From Eshraghiella crossota (lineage in GTDB: Bacteria; Bacillota; Clostridia; Lachnospirales; Lachnospiraceae), in assembly GCF_025148445.1 (NCBI RefSeq), contig NZ_CP102270.1, forward strand, positions 1,504,001 through 1,568,000: a DNA stretch of 64,000 bases, written 5' to 3'. The notes beneath the pieces are model-generated. The model did no database searches and was not told where the DNA came from. It worked only from the letters and a program-made list of their open reading frames with translations. Shown piece after piece: positions 1-64,000 of the stretch (position 1 is the stretch's first letter; every line of letters begins with the position of its first letter). The position numbers and the translations under genes are program-made.

Positions 1-587
1 ATGATTTCATCATGAATTGATGACATCTCTTCGTCAAGTTTTAATATGGCTTCCGCAGAAGCGTTAAGACGTTCTCTTATCCTGTCAGGAATATTTCTGC
101 GGTATTTATATTGCAATGAATGTTCTATTGTTGCCCAGAAATTCATTGCCAATGTCCTTATCTGAATCTCTACAAATATTGTCTTTGTTCCTTCCAATGT
201 CTCAACATCATAGTTAACTATTACATGATAGCTTCTATAACCGCTTGGTTTGACATTCTTAATGTAGTCCTTTTCCTCTACAATAGTCATATCCTTTCTT
301 TTTTTGATGATATCCACAACCTTGTAAATATCTTCAACAAACTGGCATATAACCCTTATACCTGCAATATCTTCAACTTTTTCGGTAACAATCTCAAGTG
401 GAATATTTTTCTTACGGCATTTTTCAAGAATGCTTGATATGCTTTTTACCCTGCCGTTGACTGCCTCTATAGGAGAATACATGTCCGCTGACCTGTACTC
501 CATAATAATATGATTGAATTTTACAAGTATCTCCTGTACTGCCAGTTCATATGGCGTAAGGATTTTTTTCCATAACTGAATCTCCAT
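1..587 (-). CDS. Small alarmone synthetase (RelA/SpoT-type GTP pyrophosphokinase), 3' end outside window
   Basis: The reading frame starts at the ATG at 585-587 and stays open for 195 codons to the window edge, so the C-terminus is missing. The protein has the RelA/SpoT synthetase pattern without an N-terminal HD hydrolase domain: a DIAGIRVIC segment, the KPSGYRSYHVIV segment and an EIQIRTLAMNFWATIEH segment. This is the arrangement of the YjbM/RelQ family, which transfers pyrophosphate from ATP to GTP or GDP to make (p)ppGpp in the cytosol. A GAGGG box lies 9 bases before the ATG and overlaps the tail of the pepD frame, so it is probably co-transcribed with pepD. The family is clear; RelQ versus RelP is not decided. 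Confidence 0.88.
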   Translation of the reverse strand, partial: MEIQLWKKILTPYELAVQEILVKFNHIIMEYRSADMYSPIEAVNGRVKSISSILEKCRKKNIPLEIVTEKVEDIAGIRVICQFVEDIYKVVDIIKKRKDMTIVEEKDYIKNVKPSGYRSYHVIVNYDVETLEGTKTIFVEIQIRTLAMNFWATIEHSLQYKYRRNIPDRIRERLNASAEAILKLDEEMSSIHDEI

Positions 588-603
588 ACCTTCGTTCCCT
601 CGC

Positions 604-2046
604 TTACATATTTTTTAATAATTCCACTGTCAGCTCATACACCCTTTTCGCTGACACTATATCCATTCTTTCTTCAAATGTATGTATATCATATATATCA
701 GGTCCATATGATACAATATCAGGCTTATTCATTCTGTTGTAAAACAGACCACATTCAAGTCCTGCATGTATAGTCTTAAAAACAGGTTCTTTTCCCGTAA
801 GTTTCCTATACACATTTCCTGCCAGTTCACGCACTCTTGATTCCGGCTCGTACTGCCATGCAGGATAATTTCCGGAGCAGGCAACCGTTCCGCCAAGCAT
901 TAAAGCCAGTAACCTAAGTTTCTCTGTAAGCCCGTTTTTGGCACTCTCATAAACACTTCTGACCGAATAACCCATCTTCAAATCATCAGTAAGCTCCACA
1001 ATACCCATATTAAGCGATGTATTAACCATTTCCTTATCATCGCCGCTTCTTGCAATTACACCCTGCGGTGCGAGGCATAAAGCCGTAATTGCTCTTTTCT
1101 GAGAATCAGTGTCAAGCACCTTTTTGTCCGTTTTGCCGTTTAATCCCACAAAAACAGATATATTCTCATCGATTCCAAAATATTCCTGTCTCAGATCTTT
1201 TTCTACAGAATTGCAAAGCTTTGCTATTTTATCATATTCATCCGTAATGAGTTCTGCTTCACATTCGTTAGCTATGGCATTGTCAACGGATCCGCCCTTT
1301 ATGTATACAATACTGCCTGTACATTCCTGCAATATCTCATTAAGAACCCTGCCCATAAGGCTGTTAGCTGATGGTCTTCCCGTTCCTATCTTATCTCCGG
1401 AATGACCTCCTGTAAGTCCCGTAACCCTTATTGTGACATTATCTCCGGACTTAGATATCCACTGCATAGGAATTGTTATATCACATCTTACACCTCCGGC
1501 ACTTCCCATAAGGAATACGCCTTCATCCTCCGAATCAATATTAATAACCGTTGTTCCCGATAAAAGACTGCAGTCAAATCCGTCCGCGCCAAGAAGCCCA
1601 ACTTCTTCATTGGTAGTCAGTAAAGCTTCTATCGGAGGATGGCAAAGTGAATCATCTTCAAGAATCGCAAGTATATAAGCAACAGCTATTCCGTCATCCG
1701 CTCCAAGGGTTGTTCCTTTTGCTTTAACTATGCCCTGTCCAAGCAGTTCTTCATCAATAGTGACAGGTTCATTGATAAAATCGAATTCCTCTTTGGAAGC
1801 CCCAACCATATCAAGATGTCCCTGGAGAACTACCGCATCATGGTCTTCATACCCCGCGGATCCGTCCTTATATATTACAATATTGCCGTAATCATCCTTA
1901 GCATACCTGAGGTTGTGGTCTGTTGCAAAATGTTCTATATAATCTCTTATCTTATCCGTATGAAAAGACACATGGGGAATGTTACATATTTCCCTAAAGT
2001 AATGAAAAAAACGTTCATCTGTTATATTGTCTGTTAAATTTTTCAT
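604..2046 (-). CDS. pepD: Aminoacyl-histidine dipeptidase (M20C metallopeptidase)
   Basis: The 480-residue cytosolic zinc dipeptidase is of the PepD family, which cleaves Xaa-His and other dipeptides. Metal-site motifs are visible: QGHLDMVG near residue 77, LGADDGIAVAY near 116, TTNEEVGLLGA and NIDSEDEG. The dimerisation-domain motif GLTGGHSGDKIG follows. The frame extends 12 codons further upstream, but the ATG at 2046 has an AGGA box about 8 bases ahead and matches the usual family N-terminus, so it is taken as the start. The gene is divergent from the YlbJ-like gene and precedes the alarmone synthetase by 16 bases. Confidence 0.92.
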   Translation of the reverse strand: MKNLTDNITDERFFHYFREICNIPHVSFHTDKIRDYIEHFATDHNLRYAKDDYGNIVIYKDGSAGYEDHDAVVLQGHLDMVGASKEEFDFINEPVTIDEELLGQGIVKAKGTTLGADDGIAVAYILAILEDDSLCHPPIEALLTTNEEVGLLGADGFDCSLLSGTTVINIDSEDEGVFLMGSAGGVRCDITIPMQWISKSGDNVTIRVTGLTGGHSGDKIGTGRPSANSLMGRVLNEILQECTGSIVYIKGGSVDNAIANECEAELITDEYDKIAKLCNSVEKDLRQEYFGIDENISVFVGLNGKTDKKVLDTDSQKRAITALCLAPQGVIARSGDDKEMVNTSLNMGIVELTDDLKMGYSVRSVYESAKNGLTEKLRLLALMLGGTVACSGNYPAWQYEPESRVRELAGNVYRKLTGKEPVFKTIHAGLECGLFYNRMNKPDIVSYGPDIYDIHTFEERMDIVSAKRVYELTVELLKNM

Positions 2047-2085
2047 AATTGCTGTCCTAAAATTCATAATATAAAAATACACTTT

Positions 2086-2114
2086 ATTATAACAAATATT
2101 AATGGATTTTACAA
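2086..2114 (-). promoter_or_regulatory. SigA-type promoter for pepD and the alarmone synthetase
   Basis: On the minus strand a TTGTAA -35 box (2109-2114) and a perfect TATAAT -10 box (2086-2091) are separated by exactly 17 bases. The predicted start of transcription is about 30 bases before the pepD ATG. Called by eye. Confidence 0.7.
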
Positions 2115-2123
2115 TTTTTACTT

Positions 2124-3020
2124 ATGTTTCGTAATATATTTCATAATGTTTTAATTTTTGTTGTTCTCCTGTTATCTTTAACAAATCCGGATATTATGGC
2201 AAAGGGTGCGCTTGACGGTCTTGACCTGTGGTACAAAGCCTTAATCCCCGCTCTTTTCCCTTTTATGATTTTGAGCAATGTTATAATTAATCTCAACCTT
2301 ACAGAGGGCGTTAATATATTTATGCGTCCTCTTACTTTCATTTTAAAATTAAAGAAAGAAGCCGGTTACGGAATTTTTGCCGGCTTATTTTTCGGCTATC
2401 CGGCCTGTGCGGCTGCCTGCTGCAATCTTGTTAAAAAAAATACAATTTCTAAAGAAGATGCCAATATCTGCATTGCTTCCTTCAACAACGTAAGCCCCGC
2501 ATTCTTATCAGGTTTTGTATGTATGGAAATATTAGAAAACGCTAACTGTTTTCTGCCGGTATTTTTAATTTTTTATTCCTGTACCTTAATTACCTCTTTT
2601 ATCATAAGATATATTATTTTTCAAAAATATAGGGATACTTATACAAGTATTGCCGTACCAATGCCGCAAAAAAGTGCCCTCATTGACAAATCAATTCTTT
2701 CCGCACTGAAGAACATCGGTAAACTTGGCGGATATATTATAATATTCTCGATTTTATCACATTGCATAATGTCATTTATTCCTTTTCACCCCGAAATTCT
2801 GTGTATGCTTATTGAAATTACCACAGGACTCACAGTATCAGACCGTCGTTACCTGACATTTCTGCCATTTATATCTTTAGGTGGCGTATGCGGAATGTTC
2901 CAGACCTTTTCTGTTGATGAAAACAACATCATAGATAAAAAAATATATATTCTCGGTAAGTTCATATCAGCCGTTATTACCATGGCTGTCTGCGGTATTG
3001 TTATACTGTTTCAATCATAA
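2124..3020 (+). CDS. YlbJ-like nucleoside-recognition (gate) domain membrane protein
   Basis: This 298-residue polytopic membrane protein has the YlbJ-like pattern ALIPALFPFMILSNV near residue 40, followed by the glycine-rich GIFAGLFFGYPACAA segment and several later hydrophobic spans. YlbJ is a sporulation membrane protein in Bacillus; this version is about 100 residues shorter, so the exact role is uncertain. No Shine-Dalgarno sequence precedes the first ATG, which makes the start tentative. In Bacillus ylbJ follows rsmD (ylbH) and coaD (ylbI). Here rsmD is nearby and coaD is absent, with a convergent coiled-coil gene between them. Confidence 0.72.
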   Translation: MFRNIFHNVLIFVVLLLSLTNPDIMAKGALDGLDLWYKALIPALFPFMILSNVIINLNLTEGVNIFMRPLTFILKLKKEAGYGIFAGLFFGYPACAAACCNLVKKNTISKEDANICIASFNNVSPAFLSGFVCMEILENANCFLPVFLIFYSCTLITSFIIRYIIFQKYRDTYTSIAVPMPQKSALIDKSILSALKNIGKLGGYIIIFSILSHCIMSFIPFHPEILCMLIEITTGLTVSDRRYLTFLPFISLGGVCGMFQTFSVDENNIIDKKIYILGKFISAVITMAVCGIVILFQS

Positions 3021-3021
3021 A

Positions 3022-3049
3022 AAAATCCCGGAGACAAAATATCTCCGGG
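3022..3049 (-). terminator. Rho-independent terminator between convergent genes
   Basis: A perfect 8-bp stem (CCCGGAGA at 3027-3034 with TCTCCGGG at 3042-3049) has a 7-base loop. On the minus strand it is followed by ATTTTTT, so it ends the Asp23-to-coiled-coil operon. It may also stop the convergent plus-strand transcript, but no T-run follows on that strand. Confidence 0.8.
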
Positions 3050-3072
3050 TAAATTAACGTAGCTGTTATGTT

Positions 3073-3705
3073 CTATTCTTCATCTGTAGGACCGTCATCA
3101 TCCATAACTTCCTTAACGCTGTCGGCAAGTGTCTGTTCTGCATACTGTGTATTTTCTTCCGGTCTTAATTCATTTCTGTTAGACATTACTATATTAAGGC
3201 TCTTATTAAGTGACTCCATAAGTGTCTCATATCTTGTCTTATTGGAATCAATGGCATGATTAATAATCATCTCAAGATTAGATAACATATCATCTGTATA
3301 CTGTATTGCGCCCATTCTTATGTTATTGGCATCTTCGGTAGCACTATCCATAATACGCTGTGCTTCTGCAGTAGCATCATCTATTACCTTATTAGCCTGT
3401 TCATACGCACGCTGCATAATCTCATGCTCATTAATAAGTTCTTCCGTATGTATCTGAGCTGCTTTTACCATATTCTCTGCCTGAGTCTTAGCATCATTAA
3501 GAATAGCATCCCTTGAATTATCAAGCTTCTGTCTCTTCTTCTGATACTCCTTAATCTCATCAGGAATCTTAAGTCTCAATTCCGAAACCAATGAATCAAT
3601 TCTATCTTTTTCAACGCAAATCTTGGTAGAAGAAAACGGCATTGCCTTACAATCAGCAAGGTAATCCTCAATCTCGCCTATTACGTTCTCAATTTTACTA
3701 CTCAT
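3073..3705 (-). CDS. Coiled-coil protein resembling ATP-synthase B / V-ATPase H subunits
   Basis: This 210-residue, highly charged, mostly helical soluble protein has a long heptad-like middle (about residues 55-150) rich in Ala, Glu, Gln and Asn and an acidic tail ending DDDGPTDEE. Proteins of this kind are often auto-annotated as ATPase because they resemble stator coiled coils, but no catalytic motif is visible and no ATP-synthase genes are near. The frame is open 12 codons upstream of the chosen ATG at 3705, which has an AGGAG box 6-7 bases ahead. It is the last gene of the operon after rsmD. The real function is not known; a DivIVA-like structural role is possible. Confidence 0.75.
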   Translation of the reverse strand: MSSKIENVIGEIEDYLADCKAMPFSSTKICVEKDRIDSLVSELRLKIPDEIKEYQKKRQKLDNSRDAILNDAKTQAENMVKAAQIHTEELINEHEIMQRAYEQANKVIDDATAEAQRIMDSATEDANNIRMGAIQYTDDMLSNLEMIINHAIDSNKTRYETLMESLNKSLNIVMSNRNELRPEENTQYAEQTLADSVKEVMDDDGPTDEE

Positions 3706-3774
3706 AACAGTCACTCCTATCATATTAATCCTATTAATCATACCACTTGTTATAAATTAAAACAAGTATTATAA

Positions 3775-4326
3775 CTATTTTTTCGTAAGAAAAATATGCT
3801 GATTAGTCTTATACTGCTTAACTTTTACAATTCTGAAGCCACATTCCTCCACAAAAGATAAATCTCTCTTTAACGAAGCCTCTATGATAACCGTTGTGTA
3901 CTCCGTTACCGATGCCATATTATTCATTGTCTTAAGAACCTGTGCTTCTATTTCAAGATTATATGGAGGGTCCATAAATACAATATCAAATTCCTTATGT
4001 CCGCCAAGCTTATAAAGTGCTGCCATCACATCAGTTTCCATTAATGTAGCTTCATCGGAAAATTTTGTAAATATAAGGTTATCTTTTATACAGGAAACAG
4101 CATTTTTGTTATTTTCCACAAGAGTGGCATGTGACGCTCCTCTGCTTAATGCCTCTATTGATATAGCACCGCTTCCTGCAAATAAATCAAGAAATTCAGC
4201 TCCCGGTATTTCATTCTGTAGAACATTAAAAAGTGTTTCTTTGGTTCTGTCCTGGGTTGGCCTTGTATCCATTCCCACAGGTGCTTTAAGAGGCATACTT
4301 CTTCTTGTCCCTGCTATTACTCTCAT
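3775..4326 (-). CDS. rsmD: 16S rRNA (guanine-966-N2)-methyltransferase
   Basis: This is a 183-residue SAM-dependent methyltransferase. It shows the N-terminal RVIAGTRRSMPLKAP segment typical of RsmD, the SAM-binding EFLDLFAGSGAISIEALSRG motif near residues 60-78, and the catalytic DPPYNLE motif near residue 120. It methylates G966 (E. coli numbering) of 16S rRNA during 30S assembly. Its ATG shares one base with the stop of the upstream histidine phosphatase (TAATG), which implies translational coupling. The usual downstream partner coaD is missing here and lies 51 kb away at the head of the butyrate operon. Confidence 0.95.
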   Translation of the reverse strand: MRVIAGTRRSMPLKAPVGMDTRPTQDRTKETLFNVLQNEIPGAEFLDLFAGSGAISIEALSRGASHATLVENNKNAVSCIKDNLIFTKFSDEATLMETDVMAALYKLGGHKEFDIVFMDPPYNLEIEAQVLKTMNNMASVTEYTTVIIEASLKRDLSFVEECGFRIVKVKQYKTNQHIFLTKK

Positions 4327-4952
4327 TATTTTCTGTAATCCTTTCCGCCTTTGTCCTCATAATATATTTTACCATTCTGGATAAGTTTAAAATTATCTCC
4401 GTTAATTTCATATATATTAACGCAACAGTTCTTTTGGAAAACGCCTTCCCAGTAATCTTTGATTCCCTGGTGGTTAAGAGATATCATAAGTGCCCTGTTA
4501 AACGCTCCGTGTGCCACAACAAGCATCCTGTCAATCTTATAGGATAAAGGCACAATGACATTGTATAAAAAATCTTTAGCCCTTTCAATCACCTGTTCAT
4601 AAGTTTCACCGTTTCCGGCCGGTACAAAATTAACAGGATCATCAAAGAATTTCCAGAATTCATCCGGCAGCGTGTCAGTTACTTTTCCTTCATAATCGCC
4701 AAAACACATTTCCTTAAGTCTGTCATCGCATATAATATCAAGTTTACGGCTGCCTCGTAATATCTCAGCCGTCTCGTATGCTCTCTTTAAGGGGCTTGAA
4801 TATATCCTGTCAAATTTTACATCCTTTAATGCTTCTGACGTTATTCTGGCAAGTTCTATGCCATATTCGTTAAGTTCAATATCACTTCGTCCCTGCAGAC
4901 GTTTCTCACTGTTCCATTTAGTTTCACCATGTCTTATTATATAAAGTTCCAT
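4326..4952 (-). CDS. Histidine phosphatase (phosphoglycerate-mutase-like) family protein
   Basis: This 208-residue protein begins with the phosphohistidine motif IIRHGETKWN at residues 5-14. The second catalytic histidine is in VVAHGAFNRALM near residue 147, and the conserved RAYETAEI segment lies between them. The family includes GpmB/CobC-like broad-specificity phosphatases and true mutases; the substrate cannot be told from sequence. The start has a GGAGG box 6 bases ahead. It sits between recG (10-base gap) and rsmD (one-base overlap) in the same operon. Confidence 0.87.
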   Translation of the reverse strand: MELYIIRHGETKWNSEKRLQGRSDIELNEYGIELARITSEALKDVKFDRIYSSPLKRAYETAEILRGSRKLDIICDDRLKEMCFGDYEGKVTDTLPDEFWKFFDDPVNFVPAGNGETYEQVIERAKDFLYNVIVPLSYKIDRMLVVAHGAFNRALMISLNHQGIKDYWEGVFQKNCCVNIYEINGDNFKLIQNGKIYYEDKGGKDYRK

Positions 4953-4962
4953 GCTGCCTCCA

Positions 4963-6996
4963 CTATATATTAATCTTAGAATCTGTATTCCGGATTCTGT
5001 CCCTTATACCTGAATTTTCCTCAAGCATAAGTTCTTTATCTTTTTCTATAAGTATTGAGGAAGTATCTGCTGCCATTTTAAGTATTGAAGCATCGGAATA
5101 TATATTTCCTATGGCAAAACCCATATCTCCGCTCTGCCTTGTTCCCAGCATATCACCGGGACCTCTTAATTTCAAATCCTGTTCTGAAATATAAAATCCG
5201 TCATTACTCTCTTTCAGTATATTAAGACGTTCCTTTGTTACCTTGTTCTTAGTATTGCTTTCAAAAATACAGTAGGATTGTTCTTTTCCTCTTCCGACCC
5301 TTCCCCTTAACTGGTGAAGCCCCGCAAGTCCAAATCTTTCAGCATTAATCACCATCATAACCGTAGCGTTTGGCACGTTTATTCCTACTTCAACAACTGT
5401 GGTAGATACAAGTATATCCGTATTTCTCTTTGCGAACTCATCCATTATACGGTTTTTCTCTGCAGGCTTCATCTTGCCATGCAGATATTCTATTCTTGTC
5501 TCCGGCATAGCCTCTTTAAGTTTCTTTGAAAAATCAACAACATTCTCAAGATTACTGTCATTGTCGCTTTCTTCCGCCATGGCACATATTATATAAGCCT
5601 GATGGCCTTTTTTTATCTCATCAGAAATAAATTTATATGCTTTGGTTCTGTAAGAATCATCCACAACACAGTTTTTAACCGGTAATCTGTCCGCAGGCTT
5701 CTCGTCTACTATGGATATATCAAGGTCGCCGTATAAAATAATGGCAAGAGACCTTGGGATAGGTGTGGCACTCATTACAATTATGTGGGGTGTCTCTCCC
5801 TTACGGCTTAAGTTTTCTCTTTGCCTGACTCCGAAACGATGCTGTTCATCCGTTATGACAAGTGCAGGATTTTTAAATTCCACATCATCGGTTATTAATG
5901 CATGGGTTCCTATAATAAAATCAGCCTCTCCCGATGTTATTTTTTCTTTTGCATCTCTTTTTTTTGCCTCAGTAAGTGCTCCGGTAAGAAGCACACAGGT
6001 AAAATCCAGCCTGTTCTTATCAATAAGTTCTTTCAATGCTTCGTAGTGCTGTCTTGCAAGAACTTCCGTAGGTGCCATAAGAATGCTCTGCCACCCTGCG
6101 GCGGCAGTATTTATCATTGCCAAAAAAGCAAGAATTGTCTTACCTGAACCGACATCTCCCTGTATAAGTCTGTTCATCGTCTTATCACTGCCCATATCAT
6201 TTAAAATCTCGCTGTATACTTTTTTCTGGGCACCTGTAAGACTGTACGGCAGGTTTTTAAGAACATGTAAGGCTTCCCCGCTCTCGGATATCCTGTAAAG
6301 ATTGTCCTCATTTAGCCTGGCACTTTTTGCACATCTTATATTGGTGGTAAACAAAAAGAACTCATCAAAAATTATTCTCTTTCTTGCTTGTGCAAGTTCG
6401 TTTCTGTCCTTTGGGAAATGTATTGCGTAGTGTGCTTTTTTCTCATCTATAAGATCATTTTTTGTAAGTATCCACTCAGGAAGGAATTCTTCATATCCAC
6501 CGCTTTCAAAACACTGTTTCACAGCTTTTATAACCATATTATTGGTAAGCCCAGCAGTCAGCGGGTATACAGGCTGCATTGAACTTTGTCTTATGTAATA
6601 TTCATCCACTGTGTAGATAGAAGGCTGTTCCATAAAAACAAGGCTGCCTTTTATAGCAACCTTGCCTCTGAATATATATCTGTATCCGTTTCTTAACCGG
6701 CTTCTTAAAAACGGCATATTAAACCAGGTTATTCTGAGCATGCTTCCTGCCTCATCACGGACCATAACGGTAAGTATCTTATATCTCCCGTTCTGTTTTA
6801 ATTCGGGAGGTCTGTCTACTGCCGCGTATACGGCATATATACCGCATTCATCTATTGCCGCTATATTAACAGGTTCATCATAAGAATCATACGCTCTTGG
6901 ATATAATTCCATTAAATCCTTCGTAGTATATACATCAAGATGTTGGAACAACTCTTCGGTTCTGGTACCGATACCCTTTAATTTCCTGATATTCAT
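4963..6996 (-). CDS. recG: ATP-dependent DNA helicase RecG
   Basis: This 677-residue superfamily 2 helicase remodels stalled forks and Holliday junctions. The N-terminal wedge/OB-fold domain covers about residues 1-170. Helicase motifs include Walker A GDVGSGKT (about 280), DEQHRFGVRQR (motif II), MSATPIPRSLA (motif III), VVEVGINVPNATVM and the QLRGRVGRG arginine finger region. The C-terminal GPGDMLGTRQSG segment is typical of RecG. Length matches the family. Only a weak GTGG-type box precedes the ATG; it lies inside the last codons of fakA, so translation is probably coupled. Confidence 0.97.
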   Translation of the reverse strand: MNIRKLKGIGTRTEELFQHLDVYTTKDLMELYPRAYDSYDEPVNIAAIDECGIYAVYAAVDRPPELKQNGRYKILTVMVRDEAGSMLRITWFNMPFLRSRLRNGYRYIFRGKVAIKGSLVFMEQPSIYTVDEYYIRQSSMQPVYPLTAGLTNNMVIKAVKQCFESGGYEEFLPEWILTKNDLIDEKKAHYAIHFPKDRNELAQARKRIIFDEFFLFTTNIRCAKSARLNEDNLYRISESGEALHVLKNLPYSLTGAQKKVYSEILNDMGSDKTMNRLIQGDVGSGKTILAFLAMINTAAAGWQSILMAPTEVLARQHYEALKELIDKNRLDFTCVLLTGALTEAKKRDAKEKITSGEADFIIGTHALITDDVEFKNPALVITDEQHRFGVRQRENLSRKGETPHIIVMSATPIPRSLAIILYGDLDISIVDEKPADRLPVKNCVVDDSYRTKAYKFISDEIKKGHQAYIICAMAEESDNDSNLENVVDFSKKLKEAMPETRIEYLHGKMKPAEKNRIMDEFAKRNTDILVSTTVVEVGINVPNATVMMVINAERFGLAGLHQLRGRVGRGKEQSYCIFESNTKNKVTKERLNILKESNDGFYISEQDLKLRGPGDMLGTRQSGDMGFAIGNIYSDASILKMAADTSSILIEKDKELMLEENSGIRDRIRNTDSKINI

Positions 6997-7001
6997 ATAA
7001 A

Positions 7002-8690
7002 TTATTCCACTGATACAATATAATAATATATTGGCTGTCCGCCATAGTTAAGCTCTACATCCGCATCAGGATATGCTTCCTCAATCTGTTTTGCAAGTTC
7101 TTCTGCTGATGCTTCTTCTATATCATTTCCGTAATATATGCTTATAAGTTCAGAATCATCATCCATAAGATTATCTATGAGATCTTTTGTAACTTCGCTT
7201 ATGTTCTGTCCCACAGAAAGAATTGTCTTATCGCCGATTCCCATTATATCACCCTGTCGTATTACCTTATCATCAACTTCTGTGTCTCTTACGGCATAAG
7301 TAACCGAGCCGGACTTAACGCGGGCAATTTCTTCTGACATAGCATTGAAGTTATCTTCAGGAGCTGCTTCCTCCGAATATGCAAGGAGTGCAGAGATTCC
7401 CTGTGGTACCGTCTTGGTAGGTACTACTATTACATTCTTATCTTCAACAATACTCTGTGCCTGATTAGCAGCAAGAATAATATTAGAATTATTAGGAAGT
7501 ATAAAAATATTGTCTGCATGGACATTCTCAATGGCATTCAGCATATCTTCCGTGCTTGGGTTCATCGTCTGTCCGCCTTCAATGACATAATTTACTCCAA
7601 GACACTTAAATATCTCAGTAAGTCCGTCACCTGCGGATACGGATATAAAACCATATTTTTCATTGACAATTTCTTCTTCTGCTTCTTTGTGTTCTGTTTC
7701 TTTATTATCACCGGCAACTTTGCTGGCATTAGCTATAAGACGTTCTTCATGTTCTTCACGCATATTATCTACTTTCATTCTTGAAAGCGAACCATATTTA
7801 AGTCCTTCCTCAAATGCAAGTCCCGGATGGTTGGTATGAACATGAACCTTTACTATCTCATCATCTGAGACAATTACTATGGAATTACCGATTGATTCAA
7901 GAAATGCCTTAAATGCTGCCTCTTCTTTTTCGCCATACTTTTTCTCAATATTAACGATAAATTCGGTACAATATCCAAATTCGATATTTACATCTTCTAT
8001 TCCCTTGGCTGCAGTTGTCTCTTTTCCGGCAGCAGGCTTGCTCTCACTTATTACATTGGAATAATCAACCTTCTTGCCCATAAGTGCGTCATACGCACCC
8101 TTCATCAACTGCATAAGGCCCTGCCCGCCTGAGTCAACAACCCCCGCTTGCTTAAGTACCGGAAGGAGTTCTGGTGTATAGTTAAGAACCTCATCACCAT
8201 ATTCGATTACAAGGCCGAGCAGTTTCTTAATATCAGAAATCTTTGGCGCAAGCTCTGTCATCTTCTCAGACATTCCTCTTGCAACAGTAAGAATAGTTCC
8301 CTCTTTAGGCTTCATTACTGCTTTATATGCTGTCTCAACCGCTTTTTCAAAAGCTAAAGAAAGCACACGGGAATCTATTGCATCATATTCCCTAATTACC
8401 TTGGTAAAACCTCTTAATAACTGGGAAAGGATAACTCCTGAATTGCCTCTTGCACCTCTTAAAGAACCGCTTGATATTGCTTTAGCAAGGCTCTCCATAT
8501 CAGGAGTCTCTATATTGCTTACCTCTTTTGATGCAGACATAATTGTAAGTGTCATATTAGTACCCGTGTCTCCGTCAGGAACTGGGAAAACATTCAAATC
8601 GTTAATCCATTCTTTCTTAGCTTCAAGATTAGCTGCACCGGCAAGAAAAATTTCTTTAACCATACCGGCGTCTATACTGGTTGTTGTCAC
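7002..8690 (-). CDS. fakA: Fatty acid kinase catalytic subunit (DAK2 domain, YloV)
   Basis: This 562-residue protein has an N-terminal DhaL-like kinase domain with the nucleotide/Mg-binding VFPVPDGDTGTNMTLT segment (about 34-49) and GARGNSGVILSQ. A middle domain and a C-terminal DegV-like region follow, as in YloV/FakA. FakA phosphorylates fatty acids held by FakB proteins so that they can enter phospholipid synthesis. No fakB is in this window. The start codon is GTG, supported by a GGAGG box 8 bases ahead. It lies 30 bases after the Asp23 gene, the conserved Firmicute order yloU-yloV-recG. Confidence 0.93.
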   Translation of the reverse strand: MTTTSIDAGMVKEIFLAGAANLEAKKEWINDLNVFPVPDGDTGTNMTLTIMSASKEVSNIETPDMESLAKAISSGSLRGARGNSGVILSQLLRGFTKVIREYDAIDSRVLSLAFEKAVETAYKAVMKPKEGTILTVARGMSEKMTELAPKISDIKKLLGLVIEYGDEVLNYTPELLPVLKQAGVVDSGGQGLMQLMKGAYDALMGKKVDYSNVISESKPAAGKETTAAKGIEDVNIEFGYCTEFIVNIEKKYGEKEEAAFKAFLESIGNSIVIVSDDEIVKVHVHTNHPGLAFEEGLKYGSLSRMKVDNMREEHEERLIANASKVAGDNKETEHKEAEEEIVNEKYGFISVSAGDGLTEIFKCLGVNYVIEGGQTMNPSTEDMLNAIENVHADNIFILPNNSNIILAANQAQSIVEDKNVIVVPTKTVPQGISALLAYSEEAAPEDNFNAMSEEIARVKSGSVTYAVRDTEVDDKVIRQGDIMGIGDKTILSVGQNISEVTKDLIDNLMDDDSELISIYYGNDIEEASAEELAKQIEEAYPDADVELNYGGQPIYYYIVSVE

Positions 8691-8720
8691 GTTAAATTTC
8701 CTCCTTACTTCAGAATCATA

Positions 8721-9080
8721 CTAATCAATGATTCTAACGCCTTCAACATAAACATTAATCTTACCAACCTTAAGGCCGGTATATTCTTCTACTTTATATT
8801 TTACATTATGGACAAGATTATCTGCCACTGTAGATATTGTAACACCGTAAGCTACGATTACGTGAAAATCTATTATAAGACGATTCTTGTCATCAAAGCT
8901 GACGCTGATACCTCTTGTAAGGCTCTCTCTCTTTAATAACTTCACAAGTCCATCCTTCACACTGACCGCTGCCATTCCAACAATACCGAAACATTCAACT
9001 GCAGTTGCTCCTGCATACTTGGCAATAACATGGCTGTCTATTGCAACGTTACCATACTGATTATCAACATGTCCTTTCAT
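8721..9080 (-). CDS. Asp23/Gls24 family envelope stress protein (YloU)
   Basis: This 119-residue protein carries the Asp23 domain over almost its whole length, including IDSHVIAKYAGATAVECFGIVGMA near the start and VIVAYGVTISTVADNL near residue 75. Asp23 proteins form membrane-associated assemblies in Gram-positive bacteria. It is the first gene of the operon with fakA and recG. A GGAGGG box stands 6 bases before the ATG. A TATAAT-like stretch lies at about 9149-9160 on the minus strand without a convincing -35 box. Confidence 0.9.
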   Translation of the reverse strand: MKGHVDNQYGNVAIDSHVIAKYAGATAVECFGIVGMAAVSVKDGLVKLLKRESLTRGISVSFDDKNRLIIDFHVIVAYGVTISTVADNLVHNVKYKVEEYTGLKVGKINVYVEGVRIID

Positions 9081-9210
9081 ATGAAACCCTCCTAGTCTAT
9101 ATATTCATGGATTTAATTACATCAAAATTCCACAACAATCAAATTTATTATACATTATATCTAAGAAAAAATAAAATAAAATTTTTATATACTAAAAAAT
9201 AAATTAATGC

Positions 9211-9239
9211 TTGCAATTATACTCTCTTTCTGTTATTAT
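9211..9239 (+). promoter_or_regulatory. SigA-type promoter for rpmB
   Basis: TTGCAA (9211-9216) and TATTAT (9234-9239) are spaced by 17 bases. The leader to the rpmB ATG is about 45 bases and holds a strong AAGGAGG ribosome-binding site at 9278-9284. Confidence 0.7.
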
Positions 9240-9290
9240 AACTTCTGTTGTGAGCCTGTTTAGGTTTAATATCTTTAAGGAGGTGCAAAC

Positions 9291-9479
9291 ATGGCTAAAT
9301 GTGCTATTTGCGAAAAAGGTGCTCATTTTGGTATCGCAGTGAGCCATTCTCACAGAAGATCAAACAAAATGTGGAAAGCAAACGTAAAATCTGTAAAGGT
9401 TAAGGTTGGTGATGGCCAGGCTAAAAAGATGTATGTATGTACTTCTTGTTTAAGATCAGGCTTAGTTGAAAGAGCTTAA
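9291..9479 (+). CDS. rpmB: 50S ribosomal protein L28
   Basis: This is a 62-residue basic protein of the L28 family. It has the conserved SHRRSNKMWKANV segment in the middle and CAICEKG near the N-terminus. Cys3 and Cys6, together with CTSCLRSG near residues 51-58, form a four-cysteine zinc-binding version of L28. It is transcribed alone, between its own promoter and terminator, and divergent from the Asp23-recG operon, as in Bacillus. Confidence 0.97.
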   Translation: MAKCAICEKGAHFGIAVSHSHRRSNKMWKANVKSVKVKVGDGQAKKMYVCTSCLRSGLVERA

Positions 9480-9493
9480 TATTGACAGACTTT

Positions 9494-9524
9494 AAGCGTC
9501 CGTTAAGTACGGGCGCTTTTTTGT
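9494..9524 (+). terminator. Rho-independent terminator of rpmB
   Basis: A 9-bp stem (9494-9502 with 9510-9518, one G-T pair) with a 7-base loop is followed by a run of T. It lies 14 bases after the rpmB stop codon. Confidence 0.85.
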
Positions 9525-9539
9525 TGCCGCAATACCATT

Positions 9540-9695
9540 TTATTTTCTGCACTTATATCCACTTGTAAACATATTGTATCCAATAACCATTAATCCGATT
9601 ATAACCACAATCTCCCAGAATCTGTTTGGAATAAAGAAGCTCACAATTATCCCTATTGCAACGCAAAACAATGCAAAACCGGTTACACGTTTCAT
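9540..9695 (-). CDS. Small single-pass or hairpin membrane protein, unknown function
   Basis: This 51-residue reading frame is read on the minus strand. After MKRVTGF come a hydrophobic stretch (residues 7-22), a turn with IPNRFW, a second hydrophobic stretch (29-42), and a basic tail ending YKCRK. That gives a likely two-helix membrane hairpin. The AGGG box 6 bases before the ATG is weak. The gene lies between the rpmB terminator and the gerW terminator, so it would need its own promoter, and none is obvious. I do not recognise the family. Confidence 0.6.
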   Translation of the reverse strand: MKRVTGFALFCVAIGIIVSFFIPNRFWEIVVIIGLMVIGYNMFTSGYKCRK

Positions 9696-9727
9696 ACTAC
9701 CCTACATATATTTCTTTATTAATATAT

Positions 9728-9762
9728 ATATAAAAAGAACCGTAAACATTCATTTACGGTTC
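9728..9762 (-). terminator. Rho-independent terminator of gerW
   Basis: A perfect 10-bp inverted repeat (9737-9746 with 9753-9762) has a 6-base loop. It is followed on the minus strand by TTTTTATATAT. It lies 21 bases after the gerW stop. Confidence 0.85.
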
Positions 9763-9783
9763 ATAAAATCCCATATAACAGTA

Positions 9784-10167
9784 TTACTTGCCCATAGCTT
9801 CATCCACTGCTTTTTCTACATCAGGGTCTTTGTCATCTTTTTTTCTGAATTTTTCTATTATATCAGGCACCATATCAATGATTTTACTTACGGTATCCTG
9901 ATTCTTTACATTCACAAGCCTTGTTATTCCGTCATGAATAACAAGTACCGCACTTGGACTCATCTTTCCGCCCATTCCGCCTGCTGCCTTATTCTTATCG
10001 GCACCATTTCCGGCACCTGCCGCAACACCGAAAGAAACATCAACTAACGGTAAAATAATTGTGTCATTAACTGTAACAGGTTCTCCTACAACCGTCTTGG
10101 CTGATAAAAAACCGTCCATTCCCTTGAATAAAGATGCTACTGTTGTATCAAATTTGTTTTCTGCCAT
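9784..10167 (-). CDS. gerW: GerW family sporulation protein (YtfJ)
   Basis: This 127-residue protein has the YtfJ/GerW pattern: an N-terminal LFKGMDGFLSAKTVVGEPV segment, an IILPLVDVSFGVAAGAG core, a glycine-rich loop, and a conserved PSAVLVIHDGITRLVNV strand pair. In Bacillus the protein is made during sporulation and is needed for normal spore germination. The gene follows the DUF2953 (YtfI) gene by 20 bases, the same pair as ytfI-ytfJ. A GGAGGG box lies 6 bases before the ATG. It supports a spore-forming lineage for the host, but does not prove sporulation. Confidence 0.92.
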   Translation of the reverse strand: MAENKFDTTVASLFKGMDGFLSAKTVVGEPVTVNDTIILPLVDVSFGVAAGAGNGADKNKAAGGMGGKMSPSAVLVIHDGITRLVNVKNQDTVSKIIDMVPDIIEKFRKKDDKDPDVEKAVDEAMGK

Positions 10168-10187
10168 TTTGTACCCTCCCGGTTACC

Positions 10188-11039
10188 TTAATTAGTAAAC
10201 TTGTGAATTACTTTCTTTAAATCATCATTACGATATGCCTTAAGCAATATTATTCCCAGCGTAAATATTCTTATTCTGCCCTTAAAATAAGAGTCCGCTT
10301 TAAAAATCTTATCTTCAAAATCCGGAATGGCTTCTATATTGATTCCCGATAAAAAAGCAAACGAATATATAAGTCCGAGAATCTCTCCGGTAGAACAAGG
10401 ATCTCCGGTTCCGAATATAATATTGACATAATGCTTTTTAGGCTTTATATGCTTTAATGCCTTTCCGAGACTCTCAGTGATAATCTTAAATGCTTTTCTG
10501 TTAGTCTCGTCATTAATTTCCTGTGAGATTCTTCCAAGCTTCCCACGGATATTATTATACTTGTATTTTATGTTTTTGAAAACATTTTTTTTATTTTTCT
10601 TCGGTCTGACATTGTCAGTTTCCGGTTTATAGGAAGTTTCCGGTCCGGAAAACTCATCATCTTCATAAACATAATCAGAAGTTTCTTTTTCCTGCACAGG
10701 TTTTACGGAAACTTCATTACCCGCAACACTGCCCGCTGTCTTTTTCTTATGAACCTTATGCCGTCTCTTTTTCTTTTTCCTGTTACCAATCCTGTGTCCG
10801 AAAATTTTTATGATGAACTCGTTATTGCCATCATGAAGATCAAAACGCACACTCAGAATATGTAAAAGATAGCTTATTCTCACCGATATATCAGGCTTAC
10901 GGTCATAAGACGCTTTTGCACTGTACCTTACAGGTACAAACAAAACAAGTGCCAGAAGAATAAGAACAAGAGCAGCTATAGCTGCAATGATAATTCCTAT
11001 AACTTTTAAAATTGTTAGAAGTATTAACAGTACCTTCAT
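10188..11039 (-). CDS. DUF2953 domain membrane protein (YtfI-like)
   Basis: This 283-residue protein has an N-terminal hydrophobic anchor (about residues 4-33) followed by VPVRYSAKASYDRKPDISVRI. Next comes a very basic linker (about 85-105, many Lys and Arg) and an acidic, low-complexity stretch. The C-terminal part ends in the DUF2953 motif IIFGTGDPCSTGEILG. Partner of gerW, so probably a sporulation-linked membrane protein; the molecular role is unknown. Its ATG lies directly after the stop of the upstream 107-residue gene. Confidence 0.82.
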   Translation of the reverse strand: MKVLLILLTILKVIGIIIAAIAALVLILLALVLFVPVRYSAKASYDRKPDISVRISYLLHILSVRFDLHDGNNEFIIKIFGHRIGNRKKKKRRHKVHKKKTAGSVAGNEVSVKPVQEKETSDYVYEDDEFSGPETSYKPETDNVRPKKNKKNVFKNIKYKYNNIRGKLGRISQEINDETNRKAFKIITESLGKALKHIKPKKHYVNIIFGTGDPCSTGEILGLIYSFAFLSGINIEAIPDFEDKIFKADSYFKGRIRIFTLGIILLKAYRNDDLKKVIHKFTN

Positions 11040-11363
11040 TTACTCCAGTCCCAGATATTTTATAATATCTACAGTTCCTAATTTATTATATGTATCATCA
11101 ACTATCTGACGAACAAGTTCTAACGCTTCATCTCTTCCGTAAGCGATTCCCGCAACAGTAAGGTTATCCTTAAGTCCACCCTGATAAGGGAGTGTATATG
11201 CCTCCACCATATCAAGAATATTTCCCTCGTTATGCGGTAATGTTATAAGCCACAGTCCCGGAAGATATTTTTCTTTTTTGAGTTTTCTGACAAGTTCTTT
11301 TTTGTTATGTTCCGCTTTGGGTCCAAAATAAAGTCCATCAATAAATTTCATACATTTACCCAT
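11040..11363 (-). CDS. Conserved-looking protein of unknown function (107 aa)
   Basis: This is a soluble protein with no recognised motif. It contains GLYFGPKAEHNKKELVRKL, a hydrophobic strand GLWLITLPHNEGN, and a C-terminal acidic/helical part. With the first ATG it overlaps the end of the upstream 464-residue gene by 8 bases; an in-frame ATG four codons later (11351) is an equally possible start. Neither has a good Shine-Dalgarno box, which suggests coupled translation. It is the middle gene of a tightly packed run from the 464-residue gene to gerW. Confidence 0.75.
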   Translation of the reverse strand: MGKCMKFIDGLYFGPKAEHNKKELVRKLKKEKYLPGLWLITLPHNEGNILDMVEAYTLPYQGGLKDNLTVAGIAYGRDEALELVRQIVDDTYNKLGTVDIIKYLGLE

Positions 11364-12750
11364 TAATAAACATTGAGTTAATAATTGTCATACATGCCTG
11401 TCTTTCGGCGGAATCGGTACACTGTGAAAGAGCAACATGGACATACTTCTTAAATTCATCCATATTATTGAAGAAAACAGGAAGATTGGCTATTACAATT
11501 GCCATAACCGCACGTCTTGAATATCTGTCCATACCTTCAAAAAGAGAAGCAAACTCTTCTACAAGGCCATTAACAGTATCTTCAATAAAGGCATCATCCG
11601 CCTCATCCTTGTCTGTATTGTCATTAAGTGATGCAAATGTACTGGCTGACTGAAGTCTTGATGTAATAACAAGACGTCTGAGAGCTTCCTCGTAATCCGT
11701 TCCCTTAATGCAGTCACTATTGATGTCAATAATTTCATCAAGGGCACTTTCAGGATTAAAAAGCCTTGTCATTATTTTTTCCTGGAGTCCTTCAAATTCA
11801 ACAAACTTTGAAGAAATAGGTTCTCTTTCTATATCATGTCCTTCTATAATGTAATAAGCATCACTTATAATACTTTTTAGTTTATCTGTTTCTATGGCAT
11901 CCGTCAATGCAAAAAAATTAAGTTCTACAGAATATACATCATTAATAACCTCTGTAAGCATAACATAAAAATCCGAATATTCTTCAATTAATGCGGATGC
12001 CCTGTCAAGTTCCTTTTTGAAGTTCTTATACTGTTCTTCCGTAATTTCGGATATTTCTATTCCTTTGAGATTATTATGGCATTTCTTTAATTCAGGAAAT
12101 TCCTCTTCAAAATCCTGAGGTTTATAAAGTGTTCCGGAAGTTCTTATCATATAAGCAAAATCATTAACGCTCTGCTTTTCGCTGCCCTTATATATAGAAA
12201 ATGAATCCTTTAACATATCATAAAATTTATTTTTTGATAAACGCATTGGCACCTGTCCTACTATCTGGGACAATTTCATATTAATAACGGTATTATCTTT
12301 ATCACCTGTTATATAACGATATATATCTTTTTCAAACCTGTCGTTATAATATTCATCGCCAAATTCGGATTCTGAAAATCTGTATTCCACTCTGTTCAAA
12401 ACATACTCATATATCTGGAAAATATCCGTATATGCCGTAAGTATCTCCATTTTTGCAATTATGCGGTTTCTTAAAGCATCTATCCTGTCAACTGCATCAG
12501 GAGAAAGTGTATCAAGAAGTATCACATCATTAATAATCTGTTGGATTTCATTAATATAAGGGTCAACTGCTGTCTTTTTTGCAAAATCAAAATCCGAATA
12601 AATCTCCGCAAATGTATAATAATTCATTGCAAGTCTGAGTTCAGCCATTCTTTTATACAAGGAAGATAATCCCTCTACATATATGTGAAGGTTTTCTTCT
12701 GTATTTTTCTTTTTTAATAATTCACCTACGGCGGTTGTTAAATCAGCCAT
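11356..12750 (-). CDS. Unknown 464-residue acidic, helical protein
   Basis: This long, acidic, mostly alpha-helical soluble protein has no catalytic motif, signal peptide or membrane span that I recognise. Helical segments alternate with aromatic-rich patches (for example YYTFAEIYSDFDF near residue 44). The C-terminal third contains ALRRLVITSRLQSASTFASL and a segment resembling a helical repeat. It may be a scaffold or TPR/HEAT-like protein, but that is only inference. A GGGAG box lies 8 bases before the ATG. It follows the decarboxylase gene by 18 bases and overlaps the 107-residue gene. Confidence 0.75.
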   Translation of the reverse strand: MADLTTAVGELLKKKNTEENLHIYVEGLSSLYKRMAELRLAMNYYTFAEIYSDFDFAKKTAVDPYINEIQQIINDVILLDTLSPDAVDRIDALRNRIIAKMEILTAYTDIFQIYEYVLNRVEYRFSESEFGDEYYNDRFEKDIYRYITGDKDNTVINMKLSQIVGQVPMRLSKNKFYDMLKDSFSIYKGSEKQSVNDFAYMIRTSGTLYKPQDFEEEFPELKKCHNNLKGIEISEITEEQYKNFKKELDRASALIEEYSDFYVMLTEVINDVYSVELNFFALTDAIETDKLKSIISDAYYIIEGHDIEREPISSKFVEFEGLQEKIMTRLFNPESALDEIIDINSDCIKGTDYEEALRRLVITSRLQSASTFASLNDNTDKDEADDAFIEDTVNGLVEEFASLFEGMDRYSRRAVMAIVIANLPVFFNNMDEFKKYVHVALSQCTDSAERQACMTIINSMFING

Positions 12751-12768
12751 ATCAATTCTCCCGATTTA

Positions 12769-14037
12769 TTATTTTGTTACTTCTTTGTAAAAATCAAAGC
12801 AGTCAAATGTTCTGAAATAATCCTCAGGTGTCTCTGCCCTTCTTATCATCTGGACTTCACCGTTTTCTTTAAGGAGCAATTCAGCCGAACGGAGTTTACC
12901 ATTATAATTATAGCCCATAGAAAAACCGTGAGCTCCTGTATCATGAATAAAAAGATAATCTCCTATCTCGATTTTAGGCAACATTCTGTCTATAGCAAAC
13001 TTATCATTGTTTTCGCATAATGAACCTGTTACATCATACTTATGGTCGCATGGCTCGTTCTCCTTGCCAAGAACCGTGATATGATGATACGCACCATACA
13101 TTGCAGGCCTCATAAGATTAACGGCACATGCATCCGTTCCAATATATTCCTTATATGTGTGTTTCATATTACCGACTCTTGTTACAAGTCCGCCATAAGG
13201 GCCCATCATAAAACGTCCCATTTCGGTATAGATTGCAACATCTCCCATTCCGTTTGGAACAAGAACTTCATCGTATACTTTGTGCACACCTTCGCCTATT
13301 GCAAGGATATCATTAGGTGTTCCGTCAGGCTTGTAAGGGATTCCCACACCGCCTGAAAGATTGATGAATTTAATATGGCAGCCTGTCTTATTTTTGATTT
13401 CTACAGCAAGTTCAAATAATATTTTTGCAAGTGAAGGATAATAATCATTCGTTACCGTATTACTTGCAAGGAAAGAATGAATACCAAAATTCTTAGCTCC
13501 CTTTGCCTTGAGGATTTTGAAGCCTTCTATAAGCTGTTCCTTGGTAAATCCATATTTTGCGTCACCCGGATTATCCATAATTGAATTAGCTATTGAGAAC
13601 AGTCCGCCCGGATTAAATCTGCAGCTTATTGTCTCAGGTATTCCTATAAGTTTATCAATCACATCAATATGTGTAAAATCGTCAAGATTAATTATTGCGC
13701 CAAGCTTATTGGCATATACAAATTCTTCAGGAGGAGTATCGTTAGATGAAAACATTATCTCCTCACCTTTGCATCCGATTGCTTTTGAGAGCATAAGTTC
13801 TGTTTTTGATGAGCAGTCTGTTCCGCATCCGTATTCTCTTAAAATATTGATAAGGAATGGATTTGGGGTTGCTTTTACGGCAAAATATTCCCTAAAGCCG
13901 GGATTCCATGCAAATGCTTCTTTAACTTTTCTTGCATTTTCCCTTATTCCTTTTTCATCATAAATGTGAAAAGGTGTGGGATATTTTTTTACGATTTCTT
14001 CAACTTGTTCTTTTGTTACAAAAGGTTTCTTTTCCAT
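12769..14037 (-). CDS. lysA: PLP-dependent diaminopimelate decarboxylase family enzyme
   Basis: This 422-residue fold-III PLP enzyme has the cofactor lysine in YFAVKATPNP (K55), the phosphate-binding LSGGVGIPYKP glycine loop near residue 226, EMGRFMMGPYGGL, and the active-site cysteine in GSLCENNDKFA. DAP decarboxylase makes lysine from meso-DAP. The sequence is diverged in places from classical LysA, for example HSFLASNT where HIGS is usual, so a related decarboxylase specificity cannot be excluded. It is 2 bases from cinA upstream, in a packed operon. Confidence 0.75.
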   Translation of the reverse strand: MEKKPFVTKEQVEEIVKKYPTPFHIYDEKGIRENARKVKEAFAWNPGFREYFAVKATPNPFLINILREYGCGTDCSSKTELMLSKAIGCKGEEIMFSSNDTPPEEFVYANKLGAIINLDDFTHIDVIDKLIGIPETISCRFNPGGLFSIANSIMDNPGDAKYGFTKEQLIEGFKILKAKGAKNFGIHSFLASNTVTNDYYPSLAKILFELAVEIKNKTGCHIKFINLSGGVGIPYKPDGTPNDILAIGEGVHKVYDEVLVPNGMGDVAIYTEMGRFMMGPYGGLVTRVGNMKHTYKEYIGTDACAVNLMRPAMYGAYHHITVLGKENEPCDHKYDVTGSLCENNDKFAIDRMLPKIEIGDYLFIHDTGAHGFSMGYNYNGKLRSAELLLKENGEVQMIRRAETPEDYFRTFDCFDFYKEVTK

Positions 14038-14039
14038 TT

Positions 14040-15287
14040 TTAATTCTCCATTTCGTATTGTATAATCATCAGTCTTGCCATATTAAGTGCCATAACGGAT
14101 GCGCTTTCTCTTATTTTTTGTCTGTTCCCATTGAATCTGAACTGTCTGCAAAAAGTATCCTTCCCATTGGTACATCCTATAAAAACAAGTCCTTTAGGTT
14201 CATCTTCGCTGTCATAAGGACCTGCGTATCCGGTAATTGATACGGCAACATCTGCACCTGATTCTTTTATAGCGCCGCATGCCATTTCTCTTGCTGTTTT
14301 TTCACTTACAGCCGTATATTTTTCAAGCGTATCTTTACTGACGCCGAGGAGCTTCATTTTAGCTTCATTGGCATAGGTTATGAAGCCATACTTAAATACC
14401 TCTGATGCTCCTCCAACATTTACTATTTTAGAACATGTAAGTCCGCCTGTGCAGGACTCTGCAACAGATATTGTAAGATTATTCTTTCTGAGAAGTCTTA
14501 CAAGGGCGTCTTCAATATTTTCTTTTTCATCCGTAGAATAAACATTATCGCCAAGTCTTTTAATTACCTCTTCTGCAATCGGCTTTACAAGATTCTGTGC
14601 CTTTTCAAAACTGTCAGCTTTGGCTGTTATTCTCACTTCGCTACAGGATGTCTTGGCGTATGTGGCTACTGTAGGATTAGTCTGATTATCTATTATATCA
14701 AGAAGCATGGTCTCTAAAAGACTTTCTCCTATTCCGCATTCCTTTATTGTATATGAATACAGAACATCATTGGTTTTACTTCTAAGATATGGTATTACAT
14801 ACTCTTCAAACATTGCAGTCATCTCAATAGGAGGTCCGGGTAAAAGAATTGCGGTAAAACCGTTTTTCTCAATGATTGCACCGGGTGCTGTTCCGTTATG
14901 ATTATATAAAATTATGCTGTCCTTCGGAACTAATGCCTGCTTATAATTGTTATGGCTTGGTGTATAAGATAAACCTTTAAGAATATTTACCATATTTTCT
15001 TCTGCTTTAACATCCCTTACAAGCGGAACATCCATACATTCACATACTGTTTCTTTAGTTAAATCATCTTCGGTAGGTCCAAGGCCTCCTGTAAGTATGA
15101 CAACATCAGAACGGCTCATTGCATCTTTGAAAAGCGTTCCAAGTCTTTTATCATTATCACCTACAACAGATTGGGCATATACATTTATTCCCAGGCTTGC
15201 ACACTGCTTTGACAGGTACGCAGCATTAGTATTTACAATATTCCCAAGCAGGATCTCTGTTCCCACTGAAATAAGCTCTGCTTTCAT
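14040..15287 (-). CDS. cinA: CinA: competence/damage-inducible protein with NMN deamidase domain
   Basis: This 415-residue two-domain protein has an N-terminal MoCF/MoaB-like domain (about 1-170) with SVGTEILLGNIVNTNAAYLS and LTGGLGPTEDDLTKE. A C-terminal CinA/PncC domain (about 250-415) carries SVAESCTGGL and the VSITGYAGP segment. The C-terminal domain of this family deamidates nicotinamide mononucleotide, and the N-terminal domain hydrolyses ADP-ribose in some members. It lies between pgsA (12-base gap) and the decarboxylase. The order rimO-pgsA-cinA, followed by recA further on, is common in Firmicutes. Confidence 0.95.
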   Translation of the reverse strand: MKAELISVGTEILLGNIVNTNAAYLSKQCASLGINVYAQSVVGDNDKRLGTLFKDAMSRSDVVILTGGLGPTEDDLTKETVCECMDVPLVRDVKAEENMVNILKGLSYTPSHNNYKQALVPKDSIILYNHNGTAPGAIIEKNGFTAILLPGPPIEMTAMFEEYVIPYLRSKTNDVLYSYTIKECGIGESLLETMLLDIIDNQTNPTVATYAKTSCSEVRITAKADSFEKAQNLVKPIAEEVIKRLGDNVYSTDEKENIEDALVRLLRKNNLTISVAESCTGGLTCSKIVNVGGASEVFKYGFITYANEAKMKLLGVSKDTLEKYTAVSEKTAREMACGAIKESGADVAVSITGYAGPYDSEDEPKGLVFIGCTNGKDTFCRQFRFNGNRQKIRESASVMALNMARLMIIQYEMEN

Positions 15288-15299
15288 TTTTAAATTCCT

Positions 15300-15839
15300 T
15301 TACATATCGGAAATTACTTTCCTGTTCTTTATAAGGTAATCGGCAAGGGATATTACCGATAATGCCAGCGAAATATATATGAATACATTATTAATTACCG
15401 TAAAAACATTATTCTGTATATTGATAATAAGTAAAATACACATAATCATCTGGAATGCCGTTTTGAATTTGCCCCACCAGCTGGCGGCCAGGACAATTCC
15501 TGAGTCGCTTGCAACAAGTCTGAATCCACTTATAATAAACTCTCTGGCAATCAGTATTATTACAATCCAGGCCTGGAGTCTGTTAAGTCCTACAAAGGAT
15601 ATAAGCGCACTTGATACAAGAAGTTTGTCCGCAATAGGATCCATAAACTTGCCGAAGTTGGTTACAAGATTATACTTTCTTGCAATCTTCCCGTCAAAAA
15701 GGTCTGTCAGGCTTGCTACTGCAAATATACCTAACGCAATATATTTTCCTGCTTCTCCCACACATCCCGTGAAGAGAAAAAATACAAAAAACGGTATAAG
15801 AATAATTCTGAATAAAGTTAATTTATTGGGTAAATTCAT
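15300..15839 (-). CDS. pgsA: CDP-diacylglycerol--glycerol-3-phosphate 3-phosphatidyltransferase
   Basis: This is a 179-residue inner-membrane enzyme of phosphatidylglycerol synthesis. The CDP-alcohol phosphotransferase signature DLFDGKIARK, followed by NFGKFMDPIADK (about residues 46-72), has all conserved aspartates. Four to five hydrophobic spans are visible. Its ATG overlaps the rimO stop by four bases (ATGA), so the two are translationally coupled. Confidence 0.96.
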   Translation of the reverse strand: MNLPNKLTLFRIILIPFFVFFLFTGCVGEAGKYIALGIFAVASLTDLFDGKIARKYNLVTNFGKFMDPIADKLLVSSALISFVGLNRLQAWIVIILIAREFIISGFRLVASDSGIVLAASWWGKFKTAFQMIMCILLIINIQNNVFTVINNVFIYISLALSVISLADYLIKNRKVISDM

Positions 15840-17155
15840 ATCAAATCTCCTATCAAATCATATTCCATGGCTTTAACTATCCTGACTTTTGCAAAATCGC
15901 CACTCATAAGTTCTTCTTCGCTATTAATGAATACATAGCCGTCTACCGATGGTGCATCCATATAAGATCGTCCGACATAAACATCTTCATCACTTGCTTT
16001 TCCTTCTATAATTACTTCAATTTCTTTTCCAACAAGTCTTTCTGACTTATCCATGGATATTTCCTGCTGAAGTTCCATTATCTCGTCTTTTCTGCAAAGT
16101 TTCACTTCCTCATCCACCTGATTATCAAGGGATGCAGCCTTAGTATCTTCTTCCGGTGAGTAAGTAAATACTCCAAGTCTGTCAAATTCCATCTCGTCTA
16201 TAAAATCAAGCAAAATCTGATGATCTTCTTCTGTCTCTCCCGGAAAACCTGTTATAAGAGTCGTTCTAAGACAGATGTCAGGAATTTCTTTCCGTAATTT
16301 TGAGATAATATTCCTTAGTTCGACATTATTGGTTCTTCGTCCCATTGCCTTAAGAATCTTATCTGACGCATGCTGTATAGGCATATCAATATAATGACAT
16401 ATCTTTTTTTCAGTTCTTATAGTCTCTATAAGTTCATCTGTTATTTCTTCCGGATAACAATATAAAAGTCTAATCCACTGTATTCCCGGAATTTTACAAA
16501 GTCTGTGCAGCAATTCCGGCAATTTCTTTTCTCCGTATAAATCTTTACCATATACGGTTATCTCCTGTGCAACTATTATAAGTTCCTTAACTCCGTTGTC
16601 TGCCAGATACTCTGCTTCCTTAACAAGTTCATCCATAGGAACACTTCTATATGCGCCTCTTATCATTGGAATACTGCAATAGGTGCAGTGCTTGTCACAG
16701 CCTTCTGCTATCTTAAGATATGAATAATATCCTCCGGTTGTAATAATTCTCTTAACATCCGGTCTGCACATCTTGTTAATGCTTTCAAGTTCATTATGTT
16801 TCTTATCTGCCAGCACATCATCAACGACATCACAGATTTTATCAAATGCCGTTGTTCCAACAATTGCATCTATTTCCGGAAGTTCCTGTAATATTTCATT
16901 TTTATATCTCTCTACAAGGCATCCCGCTACTATAAGAGCCTTCAGATTATTTTCTTTATATTTTGCCATTTCAAGAATGGTATTAATGCTCTCTTCCTTT
17001 GCGTCATTTATAAAACCGCATGTATTGATTACAATAATATCTGCTTCTTCTTCATTGTCTGTAAATTCATAACCTCTGTCATGCAAAAGACCCATCATCA
17101 TCTCTGAATCTACGAGATTCTTATCACAGCCCAATGAAATAAATAATAATTTCAT
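15836..17155 (-). CDS. rimO: Ribosomal protein S12 methylthiotransferase
   Basis: This 439-residue radical-SAM enzyme adds a methylthio group to an aspartate of ribosomal protein S12. The N-terminal UPF0004 domain has its three cluster cysteines at C10, C46 and C79. The radical-SAM CxxxCxxC motif is CDKHCTYC at C153, C157 and C160, and a TRAM domain occupies the last 65 or so residues. The short RimO-type C-terminus and SLGCDKNLVDSE start separate it from MiaB. It is first in the rimO-pgsA-cinA operon. Confidence 0.96.
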   Translation of the reverse strand: MKLLFISLGCDKNLVDSEMMMGLLHDRGYEFTDNEEEADIIVINTCGFINDAKEESINTILEMAKYKENNLKALIVAGCLVERYKNEILQELPEIDAIVGTTAFDKICDVVDDVLADKKHNELESINKMCRPDVKRIITTGGYYSYLKIAEGCDKHCTYCSIPMIRGAYRSVPMDELVKEAEYLADNGVKELIIVAQEITVYGKDLYGEKKLPELLHRLCKIPGIQWIRLLYCYPEEITDELIETIRTEKKICHYIDMPIQHASDKILKAMGRRTNNVELRNIISKLRKEIPDICLRTTLITGFPGETEEDHQILLDFIDEMEFDRLGVFTYSPEEDTKAASLDNQVDEEVKLCRKDEIMELQQEISMDKSERLVGKEIEVIIEGKASDEDVYVGRSYMDAPSVDGYVFINSEEELMSGDFAKVRIVKAMEYDLIGDLI

Positions 17156-17214
17156 TTTTTTCTCCCATTAAAGTATATTATGCAGAATTTATTTTAACCT
17201 TTTAGCCTGTAAAA

Positions 17215-17254
17215 ATCAATAAGAAAAGAGGATTGGTAAATTTCAATCCTCTTT
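17215..17254 (-). terminator. Probable terminator of the Gly/Tyr-repeat gene
   Basis: A perfect 11-bp stem (17225-17235 with 17244-17254) has an 8-base loop. It is followed on the minus strand by a T-rich stretch that is interrupted (TTCTTATTGATTTTT). It sits 13 bases after the stop. Confidence 0.65.
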
Positions 17255-17267
17255 GAATGTTAATCTG

Positions 17268-17594
17268 TTATTTAGATTCTTCTTCACCAGCTGATGTTGT
17301 TTCAGACTCTGAAGCTGTTGTTGTCTCCGATGTTGTGGAATTGTTGCTGTCAAACTTAGATGATGCTGCTGAATATCCTTCAAGATATCCGTTGTACTCG
17401 CCTGACGCATATCCGGCATCATATCCGTTATTGTGTCCATGTCCATATCCAAGTTTATTAAAAGTAATACTAAGTGCTACCGCAACAACAACAAGAAGAA
17501 CAATAATCCATGAAAGCATTACAACTTTCTTATGAGCAAAATGTAAAGCTTCACCCTTGCTCTGTTTTCTCTTATCTACTTTTTCCTGACTCAT
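17268..17594 (-). CDS. Single-pass membrane protein with Gly/Tyr repeats, unknown
   Basis: This 108-residue protein has a basic, Lys-rich cytoplasmic N-terminus (about 1-27) and one hydrophobic span (about 28-47). A Gly/Tyr/His-rich segment follows (about 50-77), in which GY recurs every four to five residues. The tail is rich in Ser, Thr and Glu. The positive-inside rule puts the repeat segment and tail outside the membrane. The start may be this ATG or one codon earlier. Short GY-repeat anchors occur in surface or spore-associated proteins, but I do not recognise this one. It stands alone between rimO and the formate channel. Confidence 0.7.
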   Translation of the reverse strand: MSQEKVDKRKQSKGEALHFAHKKVVMLSWIIVLLVVVAVALSITFNKLGYGHGHNNGYDAGYASGEYNGYLEGYSAASSKFDSNNSTTSETTTASESETTSAGEEESK

Positions 17595-17637
17595 CATATA
17601 CCTCCAAATTTATATCTTTAAATACTATAATAAAAAA

Positions 17638-18513
17638 TCAGTCCGAGGTCAAGTTTTTAACAGATTTATCATATTTTTTTCCATATATCAGCCAGAAAAG
17701 CAGACCAATGCATACCATTCCACCCACAATATTGCCAAGAGTAACAGGTATTGAACTGTTTATAAAAAAGCTCTTCCAGTTAAGTCCCGAAAGCTGTTCT
17801 GCCGTATAACCGTATGCTTCCATTGCCTTTGCCTTATAAGCTTCATTGCCTAACGCAATTATTCCTGCCGGAATGTAATACATATTTGCCACACAGTGTT
17901 CAAATCCACTGACAACAAATACAAGTATTGGGAAGAAGCAGGCAAAAATTTTGCCTGTAACATCTTTCGCTGCAGTAGCCATAAGCACAGCACCGCAGAC
18001 AAATATATTACATAATATTCCCGACGTAAATGCTTTTGTAAATCCAAGGTCAATTTTTCCCATGGCAACTTTTATTGTAAAAGCTCCCAGCAAATTATTA
18101 CTATAGCCAAATTGTCCGCTAAGGAATACAAGATATGCTATAATAACTGCCCCGATAAGATTACTGATAAATACGATAATCAGTATTCTTATCATTGAGA
18201 GTACTTTAATCTTTTTATCAAGAACGCCCATAATCAGCAGACAGTCCCCCGTAAACAGTTCTCCTCCGAGGAGTACAATAAGCATGAGTCCTATAGGGAA
18301 TATGCTTCCTGCGATTGTTCTAGCCATTCCCACATTCGCTATGTTGTGCATCGCAACGCTGCTTCCTTCTGCACCGAGAGCTATAAACATTCCCGCAAAA
18401 ATTCCGAGAAATATCATTTTTGCCACAGGCATTTTCGTCCTGTTTATTTCAAGCTGTACATTTGCTTTAAAAACTTCTGCCGGAGATAACATCGGCGAAT
18501 TTGTATTTTCCAT
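17638..18513 (-). CDS. Formate/nitrite transporter family (FNT) channel
   Basis: This 291-residue membrane protein has six hydrophobic spans in the FNT pattern. It begins with SPAEVFKANVQLEINRTKM, then GIFAGMFIALGAEGSS, the LLGGELFTGDCLLIMG loop and the GFEHCVANMYYIPAG helix-break with the conserved histidine. FNT channels move formate, nitrite, hydrosulfide or lactate; specificity cannot be read by eye. For a butyrate-producing fermenter formate export is the likeliest role (inference). It has its own promoter (18557-18585). Confidence 0.9.
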   Translation of the reverse strand: MENTNSPMLSPAEVFKANVQLEINRTKMPVAKMIFLGIFAGMFIALGAEGSSVAMHNIANVGMARTIAGSIFPIGLMLIVLLGGELFTGDCLLIMGVLDKKIKVLSMIRILIIVFISNLIGAVIIAYLVFLSGQFGYSNNLLGAFTIKVAMGKIDLGFTKAFTSGILCNIFVCGAVLMATAAKDVTGKIFACFFPILVFVVSGFEHCVANMYYIPAGIIALGNEAYKAKAMEAYGYTAEQLSGLNWKSFFINSSIPVTLGNIVGGMVCIGLLFWLIYGKKYDKSVKNLTSD

Positions 18514-18556
18514 ATTGATTCTCCTAATTTTTAATCAATTTTAATCCCAAAGAATG

Positions 18557-18585
18557 AATATATCACAAGATATTACCTCTTGCAA
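18557..18585 (-). promoter_or_regulatory. SigA-type promoter of the FNT channel gene
   Basis: Minus strand: TTGCAA (18580-18585), 17-base spacer, TATATT (18557-18562). The leader to the ATG is about 38 bases, with an AGGAG box near 18520. It lies in the 90-base gap after the J-domain gene. Confidence 0.72.
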
Positions 18586-18603
18586 GGTTAAAAACCTGTA
18601 AAA

Positions 18604-19554
18604 TCATCCCATTTCCCAGGCTTTTACCGCTGCATCATATTCGCTGTTAAGCCTTGAAAAATCTTCATCATTACCACCCGCATCAGGATGAAGTCTTTTT
18701 GCAAGAGTCTTATATTTCCTCTTAATTTCTTCAAGATTCCTGCATCCCTTGAAATATCCTGATGCTATATTAATATGACGGCCTCTATCCTGTTTCTCAT
18801 TAACATCTTCCGCCGATTCCTTCCAGAATGAATAATATTCATTATCATCTGTTCCGAAATTACCATAAAATCTGTTTTCGTAGCATTTTTTCTCCCACTC
18901 GTCATAAAAATGGTCTTCTTTTTCTTCTTGTTTTTTCTCTTGTTTTGTTTTCTTCCTATGCTCCTCGTTGCCATATTCTCTTCTTATCATCCAGCATATT
19001 CCCGCACATATAAACTGAAGAGCAACAAAATTATGAAACGCACCTTCTATTGTCTTAAAACTGTATGTCAATGTCTGATAGAAAATAAATAAACCTATTC
19101 CTATGGTTATAGAAGCAATCCCAAAGGGAATATAATAACCGTCCACAAGATTTCTTAATCTTATAACAATCTTTCTTGCGGTAGTTTTTTTATTAATGTA
19201 CAATTCACATTCCTTGAACATATTCTCTGCATAACGGGTAAGCTTTGGCTCCACCATGAAATATATTGTGGACAGTGCCGATATTGTAAACCAGAGTATA
19301 TATGTTGAAAGAAATGTCAGAAAAATTGTTCTAAGTAAATCCTGTCCTTCATTGCCAACTACCTGTACATGCATGAACGGGAAAAAAAATGTATAGTACA
19401 GAATAAATCCTACAGGTACATATAGAAAATAAAATCTGTATTTCTTATTAAATAATTTATCCAATGAAGCTATATGCAACATCCTTAATATTAAAATTAA
19501 ACCATAAATTAATATTAGTCCGGCATATCCGGGTTCTTTCTTTACTTTACTCAT
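18604..19554 (-). CDS. Membrane-anchored J-domain protein
   Basis: This 316-residue protein has several N-terminal hydrophobic spans (about residues 10-30, 40-65, 80-110, 145-170, 180-200) and a charged Lys/Glu linker. A C-terminal J domain (about 263-316) has the RLHPD motif followed by AGGNDEDFSRLNSEYD. The intact HPD implies that it can stimulate a DnaK ATPase, recruiting the chaperone to the membrane. Unlike DnaJ it has no Gly/Phe or zinc-finger regions, and the J domain is at the C-terminus. The partner is unknown. AGAGGA precedes the ATG. Confidence 0.85.
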   Translation of the reverse strand: MSKVKKEPGYAGLILIYGLILILRMLHIASLDKLFNKKYRFYFLYVPVGFILYYTFFFPFMHVQVVGNEGQDLLRTIFLTFLSTYILWFTISALSTIYFMVEPKLTRYAENMFKECELYINKKTTARKIVIRLRNLVDGYYIPFGIASITIGIGLFIFYQTLTYSFKTIEGAFHNFVALQFICAGICWMIRREYGNEEHRKKTKQEKKQEEKEDHFYDEWEKKCYENRFYGNFGTDDNEYYSFWKESAEDVNEKQDRGRHINIASGYFKGCRNLEEIKRKYKTLAKRLHPDAGGNDEDFSRLNSEYDAAVKAWEMG

Positions 19555-19604
19555 ATTATCCTCTTATATGTTTTTTATAATCATACCCTTTTTTATTTTA
19601 GTTC

Positions 19605-19660
19605 AAACAAAAATAAAACCCCAAGACCAAATGAATTTAATTCAAAAGATTTGGGGTTTT
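19605..19660 (-). terminator. Rho-independent terminator of rny
   Basis: Outer stem AAAACCCCAA (19615-19624) pairs with TTGGGGTTTT (19651-19660), and a smaller inner repeat lies around 19632-19644. It is followed on the minus strand by ATTTTTGTTTG. It lies 26 bases after the rny stop. Confidence 0.8.
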
Positions 19661-19686
19661 AGGTTTTTAATTGATTAAAGCACCAA

Positions 19687-21237
19687 TTACTTGGCGTAAT
19701 CTGTTACTCGTGACTCTCTGATTACATTAACCTTAATCTGACCCGGATATGCAAGTTCTTCTTCTATCTTCTTAGAAATATCCCTTGCGAGCAATACCAT
19801 ATCAGCATCACTTATAAGCTCCGGAACTACCATGATTCGAATCTCACGTCCTGCCTGAATAGCAAATGACTTATCAACGCCTTTGAATTCATTGGTTATA
19901 TCTTCTAACTGTTTTAAACGGTTGGTGTATGTTTCAATTGTTTCTCTTCTGGCCCCTGGTCTTGCCGCAGAAATAGCATCAGCTGCCTGCACAATGCACG
20001 CAATAAGGCTCTGTGGCTCAATATCACCATGATGAGCCTCAACAGCATTAACTATAAGTTCTGATTCTTTATATTTTCTGCATAAATCAGCGCCAATCTG
20101 AACATGTGAGCCTTCTGTCTCATGATCAATTGATTTACCAATATCATGTAGCAGACCTGCTCTCTTTGCTAATCTGACATCAAGACCAATTTCTGATGCC
20201 AGCAATCCACAAAGCAACGAAACTTCTACAGAATGTCTGAGTGCATTCTGTCCATAGCTTGTTCTGAATTTCATTCTTCCAAGAAGTTTAATAAGTTCTG
20301 GGTGTATACCATGAACTCCCGTTTCAAGAGCAGCGGCTTCACCCTCTTCTCTTATCATTATTTCAACTTCTTTCTGAGCTTTTTCAACCATTTCTTCAAT
20401 TCTTGCCGGATGTATACGTCCGTCAATAATTAATTTTTCAAGTGCAATTCTGGCGACTTCCCTTCTTACAGGATCAAATGCAGATAAAATAACGGCTTCC
20501 GGTGTATCATCTATAATTAAATCGACACCTGTCATAGTCTCAAGAGTTCTAATATTACGTCCCTCTCTACCGATAATTCTACCTTTCATTTCATCATTAG
20601 GAAGCTGTACCACTGAAATAGTAGCTTCTGCCACATGGTCGGCTGCGCATCTCTGGATTGCACTTACAATGTAATCCTTTGCTTTCTTATCTGCCTCTTC
20701 CTTGGCTCTGCTTTCCATTTCTTTGACCATAACTGCGGTCTCATGTTTTACTTCTTCTTCTACAGTTTTTAAAAGATATTCTTTTGCCTGAATGGAGGTT
20801 AATCCTGAGATTCTTTCAAGTTCCTGCACGCGCTTAGCACTGAGTGCTTCTACTTCCTGCTTCTTATGGTTCAACTCTTCTTCTTTGCGATTCAAACCAT
20901 TATCTCGCTTCTCAACAGCATCTAACTTCTTGTCAAGAGTCTCTTCTTTGGAAAGAACACGACGTTCATATTTCTGTACTTCGTTACGACGTTCTCTTAT
21001 TTCCCTGTCAAGCTCATTCTTAGCCTTAATAGACTCTTCCTTCGCTTCAAGAAGAATTTCTTTCTTCTTCGTCTCTGCTGTCTTAAGTGCTTCATCAATT
21101 ATCTCTCTGGCCTTAGCCTCTGCACTTCCGATTTTCTTATCGGTAACCTTCTTATGGTATGTAGTGCTTATAAGCCATGTAACCGGAGCTGCGACAACCA
21201 ATGTTACGACACAAGCAATAATAATATATACCTGCAC
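19687..21237 (-). CDS. rny: Ribonuclease Y
   Basis: This is a 516-residue membrane-tethered endoribonuclease that starts mRNA decay in Firmicutes. An N-terminal hydrophobic anchor (3-25) precedes a long Lys/Glu coiled coil (about 30-190). The KH domain contains [15 protein letters not shown] (about 215), and the HD domain contains [12 protein letters not shown] (about 358). The C-terminal segment ends [14 protein letters not shown]. The start codon is GTG with AGGAGG seven bases ahead. It is separated from recX by a strong promoter, so it is a single transcription unit. Confidence 0.97.
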
Positions 21238-21290
21238 AGGAGCACCTCCTTATTTAGTTTTCATTGTAATACTAAACTACAACAAGGATA

Positions 21291-21319
21291 ATTTTATACT
21301 TTTTTAATAAATGTGTCAA
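21291..21319 (-). promoter_or_regulatory. SigA-type promoter of rny
   Basis: Minus strand: consensus TTGACA (21314-21319), 17-base spacer, TAAAAT (21291-21296). The leader to the GTG start is about 47 bases. A strong promoter by sequence. Confidence 0.78.
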
Positions 21320-21370
21320 GTAAAAACAAGTGTATCTATAGTGCAATTTCGACAATTTTCGTTCTGTTTT

Positions 21371-21982
21371 CTAAGACATATACTTAAAAATGCTACATAT
21401 TTCCTCATATTCAAAGCCTCTTCTAAGCAGCATTGAAATTAAAGACTTCTTTACAGAAAAATCAATTTCTGCAAGGCTTTCCTGTGTATAGCCTTTTTTT
21501 CTTAATGTATCCAGTATAAGTTCCCTATCGCCAAATTCATATTCTTCTATTACTTCATCTATAATCTCACGGCTGATTCCTTTGGAATATAGACCTGTTA
21601 TTATTGCCTTTTTGCTTTTCTTCATATAGACACTCATAGACGAAATATAATTTCTGGCATATCTCTTATCATCAAGATATCCGTATTCTGTGAAAAGTTC
21701 TGTTACCTCATCCACTATATCATCCGGATATCCTGCAAATCTCATCTTGGACTTTATGGTATGAATTGATTTATCCGAATCTTCTAAAAGATACAGTATT
21801 CTGTTCTTTATTCTTGAAATAAGTGTCTTATGAATCTCATTCATATCAGAATCTTCAAGTTCTCTGCCTGCTTCTATATTATATCTTCTTATCTCAGTCT
21901 TATATAAAGGTATACTATAGTTTTCTTCAAAGATAACCTTAAACTTTCCGGAATTAATAGGTACTACATCCTTAACTGTCAT
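21371..21982 (-). CDS. recX: Regulatory protein RecX
   Basis: This 203-residue protein of three-helix RecX repeats modulates RecA filaments. Repeat hallmarks include SRIKNRILYLLEDSD, DDIVDEVTELFTEYGYLDDKRYARNYI and the C-terminal MLLRRGFEYEEICSIFKY. An N-terminal extension of about 50 residues forms beta strands, as is common in Firmicute RecX. It lies 13 bases after recA and probably shares its LexA-controlled transcript. Confidence 0.93.
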   Translation of the reverse strand: MTVKDVVPINSGKFKVIFEENYSIPLYKTEIRRYNIEAGRELEDSDMNEIHKTLISRIKNRILYLLEDSDKSIHTIKSKMRFAGYPDDIVDEVTELFTEYGYLDDKRYARNYISSMSVYMKKSKKAIITGLYSKGISREIIDEVIEEYEFGDRELILDTLRKKGYTQESLAEIDFSVKKSLISMLLRRGFEYEEICSIFKYMS

Positions 21983-21995
21983 ATATCATTACCTG

Positions 21996-23027
21996 TTATT
22001 CTTCAGTGGTTACAGTCTCATCTTCATGTGATACATCAACAGCAAAGTGTTCCCTTACCTTCTGTTCGATTTCTTCCATAATATCCGGATGCTCTGACAG
22101 ATATATCTTGGCATTCTCTCTTCCCTGTCCTATCTTATCTCCGTTATAAGCGAACCATGCACCGCTCTTCTGAACAACATTGCTTGTAACACCAAGATCA
22201 AGTATATCTCCTTCTCTTGAGATTCCTTTGCCAAACATAATATCAAATTCTGCTTCTCTGAACGGAGGTGCAATCTTATTCTTAACAACCTTGACTCTTG
22301 TTCTGTTACCTACAACTTCACCATTAGCCTTAAGTGATTCGATTCTTCTTACATCCATTCTTATTGAAGAATAAAACTTAAGTGCCCTGCCACCTGTTGT
22401 TGTCTCAGGATTACCAAACATAACCCCGACTTTCTCTCTGAGCTGGTTAATAAAAATTACAATGCAGTTTGTTTTACTGATAACAGCGGTGAGCTTTCTG
22501 AGAGCCTGTGACATAAGTCTTGCCTGTAATCCTACATGTGAATCGCCCATATCCCCGTCTATCTCAGCCTTAGGCACAAGAGCGGCAACGGAATCCACAA
22601 TGATAATGTCCACAGCACCTGAACGCACAAGTGTCTCCGTTATCTCAAGTGCCTGTTCACCGTTATCCGGCTGTGAAATATATAATTCATCAATATTAAC
22701 ACCTATATTCCTTGCGTATACAGGATCAAGGGCGTGCTCTGCATCGATAAACCCTGCGATTCCGCCTCTCTTCTGGACTTCTGCAACCATATGCAGTGCA
22801 ACCGTTGTCTTACCGCTTGATTCAGGTCCGTATATTTCAACTATCCTTCCCTTAGGAACTCCGCCCATACCAAGTGCAATATCAAGACTCAATGAACCCG
22901 TAGGTACTGTCTCTACATTCATAGCCGCAGCAGGATCTCCGAGCTTCATAACCGCTCCCTTGCCAAAACTGCGTTCAATACTTGAAAGTGCCGCATCCAA
23001 TGCTCTTAATTTATCTTCTTTAGCCAT
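21996..23027 (-). CDS. recA: Recombinase RecA
   Basis: This 343-residue recombinase has the Walker A GPESSGKT at 67-74, the [11 protein letters not shown] segment, Walker [18 protein letters not shown], loop L1/L2 regions including [22 protein letters not shown], and a short acidic C-terminal tail. The reading frame is open another 19 codons upstream, but that stretch contains the LexA box. The ATG at 23027 has AAGGAG 7 bases ahead, so it is the start. Confidence 0.98.
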
Positions 23028-23048
23028 AACAATCTCCTTCTCAATATG

Positions 23049-23062
23049 CGAACATTCGTTCG
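23049..23062 (-). promoter_or_regulatory. LexA/DinR operator (SOS box) of recA
   Basis: CGAAC-ATTC-GTTCG is a perfect palindrome of 5-bp arms with a 4-base centre. It matches the Gram-positive LexA (Cheo) box CGAACRNRYGTTYC in its half-sites. It lies just downstream of the predicted recA transcription start and 22 bases before the ATG, so bound LexA would block transcription. Confidence 0.9.
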
Positions 23063-23072
23063 TGTTGATATT

Positions 23073-23101
23073 AATATAAACCAATAAAATACCTTTGTCA
23101 A
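23073..23101 (-). promoter_or_regulatory. Consensus SigA promoter of recA-recX
   Basis: Minus strand: TTGACA (23096-23101), exactly 17 bases, then TATATT (23073-23078). Transcription would start near 23066, immediately before the LexA box. Confidence 0.85.
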
Positions 23102-23257
23102 TATATTATTTTATTAAATCAGGCCAATAAACATCCCTCCCTATAAAAAAATACAATCTCTTAAAATGGAATTTTTCCTGAAACAGGAATGAACCGGGAA
23201 TGCATATGACATATGCAAAAATCCCTTACTAAGAAGATACTACAATATTCTTATTTT

Positions 23258-23289
23258 AGCAAGAAAAAAGTATTCCGGCCGGAACACTT
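23258..23289 (-). terminator. Rho-independent terminator of the 23.3-24.2 kb small-gene operon
   Basis: A near-perfect 11-bp inverted repeat around CCGGCCGG (23268-23278 with 23279-23289, one mismatch) is followed on the minus strand by a run of T. It begins right after the stop codon at 23291. Confidence 0.8.
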
Positions 23290-23290
23290 T

Positions 23291-23617
23291 TTAACTATGC
23301 CATTTTGAATTGTCTGTATCAATATTAAAAGAAATACCTTTTTTAACCGGCTTCTTTTCATCGTCTTCCTTAACAAACAGCTTAAGCATATCATCAATGC
23401 TTAAGTCCTTTTCTTCTTTTTTTTCAGTCTCCGGAATCTTTTTCTTTTCCATCTTGGTTTTTGCAAGTTCTTCGTCTACATAAAAAGTTCCCGTTCCTTC
23501 ATCATATTTTGATGGTTTGATTTCTTTCTTGTCAGGTTTATTATCGACATATTGTTTTTCCAATTCTTTAATCAGATTCTCAACATTGTCGGTCGTTCTT
23601 TTTACTTTGGCTTCCAT
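23291..23617 (-). CDS. Small charged protein of unknown function (108 aa)
   Basis: This lysine- and glutamate-rich, probably largely disordered protein has no recognised domain. The N-terminal part (about 10-25) could form a helix. Lys-rich and acidic blocks follow, with a short hydrophobic motif DMLKLFVKEDD near residue 75 and the C-terminal GISFNIDTDNSKW. It lies 3 bases after the 83-residue gene, with an AGGA box inside that gene's last codons. It is probably the third gene of a three-gene unit ending at the terminator. Confidence 0.65.
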   Translation of the reverse strand: MEAKVKRTTDNVENLIKELEKQYVDNKPDKKEIKPSKYDEGTGTFYVDEELAKTKMEKKKIPETEKKEEKDLSIDDMLKLFVKEDDEKKPVKKGISFNIDTDNSKWHS

Positions 23618-23620
23618 ATC

Positions 23621-23872
23621 TTACCATCCTGCTTTCTGTTCCTTATGGGTAAAACCCTTAAACTCTGCTTTGTAGTCATCTATCATTTTACCGTAATGCT
23701 CGCTCTGTTCCTTATTCAGCCTGCCTTTTCCCGATAATTCACGATACTTTGTCTCAAGTTCCTTAAGATTATCAAGCGTAGCATCCCTGTAATTATTGGA
23801 AGCATTAAGTCTTAACTGTTCATTAATATCTTCAAGTTCCCTCTGCGTCACTTTTTTTAAAAATCTTAACAT
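23621..23872 (-). CDS. Small helical protein of unknown function (83 aa)
   Basis: This short, charged, likely two-helix coiled-coil protein starts MLRFLKKVTQRELEDI and is rich in Glu, Lys, Asn and Leu with heptad-like spacing. No family is recognised. It lies 11 bases after the Dabb gene and 3 bases before the 108-residue gene, so the three are probably one transcript. Confidence 0.65.
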   Translation of the reverse strand: MLRFLKKVTQRELEDINEQLRLNASNNYRDATLDNLKELETKYRELSGKGRLNKEQSEHYGKMIDDYKAEFKGFTHKEQKAGW

Positions 23873-23883
23873 TGTATATTTCC

Positions 23884-24186
23884 TTATATTTCATAATCAA
23901 GGCATGCCCTCGATGCCGTAAACGGTCTTACTTTTGTATCTGCCACTTCAACGTGTGCCGGATTAACGGAATATGCTTTCAGTGCTGCTTCATCTTCAAA
24001 CGTAGAATCAAGCATAAGATCCACTGTAGAACTTTCAAGCCCCGATATATTCACCTTAATGTCAACAAGTCCGGGAATTCTGCCTGTCAGCGATTCCAGT
24101 CCTTCTTTAATACCGAGCTTTATTTTATCTTTTTCATCTGTGGAAAATTCATCTTTCAATGTCCATAAAATAATGTGTTTTACCAT
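23884..24186 (-). CDS. Dabb (stress-responsive alpha/beta barrel) family protein
   Basis: This 100-residue protein has the typical dimeric alpha-beta barrel start MVKHIILWTLKDEF, the central LVDIKVNISGLESSTVDLML strands, and the DEAALKAYSVNPAHVEV segment with the conserved histidine. Members are small dimers of varied or unknown function. GGAGCGG precedes the ATG. A second, more diverged Dabb protein is encoded at 59487-59780. It heads the three-gene unit with the 83- and 108-residue proteins. Confidence 0.85.
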   Translation of the reverse strand: MVKHIILWTLKDEFSTDEKDKIKLGIKEGLESLTGRIPGLVDIKVNISGLESSTVDLMLDSTFEDEAALKAYSVNPAHVEVADTKVRPFTASRACLDYEI

Positions 24187-24250
24187 AACCGCCGCTCCTT
24201 TATATCTGCTTGTTTAATTATACTTTTTTTTAATTATTATTTCAACCTTA

Positions 24251-24279
24251 TTGAAAAATAATTTATATGATTATATACT
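24251..24279 (+). promoter_or_regulatory. SigA-type promoter of the ketopantoate-reductase-like gene
   Basis: TTGAAA (24251-24256), 17-base spacer, TATACT (24274-24279). The leader to the ATG at 24313 is about 27 bases and contains AAAGGTGG as ribosome-binding site. Confidence 0.7.
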
Positions 24280-24312
24280 TATTGCACATAATCAAAAAAG
24301 GTGGATTTTACT

Positions 24313-25212
24313 ATGAAATATCTGGTAATCGGTGGCGGTGCGATAGGAGGAAGCATTGCTGCTTATCTTACAAAAGCCGAAAAAGAAGTAACACTCATCG
24401 CAAGAGGCAGACAGTTAGAAGAAATTAGTGAATACGGGCTTTTTGTATCAAAAGGCCGTAATGAATTTAATGCTAAAATTAATACCGTAAGTGCTGAAGA
24501 ATATGACGACAATCCTGATGTTATCTTTTTATGTGTCAAGGGCTATTCCCTTGAATCAACATATCCGATTATAAAAAGCTGTGCGGTCAAAAACACCGTA
24601 ATCATTCCATTGCTTAACGGATATGGTATTAATAAAAAAATATCCAAAGAATTTCCTGATTTAACAGTTTTGGCAGGCTGTATATACATTGCTGCATCCG
24701 TTACAGAACCGGGTTTTATTCATCTTAGCAGCGATATTTTCAAAATTGTATATGGATTTTTGGACGGTAACCTGAAAGACCAAAGACTTCTTGAAGTTGC
24801 ATCTGACCTTGCCAAAAGTGGAATCACTCCTGTTTATTCAGACAATATAAAGCGGGATACTTTCAAGAAGTTTACAATGGTATCTCCGATGGCTGCTGTA
24901 GGAACTTACTGCAATGTAACCGCTCTCGCATTCAAACATGCTTCCCAGGCAAGAGATATGTATATAAAATGCGTAGAGGAACTGGTCAATCTGGCTGCCG
25001 GAATGGAAATAGACATTCCTGAAGATATTGTTGACATCAACCTTGAAATAATAAAAAATCTTGAAAACAGCTACACCTCTTCCATGCAGAAAGACGTCTG
25101 TGCCGGAAGACAAAGTGAGGCCGACGGTCTTATACATGAGGTTGTTCGCCTCGGACATGAGTATGGGGTTGATGTTCCTATTTATGAAATGATTGCGGAG
25201 AAGATTAAATAA
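24313..25212 (+). CDS. 2-dehydropantoate 2-reductase family oxidoreductase (PanE/ApbA)
   Basis: This 299-residue NADP-type oxidoreductase starts MKYLVIGGGAIGGSIAAYL with the dinucleotide-binding GxGxxG at 7-12. The FLCVKGYSLE segment (about 75) carries the conserved lysine of the family, and the C-terminal helical domain contains MQKDVCAGRQSEADGL. PanE reduces ketopantoate for pantothenate and CoA synthesis; many paralogues have other 2-keto substrates, and no pan genes are nearby. An in-frame GTG at 24301 is rejected as start because it lies inside the Shine-Dalgarno box. Confidence 0.82.
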   Translation: MKYLVIGGGAIGGSIAAYLTKAEKEVTLIARGRQLEEISEYGLFVSKGRNEFNAKINTVSAEEYDDNPDVIFLCVKGYSLESTYPIIKSCAVKNTVIIPLLNGYGINKKISKEFPDLTVLAGCIYIAASVTEPGFIHLSSDIFKIVYGFLDGNLKDQRLLEVASDLAKSGITPVYSDNIKRDTFKKFTMVSPMAAVGTYCNVTALAFKHASQARDMYIKCVEELVNLAAGMEIDIPEDIVDINLEIIKNLENSYTSSMQKDVCAGRQSEADGLIHEVVRLGHEYGVDVPIYEMIAEKIK

Positions 25213-25609
25213 ATGAAGATTTGAAAATTACTTGTTATTTGGGGAATTAAATATCAAAAGATGGTATTAACAGAGATAATGAATGTATTTTCCCTTTCTC
25301 TGCAGAGTCAATGCCTTAGTAGCTTTCTCCTTAAGAGTCTTTTCAAGTACACCATAACCGGACAAAGCCAGTACACCGTAAAAAGCGTACTTCCTTGCGG
25401 CCTTGATTGAGGTCCGGTGATATGAGCCTGTATTGAAAGCAGGTTGTCTCCATGGTATAATATATGCAGATATCAAGTGGTGACAGAATTTGAAGTTGGG
25501 AGAAGGAGTTGCCTGCTTCAAATCAACATTTCCGTGCTTCTGTGTTGTTCAGTTTACAGATTATCCAAGCTATATTGAAATTACAAAATCAAATTGGAGG
25601 TAATTTCAA
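25213..25609 (+). other. 397-base gap: promoter with long leader, possible dispersed repeat
   Basis: No convincing gene is seen. The interval holds a consensus-like promoter (25433-25461) and a leader of about 140 bases before the 118-residue gene. A minus-strand frame of 84 codons (25267-25521) overlaps that promoter; it has no Shine-Dalgarno box or recognised domain and is not called. The leader contains TTTGAAG and CTTCAAA arms about 20 bases apart that could pair. Confidence 0.5.
25433..25461 (+). promoter_or_regulatory. SigA-type promoter for the membrane-protein/TetR pair
   Basis: TTGAAA (25433-25438), 17-base spacer, perfect TATAAT (25456-25461). It is about 150 bases before the first ATG, so the transcript would carry a long 5' leader in which TetR-family or other control could act. 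Confidence 0.7.
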
Positions 25610-25966
25610 ATGAACACAGACAAAATCTATGCAGAGGCAATCGCGAACGAATATTCCGTTAAGAATACTTCAAAGGTTATGGCTCTTAAAAAACTTGACA
25701 AAAAAGTAAAGGACTTCCCGCTTGCTGTTTCGCTTGTAATCGGCGTGGTGTCCGCTCTTGTTTTGGGAACGGGAATGTGCCTGTCCATGGGCGTTCTCGG
25801 CGGTGGAACGGCAGTAACATTTATTGCAGGAATCATTCTCGGTGTTCTTGGTATAATCGGTGTTTCGGTGAACTATCCGATATACAAAAGAATCCTTGCA
25901 AATCGCAGGAGCATGTATGCAGAAGATATTATTCGGCTTGCAAACGAAATCAGCAATAAAGTATAA
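25610..25966 (+). CDS. Small two-helix membrane protein paired with a TetR regulator
   Basis: This 118-residue protein has a charged N-terminal helix with NEYSVKNTSKVMALKKLDKKVKD. Two hydrophobic spans follow (about 38-60 and 65-88) with glycine-rich turns, then a conserved-looking NYPIYKRILANRR segment and a C-terminal helix. Proteins like this in Clostridia are sometimes auto-labelled dihydropteridine reductase, but no enzyme motif is visible here. A GGAGG box lies 8 bases before the ATG. It is 24 bases before the TetR gene and is probably its target. Confidence 0.75.
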   Translation: MNTDKIYAEAIANEYSVKNTSKVMALKKLDKKVKDFPLAVSLVIGVVSALVLGTGMCLSMGVLGGGTAVTFIAGIILGVLGIIGVSVNYPIYKRILANRRSMYAEDIIRLANEISNKV

Positions 25967-25990
25967 ATCGTTGCCACAGGAGGCGGTATT

Positions 25991-26581
25991 ATGAATAAAT
26001 CACAAAGCAAATATTTTAATACCGCCTGCCTGATGGACGAAGCGCTTCTTTCATTGCTTCAAAAAAAAGACTACACCTATATCACAGTGAAAGAAATCTG
26101 TGAAAAAGCCGGTGTGAACCGTTCTACCTTTTATCTGCATTATGAGACAATGGATGACCTTCTTCAGGAAAGCCTGTCTTATCTCTTTTCAAAATTCAAA
26201 ATGAAATATGACAGCAGTGCACAGGTGAAGGTTGACAGTGACTCCTTAGGCAATCTGTACCTGATTACACCGGAATATATCATCCCATATCTTGAGTTTT
26301 TGTATGAGAACAAGCAGATTTTTATGACGGCGATTAAAAAACCGGCAATTTTTGAAGTGAGTAAGCATTATGATGAAATGTATAGCGGCATATTCAATCC
26401 TATTTTGGAACGATTTGGGGTTGAACCGGGTGAGAGAAAATACATACTTACATATCATATCAGCGGAATGCACGCAATTATCATCGAATGGGTAAAAAAC
26501 GGCTGTAAGGAATCCGCACAGTATATTGCAGATCTTTTGATTAAGTATACTTTGCCCTACAAGGAGCCGGATGGCGTATGA
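25991..26581 (+). CDS. TetR/AcrR family transcriptional regulator
   Basis: The 196-residue regulator has an N-terminal helix-turn-helix (about 13-58): ALLSLLQKKDYTYITVKEIC, then EKAGVNRSTFYLHYETMDDLL, the TetR recognition helix. The C-terminal ligand/dimer domain is of the type seen in DhaS-like regulators, ending in a long amphipathic helix. It follows the 118-residue membrane protein gene in one operon with an AGGAGG box. The ligand is unknown. It is convergent with the VanZ gene, with only 6 bases between stops. Confidence 0.88.
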   Translation: MNKSQSKYFNTACLMDEALLSLLQKKDYTYITVKEICEKAGVNRSTFYLHYETMDDLLQESLSYLFSKFKMKYDSSAQVKVDSDSLGNLYLITPEYIIPYLEFLYENKQIFMTAIKKPAIFEVSKHYDEMYSGIFNPILERFGVEPGERKYILTYHISGMHAIIIEWVKNGCKESAQYIADLLIKYTLPYKEPDGV

Positions 26582-26587
26582 ATTTTA

Positions 26588-27682
26588 TTACGACGATAAA
26601 GCGTAAAGGCTACTCATATCTTTTTTCTGTTTGATAAATTCTATATTATTTCTTTCTAAATCTTCAATAGTTATATCTCCATATTCTAAAGATGATTTTA
26701 CAGTTTCTTGATAACCATTAGAATATATAACTATTACATATTTACTTTTTTCGCAAGGAAAATAATATATATATTCTTTATCTTCATAAAATTGTTCTAA
26801 TGCAGTATTACAAGTAATATTTTCTTCTTTTGTTTTATCTATTATCTTTAAGTGTGTAAAAGTTTGACTATTTTTATCTATATACTTATTTTCACTTATA
26901 AAAACAACTCCAATAATACAGATAATTGGTATTAAAATAATAATAATCTTTTTTTCTAAATCTTTATAATCAATTTTATTTTTTTCTAAAAGAAATATAT
27001 TTCTTATTAATTGGTTGATTGATTTTATTTGCAATATACCAAACATAACTAACGCACCTACTACATTTAAAATCACATCATCAATATCGCAACAACCAGA
27101 CATTGTAATAAATTGCAACAGTTCAATACCTATAACTATGCAAAGCATAGTTACTAAAAAGTTTTTAAATTTCTTTTGTTTTTTTAATAATATTGGTAAG
27201 AAAAAGGCAAAAGGCATTAAAGCAACTGCATTTCCTAAAATATTATATATAAATATATATGGTGCAATATCTCCACTAATAAACTTTGTAATGTAACCAA
27301 ATATTGTTTTAAATGGAATTAAATTAAATGAGTTAGACATATAACTTCTAAACAATTCACTATTCCAACTCAATATATTAAAATTTCCTCTAAAAAAGTA
27401 ATCATCAAATAAGGTAAGTGTTGATAATAATATAATATATAAAATAAACCATATACCTATATTTATTTTTAAAACCTTATCCTTATATTTCTTATCTATA
27501 TATTTTGTTAAAAATAAACCACCAAAATACATAAAAAGACAACCTGATAGTAATAATACTATTCTTCCAGTTGGACTTAAACGTAATAATTCATTAAACT
27601 CTACACTAAAATAATATATCAAAATAAATATAGCAACTAAATATAATATTATGCTTGATATTAAACTTATTTTTTTCTTCAT
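26588..27682 (-). CDS. VanZ family membrane protein
   Basis: This 364-residue protein has seven or so hydrophobic spans in the first 250 residues. The VanZ motif appears as GIELLQFITMSGCCDIDDVILNVVGAL, where E, Q and the DIDDVILN residues are the family hallmark. A C-terminal soluble region of about 110 residues, probably outside the membrane, ends in a Lys/Asp-rich part. VanZ proteins confer low-level teicoplanin resistance in some hosts, but most homologues are uncharacterised. Base composition is clearly more AT-rich than the neighbouring core genes, with ATA and AAT codons common, which fits horizontal acquisition. Confidence 0.85.
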   Translation of the reverse strand: MKKKISLISSIILYLVAIFILIYYFSVEFNELLRLSPTGRIVLLLSGCLFMYFGGLFLTKYIDKKYKDKVLKINIGIWFILYIILLSTLTLFDDYFFRGNFNILSWNSELFRSYMSNSFNLIPFKTIFGYITKFISGDIAPYIFIYNILGNAVALMPFAFFLPILLKKQKKFKNFLVTMLCIVIGIELLQFITMSGCCDIDDVILNVVGALVMFGILQIKSINQLIRNIFLLEKNKIDYKDLEKKIIIILIPIICIIGVVFISENKYIDKNSQTFTHLKIIDKTKEENITCNTALEQFYEDKEYIYYFPCEKSKYVIVIYSNGYQETVKSSLEYGDITIEDLERNNIEFIKQKKDMSSLYALSS

Positions 27683-27745
27683 ATATTAATATTAACACCT
27701 TTTTCTCAACACTAAATTACTTTTTTATCGCTCTCAATTTAGTAC

Positions 27746-27754
27746 ATTATATCA
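27746..27754 (-). promoter_or_regulatory. Extended -10 promoter element upstream of vanZ-like gene
   Basis: Minus strand: TG-A-TATAAT, an extended -10 box, about 65 bases before the VanZ ATG. No convincing -35 hexamer is present. Confidence 0.5.
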
Positions 27755-27818
27755 CACCTTTGTGAACTTTTCTACCGCTCCCATTACACTCACGACTTAA
27801 TGACTTCTTGAATACTTC

Positions 27819-27864
27819 CCGAAAAAGAAAACTGCCATCGGTTAAGACAGCAGTTCCTTTTCGG
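27819..27864 (-). terminator. Imperfect hairpin after the TnpV remnant
   Basis: CCGAAAAAG and AAACTGC (27819-27835) can pair with GCAGTT and CCTTTTCGG (27850-27864), with a loop of about 14 bases. No clear T-run follows on either strand, so it may be part of the mobile-element end rather than a working terminator. Confidence 0.4.
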
Positions 27865-27875
27865 CTGGTATGCTA

Positions 27876-28025
27876 TTAGAAATACACAATATCATTGGAT
27901 ACAATCTCATCTGCACAGGCTCGGATATTATTCATCAATCCTATCCATCTCATCATATCCTTTCCTTTCAGTTCTTCCGTCACGCCCTGTTTCCTTTCCA
28001 TTTCTTTTATCAGATACTCCACCAT
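27876..28025 (-). pseudogene. TnpV-like transposon protein, C-terminal remnant
   Basis: A 49-codon frame starting at an internal ATG reads MVEYLIKEMERKQGV, then TEELKGKDMMRWIGLMNNIR, and ends DEIVSNDIVYF. It resembles the conserved C-terminal half of TnpV, a small accessory protein of clostridial conjugative and mobilisable transposons; the N-terminal half is missing. Its upstream part overlaps, in another frame, the 3' end of the 95-residue gene. It has no Shine-Dalgarno box and is taken as a decayed scar of a mobile element. Confidence 0.65.
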
Positions 28026-28297
28026 ATTACACGCCGAAATTTACTTTGTTTATTTTTTTGGGGATTTAAGGCCTTCATCAAATATTCAATTTCCAATTTA
28101 TCTTCATCATCGAGAATATCATCTTCTCTTTCTGATATTATTTCAGAAACTATATTAAAATCATGTTTTAATTCTTTATACCATTCCGTATCTGTGTTAT
28201 TTTTTTCTTCCATAATGTTCAATTTTATATACAAATCATTTTCCATTATAGAAAGGTCTTTTGTTTCCATTTTTATTGCATCGGTTTTAGTTATCAT
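28010..28297 (-). CDS. Small acidic protein of unknown function, 3' end disrupted by TnpV scar
   Basis: This 95-residue, Glu/Asp/Lys-rich helical protein begins MITKTDAIKMETKDLSIMEN, behind a GAGAGG box 10 bases upstream. Its last residues, RRVIWWSI, are read from the TnpV remnant in a different frame, so the original C-terminus was probably replaced when the element inserted or deleted. There is no recognised domain. It may be a truncated gene rather than a functional one. Confidence 0.5.
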   Translation of the reverse strand: MITKTDAIKMETKDLSIMENDLYIKLNIMEEKNNTDTEWYKELKHDFNIVSEIISEREDDILDDEDKLEIEYLMKALNPQKNKQSKFRRVIWWSI

Positions 28298-28461
28298 TTT
28301 TTTGTTCCTCTCTCTTTTATTAATAACAGTATGTTGAATTTAAAATTATTCGTCAAGTTTTTTATTAAAATATTATAAATTTTATTAATAATCCATTTAT
28401 TTCTCCTTTTTTTATAAATTAATCAATCGAAAATAGAATGTGAAATGTAGCATTCATATAA

Positions 28462-28498
28462 AAAAACAAAAAACTATTTTTAGCTAAAGTAGTTTTTT
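28462..28498 (-). terminator. Rho-independent terminator downstream of the 53-residue gene
   Basis: AAAAAACTA (28468-28476) pairs with TAGTTTTTT (28490-28498) around a 13-base loop. On the minus strand a T-rich run follows. It lies about 85 bases after the stop of the 53-residue gene. Confidence 0.6.
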
Positions 28499-28530
28499 AG
28501 GAGATTTTCTATTTAGGCGCACCCGACCTT

Positions 28531-28565
28531 TTTGCAAAAAATTCTAAAACAATATTTTTTGCAAA
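28531..28565. repeat. Perfect 12-bp inverted repeat in AT-rich island
   Basis: TTTGCAAAAAAT (28531-28542) is repeated inverted as ATTTTTTGCAAA (28554-28565) with an 11-base centre. It could be a second terminator arm or a protein-binding palindrome. It lies between the 53-residue gene and the terminator at 28.47 kb. Confidence 0.6.
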
Positions 28566-28581
28566 TTCAGAGAGTGAATTT

Positions 28582-28743
28582 TTATCTTTGTTGCTTATTA
28601 TAAGCACTAAATGATTTTACTTGGTTTTCTGTGACTCTCAGAACATACTGATTAATAGTATTAAGTTTAACGCTAATCAAGTCCAATGTATTGCCTTCAT
28701 TTCGATAGAATTTAATTATATTTTCGTAATTTTCTTTATGCAT
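28582..28743 (-). CDS. 53-residue protein coupled to the 118-residue gene
   Basis: The frame begins MHKENYENIIKFYRNEGN and ends SAYNKQQR. Its ATG shares one base with the stop of the upstream gene (TAATG), and a GGGAG box lies 8 bases ahead inside that gene. This arrangement is typical of translationally coupled partner genes. The protein is short, charged and probably helical, with a central LISVKLNTINQYVLRVTE stretch. No family is recognised. The size and coupling recall toxin-antitoxin or immunity pairs, but no motif supports that. Confidence 0.6.
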   Translation of the reverse strand: MHKENYENIIKFYRNEGNTLDLISVKLNTINQYVLRVTENQVKSFSAYNKQQR

Positions 28744-29099
28744 TATACTTCTCCCAACTTTTCTATTTCATTAAAATAGAAATCTTTATATCTTAGTAAC
28801 TGGTTTATTTCTGATATTTGAGATATAAACTCATTAACATCATCTCCATGCACCGAATTAATAAATGTTAAATCTATGTAACTGTAAGAATCAACAAAAT
28901 CTGGTTTATTTAATATTTTAATAATATTTCCTCTTGGAATTAATACTCCCATGTTATCTTGTTTATCATGAATTGTTACTGTCACATCTTCATTAGTCTT
29001 ATAAACCAAAATTTCATAGTTGGAATATTCATATCGTATACAATTAAATATTCCAGGGTGTTTAGTTTCTTTAATTTTTTTAATATCTTCTAATTTCAA
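28743..29099 (-). CDS. 118-residue protein of unknown function with TTG start
   Basis: The gene starts at TTG (29097-29099), which has a perfect GGAGGA box 7 bases ahead; no ATG lies near. The protein begins MKLEDIKKIKETKHPGIFNC. Its middle is beta-rich (YEILVYKTNEDVTVTIHD), and the C-terminal part is helical, ending NEIEKLGEV. The fold looks like a small alpha/beta domain, but I do not recognise a family. It is coupled to the 53-residue gene and lies in the AT-rich stretch beside tRNA-Glu, so it is probably accessory. A weak TATAAT lies at 29160-29165. Confidence 0.7.
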   Translation of the reverse strand: MKLEDIKKIKETKHPGIFNCIRYEYSNYEILVYKTNEDVTVTIHDKQDNMGVLIPRGNIIKILNKPDFVDSYSYIDLTFINSVHGDDVNEFISQISEINQLLRYKDFYFNEIEKLGEV

Positions 29100-29246
29100 C
29101 GTTCTTCCTCCAAAAATGATGTGATCATATCTTTTTGTTTTATTGTTTCCTTTTGATTCATTATAAATTCTGAATTTGTAAGGTTTCTTGTTTTTAAAAT
29201 TGGGTGATTGGGGGGAAAATAAGTGGAATTATATCATAAAAATAAG

Positions 29247-29282
29247 CAAAAAAAAGCTATCGAAATTATAAAATTTCAATAG
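29247..29282 (-). terminator. Rho-independent terminator downstream of tRNA-Glu
   Basis: An 11-bp stem with one mismatch (29257-29267 with 29272-29282) and a 4-base loop is followed on the minus strand by G and eight T. It is the first terminator met by a transcript leaving the tRNA gene. Confidence 0.75.
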
Positions 29283-29327
29283 TAAGTATAAGAAAAAGAA
29301 TTCCCAGCTCTCTCCTTTCTCCAAAAT

Positions 29328-29346
29328 TTGTACCACACTTGTACCA
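29328..29346. repeat. Tandem TTGTACCA direct repeats beside the tRNA 3' end
   Basis: TTGTACCA occurs at 29328-29335 and again at 29339-29346, one DNA turn apart (11 bases), about 50 bases from the 3' end of tRNA-Glu. Short spaced repeats at this position are compatible with arm-type recombinase or excisionase sites of an integrated element, but no integrase gene is present. Confidence 0.4.
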
Positions 29347-29393
29347 TTAGTAAAAAAATAAATCAAGAATGCCTATTTTAAGGGGTTTTTTAA

Positions 29394-29465
29394 TAGCTCG
29401 TAGGGGAATCGAACCCCTGTTTCCGCCGTGAGAGGGCGGCGTCTTAACCGCTTGACCAACGAGCC
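29394..29465 (-). tRNA. tRNA-Glu (anticodon CTC)
   Basis: A cloverleaf can be folded by eye. The acceptor stem is GGCTCGT with ACGAGCT (one G-T end pair). The D arm includes TTGGTCAAGCGGTTAAGAC. The anticodon stem is CCGCC/GGCGG around loop CTCTCAC with anticodon CTC, which reads GAG. The T arm is AGGGG-TTCGATT-CCCCT. CCA is not encoded. The 3' end faces the AT-rich accessory region, the usual integration side. Confidence 0.93.
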
Positions 29466-29484
29466 GCAAACATCGTGCTTGATT

Positions 29485-29513
29485 ATATTACTACAATGTT
29501 TTTAAAAATGCAA
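29485..29513 (-). promoter_or_regulatory. Promoter of tRNA-Glu
   Basis: Minus strand: TTGCAT (29508-29513), 17-base spacer, TAATAT (29485-29490). The transcript would start about 13 bases before the mature tRNA 5' end. Confidence 0.65.
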
Positions 29514-29520
29514 GCATTTT

Positions 29521-29961
29521 TTAATATTTTAATTCACTAAATATTTTATTTACAAGGTTTTTCCCTTCATCGCCCTTTGTTGTTGCTGCAATAATGGTAT
29601 TTTCACGGACTGTACATCTGAACATATAATCGCCCGATATGGCAACAAAGTTCTTTCCTTCGCCTTCTTCTACCGTATAATCTTTATTATCCGAAGCATT
29701 CTTAAGAAAATAATCATACATCTGTGTAACAGAACTCATCTCATCATACTGTCCGTATGATACTACAGCTGTTTCCTTTCCGTATGTGGCAGTTACGACA
29801 TCTCCGCCGTCAACTGTCTCTTTTTCTGTGGTAAATCCCAGTTCTTCCACTGCTTTCGTAAACTTCTCCGCCGTAGCCGGGTCATCTATTTTGTGGATAC
29901 CGCATCCGCAGAGTGTTAATACAGCTGTCAGAACCAATAATATATAACATGTTTTTTTCAT
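29521..29961 (-). CDS. Small lipoprotein of unknown function
   Basis: The 146-residue protein begins MKKTCYILLVLTAVLTLCGCG, a lipoprotein signal peptide with a cysteine at residue 19 or 21 as the lipidation site. The mature part has alternating strands and helices (for example VVTATYGKETAVVSYGQYDE) and ends NKIFSELKY. No enzymatic motif is visible. The start at 29961 is chosen because GGAGG stands 8 bases ahead; an upstream in-frame ATG lies before this box. It is probably anchored to the outer face of the cytoplasmic membrane. Confidence 0.8.
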   Translation of the reverse strand: MKKTCYILLVLTAVLTLCGCGIHKIDDPATAEKFTKAVEELGFTTEKETVDGGDVVTATYGKETAVVSYGQYDEMSSVTQMYDYFLKNASDNKDYTVEEGEGKNFVAISGDYMFRCTVRENTIIAATTKGDEGKNLVNKIFSELKY

Positions 29962-30016
29962 TAAAATTCCTCCGTTCAAACATTAAAAGTATCTTCCAAT
30001 AACATCAAAATGTCAA

Positions 30017-30703
30017 CTATCTCTTCATATTTTTTAGAATTATTTTATCTTCTTTGCTGACTCTGTAAGATTCACACATCTTACGGATTGCCATATTATA
30101 TGTTAAGCTGTCGGTTTTCCAGTTACGCATAAATTCCATAGTCTTATCCGGAAATTTGGCAAAAGCTGTTGCAACCGCCCATGCCACACCCATTTTTGCA
30201 TAATATGCTTCGTGGGAAAATTCAGAAAATACTTTGAGAACCCTGTCGACATACTCCGGAATGAGATAATAAGACATCAGCATTATATTTGCAAAACGGT
30301 TTTCATATTCTTTTTGTGAATTAAAATACTGCTCAAGAAATTCATACCCGGCACTTCTGTTATTTTTAAATTCTTTCAGTGAATTACAGAAGCTGTCATT
30401 TACGGACCAATTGTCGATTTTATCAACAAACTTTTTGACAAATTCAAGTTTCGAGGAAAAATCAATTTTCATATATGATATTACAAATCCCTCCAACATA
30501 TATTCTTCAAAAAAGTCATGTCCCACGTTATTGAGAAAACTTTTATAATCATTTTGAACAATTTCTTTTGCAAAAACTCTTAAATAAGGAATTCTTACTC
30601 CTATCAGAGGCTTACTTCCCGGTATAAGTGATGAGGAAAATTTACAATATCCGGGATCTGCCATATCATAAAAACGTTTTATTATTTCTGAATGTGTGTA
30701 CAT
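30017..30703 (-). CDS. DNA alkylation repair family protein (AlkD-like HEAT repeats)
   Basis: This 228-residue all-helical protein of the AlkD/YhaZ superfamily contains the conserved start GSKPLIGVRIPYLRVFAKEI (about 28-47), the VDNIDNWSVNDSFCN-like segment (KFVDKIDNWSVNDSF, about 91-105) and MGVAWAVATAFAKFP (about 171). Family members remove N3- and N7-alkylated bases without base flipping; many Firmicute homologues are untested, so substrate is uncertain. A single gene with AAAGGA before the ATG. Confidence 0.87.
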   Translation of the reverse strand: MYTHSEIIKRFYDMADPGYCKFSSSLIPGSKPLIGVRIPYLRVFAKEIVQNDYKSFLNNVGHDFFEEYMLEGFVISYMKIDFSSKLEFVKKFVDKIDNWSVNDSFCNSLKEFKNNRSAGYEFLEQYFNSQKEYENRFANIMLMSYYLIPEYVDRVLKVFSEFSHEAYYAKMGVAWAVATAFAKFPDKTMEFMRNWKTDSLTYNMAIRKMCESYRVSKEDKIILKNMKR

Positions 30704-30772
30704 TTTTTATTCCTTTCGCGGTAACTTCTAAGAATTATAACATAAATAGAGGTTTTTCGACAATAAAAAACA

Positions 30773-30801
30773 TTGCCATAAAAATAATGTTGTGATAGAA
30801 T
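30773..30801 (+). promoter_or_regulatory. SigA-type promoter of the zinc-ribbon repeat gene
   Basis: TTGCCA (30773-30778), 17-base spacer, TAGAAT (30796-30801). The leader is about 35 bases, with AAGGAGG ending 9 bases before the ATG at 30843. Confidence 0.68.
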
Positions 30802-30842
30802 ACAATTAATAAGGATATATATCGTTGAAGGAGGTTACTAAT

Positions 30843-31844
30843 ATGATTTGCCCAAGATGTGGAACTCAGTTAATCACAGGATCCCGTGTATGTATGGCAT
30901 GTGGTCAGAATGTATCTTATATTTCAAATCCAACTCAGGCTCCGGCAAGTTCGGCAGGTACTTTTCCTACTGCTCCTACTGCTCCTAAATTATTTTTTCA
31001 TACTCTAGGTAAAGCAAGAGAGGCTGCTACGCAGACACCATCTCCTGCTTCAATACCATTTGTAGCACCAACCCAGACTAAGGCAACGCCGGTTACACCG
31101 GAAGCTTCTACTCCTGTTAAGCCTGTAACACCTGTAACTCCTGTTACACCCGTTACACCTGTAACTCCTGTAACTCCTGTTAAGCCTGTGGCTCCTGTTA
31201 CACCGGCAGGTTCTGTAATTACAGAATTTCCTACAGCCAAGGTTGAAGAAGTTAATAATTCTAAAGAACCTGAGAAATTTGTTAATACTATTCCCGTTGC
31301 TGAACCGGAAGTTGTTAATACTGCTCCTGCTGCTGAGCCGGAAGTTGTTAATACTGCTCCTGCTGCTGAGCCGGAAGTTGTTAATACTACTCCTGTTGCT
31401 GAGCCGGAAGTTGTTGAAGAACCTGAGATTGTTGAGACAGCACGAACAACAGATGAAATTGAATCCATTGCTAAAGCAAAGACAGGGTATTCGGATAAAT
31501 TCATCAAAAAATATGCTAACTATTGGGGGCAGTTGGCAACTAAACTTTTTGATAACGAAGCTTATGAATTTGTATTTGGTGGTGTATTGAACCTTGATGG
31601 TGATGATGACAGAGTTGCCGGATGTGGTATTACACAGAAGCGAATTATTGTTACAACTACACAAGGTACCGTATCTTATCCGTATGATAAGACAAAGAGT
31701 GTTTCAGGAAGTAAAGGTCTTGTAGGTGCAGCGGTTAATATTGAAATTCCAAGAAGTAAAGTCAAAATATCCGTTGACAAACCTTATCTTGATAATATTA
31801 TTAAGGCAATTGATGCAGCGATTAAGAAATATCACGTCGCTTAA
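30843..31844 (+). CDS. Zinc-ribbon protein with Pro/Val/Thr and [11 protein letters not shown] repeats and a C-terminal PH-like domain
   Basis: This 333-residue protein has four parts. An N-terminal zinc ribbon has C3, C6, C17 and C20. A low-complexity linker holds about nine PVT/PVK units (about 90-121). A second tract repeats an 11-residue unit four times (about 153-191). The C-terminal domain (about 200-333) has beta-strand pattern [22 protein letters not shown] and an ending helix, resembling a small PH-like fold (inference). No membrane span or signal peptide is visible, so it should be cytosolic. The start is ATG at 30843; the TTG 18 bases upstream overlaps the Shine-Dalgarno region. 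Confidence 0.8.
31111..31206 (+). repeat. 9-base tandem repeat coding Pro-Val-Thr
   Basis: About ten degenerate copies of a CCT-GTN-ACN unit encode alternating PVT and PVK/PVA triplets. Third-base differences between copies show that the tract is not freshly expanded throughout. It is inside the zinc-ribbon protein gene. Confidence 0.85.
31299..31415 (+). repeat. 33-base tandem repeat coding [11 protein letters not shown]
   Basis: Four units start at 31299, 31332, 31365 and 31398, the last one partial. Units two and three are identical in the translated sequence and nearly identical in DNA, which suggests recent duplication. Likely to vary in copy number between strains. Confidence 0.88.
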
Positions 31845-31874
31845 TTCTTAACTTTTATAAAATACTCCTAATGA

Positions 31875-31910
31875 AAAAAAGGATTCCAATTCATTTTGGA
31901 ATCCTTTTTT
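31875..31910. terminator. Bidirectional terminator between zinc-ribbon gene and polC
   Basis: A perfect 15-bp inverted repeat (31875-31889 with 31896-31910) has a 6-base loop. A-run and T-run ends work in both directions. It lies 30 bases after the plus-strand stop and 5 bases after the polC stop. Confidence 0.9.
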
Positions 31911-31914
31911 AGTG

Positions 31915-34900
31915 TTACATATAATCAAACAATGAAAGCTGGTTGTTAGCCGACATTCCCTTCAGAATACCAAGTTCCACCATTACTGCCGCACTTGTTT
32001 TAGGAACTTTTGCTTTATCGATAAAATCCTCTACAGACAGGAATTTTCCACATTTGGCTGCTTCGTAAATACTGTCTGCCGCTGTTTCTCCAAGTCCGTC
32101 TATTGATTTAAATGGTGGCAGAAGCCTGCCATCCACTATCTGAAAATTTCTCGAATGGGATTTGTACAGGTCAATAGGCATAAAATCAAAGCCTCTTGCA
32201 TACATCTCCTGAACAATTCTCATATCCTTTAACTGTCCCTGCTCCTTGTTTGTAAGTGAATCATTCCGCCTTTTATAATCTTCTATATATTCGTCAAGTT
32301 TATCTTTACCGAAACACATTATTCTGTATGAAAAATCATCAGCTCTTATACTAAAATATGAAGCATAATATTCCAGAGGATAAAACACTTTACAATATGC
32401 TATTCTCCACGCCATCATAACATAAGCTGCCGCATGGGCTTTTGGGAACATGTACTTGATTTTTTTACATGACCAGATATACCAGTCAGGCACTCCTGCA
32501 TTAACCATAAGTTCTTCCCATTCCGGCTTCAGTCCCTTACCTTTTCTGACCGATTCCATTATTTTGAAAGAGGTTCCCGCTTCAATTCCCATGTTGATAA
32601 GATATATCATAATATCATCTCTGGTACAAATTGCAGTAGAAATGGTTGCTTTTCCCTCTTCAATGAGAGTCTGTGCATTGCCAAGCCATACATCAGTTCC
32701 ATGGGAAAGTCCGGCAATTCTAACAAGATCGGAAAAATGCTGTGGGTTAGTATCAATTAACATCTGCATAGCAAAATCTGTTCCGAATTCGGGAATGCCA
32801 AGACATCCAAGCTTCGTTCCGCCAATATCTTCAGGATTAATTTTTAGTGCTTCAGTACTTTGGAAAAGTGACATAACCTCAGGACTGTCAAGAGGTATAT
32901 GTGTAGGATCAAGTTTGGTTAAATCCTGTAACATCCTTATCATTGTAGGGTCATCATGACCGAGAATGTCAAGTTTCAAAAGGTTATGGTCAATACTGTG
33001 GTAATCGAAATGTGTTGTAACGATATTGGTTGTCATATCATTTGCAGGATGCTGTATCGGGGTAAAAGAATGTATCTCTTCTCCGTATGGCAATACAATA
33101 ATCCCGCCGGGATGCTGTCCCGTTGAACGTTTAACGCCTACGCCTCCGTTTACAATTCTGTTGATTTCACAACTTCTTTTACGTTCGCCCTTTTCTTCGT
33201 AATACTTTTTCACATAACCATATACCGTTTTATCTGCAAGTGTTCCTACGGTTCCTGCCTTATATGTCTGTCCTTCTCCGAAAATTACTTCAACATAGGC
33301 ATGTGCTTTCGCCTGATACTCTCCTGAGAAGTTCAAGTCAATATCCGGCTCTTTATCGCCGTTAAAACCGAGGAAAGTCTCAAACGGAATATCAAATCCT
33401 TCTTTTTTAAGCTTTGCACCGCATTTAGGGCATATCTTATCAGGCATATCACAGCCAGCACCGCCCGCAAATTTTCTTACCTCATCGGAATCAAAATCAA
33501 CATAATAACATTCAGGGCATAAGTAATGCGGACTTAACGGATTAACCTCCGTAACGCCTGACATCGTAGCTACAAACGAAGAACCTACGGAACCTCTTGA
33601 ACCTACCAGATAACCATCCTCATTGGATTTCCATACCAGCTTCTGGGCAATAATATACATAACGGAATATCCGTTTGAAATAATGGAGTTAAGCTCTTTT
33701 TCCAGTCTTGATTCTACAATTTCCGGAAGTTTAGGTCCATACATCTCATGTGCCCTGTTATAACATATATCCCTTAAGGTCTGGTCACAGTTAGGAATAA
33801 CAGGAGGACATTTATCCGGTCTTACAGGCTCAATGTATTCACACAAATCAGCTATAAGCCTTGTATTGGTAACTACTACTTCGTATGCCTTATCTTCACC
33901 AAGATATTTGAATTCTTCAAGCATTTCCTCCGTTGTCCTCAAAAACAGCGGTGCCTGGTTATCCGCATCATCAAAACCTTGTCCCTTCATTATGATTCGT
34001 CTGTAGACTTCATCTTCAGGATTAAGGAAATGAACGTCGCAGGTGGCAACTACCGGTTTATTAAACTTTTCTCCAAGAGCCACTATTTTTTTATTAATAT
34101 CAATAATATCCTGCTCTGATTTAATCTGAGGTAATCTTTGGGATTCTATCATAAACCTGTTGTTTCCCACAGGCTGTATTTCAAGATAATCATAATAATT
34201 GGCTAATCTTGCTATTTCTTCTTCGGTATTTCCGTTAAGTATTGCCTGATACAACTCGCCCGCTTCACATGCAGAACCAAGAATCAGACCGTCACGGTAT
34301 TTTTCAACTTCACTCTTAGGTATTCGTGGTCTTCTGTTAAAATAGGTAAGATGTGACAGGGATATAAGCCTGTAAAGATTAACTCTTCCCACTTCCGAAT
34401 CTGCAAGAATAATCGCATGATATGTTTTAGCTTTTTTTATCGCATTTATATTAAATTCTTCAATTTCGTTGATTTCGTCAAGATTAAAAATATTACGCAT
34501 TTCAAGACGTGCTACCAACGCAAGAAAAATATCCGCACAACATTCCGCATCATCAACAGCTCTATGGTGATGTAACAATGATACGTTGAGTGCTTTTGCC
34601 ACATGGTCCAACGTAAATTTACCGAGGTTAGGAATAAGTGCCCTGGCAAGGGATACGGTATCAACTACCGTACATTCAAAGGCCTTTCCTAAAATTGTTT
34701 TTGTCTTTTCCCTGATAAAGGTAACGTCAAATTCCGCATTGTGGGCAACCATTACCGCACCATCACAGAACTTAAGAAATTCAGGAAGGATATTTTCTAT
34801 GGTATCCGCATCCACAACCATGGAATCGTCAATTCCCGTAAGCTGTTCAATATTGTATGGAATAGGTATCTTAGGGTTGACAAAAGTTGAGAACCTGTCC

Positions 34901-36345
34901 ACTACTTTTTTATTCTGTATTTTAACGGCACCAATTTCTATGATACTGTCATTAACAGGTGAAAGACCTGTTGTTTCCAAATCGAATACCACATATGTAT
35001 CATCAAATTTCTGACCCTTGGAATCAAAAATTATTTTTCTCAAATCATCTACTATATACGCCTCTACACCGTATATAACCTTAAAATCCTTATTGCCGGA
35101 GTCTCTTAACATATGATATGCGTCCGTAAATGCCTGCACATCCCCGTGGTCGGTTATTGCAATGGCGTTATGTCCCCAGCTCATTGCCTGTCTGATTATG
35201 TCTTTTATATCAGATACGCCGTCAAGATCACTCATCTTTGTATGGAGATGTAATTCCACTCTCTTCTCCATTGCATAATCCATTCTTTTTTTACGGAAAT
35301 CGTCAATTTTAATGATTCCCACCACAGAACCGATTGTCAGTTCCCCGGAGAATTTATCAACAGTTGTTACACCTTTTATTTTGATGAATTTACCTTTTTT
35401 TAGTTCATCCTCCACTTCCGAAAGCTGTTCAGGCTGGAGAAAAAGTTTTACGGAAATAGTATCTGTAAAATCGGTTACATCAAAAATAAGAATAATCTTA
35501 CCGTTTCTTAATTCCTTTTTGTCGGTAAAAATAATCTGTCCCCTGAATGTAATTTCACCCATTTCATGGATTACCGTATCAAGGGTTACCGGCTCATCGT
35601 TAAAGTCTCTTCCGTATATAACATCAGGATTATCGGAATGTTTAACAGGACGTATGTACTCTTTCTTAAATTCTTTTTTATCCTGTTTGGTTTCTGCCTC
35701 TTTTTCATTCTTTTCAGCAGGAGTTTCTGCAGGCACTGCTTCGGTTTTTTCTGTTTTCGCAGCTCCTCTTGCTGCTATTTCATCAATAATCCGCTGGACT
35801 TTATATTCGGCTTCCCTGCTGTGCCTGCTTTCCTCACGTTCCTCATATACTACATTATAGGTAATATTTTTACCAAACCTGCATTCCATCATTTCAGTAA
35901 GAATTTCAACAAGCTCAGGTGTTTTCTTTCGTGATACAAAATTATCTGCAACTATCAGTTTAATATTGTCCTCACCGTCAAATGACCACCTGGCATCCCT
36001 GAAAATCTGTTCATATAACTTATTGTTTTTTCCAAGTTCGTATATAATACTGTCTTTGTAATCGTTAAAAATAATTTCAGAAGTATATAACTCCGATAAC
36101 CGGAATTTTTCAAGGATTACAACTTTTGTAGCTAAAAAAGGCTTCATCTGACGTGATATCTCATCCTCCACCTGAGCCACAATATCCCGTCCAACAAGCC
36201 TGTTAAAAATCAGATATATCTTAATAACGGTTTTTGATGAATTCATGGATATATGTGTTACCATTGCATCATCAAAAGCCGTCTTTAGTTCTTTTTTTAA
36301 TTTTAATGACGGGAAAACTTCAAAAAAATTTTTTTCGTCCATCAT
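31915..36345 (-). CDS. polC: DNA polymerase III PolC-type alpha subunit with 3'-5' exonuclease
   Basis: This 1476-residue replicative polymerase of Firmicutes has its domains in order. An N-terminal region (1-170) leads to an acidic/Lys linker (about 195-230) and an OB fold (about 260-345). The PHP domain starts at HLHT (366-369). The DEDD exonuclease has VVFDLETTG near 452, inserted in the PHP domain. The palm contains GSRGSVGSSFVATM and EPDIDLNFSGEYQ. A four-cysteine zinc site (CPEC and CPKC) lies in the middle. Length matches the family. It is the last gene of the pyrH-polC operon. The first two codons are both ATG, so either may be the start. Confidence 0.98.
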   Translation of the reverse strand: MMDEKNFFEVFPSLKLKKELKTAFDDAMVTHISMNSSKTVIKIYLIFNRLVGRDIVAQVEDEISRQMKPFLATKVVILEKFRLSELYTSEIIFNDYKDSIIYELGKNNKLYEQIFRDARWSFDGEDNIKLIVADNFVSRKKTPELVEILTEMMECRFGKNITYNVVYEEREESRHSREAEYKVQRIIDEIAARGAAKTEKTEAVPAETPAEKNEKEAETKQDKKEFKKEYIRPVKHSDNPDVIYGRDFNDEPVTLDTVIHEMGEITFRGQIIFTDKKELRNGKIILIFDVTDFTDTISVKLFLQPEQLSEVEDELKKGKFIKIKGVTTVDKFSGELTIGSVVGIIKIDDFRKKRMDYAMEKRVELHLHTKMSDLDGVSDIKDIIRQAMSWGHNAIAITDHGDVQAFTDAYHMLRDSGNKDFKVIYGVEAYIVDDLRKIIFDSKGQKFDDTYVVFDLETTGLSPVNDSIIEIGAVKIQNKKVVDRFSTFVNPKIPIPYNIEQLTGIDDSMVVDADTIENILPEFLKFCDGAVMVAHNAEFDVTFIREKTKTILGKAFECTVVDTVSLARALIPNLGKFTLDHVAKALNVSLLHHHRAVDDAECCADIFLALVARLEMRNIFNLDEINEIEEFNINAIKKAKTYHAIILADSEVGRVNLYRLISLSHLTYFNRRPRIPKSEVEKYRDGLILGSACEAGELYQAILNGNTEEEIARLANYYDYLEIQPVGNNRFMIESQRLPQIKSEQDIIDINKKIVALGEKFNKPVVATCDVHFLNPEDEVYRRIIMKGQGFDDADNQAPLFLRTTEEMLEEFKYLGEDKAYEVVVTNTRLIADLCEYIEPVRPDKCPPVIPNCDQTLRDICYNRAHEMYGPKLPEIVESRLEKELNSIISNGYSVMYIIAQKLVWKSNEDGYLVGSRGSVGSSFVATMSGVTEVNPLSPHYLCPECYYVDFDSDEVRKFAGGAGCDMPDKICPKCGAKLKKEGFDIPFETFLGFNGDKEPDIDLNFSGEYQAKAHAYVEVIFGEGQTYKAGTVGTLADKTVYGYVKKYYEEKGERKRSCEINRIVNGGVGVKRSTGQHPGGIIVLPYGEEIHSFTPIQHPANDMTTNIVTTHFDYHSIDHNLLKLDILGHDDPTMIRMLQDLTKLDPTHIPLDSPEVMSLFQSTEALKINPEDIGGTKLGCLGIPEFGTDFAMQMLIDTNPQHFSDLVRIAGLSHGTDVWLGNAQTLIEEGKATISTAICTRDDIMIYLINMGIEAGTSFKIMESVRKGKGLKPEWEELMVNAGVPDWYIWSCKKIKYMFPKAHAAAYVMMAWRIAYCKVFYPLEYYASYFSIRADDFSYRIMCFGKDKLDEYIEDYKRRNDSLTNKEQGQLKDMRIVQEMYARGFDFMPIDLYKSHSRNFQIVDGRLLPPFKSIDGLGETAADSIYEAAKCGKFLSVEDFIDKAKVPKTSAAVMVELGILKGMSANNQLSLFDYM

Positions 36346-36359
36346 TATTCCACTCTTTC

Positions 36360-37415
36360 TTATACTAATTTGTCAAGTTCTTCCTTAAGTGCCTGTAAAA
36401 GCATATTTTCAGGAACTTTCTTAATAACCTCGCCTTTTTTTATGAGAAGTCCTTCTCCTATACCGCCGGCAATTCCCAGGTCAGCTTCTCTTGCTTCGCC
36501 CGGACCATTTACAACGCATCCCATTACCGCAACTTTAATATCTAGCGGATATGTGCTTACAAGATTCTCAACCTTTGATGCAAGATCTATAAGATTAATT
36601 TTAGTTCTTCCGCAAGTAGGGCATGATACGACTTCAACACCGCCCTTTCTCAACCCAAGAGTTCTGAGAATGAGCTTTGCTGATTTAATTTCTTCCTCCG
36701 GATCTCCTGTAAGAGATACCCTGATTGTATCACCGATACCTTGATTAAGAATTATGCCAAGTCCAATTGCTGACTTAATATTTCCTGAATATACGGTACC
36801 TGACTCTGTAATTCCCACATGAAGCGGATACCTGCATTCTTTTGCAATAAGTTCATGTGCCTTGACGCACATAAGAACATCCGATGATTTTATGCTTACA
36901 ACAATATTATCATAATTCTGTTCTTCTATAATTCTTACCTTATCCATGGCACTTTCAACAATACCTTCAGCACATACATGTCCGCCATACTTTTCAATTA
37001 TATTTTTTTCAAGTGATCCGCTGTTTACGCCGACTCTTATAGGAATGTTTCGTTCTCTTGCACAATCTACAACCGCTTTAATCCTGTCGGTACTTCCTAT
37101 ATTGCCGGGATTAATCCTTATCTTGTCGGCACCGTTTTCCATTGCCAGAATAGCCATTTTGTAGTCAAAATGAATATCCGCAACGAGAGGAATGTGAATT
37201 TCTTTTTTGATTTCCTTAAGTGCTTTTGCCGCTGCTTCATCCGGTACAGTGCATCTGATTATCTCGCATCCTGCTTTTTCAAGGCGTAATATCTGGTCTA
37301 CAGTGCTTTTTACATCTTCTGTAGGCGTATTGGTCATTGATTGTATAAGTACGGGATTACCTCCTCCGATAACCCTGTTGCCTATTTTTATAACTTTCGT
37401 ATTGTCTCTATACAT
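36360..37415 (-). CDS. ispG: 4-hydroxy-3-methylbut-2-en-1-yl diphosphate synthase
   Basis: This 351-residue 4Fe-4S enzyme of the MEP isoprenoid pathway converts MEcPP to HMBPP. It shows the TIM-barrel start VIKIGNRVIGGGNPVLIQSM. Cluster cysteines are in VVSCPTCGRTKINL (two) and VMGCVVNGPGEA (one), the last followed by the conserved ADLGIAGG. It works in the same pathway as dxr two genes upstream. It follows rseP by 11 bases and precedes polC by 14. Confidence 0.97.
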   Translation of the reverse strand: MYRDNTKVIKIGNRVIGGGNPVLIQSMTNTPTEDVKSTVDQILRLEKAGCEIIRCTVPDEAAAKALKEIKKEIHIPLVADIHFDYKMAILAMENGADKIRINPGNIGSTDRIKAVVDCARERNIPIRVGVNSGSLEKNIIEKYGGHVCAEGIVESAMDKVRIIEEQNYDNIVVSIKSSDVLMCVKAHELIAKECRYPLHVGITESGTVYSGNIKSAIGLGIILNQGIGDTIRVSLTGDPEEEIKSAKLILRTLGLRKGGVEVVSCPTCGRTKINLIDLASKVENLVSTYPLDIKVAVMGCVVNGPGEAREADLGIAGGIGEGLLIKKGEVIKKVPENMLLQALKEELDKLV

Positions 37416-37426
37416 ATAATCTGTCC

Positions 37427-38785
37427 TTATCTGAATAATTTCGATATATCGTTAAAAAGTACAACTACCATCAATACCATTAACAGAATAATTCCAACAA
37501 AATGAACCATTCCTTCTTTTTCCCTTGGTACAGGCTTTCCTCTTACTGCTTCAATTAAAAGGAATACAAGTTTACCGCCGTCAAGTGCAGGCAACGGCAA
37601 TAGATTCATTACACCAAGGTTGGCACTTATCATGATGCACATATTGAGAAGATTAATAAATACATAGAATGCACCGTCTGATTTAGCCTCATCCACCACT
37701 TCTCCGATAAACGATACAATTCCTACAGGACCGGACACATCGTCAAGTCCCAGCTTACCCGTTACGAGCAATCTAAGACTTACAAATACGGATTTAATCT
37801 GGTATCCTATATTCTTGAATGCGTATTTCAAGGTACCCGCAGGGGAACATTTAACTCTCAAATTGGCAAAATAAATACCATAATCATAGTAATCCTGCTG
37901 TACTTCTTTTGGTGTAAGTTTAAGTTCAACATTTCTGCCGTCACGTTCAACTGTAATTGTAATCTCTTTTCCTTCTGACTGTTGTACTAAGGGAGTTATT
38001 TCCGGCTGTTCGCTGACTGCTGTTCCGTTAATGCTTTTAATAATATCTCCGGCTTTAATACCCGCACTGTCCGCAGGTGTTCCTTTTTCCACAGCTGCTA
38101 TCTTAGTGGAATTCACATCAATCTGGACGCCCATCTGATATACCGAACCCGTGATATGCTCCGGAATAATTGTTGTCTTATATTTTTCACCGTCTCTTAT
38201 ATATTCAACGTTAAGGTCAATTCCCTTTTTATCATACATGTAAAGATAATAATCATCATAAAAGTTCATCTTTTTACCATTAACTCTTATGATTCTGTCA
38301 CCTTCTTTAAGTCCCGCATAATAGGCAGGCGAATTATCATCAACAGAATATACCTGCACAGGATTATATCCCATCTTACCTATAAGAATTACGGCAAATA
38401 CAAAAGCGAGAATAAAATTAAATAAAGGTCCTGCAATAATTATTGCAATTCTTTTCCATACAGACACACTGTTAAAGGAAACTCCGTCCGATTCATCCGG
38501 TACAATATTTTCCTGACTTTTATCCGTGGGATTATCCTCTTTAACTTTTGCGACAGCATCCGTGGATTCATAAAGATCTTCGCCTAACATCTGGCAGGAG
38601 CCGCCGAATAAAAAAAGCTTAATACTGTACAAAGTTCCTTTGATTTTAAACTTAACAAGTCTCGGTCCCATACCCACCGAAAACTCAACTACTTTAACAC
38701 CGCTTGCCTTAGCTATTATAAAATGTCCTAATTCATGGACAATAATTACAATACTAATTATAAGAAATGCGTAAACAAATTTCAT
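37427..38785 (-). CDS. rseP: RIP zinc metalloprotease RseP (site-2 protease)
   Basis: This 452-residue intramembrane protease has the zinc motif HELGH at 17-21 in the first hydrophobic span, two PDZ domains (about 150-225 and 225-300) and the third zinc ligand region NLLPLPALDGGKL near residue 390. A Lys/Asp/Glu-rich insert (about 80-105) lies between the first span and the second. It cleaves membrane-spanning anti-sigma factors and signal-peptide remnants. Its place between dxr and ispG is typical of clostridia. GAGGTG precedes the ATG. Confidence 0.96.
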   Translation of the reverse strand: MKFVYAFLIISIVIIVHELGHFIIAKASGVKVVEFSVGMGPRLVKFKIKGTLYSIKLFLFGGSCQMLGEDLYESTDAVAKVKEDNPTDKSQENIVPDESDGVSFNSVSVWKRIAIIIAGPLFNFILAFVFAVILIGKMGYNPVQVYSVDDNSPAYYAGLKEGDRIIRVNGKKMNFYDDYYLYMYDKKGIDLNVEYIRDGEKYKTTIIPEHITGSVYQMGVQIDVNSTKIAAVEKGTPADSAGIKAGDIIKSINGTAVSEQPEITPLVQQSEGKEITITVERDGRNVELKLTPKEVQQDYYDYGIYFANLRVKCSPAGTLKYAFKNIGYQIKSVFVSLRLLVTGKLGLDDVSGPVGIVSFIGEVVDEAKSDGAFYVFINLLNMCIMISANLGVMNLLPLPALDGGKLVFLLIEAVRGKPVPREKEGMVHFVGIILLMVLMVVVLFNDISKLFR

Positions 38786-38789
38786 AAAA

Positions 38790-39932
38790 TCACCTCATAG
38801 CCCTCAACAGCTCATACACTTCCTGCTCCGTTGTTAAAATCTCATTAACATCAGGATTATCTATATATTCTATGCTGTTCATGGCATGTTCTATCATATC
38901 TGTTATGCCTAAAAAACTGATATTCTTCTTTAAAAACTGTGCAACTGCATATTCGTTGGCAGCATTAAATATTGTAGGCATATTGCCACCTTTGACACCT
39001 GCTTCGTAAGCAAGTCTGAGGCCTGCAAAATTTTCCCTGTCAGGTGCTTCAAAATCTATTTTTCCCAGTTTATAAAAGTCAAGTCTGTCACCGGGCATGT
39101 ATCTTCTCTCAGGATAGTAAAGTGCATACTGTATAGGAAGTCTCATATCAGGGCAGCCAAGCTGTGCTATTATTCCGCCGTCTACGAACTGCACCATAGA
39201 ATGTATTATGCTCTGTGGCTGTACTATAATCTGGACATCATCCATGCCCACATCGAAAAGCCATCTTGCTTCCATAACCTCAAGCCCTTTATTAACCATA
39301 GTAGCCGAGTCAATGGTTATCTTATGTCCCATTGACCAGTTTGGATGTTTCAGGGCATCCTCAAGCTTTACGTCCTGCATCTGTTCTCTTGTGTATCCTC
39401 TGAATGGTCCACCGGATGCCGTAAGTAAAATCTTATCAATAGTTCTTCTGTCTTCGCCGTTCAAAGACTGGAATATGGCACTGTGTTCACTGTCAACAGG
39501 TAAAATTCTCACATTATATTCCCTTGCAAGGGGCATGATAATATGTCCGGCAGTTACAAGAGTTTCTTTGTTGGCAAGGGCAATATCATGTCCTGTCTTT
39601 ATAGCTTCAATAGTAGGTATTATACCAATCATGCCAACTATTGCTGTCACAACTATTTCAGCTTTATCATAAGCCGCAACTCTGATAAGTCCTTCCATTC
39701 CATAGCACACTTCGTAATCAATATCAGGTGTCAGAAGCCTTAATTCATTTATGCTTTTTTCCTCTGCTACGCAAACAAGCTTTGGCCTGAACTCCCTTAC
39801 CTGTTCTGCCAAAGCTTTGATATTGTGTCCTGCTGCAATAGCATGGACCTTAATGTCATTATTATCACGAACTACCTGAAGGGTCTGGGTTCCGATAGAA
39901 CCCGTTGACCCTAAAATAGCAATATTTTTCAT
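38790..39932 (-). CDS. dxr: 1-deoxy-D-xylulose-5-phosphate reductoisomerase
   Basis: This 380-residue enzyme makes the first committed step of the MEP pathway. The NADPH motif GSTGSIG is at 8-14, followed by ALANKETLVTAG, the metal/substrate segment PVDSEHSAIFQSL and the TASGGPFRGY loop. The ATG at 39932 is chosen because AGGA stands 9 bases ahead; the in-frame ATG three codons earlier has its A-G-rich box directly adjacent, too close. It overlaps neither neighbour and lies after cdsA. Confidence 0.97.
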   Translation of the reverse strand: MKNIAILGSTGSIGTQTLQVVRDNNDIKVHAIAAGHNIKALAEQVREFRPKLVCVAEEKSINELRLLTPDIDYEVCYGMEGLIRVAAYDKAEIVVTAIVGMIGIIPTIEAIKTGHDIALANKETLVTAGHIIMPLAREYNVRILPVDSEHSAIFQSLNGEDRRTIDKILLTASGGPFRGYTREQMQDVKLEDALKHPNWSMGHKITIDSATMVNKGLEVMEARWLFDVGMDDVQIIVQPQSIIHSMVQFVDGGIIAQLGCPDMRLPIQYALYYPERRYMPGDRLDFYKLGKIDFEAPDRENFAGLRLAYEAGVKGGNMPTIFNAANEYAVAQFLKKNISFLGITDMIEHAMNSIEYIDNPDVNEILTTEQEVYELLRAMR

Positions 39933-39937
39933 ACTAA

Positions 39938-40744
39938 TCATCCTTTTAATAGTGGAAGTAAAATAACCGCACTTATATATACAACCGGAGCCACAAAAAT
40001 CATACTGTCAAATCTGTCAAGTATTCCTCCATGTCCCGGAATAAGATTGCTGTAATCTTTAACGTCATAATTTCGTTTAATTGCGGATGCTGCCAGATCT
40101 CCGAATATTGAAATAAAAGAACCTAATACGCAGATTACCGCAAATGCCGGCCACAGTCTTTCATTGTAATAGTTACCCAGAACAAGTCCGTATACCACAC
40201 CTACGATAGTTGCCCCAAGGATTCCTCCTATAGCACCTTCGACTGATTTCTTAGGACTTAAGTGGGGAACAAGCTTATGTTTACCAAGATTAACTCCTGT
40301 AAAGTAAGCGAATGTATCTGCAATCCATGAGCATACAAATACCAATATAAATATAAATATTCCCTTTTCCATTATTCTTATTCTGTATATATAAGAAATA
40401 GGAATGGCCACATAATAAATTCCAAGGAGTGAAAATGCCGCTTGTTTGGCTCTTGTTGTTTTAAAACTGCATACATATACGAACATAGTAAGAATACCGC
40501 TGGCAACACAAAAATACTCAAGGTACTGTAACTTATCAAACCAGAGCATTGTATAAAAAGATGCTGCTAAAATATATCCGCATATTCCCAATGCTTTTTT
40601 TTCAATTCCAACAACTTTATAGAGTTCATAGAGTCCGAGAGCAGTTATTATTGCAGCAAGGATAAACATCGTAGTTCCACCGCCTAAAACAGCACCAACT
40701 AAAATAACGGTAAGTACTGCACCGCTGATTATTCTTGTTTTCAT
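39938..40744 (-). CDS. cdsA: Phosphatidate cytidylyltransferase
   Basis: This 268-residue polytopic membrane enzyme makes CDP-diacylglycerol. The C-terminal family signature is visible as SAIKRNYDVKDYSNLIPGHGGILDRFDSMIF (about 221-251), with the SPKKSVEGAIGG segment upstream. About eight hydrophobic spans are visible. Its GAAGGAGG box is formed by the last codons of uppS, only three bases separate the two genes, and the product feeds PgsA (encoded at 15.3 kb). Confidence 0.96.
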   Translation of the reverse strand: MKTRIISGAVLTVILVGAVLGGGTTMFILAAIITALGLYELYKVVGIEKKALGICGYILAASFYTMLWFDKLQYLEYFCVASGILTMFVYVCSFKTTRAKQAAFSLLGIYYVAIPISYIYRIRIMEKGIFIFILVFVCSWIADTFAYFTGVNLGKHKLVPHLSPKKSVEGAIGGILGATIVGVVYGLVLGNYYNERLWPAFAVICVLGSFISIFGDLAASAIKRNYDVKDYSNLIPGHGGILDRFDSMIFVAPVVYISAVILLPLLKG

Positions 40745-40747
40745 ACG

Positions 40748-41482
40748 TTATTCCTCCTTCACTCCACCAAATCGTCTGTCTCTTTTGTTATATCTTTCAA
40801 CTGCTTCGATAAGGCGCTTCTTATTAAAGTCAGGCCACAACACTTCAGGAAAATCAAATTCTGAATATGCACACTGCCACAACAGGAAATTTGATATACG
40901 CTTTTCCCCGCTTGTCCTGATTATTAAGTCAGGGTCGGGAGCATCTGCGGTATCAAGATATGATGCAAACATATCTTCCGTAATCATCTCCGGAGCAATT
41001 CCCTTGTCAATCATATCTTTTGTCATCTTTCTCATTGCTCTTACCATTTCATCCCTTGCACCATAGTTAAGTGCAATCTGAAATACAAGTCCGGTATTAT
41101 TTTTACTTGATTCCTCAAGTTCGTTAATACTTCGGATTATATCCTCGTCCAGCATATCCTGCTTTCCGAGAATGACAACCTTCATATTCTTTTCCCCGGC
41201 TCTTTTTATGCAGGTTTTGAGATAATTTCTGAGTATTTTCATAAGTCCCTGCACTTCGCTTTCAGAACGTTTCCAGTTTTCAGTTGAAAATACATATACG
41301 GTAAGATATTTTAATCCTATCTCAATCGCATCATCACATATTCTTTCCAGAACCCTGCTGCCTTGAAGATGTCCGGCATTACGGGGAAGGAGCCTTTTCT
41401 TAGCCCATCTGCCGTTTCCGTCAAGAATTATGGCAATATGTTCAGGAACATTGAGTCCCAGTTTTTCATTGTAAAAATCCAT
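40748..41482 (-). CDS. uppS: Isoprenyl transferase (undecaprenyl diphosphate synthase)
   Basis: This is a 244-residue cis-prenyltransferase. The catalytic region is HIAIILDGNGRWAKKR (about 15-30), followed by GHLQGSRVLERI, LTVYVFSTENWKR and the RTSGEKRISNFLLWQCAYSEF substrate segment (about 190-210). It extends farnesyl diphosphate with IPP from the MEP pathway to the cell-wall lipid carrier. The standard place is between frr and cdsA. Confidence 0.97.
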   Translation of the reverse strand: MDFYNEKLGLNVPEHIAIILDGNGRWAKKRLLPRNAGHLQGSRVLERICDDAIEIGLKYLTVYVFSTENWKRSESEVQGLMKILRNYLKTCIKRAGEKNMKVVILGKQDMLDEDIIRSINELEESSKNNTGLVFQIALNYGARDEMVRAMRKMTKDMIDKGIAPEMITEDMFASYLDTADAPDPDLIIRTSGEKRISNFLLWQCAYSEFDFPEVLWPDFNKKRLIEAVERYNKRDRRFGGVKEE

Positions 41483-41497
41483 AACTATCTCCGCAAA

Positions 41498-42052
41498 TTA
41501 TACTGTCATTATTTCCTTTGACTTCTCATCAATCATCTTATCTACCTGGGCTACATATTTGTCGGTAAGTTTCTGGATTGAATCTTCATTTTTCTTAACT
41601 TCGTCCTCTGACATATCTGTATCTTTGCTGAGTTTTTTGATTGCATCATTGGCATCTCTTCTGATGTTTCTTATTGCAACCTTTGTATTTTCGCCTTTTT
41701 TCTTGATATCCTTAACCAGTTCTTTTCTTCTGTCCTCAGTGAGTTCAGGGAAAACAAGACGGATAACCTTACCGTCATTGGTTGGTGTAAGTCCAAGGTC
41801 TGACATAAGAATTGCCTTCTCGATTTCTTTTAAAAGACTTGTTTCCCATGGCTGGATCTGTATCATTCTTGCTTCAGGAACGGAAACATTGGCTACCTGC
41901 TGGAAAGGTGTAGGTGTTCCGTAATAATCCACTTTAAGTTTGTCAAGGATGTGAGGGTTGGCTCTTCCTGCCCTGATTGTCACATAATCTGCCGCAAGTG
42001 TATCACAGCTCTTTATCATTTTTTCTTCATATGTTTTAATAATTTCACTCAT
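41498..42052 (-). CDS. frr: Ribosome recycling factor
   Basis: This 184-residue two-domain protein splits post-termination ribosomes with EF-G. It has the conserved VDYYGTPTPFQQVANVSVPEARM segment (about 41-63), LTEDRRKELVKDIKKKGENTKVAIRNIRRDAN and a C-terminal helix bundle. Length matches the family. It lies 22 bases after pyrH, the conserved bacterial order. Confidence 0.97.
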   Translation of the reverse strand: MSEIIKTYEEKMIKSCDTLAADYVTIRAGRANPHILDKLKVDYYGTPTPFQQVANVSVPEARMIQIQPWETSLLKEIEKAILMSDLGLTPTNDGKVIRLVFPELTEDRRKELVKDIKKKGENTKVAIRNIRRDANDAIKKLSKDTDMSEDEVKKNEDSIQKLTDKYVAQVDKMIDEKSKEIMTV

Positions 42053-42074
42053 TATTGTAATCTCCTTATATTTA

Positions 42075-42776
42075 TTAAACGGTTACTCTTGTTCCGTTGA
42101 AATTTCCGTTATAAGTATTGACAATACTTTCCTTTTCATTAAGTCCGAAAACAACTAAAGGCATCTTATGTTCCATGCACATCACGGATGCTGTCATATC
42201 TATTACGGCAAGTTTTTTATTAATAACCTCATCTATTGAAATCTCATCATATTTCTTAGCTGCAGGATTAGTCTTAGGATCACTGTCATATACACCGTCA
42301 ATAGCTTTGGCAAGATAAATTGCATCCGCATCCATTTCGATTGCACGTAATACAATTCCTGTATCCGTAGAAAAATAAGGATGTCCTGTTCCGCCTGCAA
42401 AAAATACAACCGTGCCGTCTTCAAAATATCTGTTGGCAAGATCTTTTGAGAAAAGTTCCGTAACAGAACCGCACATAAACGGAGTTAAAATTGCGGTTTT
42501 CATGCCTGTGCTTCTGAACATTTCAGAAACATAGATGCAATTCATTACCGTGGCTAACATTCCAATCTGGTCTGCTTTGGTTCTATCCATATTCTCACTT
42601 GAACGGCCTCTCCAGAAATTACCGCCGCCGATAACAACGCCAACCTGTGCTCCAAGGTCATGTATTTTCTTAACCTGTGCTGCAATTTCAAGAACCGTGC
42701 TTTCATCAAAGCCTGTTTTCTTATCGCCTGCAAGTGCCTCACCGCTGAGTTTTAATAAAATTCTTTTTTCTTTCAT
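42075..42776 (-). CDS. pyrH: UMP kinase
   Basis: This 233-residue hexameric amino-acid-kinase-fold enzyme phosphorylates UMP. It shows RILLKLSGEALAG at the start, GVVIGGGNFWRG (about 48-59), and GGTGHPYFSTDT. A TTG two codons upstream is in frame, but the ATG at 42776 has GAGAGG eight bases ahead and is preferred. Frr follows; the bactofilin gene precedes by 14 bases. Confidence 0.97.
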   Translation of the reverse strand: MKEKRILLKLSGEALAGDKKTGFDESTVLEIAAQVKKIHDLGAQVGVVIGGGNFWRGRSSENMDRTKADQIGMLATVMNCIYVSEMFRSTGMKTAILTPFMCGSVTELFSKDLANRYFEDGTVVFFAGGTGHPYFSTDTGIVLRAIEMDADAIYLAKAIDGVYDSDPKTNPAAKKYDEISIDEVINKKLAVIDMTASVMCMEHKMPLVVFGLNEKESIVNTYNGNFNGTRVTV

Positions 42777-42790
42777 CGTCAAAGCCTCTC

Positions 42791-43588
42791 TTATTTATCA
42801 CCAAAAAATTTCTTTGGACTGTTATCTGAATAACACTGTGAAATATATCCTTCAAGAACTGCTCCTCTGTTAATCTGGAAGGATTCAGATTTGATATCAC
42901 CCATAACAATTGCAGTAGCATCAATTATTACAGGTCCGTGGACATCAATGTCACCTTTAATTGCTCCTGCTATAACGGCAGAGTGTGCATAAAGATTACC
43001 TATAATCACTGAACCGTTGCCAATCTTAACAGGACCTTCACAGTTAATATCCCCTGTTATTTTTGCATCGTCTGAATAAAATTCCTTTGAATTGGTATTA
43101 CCTGTAATATTACCGCTGGCAATAAGTTTGCCGCTGCAGCTTACATTTCCTTCAACCGAACCGAGTAATTCAATAGAGCCGCTTGATTCGATATCTCCTT
43201 TGATTTTTAAACCTCTTGAGATGATTGTAGTCTCATCCGTTTCTTCCTGTTCATCTTCCTTAACAGGCTCTGCTACAGGTTCTTTTGTATTTTTCTTTGT
43301 TTTCTTTTTTTCAGGCTCCTTAAAAAGTCCGGCTGTCTCAGATTCTTCTGCTTCAGGTTCTTCTGTTACCGCTTCTTCATTGGTATCCACATTCTCAAGC
43401 ATCTTAGACACATCAATGTCTTCGGCTGCATCTTCAGGTTCTTCATTAAGTGTATCTACCATAACATCGTCATCCGGTATTGTCTCTTGTACACTTTCTG
43501 ACTCATCCGGTGTAATCTTAGCCGCATCCTCTGTAAGCTCATTTACAGCCTGCGATAAATCCTGCTTTAAATCTTTAAAAAATCCCAT
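42791..43588 (-). CDS. Bactofilin (polymer-forming cytoskeletal protein)
   Basis: This 265-residue protein has an acidic, probably disordered N-terminal half (about 15-125, with DESESVQETIPDDD and Lys/Glu blocks). A bactofilin beta-helix follows (about 130-255) in which G-x-I/V turns recur: LGSVEGNVSCSGKLIASGNI and SAVIAGAIKGDIDVHGPVII. Bactofilins polymerise without nucleotide and often recruit cell-wall enzymes. It is preceded by a NodB-type deacetylase gene and followed by pyrH, all on one strand with small gaps. Confidence 0.9.
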   Translation of the reverse strand: MGFFKDLKQDLSQAVNELTEDAAKITPDESESVQETIPDDDVMVDTLNEEPEDAAEDIDVSKMLENVDTNEEAVTEEPEAEESETAGLFKEPEKKKTKKNTKEPVAEPVKEDEQEETDETTIISRGLKIKGDIESSGSIELLGSVEGNVSCSGKLIASGNITGNTNSKEFYSDDAKITGDINCEGPVKIGNGSVIIGNLYAHSAVIAGAIKGDIDVHGPVIIDATAIVMGDIKSESFQINRGAVLEGYISQCYSDNSPKKFFGDK

Positions 43589-43605
43589 TGTTGCTTTCCT
43601 CCTGG

Positions 43606-44583
43606 TTAAATATTGTGATGAACAGGAACGGTATCTTCTGTGATAGGAAGGATTAATGCGTCCATTTCCTGTAATTTCTCAATTATTCTAGGTGTTGCCT
43701 GCAAAGTTGTTTCCCTGTATTCCGAGTCGTGCATAAGCACAACTGATATATCCTTTCCTTCAACACCTCTAATTACATTATTATATATTTCATCAACTGT
43801 CAATTCTTTACTTCCGCCGTCTCCCGATGAAACATTCCAGTCGTAATATACGATATTCTTTTCATCAAGATACTTTATAAAAGTCTGGATGGGAAGTGTT
43901 GTCTGCTGGTTACTTGAACCTCCCGGAAATCTGAATGCAAAAGGAGTAAAACCGGTAAGTTCCGTAAGATAATTGCTAAGGACATCAACCTCCTCCTTAA
44001 AACTATCATAACTCTCGTATACATGACGGTAATCATGAGTGGTTGAATGCATTGCCAGTGTATGGCCTCTTGTAACAATTTCCTTTACATATTCACCATA
44101 TTCAGGTGTCTTGATAACAAAGAAAGTTGCCTTAATACCGTATTGGTCAAGTACATCCAGCAGCTTTTCCGTATTAGCACTCGGACCGTCATCATAAGTA
44201 AGATACACTACCTTACGTCCCTCTGCCAGTGCATTATCTATCTTTTCGGAATCAGAAAGTTCTTTAACCACACTGTCCGTCTCTTTATCTGCACTGCCTT
44301 TTGACGGCATATCGGCACTGTTTACCGCCGGTTTCTTATTATTTCCGGAATCCGGCTCAGATTCCATAACTTTATCCGTAGTCTCTTTCTCCGTTGCATC
44401 CATTGCGGTCTTTATGTCGTCTAACTTGTCTGACAATTTATTGACTTTACAAAATAATATAATACATAACAACGTCGGTAATAAAATAAGCGTAATTACA
44501 ATTCCGATAATAATCTTCTTATATAAATTAATCCGTCTTCGGCGTAACTGTTCCTCAGATATTTCCTTATGTTCGGGTGACAC
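43606..44583 (-). CDS. Membrane-anchored polysaccharide deacetylase (NodB domain)
   Basis: This 325-residue protein has one N-terminal hydrophobic span (about 22-48), a Ser/Glu/Lys-rich linker with a coiled-coil hint, and a C-terminal NodB domain (about 125-315). Catalytic motifs are VYLTYDDGPSANTEKLL (motif 1, D-D), HSTTHDYRHVY (motif 2, metal histidines), FRFPGGSSNQ (motif 3) and VVLMHDSEYRE (motif 5). It probably removes acetyl groups from peptidoglycan GlcNAc or MurNAc outside the cell. The start is GTG with GGAG ahead. Confidence 0.9.
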   Translation of the reverse strand: MSPEHKEISEEQLRRRRINLYKKIIIGIVITLILLPTLLCIILFCKVNKLSDKLDDIKTAMDATEKETTDKVMESEPDSGNNKKPAVNSADMPSKGSADKETDSVVKELSDSEKIDNALAEGRKVVYLTYDDGPSANTEKLLDVLDQYGIKATFFVIKTPEYGEYVKEIVTRGHTLAMHSTTHDYRHVYESYDSFKEEVDVLSNYLTELTGFTPFAFRFPGGSSNQQTTLPIQTFIKYLDEKNIVYYDWNVSSGDGGSKELTVDEIYNNVIRGVEGKDISVVLMHDSEYRETTLQATPRIIEKLQEMDALILPITEDTVPVHHNI

Positions 44584-44754
44584 TTTATTTCTCCTCTTCT
44601 GTTTACAAACTAAACGCGATGATATTATAGCACAGTTTCCTTTCTTTTAGAAGATTTTTTTAGATAAATTTAATATTTGTTTACCTAATCCTTATTTATT
44701 TTCACCTGATTTTATGTTAAAGTATGTAAGATTAAATTAACAAGGGAGGTCAAA

Positions 44755-47385
44755 ATGTTACAGTTAAATAACATAACCAAAGACTATATATCCGGTGATA
44801 CTGTTGTCAATGCCTTAAAGGGCATAAGCATATCTTTCCGTGAACATGAATTTGTATCAATTCTTGGCCAGTCAGGCTGTGGCAAGACCACAATGCTTAA
44901 TATAATCGGCGGTCTTGACAGATATACCGACGGTGACCTGATTATAGGAGGCCGTTCAACCAAAGAATTTAAGGATAAAGACTGGGATTCCTACCGCAAT
45001 CACAAGATAGGTTTTATTTTCCAAAGTTACAACCTGATTCCCCATCAGACAGTTTTGTCCAATGTGGAATTAGCGCTTACATTATCCGGTGTATCCAAAA
45101 CAGAACGTCGCAAACGTGCTGTGGAAGCTCTTGAGATGGTAGGTCTTGGAGACCAGATTAATAAAAAGCCTAACCAGATGTCGGGCGGACAGATGCAGAG
45201 GGTTGCCATTGCAAGAGCCCTTGTCAACGACCCTGATATAATTCTTGCGGATGAGCCGACAGGTGCGCTTGATTCGGAAACAAGCGTACAGATAATGGAT
45301 ATTTTAAAGAAGATTTCAGATAACAAGCTCATTATCATGGTTACACATAACGCTGAACTCGCAGAGCAGTATTCATCTCGAATCATAAGACTCCTTGACG
45401 GTAAAGTAACCGATGATACTGCTCCGTATGAAATACCTGCAGGCAAGGAAATCTCTCCTGTTGCCGGAACTTTGGATAAAAAAAATAAAAAAGAGAAAGT
45501 GTCAATGTCATTTTTTACCGCACTTTCATTAAGTTTTAAGAATCTTCTTACCAAAAAAGGCAGAACATTCCTCACCTCTTTTGCTGGAAGCATAGGTATT
45601 ATAGGTATTGCCCTTATCCTTTCCCTTTCATCCGGATTTCAGGCATACATAAACCGTGTTCAGGAAGATACTGTTTCAACATATCCTATAACCATTGAAA
45701 ATGAAAGTGTGGACTATTCAAGTATGCTTAATTCCATGATGGGCGAGACAGGCACAGTTGAAGATAAGGAAGAAGGCCGGATATATGCTGCCCCTGTTAT
45801 GAGCCAGTTTGTTAATACAATGTCTGCGGAGGTTAAGAAAAATAACCTTTCTGAACTAAAGAAATATCTTGAAAACCCGGATTGCAATATCAGCGATTAT
45901 GTGCTTGATGTACAATACCAGTACGATATTCCTCTCAATGTATATGCAAAAGATTACTCCGGCGGAATTAACAAAGTCAATCCAAGCACATTGTATCAGG
46001 ATATATGGGGTGTAAGCGATGAGACAATGTCATCTTCTCTTGTTTCCTCATTTTCCAACACTGATATGTGGTCACAGATGATTGATAATCAGGACCTGCT
46101 TAATTCACAGTATGACCTTGTTGCCGGTTCATGGCCTGACAATTACAATGAAGTTGTTGTTGTAGCCGATAAGAATCACCAGATTACCGATGTTTCTTTA
46201 TATGCGCTTGGTATCAGGAATTCATCCGAATTAAAAAATATAATGATTAATCTTAACAAACAGCTTGATGATAAAGTAAGCAGCTATAGTTACGAGGATC
46301 TTTTAAATCTCAGATTTAAAGTAGTGCTTCCATCAGCATATTACCGGTATGATGAAGCAACAGGTGCCTACAAGAACATGTCAAGCAGCGAAGATTATGT
46401 AAAACAGCTTATTGACAATGGTATTGAAGTTAAAGTTTCCGGAATTATAGTTGCAAAAGATGATGCTGTTGCTACTTCAATTACAGGCGTTGTCGGCTAT
46501 ACAAAGAACCTTGTAGATTATATTGTTTCGGAAAATAATAAGTCAGATATAGTTAAAGCACAGCTTGATAACCCTGATATAGACGTTCTTACAGGTCTTC
46601 CATTCTCAACGGTTGATATAGACCTTACAATGGATGATATTAATGCATATATAAGTACACTTCCTAAAGAACAGCAGAAAATAATCAGTGCCTACATTGC
46701 CAACCTTTCTGATGATGTAATAATTGAAATGTTCAAAAGCCAGATACAGCAATCAAGTTCAAATACATACAAAAGTAATATTGAAGCACTGGGCTACGTT
46801 ACAACAGATAACCCTTCAAAAATTAATATCTATGCAAAAGACTTTGAATCAAAAGATGCCATTTCAGATATAATTTCAGCATATAATGACAAAGTCAAAT
46901 CAGAAGGTAATGACAGCCTTGAAATTTCATATACCGATTACATAGGTCTTATGATGTCATCCGTAAGTAAAGTTGTTGACGCAATATCTTATGTGCTTAT
47001 TGCCTTTGTATCAATTTCACTTGTGGTTTCATCAATTATGATCGGAATTATTACATACATATCTGTTCTCGAAAGGACAAAAGAAATCGGTATTTTAAGA
47101 AGTATCGGTGCTTCAAAGCATGATATTTCAAGGGTATTCAATGCTGAGACAATGATTGTCGGACTCGTTGCAGGTATAATAGGTATAGGCTTCACGCTTC
47201 TGCTTAACATACCGATTAACATAATCATCAAGAAATTCTCAGGAATTTCAGGTGTTGCGGTTCTTCCGCTTAAGGGTGCGCTTATCCTTATTGCAATAAG
47301 CGTATTCCTCACATTGATTGCAGGTCTTATTCCTGCCAGGGTAGCATCAAAGAAAGATCCTGTTATAGCGCTCAGAACTGAATAA
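44755..47385 (+). CDS. Fused ABC transporter ATPase-permease (MacB/FtsX type)
   Basis: This 876-residue protein joins an N-terminal ATPase with a C-terminal FtsX-type permease. The ATPase has Walker A GQSGCGKT (38-45), signature [15 protein letters not shown] (about 139) and Walker [13 protein letters not shown] (about 162). One hydrophobic span (about 273-296) is followed by a large extracytoplasmic domain of some 430 residues, then three spans (about 740-770, 793-820, 838-862). Related MacB-like systems export peptides or lipids or act as mechanotransmitters. No sensor kinase is next to it, so cargo is unknown. A GGGAGG box precedes the ATG, and a terminator follows. Confidence 0.92.
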
Positions 47386-47398
47386 CATTAACATAATG

Positions 47399-47428
47399 AA
47401 AAAAGGTGGAGTAATTTCCACCTTTTTT
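47399..47428 (+). terminator. Rho-independent terminator of the ABC exporter gene
   Basis: An 11-bp stem around a GTAAT-type loop (47400-47410 with 47417-47427) ends in six T. It lies 14 bases after the stop; on the minus strand the same hairpin can serve the convergent 427-residue gene. Confidence 0.88.
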
Positions 47429-47474
47429 AAAAATAAACATTGATATAAATAAAACTATATATGAAAATGTTGTA

Positions 47475-48758
47475 TTATTTTTTATTGCAATTATCCTCCA
47501 CCACTTTAATTTCTGTCTCTGAAAGATACTTTTTCATGAAGTCAATACTTTCATCGGTAAGATATTTGGCACATCTTTTGAATTCTACTGACCAGCCCTC
47601 TACCCACAGCGAAAAAATCGGTTTAAGTTCTTCTTTTGTGTAATTTTCATTATCAAACGCAAGAATTGCACGATTGAGTAAGTCTATATATTTATCCCTG
47701 TTGCCTTCACATTTGGTAACATTACCGATACTTTCAAGTATTTTCTTAGAGCTGTTATTATTAAAAAGTTCGGGAACATTAACTATTCCGTCAATGGCAG
47801 TTTCCGCAATTTCACAGAACTCCTCTGATGCTTTAGCAATTTCACTTTGAACCTTATATGCGCTTTCAAAGTCTAATTTGCATAATTTATCCGCTGTCTG
47901 ACTAATTCTTATAATAATATTGTTAGTTGCACTTCTTGCATCAAGGAAGCCCATAATTCCAATCTTATCTTTAATCTTTTTAGGAAACAAATCCGTAAAT
48001 CGCATCCTGCTTACCGGTCTGTCAGTTGTATAAATAACAGGATTTATCTGGCTAAGTACAGAAATAATCTCCGTACTATACTCATTTTCCCTTGCGAGAA
48101 AACGCTGTAATCCTCTCCTGTTATTAATAAAAAAGTCCTCGATTATTGATTTATTCCTGATAAATTTAAGTTTCTCGTCCATTTCCGATTCATCGGAATA
48201 ATATATATCAAAATCTGCCGGAAGTTCAAATCTGGCATCCCCAAGAATCCTGTTTAGAATATCATCCTCAGTATCATACCTTGCATATAAAGCTATTTTC
48301 AGTAAAGCTTCGTATTCACCGTTCCTTAATTTTTCAATATTTTCATCTTCAAAAAACATTAAGAATTCATGCTTCTTAACGGCTTCAAAATTATAGTCAT
48401 AGTCCGTGCCTTTAAAAACCGACTTATTAAAGTCATTTGCGAAAAACAGGACATAATCCCACCTCTTGCCCGGTGCTATTTTAAGTGATTCCAGTATATC
48501 ATCTATAAGGTTTTTATAATTTCCATGCTCTGTAATAATTTCCGGCATTAAATTATATGCACTTGCGTAAGTTCCCGTAAATAAATGTTTAAATTTTTTT
48601 GTCTCTTTATATGTAAAATTTCTGTCTCCGATTTGGTATGTTCTGTTCTTCTTATCTGAACCTGATAAGCTCTTTATACTGTTGTTAAACGATGACCACT
48701 CCCTGTCATCAATAACCATATAATCATTCTTCCCACACTTTACTACTACCGCTATCAT
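47475..48758 (-). CDS. Unknown 427-residue soluble protein
   Basis: This charged protein, rich in Lys, Asp, Glu and Phe, has no signal peptide, no membrane span and no motif that I recognise. The N-terminal 50 or so residues look like a small beta domain (MIAVVVKCGKNDYMVIDD). The rest is mostly helical, with NESEMDEKLKF-type helices and LFPKKIKDKIGIMGFLDAR near residue 250. AAGGAG precedes the ATG. It stands alone between the ABC exporter and the end of the butyrate operon, so context gives no hint of function. Confidence 0.72.
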   Translation of the reverse strand: MIAVVVKCGKNDYMVIDDREWSSFNNSIKSLSGSDKKNRTYQIGDRNFTYKETKKFKHLFTGTYASAYNLMPEIITEHGNYKNLIDDILESLKIAPGKRWDYVLFFANDFNKSVFKGTDYDYNFEAVKKHEFLMFFEDENIEKLRNGEYEALLKIALYARYDTEDDILNRILGDARFELPADFDIYYSDESEMDEKLKFIRNKSIIEDFFINNRRGLQRFLARENEYSTEIISVLSQINPVIYTTDRPVSRMRFTDLFPKKIKDKIGIMGFLDARSATNNIIIRISQTADKLCKLDFESAYKVQSEIAKASEEFCEIAETAIDGIVNVPELFNNNSSKKILESIGNVTKCEGNRDKYIDLLNRAILAFDNENYTKEELKPIFSLWVEGWSVEFKRCAKYLTDESIDFMKKYLSETEIKVVEDNCNKK

Positions 48759-48796
48759 TTGTCTCTCCTTCTGACTTCTATAATTTTATGTATAAA

Positions 48797-48826
48797 AAAA
48801 GAGTACCACATATGTGATACTCTTTC
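48797..48826 (-). terminator. Rho-independent terminator of the butyrate operon
   Basis: A 12-bp stem-loop built on the CACATATGTG palindrome with GAGTA/TACTC arms is followed on the minus strand by seven T. It lies 14 bases after the etfA stop. Confidence 0.88.
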
Positions 48827-48840
48827 AATCAAATTAATGA

Positions 48841-49905
48841 TTATTTATTGCTTAATTCAGCCTTTAACTGTGCTGTAAGTGCAGGAACAATCTTATTAAG
48901 ATCACCTACGATACCATAATCAGCTACATCGAAAATAGGAGCAGTCTCATCTTTGTTAATAGCGATGATGATGTCTGATTCTTCCATTCCGGCTGTATGC
49001 TGGATAGCACCTGAAATACCGATTGCAAAATATACATTAGGACGTACTGTCTTACCTGTCTGACCTACCTGAAGATCTTTTGGCTTCCAGCCGTTATCAA
49101 CAACTGCTCTTGAGCAGCTAACCTGTCCGCCAAGAACTTCTGCAAGTTCATCAAGCATCTTGAAGTTCTCTGCTGAACCAACTCCACGTCCGCCTGATAC
49201 AAGGATCTTAGCATCCATGATATCTTTGACATCAGATACAGCTTTAACAACTTCTTTAACAACAACATACTTATTGTTAGGTGTAAAACCAGGATTGAAT
49301 TCAATAACCTCAGCCTTAGCGCCTGCGATTGGGCTGATTTTCTGCATAACACCCGGACGTACTGTTGCCATCTGTGGTCTGTTATCAGGACAAGCGATTG
49401 TAGCGATTGTGTTACCGCCGAATGCAGGACGTGTCATTAATAACTGGTTGTGCTTCTGTTCACTTTCTCTACCAGGAATTGCATTAATTGGGAAATCACC
49501 GATTTCAAGTACAGTACAGTCTGCTGTAAGACCTGTTGCAACTCTTGCTGAAACTGTTGGACCAAGGTCACGGCCGATTGCTGTAGCACCGACTAATACG
49601 ATTTCAGGTTTAAATTCATTAATTACTGATGCTAATGCATGAGCATATGGTTCTGTTCTATATACTTTTAATTCAGGATCATCTACTACGATAACCTTAT
49701 CTGCACCATACTCTGCAAGAGTATCTGCAAGATTCTTTACATCTGAACCAATAAGAACTGCTGTAACTTCTGTATTAAGAGGAGCAGCTAATTCCTTAGC
49801 TTTTCCAAGTAATTCAAAAGCAATACCGCTGATCTCATTATCTACCTGCTGTGCAAATACAAAGACACCTTTGTACTGTGCAATTTCTTCTGGACTCATT
49901 TTCAT
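48841..49905 (-). CDS. etfA: Electron transfer flavoprotein alpha subunit
   Basis: This is a 354-residue FAD-binding subunit of EtfAB. The N-terminal domain contains LVGATAIGRDLGPTVSARVATGLTADCTVLE (about 101-131), and the C-terminal FAD domain contains LVSGGRGVGSAENF (about 233), VGQTGKTVRPNVYFAIGISGAIQH (about 284-307) and the closing INKDETAPIFDVADYGIVGDL. With Bcd it forms the flavin-bifurcating crotonyl-CoA reductase that couples NADH oxidation to ferredoxin reduction. It is last in the operon. Start codons at 49905 and 49899 are both possible. Confidence 0.97.
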   Translation of the reverse strand: MKMSPEEIAQYKGVFVFAQQVDNEISGIAFELLGKAKELAAPLNTEVTAVLIGSDVKNLADTLAEYGADKVIVVDDPELKVYRTEPYAHALASVINEFKPEIVLVGATAIGRDLGPTVSARVATGLTADCTVLEIGDFPINAIPGRESEQKHNQLLMTRPAFGGNTIATIACPDNRPQMATVRPGVMQKISPIAGAKAEVIEFNPGFTPNNKYVVVKEVVKAVSDVKDIMDAKILVSGGRGVGSAENFKMLDELAEVLGGQVSCSRAVVDNGWKPKDLQVGQTGKTVRPNVYFAIGISGAIQHTAGMEESDIIIAINKDETAPIFDVADYGIVGDLNKIVPALTAQLKAELSNK

Positions 49906-49927
49906 ATTTGTTCACCATTTCCTTCTG

Positions 49928-50713
49928 TTAAATGATATGTTTCTCTTTTAATTTACCAACGATGTAGTTAACTGCATCTTCAGGTGAATCAGGAGTAACC
50001 TTCTCTCCGGCACCTTTACGTACTTTATCAGATGCCTTAGCTATCTTTGTTGGTGAGCCGTTAAGACCGAGATTGCCATCTTCAACATCCTTAAGGTCTG
50101 CTCTTCCCCAAACTGTAAAACTTGTGTCACAAGCTTTGAAGATTCCTGCAGGTGTCATATATCTAGGCTCATTTAATTCAGAAAGAGCTGTTATAAGACA
50201 TGGCATTTCAGCTTCTACGATATGATATCCATCATCATACTGACGCTGTACAGTAACTTTGTTTCCATCAACTTTGATATCCTGGGCATATGAAATTACT
50301 GGAATTCCAAGATGTTCTGCTATCTGTGGTCCAACCTGGGCTGTATCACCATCGATAGCCTGACGACCTGTAATTACAAGGTCATAATCAATATTTCTTA
50401 ATGCACCGGCAATTGTTGTTGATGTAGCCCATGTATCAGCTCCACCTAAAACTCTGTCTGTAACAAGGATACCATTGTCAGCACCCATGGCAATTGCTTC
50501 ACGAAGAACATCTTCTGCCTTTGGAAGACCCATTGTAAGTACAGTAACTTCTGCTCCATACTGATCTTTTAATCTAAGTGCTGCTTCAAGACCAGCTTTA
50601 TCATCAGGGTTCATGATTGTAAGCATTGCAGCTCTGTCAAGTGTTCCATCAGGATTAAACTTAACTCCGCCTTTAGTATCAGGAACCTGCTTTATACATA
50701 CTACGATTTTCAC
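49928..50713 (-). CDS. etfB: Electron transfer flavoprotein beta subunit
   Basis: This 261-residue protein has KIVVCIKQVPDTKGGVKF at the start, the ETF-beta signature region VITGRQAIDGDTAQVGPQIAEHLGIP (about 112-137) and a C-terminal arm that wraps EtfA. In bifurcating Etf the beta subunit binds the second FAD and NADH. The start codon is GTG with AAGGAG 9 bases ahead. It lies between bcd and etfA with gaps of about 20 bases. Confidence 0.97.
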   Translation of the reverse strand: MKIVVCIKQVPDTKGGVKFNPDGTLDRAAMLTIMNPDDKAGLEAALRLKDQYGAEVTVLTMGLPKAEDVLREAIAMGADNGILVTDRVLGGADTWATSTTIAGALRNIDYDLVITGRQAIDGDTAQVGPQIAEHLGIPVISYAQDIKVDGNKVTVQRQYDDGYHIVEAEMPCLITALSELNEPRYMTPAGIFKACDTSFTVWGRADLKDVEDGNLGLNGSPTKIAKASDKVRKGAGEKVTPDSPEDAVNYIVGKLKEKHII

Positions 50714-50733
50714 GGTTATTCACTCCTTATAGT

Positions 50734-51888
50734 CTATTTTAATAAATCTGCTGAGATTACCATTCTCTGAACTTCAGATGTTCCTTCGTAGATTTCTGTG
50801 ATCTTAGCATCACGCATCATACGTTCAACATCATATTCTCTGATGTAACCATATCCACCATGTAACTGTACACACTTTGTTGTAACTTCCATTGCAACTT
50901 CAGCAGCAAATAATTTAGCCTTTGCAGCTTCAACAGAGTAAACCTTCTGTGTCATCTTAGTACATGCAGCTTTGTATACTAATAACTGGGCAGCTTCAAC
51001 CTTTGTTGCAAGATCAGCAAGTACAAACTGTGTATTCTGCTGCTGAGCGATTGAACGTCCAAACTGTTTTCTCTCTTTAACGTAATCGATTGTTGTCTCT
51101 AATGCACCTTCAGCAATACCAAGTGCCTGAGCAGCAATTCCGATACGTCCGCCATCAAGAGTATGCATAGCGATTGGGAAACCTTTTCCCTGCTGTCCAA
51201 GAAGATTTTCCTTTGGAATTCTGCAATCCTGGAAAATTAATTCATAAGTAGCAGAGCCTCTGATACCCATCTTCTTTTCTTTTGTACCGAATGTAAAACC
51301 AGGTGTTCCTTTTTCTACGATGAAAGCAGAGAATAATTTTTTCTTTCTTCCCTTCTTATCTTCAACTACATCTGTTACGGCAATGATGATGTAAACATCT
51401 GCATACTTGCCGTTTGTGATGAAACACTTAGATCCGTTAAGAACCCATTCGTCTCCGTCAAGAACAGCCTTTGTCTGAACACCCTGTGCATCAGTACCTG
51501 CACCAGGTTCTGTTAAACCGAAAGCTCCAAGTTTTTCACCTGTTGCAAGTGGTCTTACATATTTTTCCTTCTGTTCCGGTGTTCCGTATGTTAAAATTGG
51601 GTCTACGCAAAGTGATGTATGAGCTGATACAATAACACCTGTAGTACCGCAAACTTTTGATAATTCTTCAACACACATAGCATATGTTAAGATATCACAG
51701 CCCTGTCCGCCGAGTTCCTGTGGAACAGGTATTCCCATGAAACCTAACTTCTGCATTTTCTCAACAGTGCCAACTGGGAACTGTTCAGTCTCGTCAACTT
51801 CCTGAGCGAGAGGTTTTACTTCATTCTGGGCGAAATCTCTGAAAAGAGATCTTGCCATTTCATGTTTTTTGTCTAAAATGAAATCCAT
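50734..51888 (-). CDS. bcd: Butyryl-CoA dehydrogenase
   Basis: This 384-residue acyl-CoA dehydrogenase has the family segments [17 protein letters not shown] (about 129-145) and [13 protein letters not shown], the FAD-site [14 protein letters not shown] segment, and the C-terminal catalytic glutamate in [16 protein letters not shown]. In fermenters it reduces crotonyl-CoA to butyryl-CoA with EtfAB. An AGGAGG box precedes the ATG. It lies between hbd and etfB. Confidence 0.96.
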
Positions 51889-51925
51889 TTTGTATAATTC
51901 CTCCTATATATTGCTAATGCTTTAA

Positions 51926-52798
51926 TTATAAAGCATCAACTGGTGTCTTTGTACGGTCAGCATTGTATACATAGAAGCCTCTGCCACTCTTGCAGCCAAG
52001 ATTTCCACCACGAACCATCTTACGAATGAGTGGACATGCACGATACTTGCTGTCGCCTGTTTCTTTATAAAGAACATCCATAATAGCAAGGCAGATATCA
52101 AGTCCTACGAAATCACCTAATTCAAGTGGTCCCATTGGATGATTAGCACCAAGCTTCATAGCTGAATCAATTCCTGCGATATCAGAAACACCTTCCATCT
52201 TAATGAAAGCAGCTTCGTTAATCATTGGAATTAATATACGGTTAACAACGAAGCCGGCAGCTTCATTAACCTGTACAGGAGTCTTACCGATTTCTTCTGC
52301 AATCTTCTTTATTGCTTCTACTGTAGCATCAGGAGTATTTACGCCTGCAATTACTTCGATAAGTTTCATACGGTCAGCAGGATTGAAGAAATGCATTCCT
52401 ACCATTGGACGTGTAAGTCCGTTTCCGATTTCTGTAATTGAAAGGCTTGATGTGTTAGAAGCGAAAATACATTCAGGCTTAGCAATCTTGTCTAATTCAG
52501 CGAATGTTGTCTTCTTAACTTCCATATTTTCAAATGCTGCTTCTACGATTAAATCACAATCTGCGCAAAGATCTTCTTTGAGACCTGGAGTGATTCTGGC
52601 AAGGACGGCATCAACTGTTTCCTGTGTCATCTTTCCTTTTTCAACTAATTTTGCGTAGCCTTTAGCGATTTTATCCTTTCCGCCTTCAGCCCATTCCTGC
52701 TTAATATCGCAGAGAGCTACTGTGTAACCATCAACCAAAGCAAATGCCTTTGCAATTCCCTGGCCCATAGTTCCTGCACCAATAACGCCAACTTTCAT
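51926..52798 (-). CDS. hbd: 3-hydroxybutyryl-CoA dehydrogenase
   Basis: This 290-residue enzyme has the NAD-binding GAGTMGQGIAKAFAL near residues 7-21, the HFFNPADRMKLIEVI active-site segment with the catalytic histidine (about 137), GFVVNRILIPMINEA and the C-terminal DFVGLDICLAIMDVLY. It reduces acetoacetyl-CoA to 3-hydroxybutyryl-CoA. It lies 32 bases after crt and 37 before bcd. Confidence 0.97.
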   Translation of the reverse strand: MKVGVIGAGTMGQGIAKAFALVDGYTVALCDIKQEWAEGGKDKIAKGYAKLVEKGKMTQETVDAVLARITPGLKEDLCADCDLIVEAAFENMEVKKTTFAELDKIAKPECIFASNTSSLSITEIGNGLTRPMVGMHFFNPADRMKLIEVIAGVNTPDATVEAIKKIAEEIGKTPVQVNEAAGFVVNRILIPMINEAAFIKMEGVSDIAGIDSAMKLGANHPMGPLELGDFVGLDICLAIMDVLYKETGDSKYRACPLIRKMVRGGNLGCKSGRGFYVYNADRTKTPVDAL

Positions 52799-52830
52799 GT
52801 TGCGACCTCCTAAAATTGTATTATTTTTGA

Positions 52831-53661
52831 TTATTTATTCTGAAAAGGAACAACTTTTAACTTTTTTTCTTTATCTTTTTCAAGAAAGTTGCCCATACCA
52901 GCCTTTTGATCTTCTGTCTCAAAGCAGTTACCGAATAATTTCTCTTCGATTACAATTGCATTGTCCATATCTGTCTGAAGACCATCATTAATTGCTTTCT
53001 TGCAGTTACGAACTGCAATAGGCGCCTGTGCTGCAATTCCTGCAGCCATTTTCTTTGCCGCTGCTATAAGATTTTCCTGTGCAGTAGCAGTTACATTACC
53101 TGCTTCATCAACTGTAGCAGTATATACGTCATTAACAAGACCGATTCTGTAAGCATCTGTTGCTTTGATATTGCGTGCAGAATAAATCATCTGTTTTGCC
53201 ATACCGGCACCAACAAGTCTTGCAAGTCTCTGTGTTCCGCCAAAACCAGGTGTGATTCCAAGTCCTGCTTCAGGCTGTCCGAATACTGCATTTTCTGAAC
53301 AGATTCTGATGTCACAGCTCATAGAAATCTCGCAACCGCCGCCGAGTGCGAATCCGTTTACGGCCGCAATTACAGGAATTGGGAATGTCTCTATCATTCT
53401 GAATACATCATTGCCCTTCTTACCGAATGCTTCACCTTCTGCCTTTGTAAGTGTGCTCATCTCTCCGATATCTGCTCCGGCAACAAATGACTTTTCGCCT
53501 GCGCCTGTTAAAATAAGGCAACGGATTTCTGATAAATCCACACTCTTGAATGTTGCATCAAGTTCTTCGAGAACCTGGCTGTTTAAGGCGTTTAATGCCT
53601 TAGGTCTGTTGATTGTAATTAAACCAACGTGTCCTTCAGTTTCGTATGTAACGAATTCCAT
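52831..53661 (-). CDS. crt: 3-hydroxybutyryl-CoA dehydratase (crotonase)
   Basis: This 276-residue enoyl-CoA hydratase fold protein has the CoA-oxyanion segment SFVAGADIGEMSTLT (about 62-76), NGFALGGGCEISMSCD with one catalytic Glu (about 102-117), and the second Glu in FGQPEAGLGITPGFGGTQRLAR (about 126-147). It makes crotonyl-CoA. The version is slightly longer than the usual 260 residues because of a short insert around NDVYTATVDEAGNVTATAQE. A large hairpin (53693-53728) separates it from thl. Confidence 0.96.
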   Translation of the reverse strand: MEFVTYETEGHVGLITINRPKALNALNSQVLEELDATFKSVDLSEIRCLILTGAGEKSFVAGADIGEMSTLTKAEGEAFGKKGNDVFRMIETFPIPVIAAVNGFALGGGCEISMSCDIRICSENAVFGQPEAGLGITPGFGGTQRLARLVGAGMAKQMIYSARNIKATDAYRIGLVNDVYTATVDEAGNVTATAQENLIAAAKKMAAGIAAQAPIAVRNCKKAINDGLQTDMDNAIVIEEKLFGNCFETEDQKAGMGNFLEKDKEKKLKVVPFQNK

Positions 53662-53692
53662 ATCAATAGTCTCCTTTTATATATTACACAAC

Positions 53693-53728
53693 AATAACTG
53701 TCATCCCTGTCAGGGGATGGCAGTTATT
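53693..53728 (-). promoter_or_regulatory. Strong intercistronic hairpin between thl and crt
   Basis: A 15-bp stem (53693-53707 with 53714-53728, one wobble/mismatch) has a 6-base loop. It begins within a few bases of the thl stop and lacks a T-run on the minus strand. It is more likely to protect or process the mRNA, or to attenuate between thl and the following genes, than to terminate. Confidence 0.7.
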
Positions 53729-53734
53729 ATTTAA

Positions 53735-54913
53735 TTAGTCACGTTCTACAACTGTTGAGCAGCCCATTCCACCGCCGATACAAAGTGTAGCAAGACCTCT
53801 CTTGGCATCTCTCTTAGCCATTTCATGAAGTAATGTTACAAGGATACGGCATCCTGATGCTCCAACCGGATGTCCGAGTGCGATTGCACCACCGTTTACA
53901 TTAACTTTATCCATATTGAAGTTAAGTTCTTTAGCTACAGCTACTGACTGTGCCGCAAAAGCTTCGTTAGCTTCAATTAAATCCATATCATCAATTGTTA
54001 AACCGGTCTTAGCAAGTACCTTCTTTGTTGATGCAACAGGTCCGATACCCATGATTGATGGATCTACTCCGCCGAGTGCTCCGGCTACCCATGTTGCCAT
54101 TGGTTTAACACCGAGTTCTTTAGCTTTTTCTTCTGACATAACAACGATTGCTGCTGCACCGTCATTGATTCCTGATGCATTACCTGCTGTAACAAATCCG
54201 TCCGGATTGATTGTACGAAGTTTTGCAAGACCTTCCATTGTTGTTCCAGGACGTGGTCCCTCATCTGTATCAACGATAACTGTATTCTTTTTAACCTTAA
54301 CTTCTACAGGAACGATTTCATCTTTAAATCTTCCTTCTTCCTGAGCCTTAGTTGCCTTAGCCTGGCTGTTTACTGCAAACTGGTCAATTTCTTCTCTTGT
54401 AAGGCCCCACTGTTCACAAATATTATCAGCAGTCTTAATCATATGGTAGTTGTTGAATGCATCCCAAAGAGCATCATTAACCATTGTATCAACAAGAGTT
54501 CCGTTGTTCATTCTGTAACCGAATCTTGCATTTGGAAGTGCATATGGCGCTCTTGACATGCTTTCCATACCACCTGCTACAACGATATCAGCATCTCCGG
54601 CTTCAATCATCTGTGCTGCCATATTAACGCAGTTAAGTCCTGAACCGCATACAACATTGACTGTTACGGCTGTTGTCTCAATTGGAAGTCCTGCCTTGAT
54701 TGTTGCCTGACGTGCAACATTCTGTCCAAGACCTGCCTGGATAACGCATCCCATATATACATGATCTACTTTGTCAGCAGGTACTCCTGCTCTGTTAAGA
54801 GCTTCTTTGATTACGATTGCTCCTAAATCTACAGCAGGAACTGTGCTTAAAGCTCCTCCCATAGTTCCGATTGCAGTACGGCATGCGCCTGCCAAAACGA
54901 TTTTCTTAGCCAT
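53735..54913 (-). CDS. thl: Acetyl-CoA C-acetyltransferase (thiolase)
   Basis: This 392-residue condensing thiolase has the nucleophile cysteine in [19 protein letters not shown] (about 86-104), then [29 protein letters not shown] with the catalytic histidine, and [14 protein letters not shown] with the second cysteine. It joins two acetyl-CoA. The open frame extends 30 codons upstream into coaD, but the ATG at 54913 has AGGAGG 8 bases ahead. It overlaps the coaD end by 8 bases. Confidence 0.97.
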
Positions 54914-55412
54914 TAGAAAAATCCTCCTTGAATATTTTCTTTTTATATTTTTCTTTAAATTTACGGGCAACAATTGGTGGTACCAGTTTCTCAACTCCGG
55001 CATTGTAAAATGCTACTTCCTTAGCAATTGTGGAACTAAGGAAAGAATATTCAAGACCGGTAGATAGGAACAGTGTCTCAATCTCCGGATCAAGACTTCT
55101 GTTAGTCTGGGCAATCTGCATCTCAGTCTCATAATCAGAAATAACTCTTAATCCTCTGATGATTACTTTTGCTCCATTCTGTCTCGCAAAATCAATTGTC
55201 ATACCTTCAAAAGTTTTCACCTCGACATTATGTAAATCCTTAACAGTCTCTCGTAACATCTCAAGACGCTCATCCATTGTAAACATCGGTCTTTTGGTAT
55301 TATTAACCAATATTCCCACAACGAGTTCGTCCACAATTCTTGATGCTCTTGTTATGATATCAAGATGTCCATAGGTGATTGGATCAAAACTCCCTGGATA
55401 CACTGCTTTCAT
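54906..55412 (-). CDS. coaD: Pantetheine-phosphate adenylyltransferase
   Basis: This 168-residue nucleotidyltransferase is the penultimate enzyme of CoA synthesis. The motif [16 protein letters not shown] is at 5-20, with TYGH for the usual [26 protein letters not shown] follows (about 87-108), then [22 protein letters not shown]. The ATG at 55412 has AGGAG 6 bases ahead; an earlier in-frame ATG lies before it. It is first behind the promoter and Rex-like operator. Its stop lies 8 bases inside thl, which makes it part of the butyrate operon. Confidence 0.97.
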
Positions 55413-55429
55413 AAGCTCTCCTGTCAACA

Positions 55430-55447
55430 TTGTTACTTTTTTAACAA
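55430..55447 (-). promoter_or_regulatory. Candidate Rex operator at the head of the coaD-thl-crt-hbd-bcd-etfBA operon
   Basis: On the minus strand the site reads TTGTTAA-AAAA-GTAACAA. The clostridial Rex consensus is TTGTTAA-N4-TTAACAA, so 13 of 14 fixed positions match. The symmetry extends outward (AACATTGTTA, 55426-55435, with its inverse at 55442-55451). It lies about 33-50 bases after the predicted transcription start. Rex represses fermentation genes until NADH is high. The same repeat could form an RNA stem; no rex gene is in the window. Confidence 0.75.
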
Positions 55448-55485
55448 TGTTTATTTATAATAATAGAAAGTTGATTTCCTGAATA

Positions 55486-55514
55486 ATAATATCATGAGGT
55501 CATATAAATGTCAA
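55486..55514 (-). promoter_or_regulatory. Consensus promoter of the coaD-butyrate operon
   Basis: Minus strand: perfect TTGACA (55509-55514), 17-base spacer, TATTAT (55486-55491). Start of transcription near 55479, giving a 5' leader of about 67 bases that contains the Rex-like repeat. Confidence 0.85.
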
Positions 55515-55527
55515 TTATAAACATAGT

Positions 55528-55561
55528 AAAACACCACCCGGAAGTATTATCCGGATGGTGT
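55528..55561 (-). terminator. Rho-independent terminator of the ABC importer operon
   Basis: A 12-bp stem with one C/A mismatch (55531-55542 with 55550-55561) has a 7-base loop. TTTT follows on the minus strand; a run of five T also follows on the plus strand. It lies 18 bases after the ATPase gene stop and insulates the butyrate promoter. Confidence 0.78.
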
Positions 55562-55579
55562 GATTTTTACCGGTAAAAT

Positions 55580-56374
55580 CTATGAAAAAACAATGCTGTC
55601 CGTAGCAAATTTTTCTTTTTTCTTTGCGGAATACATATCCATAAGGTCATCTACCGTCATATTTTTTCTTTCATTTTCCGAAATGTCAAATATGATATTT
55701 CCTCTGTCAAGCATAATCGTCCTGGTTCCTGTTTCAAGTGCCTGTGTCACGTTATGGGTAATCATTAACGTAGTCAGATTATTTTCAGAAATAATTCTTT
55801 TTGTAATATCCATAACCTTGTCCGCCGTAGCCGGATCAAGTGCAGCCGTATGTTCATCAAGCAGAAGAAGTTTCGGTGGAACAAGGGTTGCCATTAAAAG
55901 AGTAACAACCTGTCTCTGGCCTCCTGATAAAAGACCTACTTTTGTATCCATTCTTTCTTCAAGTCCCATGGAAAATCCGGCAAGGGCTTCCTTAAACATT
56001 TTTCTTTCCTTTTTGGTAACTGCACTTCTAAGTCCTGCATGCTTGCTTCTTGAATATGCAAGAGCAAGGTTTTCTTCTATGGTAAGATTAGGTGCCGTTC
56101 CCTTCATAGGGTCCTGAAAAATTCTTCCGATAACTTTTGCCCTTTTATGTTCGGATTTAAAGGTAATATTTTCGCCATCCAGTAAAATCATGCCGCAATC
56201 CAGCCAGAAATTACCGCAGATAGCATTAAAAAGTGTAGATTTACCTGCTCCGTTTGAGCCTATGATGGTTACAAATTCGCCGTCTTCAAGCTTAAGGTTA
56301 AGTCCGTTAAGCGCTTTCATTTCATTAGGTGTCGAAGGAGCAAATACTTTTACCGCATTAGTTATTTCTAACAT
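55580..56374 (-). CDS. ABC importer ATP-binding protein
   Basis: This 264-residue ATPase has Walker A GSNGAGKST at 39-47, Q-loop RIFQDP, signature LSGGQRQ, Walker B LLLLDEHTAALDP and the H-loop THN. It overlaps the permease gene by 17 bases, so the two are coupled. The trio resembles uncharacterised ABC importers of the TrpXYZ type in Firmicutes, some of which take up tryptophan or other aromatic compounds; cargo here is not established. Confidence 0.92.
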   Translation of the reverse strand: MLEITNAVKVFAPSTPNEMKALNGLNLKLEDGEFVTIIGSNGAGKSTLFNAICGNFWLDCGMILLDGENITFKSEHKRAKVIGRIFQDPMKGTAPNLTIEENLALAYSRSKHAGLRSAVTKKERKMFKEALAGFSMGLEERMDTKVGLLSGGQRQVVTLLMATLVPPKLLLLDEHTAALDPATADKVMDITKRIISENNLTTLMITHNVTQALETGTRTIMLDRGNIIFDISENERKNMTVDDLMDMYSAKKKEKFATDSIVFS

Positions 56375-57284
56375 TACTGTTACTCCTTCCTTTATGAATT
56401 AATCTGGCTTTATTGATATTTTCCTTAATGGCAGGAATTGATAACGCAACTGCTACCACAACTGCGGAAACCAATTTGAACATATATACAGGCAGAATAT
56501 CATATCTCAATACCACAGATATTATCAGTCTGTAAATAACCGAACCCACTATTACAGAAATTAGTCCAATCATTACATTATGTCTGCCAAAAATCGTCTC
56601 ACCGATGATAACAGAGGCAAGACCGACAACCAGCATGCCTATGCTGCTGTTAATATCCGCATAACCCTGTATCTGTGCCAGCAATCCGCCTGAAAAAGCT
56701 ATACACGCATTGCTTATTCCCAGTCCCACAATTTTGGTAATATCAACATTTACCGAAGAAGCTCTTAACATATCTGCATTGTCGCCTGTCGCTCTTATGC
56801 AAAGTCCGTAATGTGTTTTGAAAAAAAACGTAAGCAATATAATAAACAAAACCACAAAAACTGCAGGTATTATTATCTTAACCACCTCTTTATCAAGATT
56901 AGGGAGCAGCTCCCTCATATCGGATAAAATAGTTCTTGGCTTTCCTTTAAGCAGGGATACATTGGCTGCATTATCCATAACTTTAAGATTTATTGAATAA
57001 AGACCGCTCATGGTAATTATTCCGGCAAGAATAGGATGTATTTTAAGTTTTGTCTGTAATATACCCGTTACACATCCCGCCGCAGCTCCTGCCACAAGAG
57101 AAAGAACCAGACCAAGATATGGGTGTCCGGCGATTGTCATCATTGCCGATACCGCAAGCCCAAAAGAAAAGCTTCCCTCCATTGTAAGGTCAGGTACATT
57201 AAGTATTTTAAAACTTATATATATGCCCAACGCCATTATTCCATATATAAAACCCTGTTGTAAGGTACTGAACCATATTGCCAT
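56358..57284 (-). CDS. ABC importer permease (branched-chain-type fold)
   Basis: The 308-residue membrane protein has eight to nine hydrophobic spans. PDLTMEGSFSFGLAVSAMM at about residue 30 and AFSGGLLAQIQGYADINSSIG near residue 215 are typical of permeases working with ABC_sub_bind proteins. It forms the transmembrane channel with the ATPase. It lies 38 bases after the binding-protein gene. Confidence 0.9.
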   Translation of the reverse strand: MAIWFSTLQQGFIYGIMALGIYISFKILNVPDLTMEGSFSFGLAVSAMMTIAGHPYLGLVLSLVAGAAAGCVTGILQTKLKIHPILAGIITMSGLYSINLKVMDNAANVSLLKGKPRTILSDMRELLPNLDKEVVKIIIPAVFVVLFIILLTFFFKTHYGLCIRATGDNADMLRASSVNVDITKIVGLGISNACIAFSGGLLAQIQGYADINSSIGMLVVGLASVIIGETIFGRHNVMIGLISVIVGSVIYRLIISVVLRYDILPVYMFKLVSAVVVAVALSIPAIKENINKARLIHKGRSNSNVRNN

Positions 57285-57322
57285 AATTTAATCTGTAATG
57301 TCAAAAAGACATCCTTTCTGTT

Positions 57323-58294
57323 TTATTTCGCATCTTCAACATAAGTAATTTCTGCATTATCTGAAATAGTTACCCCAATTGCTTCTGCTGTTGTCTTATT
57401 TACAACTGTTTTTGATGCAGGAACAACAACGGCAGGAATTTCTTCTACTTTCTTTCCCCCGTCAAGGTATTCTACTGCCATATCAGCTGTCATCTTACCG
57501 ATTTCTTCATCAGAAACAGCTATTGTTGCAAAGCAGCCGGCGTCAACCATTGTTGCTGAGCTTCCGTATACAGGAATCTTTTTGTCCCTTGCCACTTCTG
57601 TTACTACAGACATTGCTGACATAACAACGCTGTCATTTGGGATGAAAACAGCATCTACGCCTTTATCTGTAAGAGACTTGATCGCCTGTTCAACATCCGA
57701 TGAAGACGTTACAGATACTTCCTCGTATTTGATATTATTGCTGTCGCAGTATTCTTTGGCATTTTTAATAGTATTAACTGAGTTATCTTCACTTGTGCAG
57801 TATATAAATCCGTAAGTCTTCACATCAGGTGTAAGTTTATCGCTGAGTGCAAAAATATCACTTACAGGAATTGCATTGCTTGTTCCGGTAGCATTCTTGT
57901 CAGGTTTTTCCATATCTGTGATTACACCTGCAGCCACCGGTGCCGAAACCGCACAGAAAAATACAGGTGTCTCTGTTTCAAGATTAACGATTGCCTGTGT
58001 TGATGGTGTTGCAATTGTAAAAACAAGGTCGTAAGAACCGTCTGCCATATTCTGTGCTATAGTCTGAAGAGCGGATGCATCTCCCTGTGCACATTTAACT
58101 TCAACATTTTCATATCCCTTTGCTTTCATTTCTTCGAGAATACCGTCTCTCATATCATTGAATGCGCCGTTTTCTATCATCTGGATAACTCCGATTTTCT
58201 TATCGGATGTTTTTTTGTCCTTTCCTCCGCATCCTGACAGTACACATGCCATTGCTAAAATGGCAGTAAAAAATAATGCTAATTTCTTTTTCAT
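57323..58294 (-). CDS. ABC importer substrate-binding lipoprotein (TrpX/ABC_sub_bind family)
   Basis: This 323-residue lipoprotein has signal MKKKLALFFTAILAMACVL with lipobox LSGC and lipidated Cys22. The mature domain has KIGVIQMIENGAFNDMRDGI, the FTIATPSTQAIVNLETETPVFFCAVS segment (about 110-135) and VDAVFIPNDSVVMSAM (about 208), as in ABC_sub_bind proteins with periplasmic-binding fold I. It is anchored outside the membrane and delivers an unknown small ligand. It lies 14 bases after the GldA-like dehydrogenase gene in the same transcript. Confidence 0.9.
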   Translation of the reverse strand: MKKKLALFFTAILAMACVLSGCGGKDKKTSDKKIGVIQMIENGAFNDMRDGILEEMKAKGYENVEVKCAQGDASALQTIAQNMADGSYDLVFTIATPSTQAIVNLETETPVFFCAVSAPVAAGVITDMEKPDKNATGTSNAIPVSDIFALSDKLTPDVKTYGFIYCTSEDNSVNTIKNAKEYCDSNNIKYEEVSVTSSSDVEQAIKSLTDKGVDAVFIPNDSVVMSAMSVVTEVARDKKIPVYGSSATMVDAGCFATIAVSDEEIGKMTADMAVEYLDGGKKVEEIPAVVVPASKTVVNKTTAEAIGVTISDNAEITYVEDAK

Positions 58295-58308
58295 CTTTTC
58301 TTCCTCTT

Positions 58309-59385
58309 TTATATATTTTCTAATTTAATAAGTGCTGCTTTAACCATATCTGATGTTATTTCATAAGGATTATGTTCGATATCCTTCATTGCCACCGTGA
58401 TTTTGGCCACTTTGTCGATATCATCCCTGCTAATCTCTATATCTTCAAGTCTGACCGGTAATCCGACAGCCTTATTAAATTCATATAATTTTTTGAAATT
58501 TTCCTCATCATTGTCTACCAGTAAAAGTACAAGTACACCAAAAGCTACTACTTCTCCGTGTAAATGGTTCTTTTCAATATGAGGATATGTGGTAAGGGCG
58601 TAAAATATTGCATGTGCAAGCCCTGTATTGTAATCGATTATCTTATCATTAGTTAAGAGAATTGACGCTGCCGCCGTACTTACTATAATTGATAGAAGCA
58701 CCTGTTCAAAATCAGAAGTTACCAGATGTTTCTCAATATCTTCGAGTGCTTTTCTGCCGTATTTTAACATGGGTTCATAGCACATTCTTGCAATATTGAC
58801 ACCTAAAGTAATATAATGAGGAACTTCTTCATCCCTTGAGGAAATACTGCTTTCAAAATGCTTTGCGTATGTATCCCCGATTCCTGCCCACATATATCTC
58901 TTAGGAGAATCAGCAATAATCTCTGTATCAATAAATGCATGAGCCGGTGGGTTGGCAAAAAAATGTGGTTTTAAAAATATACCATTATTCTTATACATTA
59001 TTGAAACTGATGTGCAGGATGAACAGTTAGATGCAATTGTAGGAAATGTAAAAACAGGTTTGCCGGTCATATCCGCAAGTGTCTTGACTGTATCTGTGGC
59101 TTTTCCTCCGCCAATTGCAAATAACATATCTGCATTTCTGACAGTTTCAAGTGACATAAGATTCTCCACATTTTCATAGGAAGCTTCACCGCCATACCAT
59201 ATAAAATCACTGATTTCAATATCAGAATCTATTATTGCTTTACACAGTTTATCTTTAACCGCAGCCATAGCCTTATGTCCACCTATTGCTACCGCTTTAT
59301 GACCATATCCGGCACAAATACTGCCGACAAGTTTATATACATCCGTGCCAACTGAATAAGATGGCAGACTTACATTATAACTCAT
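58309..59385 (-). CDS. GldA-like iron/zinc-dependent alcohol dehydrogenase family enzyme
   Basis: This 358-residue protein has the NAD-binding FAIGGGKATDTVK (about 90-102) and TFPTIASNCSSCTSVSIMY. Candidate metal ligands are D in AGIGDTYAKHFE, H in GLAHAIFYALT and H in HLHGEVVAFG, as in glycerol dehydrogenase. It may oxidise a polyol or reduce an aldehyde or ketone; the substrate is unknown. Co-transcription with an ABC importer suggests that it acts on the imported compound (inference). GGAG stands ahead of the ATG. Confidence 0.82.
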   Translation of the reverse strand: MSYNVSLPSYSVGTDVYKLVGSICAGYGHKAVAIGGHKAMAAVKDKLCKAIIDSDIEISDFIWYGGEASYENVENLMSLETVRNADMLFAIGGGKATDTVKTLADMTGKPVFTFPTIASNCSSCTSVSIMYKNNGIFLKPHFFANPPAHAFIDTEIIADSPKRYMWAGIGDTYAKHFESSISSRDEEVPHYITLGVNIARMCYEPMLKYGRKALEDIEKHLVTSDFEQVLLSIIVSTAAASILLTNDKIIDYNTGLAHAIFYALTTYPHIEKNHLHGEVVAFGVLVLLLVDNDEENFKKLYEFNKAVGLPVRLEDIEISRDDIDKVAKITVAMKDIEHNPYEITSDMVKAALIKLENI

Positions 59386-59424
59386 AAAATCAACTCCATT
59401 TTACGATAAAAATTAACTTTCATA

Positions 59425-59453
59425 TTGATTAATGCTAACACCGGATTTATACT
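59425..59453 (+). promoter_or_regulatory. SigA-type promoter of the second Dabb gene
   Basis: TTGATT (59425-59430), 17-base spacer, TATACT (59448-59453), about 33 bases before the ATG. The divergent GldA-like gene starts at 59385, so its promoter must overlap this region. Confidence 0.65.
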
Positions 59454-59486
59454 TATGTCAACTTATTTTTAAGGGAGGTTTTTTAT

Positions 59487-59780
59487 ATGTTAAAGCATTT
59501 TGTAATTTTTACTTTTGAAGATAATTTTTTTAAGGAAGAACATTTTAACGAATATGTTGATGCTTTTTCCAGAATTAAAGAAGAGTATCCAAAAATCAAA
59601 GAAATTTCAATTCACAAAAATTGTATTGATCGTCCTGCTAATATGGATTTGATGATTGAAATGGTTCTTGAGGACGAATCTGTTCTTTCTGAATATTTAA
59701 ATTCCCCGGAACATATCAGAATGGGTAAAAAATATAATCCCCATGTGGCTAACAGAGTCTCTTTTGACTATTATATATAA
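59487..59780 (+). CDS. Second Dabb family protein
   Basis: This 97-residue protein has the Dabb start MLKHFVIFTFEDNFF, central KIKEISIHKNCIDRPANMDLMI strands and the LSEYLNSPEHIRMG helix with the conserved His, ending in HVANRVSFDYYI. Such barrels act as dimers. It is divergent from the GldA-like/ABC importer operon, which may mean that it serves the same compound. It shares clear likeness with the 23.9 kb Dabb protein only in the family motifs. GGGAGG precedes the ATG. Confidence 0.83.
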   Translation: MLKHFVIFTFEDNFFKEEHFNEYVDAFSRIKEEYPKIKEISIHKNCIDRPANMDLMIEMVLEDESVLSEYLNSPEHIRMGKKYNPHVANRVSFDYYI

Positions 59781-59783
59781 AAA

Positions 59784-59819
59784 ACTCTGTTCACAAAGTC
59801 TTTACAATGTGAACAGAGT
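59784..59819 (+). terminator. Hairpin after the second Dabb gene
   Basis: A perfect 12-bp inverted repeat (59784-59795 with 59808-59819) begins 3 bases after the stop and has a 12-base loop. Only a short T-stretch follows, so it acts together with the next hairpin. Confidence 0.65.
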
Positions 59820-59826
59820 CTTACAT

Positions 59827-59856
59827 TAAAGACTGTTTTCGGACAGTCTTTATTAT
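59827..59856. terminator. Second hairpin between convergent Dabb and amylase genes
   Basis: AAAGACTGT (59828-59836) pairs with ACAGTCTTT (59843-59851) around a 6-base loop. On the plus strand it is followed by TATTATTTTA. It can also form at the end of the amylase transcript. Confidence 0.65.
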
Positions 59857-61484
59857 TTTAATACTACACAGCCAAATGCCGGTATTGTTAATTTTTCTCC
59901 ATCAAGTGATGCCTCTTCTTCAGATACAGATAAAGTAGCTGCTATTCCTGTATAACTGTAATCTGATTTAGAAACAGTCACTGTTGTAGCTTCTTCACTA
60001 TCATTACATATTACATATGTCTTCTCATTATCTGTAGTATAAGACAATGCGTATAAGTTACCATCCTGTTCAATGAGCTTTGTTAATGCCTCAGGAGTGC
60101 CTCTTCCTATTGAAGGGAAAGCATTTTTGATAAGAAGTGCTTTTTTATAATAGTTATAAATAGATAACTTATCATCTTTCTGTGTCTCGTACGAACCAAA
60201 TCTGTGTTCCTGTTTTTCCATTGCAGAAGGACCTTTTGTCATTCCCGCAGTATTTTCATTCTCATTCCAATACATTGGTGCACGCTTATTTTCATCTTTT
60301 CCCGTACCTGACATGCCAAGTTCATCTCCGTAATATACGAATGTCTTACCAGGTGTAAAGAACTGTAAAGCTGCACCGAATTTAACAGCATTTTCATTAT
60401 ATTTCAAGAAACCTGCCGGACGTCCTGTATCATGATTTCCAAGGAATACAGCATCAATATAATTGCTGTCAATTGCTTTGACTTCTACATATCGGTTTAC
60501 AACAAAGTTAGCAAACTTTCCACCACCGGAACCATTTCCTGCTCTGTTACATGTAAGCACAATGTATCCTTCTGATGTTCCGTATGGGAAGTTAAAAAGG
60601 CTGTCTACACCACTCTCATAGAATTTATCAAGTGCCGATGCATCAGACCATACTTCCGCAACTACATAATTTGACGAATCTAATGACTCAACATAATCAT
60701 AGAACCATTTCAGTGCTTCCGTACTCTTATCGTTATTGCCTTCATAATAATGAAGTGCCGCATCAAGACGATATCCTCTGATTCCTTTGTCATACCAGAA
60801 CTTAGCTATTTTTTCAATCTCAGTCCTGAGTGCTGTACAATCAAGATTAAGATCCGGCATGCCGCTCTGGAACTGGCTTTCGTAATACCATCCGCCGTCT
60901 CCGGGTATCTTAGTATAACCGTTTCCGCCCTCTTTGTTAAAATTATAATATTCAGCTTCAGGACATACAGAATAATCAGGTTCTTCTCCTTTTTTAAGTC
61001 CTTTTATATATTCTCTTGCAGTTTTAAACCAATCATGTCGTGAACTTGTATGGTTAATTACGAGGTCCATATATACATCAATGTTTTTTTCTTTACATGC
61101 TGCAATGAACTTATCAAAATCTTCCATAGTTCCATATTCTTCATCTATTGAATAATAATCAATTACATCATACTTATGATATGTTGGTGATTTATGGAAC
61201 GGAAGAAGCCATATACTGTCAAATCCAAGATCTTTAATATAATCGAGTTTGGATGTAAGGCCATTAAAATCGCCTATTCCATCTCCATCACTGTCGCAAA
61301 ATGAATATATAAATACCTGATAACATGAACCATACTTATCATCTACATTTGCAGACACAAGATTGTCCGGATCCAATTTTACATTGCTGTTGTTATCCTC
61401 TTTCTTTTTGCCGCAGCCTGCTAATATCGAAACAGAAAGTGCTGCAATAAGCAAGAGAGCCCAGATTTTTTTGATTTTTTTCAT
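59853..61484 (-). CDS. Secreted alpha-amylase family (GH13) lipoprotein
   Basis: The 543-residue protein has a lipoprotein signal ending LAGC with lipidated Cys24. The (beta/alpha)8 GH13 domain has motif I DLVINH (140-145), nucleophile D241 in GYRLDAALH, acid/base E277 in VVAEVWSD, and transition-state Asp352 in FLGNHDTG, followed by a C-terminal beta domain. A Ca-binding-like DSDGDGIGDFNG loop lies at 64-75. It should hydrolyse alpha-1,4-glucans at the cell surface and feed the adjacent MalFG-type importer. The ATG at 61484 has AGGAG 7 bases ahead, while the open frame begins 16 codons earlier without one. Confidence 0.93.
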   Translation of the reverse strand: MKKIKKIWALLLIAALSVSILAGCGKKKEDNNSNVKLDPDNLVSANVDDKYGSCYQVFIYSFCDSDGDGIGDFNGLTSKLDYIKDLGFDSIWLLPFHKSPTYHKYDVIDYYSIDEEYGTMEDFDKFIAACKEKNIDVYMDLVINHTSSRHDWFKTAREYIKGLKKGEEPDYSVCPEAEYYNFNKEGGNGYTKIPGDGGWYYESQFQSGMPDLNLDCTALRTEIEKIAKFWYDKGIRGYRLDAALHYYEGNNDKSTEALKWFYDYVESLDSSNYVVAEVWSDASALDKFYESGVDSLFNFPYGTSEGYIVLTCNRAGNGSGGGKFANFVVNRYVEVKAIDSNYIDAVFLGNHDTGRPAGFLKYNENAVKFGAALQFFTPGKTFVYYGDELGMSGTGKDENKRAPMYWNENENTAGMTKGPSAMEKQEHRFGSYETQKDDKLSIYNYYKKALLIKNAFPSIGRGTPEALTKLIEQDGNLYALSYTTDNEKTYVICNDSEEATTVTVSKSDYSYTGIAATLSVSEEEASLDGEKLTIPAFGCVVLK

Positions 61485-61509
61485 TATGTTCTCCTTGTTA
61501 TATAGTTTA

Positions 61510-61540
61510 CACCCAGTACAGGAAATCCCCATACTGAGTG
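61510..61540 (-). promoter_or_regulatory. Intercistronic hairpin between malG-type permease and amylase
   Basis: A 9-bp stem with one wobble (61510-61518 with 61532-61540) and a 13-base loop sits in the 89-base gap. There is no T-run, so a role in mRNA stability or partial read-through is likelier than termination. No clear promoter was seen in this gap. Confidence 0.55.
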
Positions 61541-61573
61541 CATTTGTTTCATAAAATATTTCTGATAAATATA

Positions 61574-62443
61574 TCAGCCCTTTACAGCACCTGATACACC
61601 TTCCTGATAGAATTTCTGCATTATCAAGAAGAGAGTTGCAATTGGTACAGATACCACAACCGCACCGGCTGCGAAACAGTTAAACCAATTGTATACATAT
61701 TCCTTCTCAAGCATATTCCACAAACCAACTGATACCGTATAGAATCTCTGGTCAGTACCACAGATAACTTTACAGAAGATAAAGTCAAGCCATGGACCCA
61801 TAAATGAGTTCAATACTGTATATACAATAATTGGTTTACTGAGAGGTATTGTAATTCTTGTAAATACCTGCCAACGTGTTGCACCGTCAATGTATGCTGC
61901 TTCATCCACGGACTTAGGAATCGTATCAAAGAAACCTTTGGCTATGTAGAATCCCAGTCCCGAGCCCCCGGAGTATACCATAATCAGTGCAACCCTGATC
62001 ATGGATCCCTCTGTAAGACCGATGGACTTAAGAATGTAATATGTCGCAATCATCGACATAAATCCCGGGAACATACCAAGGATTAATGCAATATTCATAA
62101 ATGGTCTTCTCATTCTGAATCTCATTCTTGACATTACATATGAAACGCAAAGTACGAAGAATGTGGATATAATACAACAGAAAATAGCAATAATCAATGT
62201 ATTAAGGAACATCTGTGGAAAATTGATTATGTTAGTATCAGTAAACAATTTCTTATAGTTGCCGAACCAGTATTCCTTTGGGAAAAGGGTTGACATATAC
62301 ATACCCTTATCTTTCTTAAAGCTGATAAGTACAATCCAAACGATTGGGAAAAGCCAAATAATTGATAACGCTGTAAGAATAATATATACGAATATGTTTC
62401 CTATAGTTTTTCTTACTTTTGCTCCTGATGATACTTTTTTCAT
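61574..62443 (-). CDS. Sugar ABC transporter permease (MalG type)
   Basis: This 289-residue membrane protein has six hydrophobic spans. The EAA loop SVDEAAYIDGATRWQVFTRITIPLSKP (about 178-204) contacts the ATPase, and the C-terminal tail FYQEGVSGAVKG ends as in MalG. It pairs with the MalF-type permease to import maltodextrins. No cognate ATPase is encoded in the window; a shared MsmK-like ATPase elsewhere is likely. TAATG overlap with the upstream gene. Confidence 0.93.
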   Translation of the reverse strand: MKKVSSGAKVRKTIGNIFVYIILTALSIIWLFPIVWIVLISFKKDKGMYMSTLFPKEYWFGNYKKLFTDTNIINFPQMFLNTLIIAIFCCIISTFFVLCVSYVMSRMRFRMRRPFMNIALILGMFPGFMSMIATYYILKSIGLTEGSMIRVALIMVYSGGSGLGFYIAKGFFDTIPKSVDEAAYIDGATRWQVFTRITIPLSKPIIVYTVLNSFMGPWLDFIFCKVICGTDQRFYTVSVGLWNMLEKEYVYNWFNCFAAGAVVVSVPIATLFLIMQKFYQEGVSGAVKG

Positions 62444-63828
62444 TATTGGAATCCCTCCTCGTTCTTATATGCTCCTGTACGATGGTAAGTAAGCAACGAT
62501 ACAGATGCAAGGATGATAAACGTAAAGATACCGATAACGGCACCAATATTATAATATGGTCTGTCTGTACCTACTGTTAACTTATACAACCATGTAACAA
62601 GAAGGTCTGTCTTACCTGAGGTCGATGCAAGGTTCTTTGTAGGACCACCGGCTGAAAGTAAGAAAATAACGTTAAAGTTGTTAATATTACCTGTAAATGA
62701 AGTAATAAGATATGGTCCTGTTACAAATAACAGGTATGGTAATGTAATCTTGAAGAATATTCTGATTGGACCAGCACCATCAACTTTTGCAGCTTCGTAT
62801 AAATCAGAAGGTATATTCTGAAGTACACCTGTAACCTGCATCATTGTAAATGGAACACCGACCCAGATATTAATCATAATTACCAAAAATCTAGCCCAGA
62901 AAGTTGACTGCCAGAATGATATTCCTTTTGTAAGAACATGGGCATTAATTAACAATGTATTAATTATACCATTATCATTAAACATAGTTCTCATTAATAA
63001 CAATGAAACGAACTGAGGTATGGCAGCCGAAAGCATGAAGTTAAATCTCCACATTGATTTAAGCTTTGTACCCTTTCTGTTAATAACAATTGCAAGAATA
63101 GTTCCAAGTATAAAGTTAGAGAATGTTGCAGCTACTGCCCAACATAATGTCCAACCAAGTACCGGCCAGAATTCCTGTCCAATTGAATCTTTCAAATTTA
63201 ATGCTTTACCAAAGTTAGCGAGACCATTCCAGTTAAATACAAGAGGATGATTCAAATCGTATGTAGTAAATGCCATACAAATCATAAATACAAGTGGAAG
63301 AACTGTAAATACAACAACGCCCGTTACAGGTAATGCAAGCAATAACCTGTTTAAGTTTTTGTCTGTTAAGCTCTTAAGATCCTGTCTGAATGAAGCTGGT
63401 CGCTTACCTTCTGCTTTTTCACACTGTGCCTTATATGAACTGCTTATAGCACTTTTCCAAATAATGATAAATAAAACTGTAATTCCTATTGCTACAACGC
63501 CATACAAAAGGAATTCAATGGTTCTGTCCTGTGAAGAATATACAAAAATGCCTTGTGCATCATCCCATACTTCCACAGCCTGCTTACCACCCAGCTTAAA
63601 GAATTTGCCCAGGCAGCTGACACCATAATTAATCATATAGAGTATGTAGCCAACTTCAACCGCAAGAAACAATAATCCTTTTACAATCTGTCCATATACT
63701 ATATTGCCAAGACCCATTACAACAGCTGAAAGTCTTGTGAATATGCTTCCCTTTGCAAACGCATTCTTCAGTGAATACGGATTAGGAAATTCTTTAGTTC
63801 TTTTTTTCCTGACTTTATTGCCACGCAT
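62443..63828 (-). CDS. Sugar ABC transporter permease (MalF type)
   Basis: This 461-residue membrane protein has an N-terminal extension with extra spans (about 28-70 and 100-130), then the MalF core with the EAA loop YEAAKVDGAGPIRIFFKITLP (about 359-379). The length matches Firmicute MalF proteins of maltodextrin systems. The ATG at 63828 has GGAGG 8 bases ahead; a TTG two codons earlier is rejected. It is coupled to the MalG-type gene. Confidence 0.93.
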   Translation of the reverse strand: MRGNKVRKKRTKEFPNPYSLKNAFAKGSIFTRLSAVVMGLGNIVYGQIVKGLLFLAVEVGYILYMINYGVSCLGKFFKLGGKQAVEVWDDAQGIFVYSSQDRTIEFLLYGVVAIGITVLFIIIWKSAISSSYKAQCEKAEGKRPASFRQDLKSLTDKNLNRLLLALPVTGVVVFTVLPLVFMICMAFTTYDLNHPLVFNWNGLANFGKALNLKDSIGQEFWPVLGWTLCWAVAATFSNFILGTILAIVINRKGTKLKSMWRFNFMLSAAIPQFVSLLLMRTMFNDNGIINTLLINAHVLTKGISFWQSTFWARFLVIMINIWVGVPFTMMQVTGVLQNIPSDLYEAAKVDGAGPIRIFFKITLPYLLFVTGPYLITSFTGNINNFNVIFLLSAGGPTKNLASTSGKTDLLVTWLYKLTVGTDRPYYNIGAVIGIFTFIILASVSLLTYHRTGAYKNEEGFQ

Positions 63829-63849
63829 TTGCAAGCCTCCTTACTTTTA

Positions 63850-63893
63850 TAATGCTTCGTAATGCCGGCAAGCCGGCATCCGAAGCACTATAA
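63850..63893 (-). promoter_or_regulatory. Strong hairpin between binding-protein gene and malF-type gene
   Basis: A GC-rich perfect 8-bp inner stem ATGCCGGC/GCCGGCAT continues into a TGCTTCG/CGAAGCA outer stem. It has no T-run and lies just before the malF ribosome-binding site. Hairpins in this place often hold up 3' decay so that binding protein is made in excess over permease. Confidence 0.7.
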
Positions 63894-63921
63894 GATTACT
63901 TAATTAAAAATCAGTTGTCAA

Positions 63922-64000
63922 TTAAAGAGCTTCCTTATTGAAAGCTGTATTCATTTCTACTGTCTTCTCCTCAGCATTGTCATGTGTACAAGCATCTGAT
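63922..64000 (-). CDS. Maltodextrin-binding protein, C-terminal 25 codons only
   Basis: A frame open to the window edge ends at the TAA at 63922-63924 and reads DACTHDNAEEKTVEMNTAFN near its end, then KEAL. Position directly before the MalF- and MalG-type genes and the helix-like tail fit a MalE-type solute-binding lipoprotein. Too little is visible to confirm from sequence alone. Confidence 0.55.
   Translation of the reverse strand, partial: SDACTHDNAEEKTVEMNTAFNKEAL

Follow-up and report, generated by a model that had tools for sequence, protein, structure and literature searches.

The coaD-thl-crt-hbd-bcd-etfB-etfA genes of Eshraghiella crossota are very probably controlled by Rex, through a candidate operator that lies between the predicted promoter and coaD. 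That Rex controls butyrate genes is common; it is less common for coaD to be included and for the switch to sit past the transcription start. More tentatively, and with a little less than even confidence, we propose that in this genus the operator left the -35 element for a fixed position some 33 bases inside the transcript, through a two-operator state as found in one relative (G001), and would now act as a leaky roadblock, released by NADH, which ties the sole coaD copy and CoA synthesis to redox together with butyrate formation. Butyrate formation uses NADH and cycles CoA; a sole coaD gene under the same NADH switch would, if true, couple CoA supply directly to the redox state in a gut bacterium that produces butyrate. 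Coordinates are those of the window, i.e. the whole stretch of 64,000 nucleotides that was analysed.

The putative coaD-butyrate operon

The genes of the putative operon are the following.

54906..55412, minus strand: coaD, pantetheine-phosphate adenylyltransferase (TIGR01510, 198 bits, cut-off 103)
53735..54913, minus strand: thl, acetyl-CoA C-acetyltransferase (passes TIGR01930)
52831..53661, minus strand: crt, short-chain enoyl-CoA hydratase (best NCBIfam match NF004475, under cut-off)
51926..52798, minus strand: hbd, 3-hydroxybutyryl-CoA dehydrogenase (best NCBIfam match NF004474, under cut-off)
50734..51888, minus strand: bcd, butyryl-CoA dehydrogenase (from context; best NCBIfam match the related acryloyl-CoA reductase AcrC, under cut-off)
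49928..50713, minus strand: etfB (best NCBIfam match an EtfB model, under cut-off)
48841..49905, minus strand: etfA (named from context alone)

Gene content and same-strand spacing, with gaps of 20-73 bases, are those of a butyrate operon (thl-crt-hbd-bcd-etfBA); the thl start codon and the end of coaD overlap by 8 bases, and the genes from coaD to etfA would be carried on one transcript. coaD is essential in most bacteria, and a single match for it was found in this genome. A 16-pair hairpin (53693-53728, plus-strand listing) lies in the 73 bases that separate thl from crt and could trim or attenuate the operon message. A further ORF of 427 residues (47475-48758), located on the same strand 82 bases past etfA, might be the operon's final gene; it is followed by a terminator-like hairpin at 47399-47428.

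Promoter, leader and candidate operator

The region upstream of coaD contains these features, in the direction of transcription.

55531..55561, minus strand: terminator-like hairpin downstream of the preceding ABC-transporter-like gene, parting that gene from the coaD promoter (hairpin and promoter search)
55509..55514, minus strand: -35 element TTGACA (promoter search and direct sequence reading)
55486..55491, minus strand: -10 element TATTAT, preceded by TG (extended -10; promoter search)
55426..55451, no strand assigned: 26-base inverted repeat with perfect 10-base arms (55426-55435 and 55442-55451) and 6 bases between them, its centre shared with the Rex box (repeat search)
55430..55447, minus strand: candidate Rex-type operator TTGTTAAAAAAGTAACAA, at about +33 to +50 (consensus and matrix matches)
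55418..55422, minus strand: coaD ribosome-binding site AGGAG (sequence)

The original prediction had described a near-consensus promoter followed at +33 to +50 by an 18-base palindrome agreeing with the Rex box at 13 of 14 positions, and direct reading of the sequence confirmed both. TTGACA-17-TATTAT ranks first among five promoter-like sites between 54900 and 55700, with 11 of 12 positions matched. The palindrome TTGTTAAAAAAGTAACAA agrees at 13 of the 14 fixed positions, i.e. with one mismatch, with TTGTTAANNNNTTAACAA, the Rex consensus of Ravcheev et al. 2012 in the form quoted in the available part of PMC5367854; among the matches listed in the coaD upstream gap, it is the only one with three mismatches or fewer. 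The numbering +33 to +50 assumes a start 7 bases past the -10 element and thus a start predicted from the consensus only. In the window the box does not overlap the core promoter (-35, -10 or start), since 38 bases separate it from the -10 element, if the predicted promoter is real.

The box directly precedes the coaD ribosome-binding site, and coaD likely starts at 55412, with AGGAG at 55422-55418, rather than at 55430, where a longer mechanical ORF begins. The perfect arms of the repeat run 4 bases past the Rex box on each side (55426-55429 and 55448-55451), an extension that is absent from the two other readable members of the genus.

Strength of the site

When the 163-base upstream region was randomised to first order, 18 of 20,000 versions had a match with at most one mismatch. 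At the genome scale the strict consensus, allowing two mismatches, hardly exceeds its control (60 versus 51 matches, forward), while TTGWTAANNNNTTRACAA with at most one mismatch is found 18 versus 7 times in forward orientation and 17 versus 5 times in reverse; 20 of the 24 other sites examined in this genome fall within a mechanically called ORF. A genome-wide consensus scan was rejected as stand-alone proof, because matches at up to two mismatches are near control; thus, the case rests on position and conservation and not on the match alone.

A matrix was then used, trained on 31 unique thl sites lacking coaD. The window site scores 15.65, the highest value in the 64 kb window (the next is 10.6), and lies within the range of the training sites yet low in it (median 19.3, 10th percentile 14.8); none of the 31 unique training sites shares its G at position 12, and a random megabase contained one site as good. 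The boxes of the congeners G001 and G004 score 18.9-21.7 by the same matrix. Scoring below the training median, the candidate in the window is probably a comparatively weak operator.

The low matrix score, together with the lack of genome-wide enrichment of the strict consensus, would also be expected if the palindrome had arisen by chance and were functionless in this species, the ancestral Rex box at the -35 element having been lost. However, the rarity of equally good matches in the random upstream regions speaks against chance, as does the position of the box relative to the -10 element, which is kept in all three readable genomes of the genus; we consider this explanation highly improbable.

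The Rex regulator

The original prediction depended on a rex gene being present in the genome, and one was found: a single PF06971 gene of 209 residues, about 156 kb from coaD. Its product passes the NCBIfam Rex equivalog (322 bits versus 233) and has both the DNA-binding and the NAD parts; the best solved relative is the PDB Rex structure 3wg9 (E 2e-74), in which the stretch RQDLNNFGGFGQQGYGYNV is the same. All 13 genomes checked contain PF06971, among them the eight in which coaD is followed by thl.

Conservation upstream of coaD-thl and thl loci

Among 111 coaD loci, many of the named ones from outside the family, 109 were retained after L022 and L023 were dropped as second views of L020 and L021. 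The order coaD-thl is found in eight genomes, three within the genus (the E. crossota genome itself, G001 and G004) and five outside it (G013, G015, G018, G342 and G273). A Rex-like box lies within 350 bases upstream in all eight of these loci at 0-1 mismatches to the relaxed motifs, which at up to two mismatches occur in 2 of 101 coaD loci not seen linked to thl, and in reversed control form in 4 of 109 coaD loci; since the relaxed motifs were written after some coaD-thl sites had been seen and the loci are related, these counts are not independent. With the strict published consensus, the eight linked loci are matched at 1-3 mismatches, versus 4 of the 101 others at up to three. One of the two unlinked loci with a relaxed match, L102 of G111, ends at a contig edge just past coaD, and in G111 thl begins at base 86 of a different contig; hence, L102 may be a ninth case of linkage. 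The palindrome expected upstream of the operon in close relatives is therefore present, and together with the rex gene in the genome these boxes support the original interpretation of the site as a Rex operator.

The box is also conserved upstream of orthologous operons that lack coaD. From 73 thl loci, which are best-scoring matches and not a random draw (G244 and G018 were passed over in rank order), four were left out for short or absent upstream DNA (L147, L148, L160 and L171) and five were set apart as coaD-linked. In the remaining 64 loci of relatives, a box with at most two mismatches within 400 bases upstream of thl is found 45 times, versus 6 times for reversed motifs. This difference suggests that Rex control of the butyrate operon is common in the family and that coaD looks to have joined that operon. 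Indeed, clostridial Rex is known or predicted to act on these butyrate genes, according to the available parts of PMC5367854, PMC9600882 and PMC8457756.

A tree of 44 of the 111 coaD loci places the eight linked loci within one clade of 16 rows (100/99), together with eight others, one of which is at a contig edge. At least four changes of linkage are required on this tree, two of them forced by well-supported branches, so that it is compatible with a single gain plus losses as well as with repeated gains. Relocation of coaD from rsmD was considered as a founding event and was not concluded: the best PF03602 match is about 50 kb from coaD, and in G035 and G352, where coaD is unlinked, coaD and the best PF03602 match are apart too, by about 18 kb.

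Position of the box relative to the promoter

The -35 hexamer (TTGACG or TTGACA, 17 bases, TATGAT or TATTAT) is formed by the second half of the box in four loci of other genera (L103, L104, L107 and L108) and in the edge locus L102; in L109 the first-half TTGATA can serve as -35. The arrangement within the genus is different. G001 has both a box on the -35 element and a second box 41 bases past the -10 element, while the window and G004 have the downstream box only, 38 and 40 bases past the -10 element, respectively. The gap of 38-41 bases is thus kept in the three genomes readable here out of five in the genus (G002 and G003 have a partial thl and gave no coaD match), and the intervening sequence differs.

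The simplest history would be that the downstream box was gained in the genus and the -35 box was lost in one or two lines. Our reading of these arrangements is that the operator may have passed from occluding the promoter to acting as a roadblock for elongation over the single coaD copy; the three readable members, with both boxes or the downstream one only, would then represent a natural series for such a change in the site of a repressor.

The palindrome could alternatively act in RNA, the rival already indicated in the original prediction. According to this explanation, a hairpin of 10 base pairs in the 5' leader, close to the ribosome-binding site, would stabilise the message or tune coaD translation, and the likeness to a Rex box would be incidental. 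The hairpin arms do reach 4 bases past the Rex box on both sides, and a 34-base stretch folds at -9.2 kcal/mol (z -3.9), a value reached by 0 of 200 shuffles; for the 81-base leader the energy is -13.4 (z -1.9), reached by 9 of 200. However, AGGAG is unpaired in the fold, and a box overlapping the predicted -35 element, as it does in the related genera, would not be part of the transcript. A regulatory hairpin should appear as a strong stem conserved in the leaders of relatives, and this was not found: at the matching boxes of G001 and G004 the RNA stem is much weaker (-4.1, z -2.6, and -2.6, z -0.9, respectively) and the DNA motif stays. Because of these weaker stems, the RNA explanation fares worse than the Rex reading and is improbable, while a secondary RNA role of the repeat in this one species is possible.

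Proposed mechanism

If the Rex reading is correct, a shortage of NADH relative to NAD+ would let a Rex dimer occupy 55430-55447 and halt RNA polymerase coming from the strong extended -10 promoter, some 33 bases upstream; transcription of coaD-thl-crt-hbd-bcd-etfB-etfA would then be poor. When NADH rises Rex would release the site, and the NADH-consuming butyrate pathway and CoaD would be made together. A roadblock formed by a weaker operator behind a strong promoter would be leaky, which could suit a sole copy of coaD.

The footprint of an initiating polymerase reaches to about +20. The box, at +33 to +50, lies past it, and for this reason a roadblock is favoured over occlusion; taken alone, the roadblock step seems to us about evenly balanced between true and false. 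The other branch within the Rex reading, which is not an additional explanation, is ordinary occlusion, either because an unmapped promoter lies nearer to the box or because Rex contacts the initiating polymerase. Mechanical promoter calls for the 45 boxed thl loci without coaD, several of them poor, put the box after the -10 element in 19 loci, overlapping the promoter in 14, upstream in 11 and without a promoter in one; 18 of these 19 boxes start 10-15 bases past the predicted -10 element, a distance at which occlusion is plausible. Moreover, in Staphylococcus aureus Rex sites are in promoters or a few bases away, as stated in the available portion of PMC2883068. Nevertheless, no other promoter-like pair (at least 9 of 12) has its -10 element between 55486 and the box, and the constancy of the 38-41 base gap in the genus also argues against occlusion, which we regard as rather unlikely here.

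Comparison with known systems

The closest parallel is Clostridium, where, as far as described in the part of PMC5367854 available, Rex acts on crt-bcd-etfBA-hbd and thl; repressor family, box and pathway genes are alike, whereas here coaD is the first gene and the box follows the predicted start site. In C. acetobutylicum rex lies beside the operon, unlike the distant rex gene found here. In Caproicibacterium lactatifermentans a Rex box is predicted before thl-crt-hbd and rex is unlinked, as here; differently from the present operon, coaD is not mentioned in the accessible sections of that report (PMC9600882). Among the matches listed on coaD, Rex and butyrate operons, no description of a coaD-butyrate operon was found in titles and abstract openings, which leaves its absence from print unproven.

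Downstream Rex sites occur in Streptomyces avermitilis, which belongs to a different phylum. At its wblE and cydA1 genes the Rex footprint is downstream of the start, as predicted here; the wblE site extends from +108 to +135, and the authors suggest that Rex so placed hinders the progress of polymerase, as given in the portion of PMC5355995 at hand, while the box type (TTGTGA) and the genes differ. A bound repressor that stops an elongating polymerase, the mechanism proposed here, is described for LacI, where readthrough depends on promoter strength and operator affinity; this is an Escherichia coli reporter system with another repressor (PMC4132739, in its available part).

Other candidate Rex targets

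By the matrix, no strong box was found at the rex locus (best score 4.6) or at four loci with Fe-ADH-family matches (best 9.5), and the genome has no PF00056 (L-lactate/malate dehydrogenase) match passing the family cut-off. A large Rex regulon was thus not supported, and the lack of strong boxes at the rex and Fe-ADH-family loci suggests that the regulon may be small.

Outside the window, a box scoring 20.3 (L139 1501-1518, G000:C1:1450077-1450094) lies some 100 bases before an mmdA-like carboxyltransferase gene (G000:1448579-1449997, minus strand). It is found in three of five genomes of the genus, namely E. crossota itself (G000), G003 and G004 (orthologs L252 and L253), and not in G001 and G002; this gene is likely a second Rex target. 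A further Rex-like box, with a matrix score of 14.4 (L136 1501-1518, G000:C1:1363938-1363955), is located between the divergent corA and acyl-CoA dehydratase activase genes.
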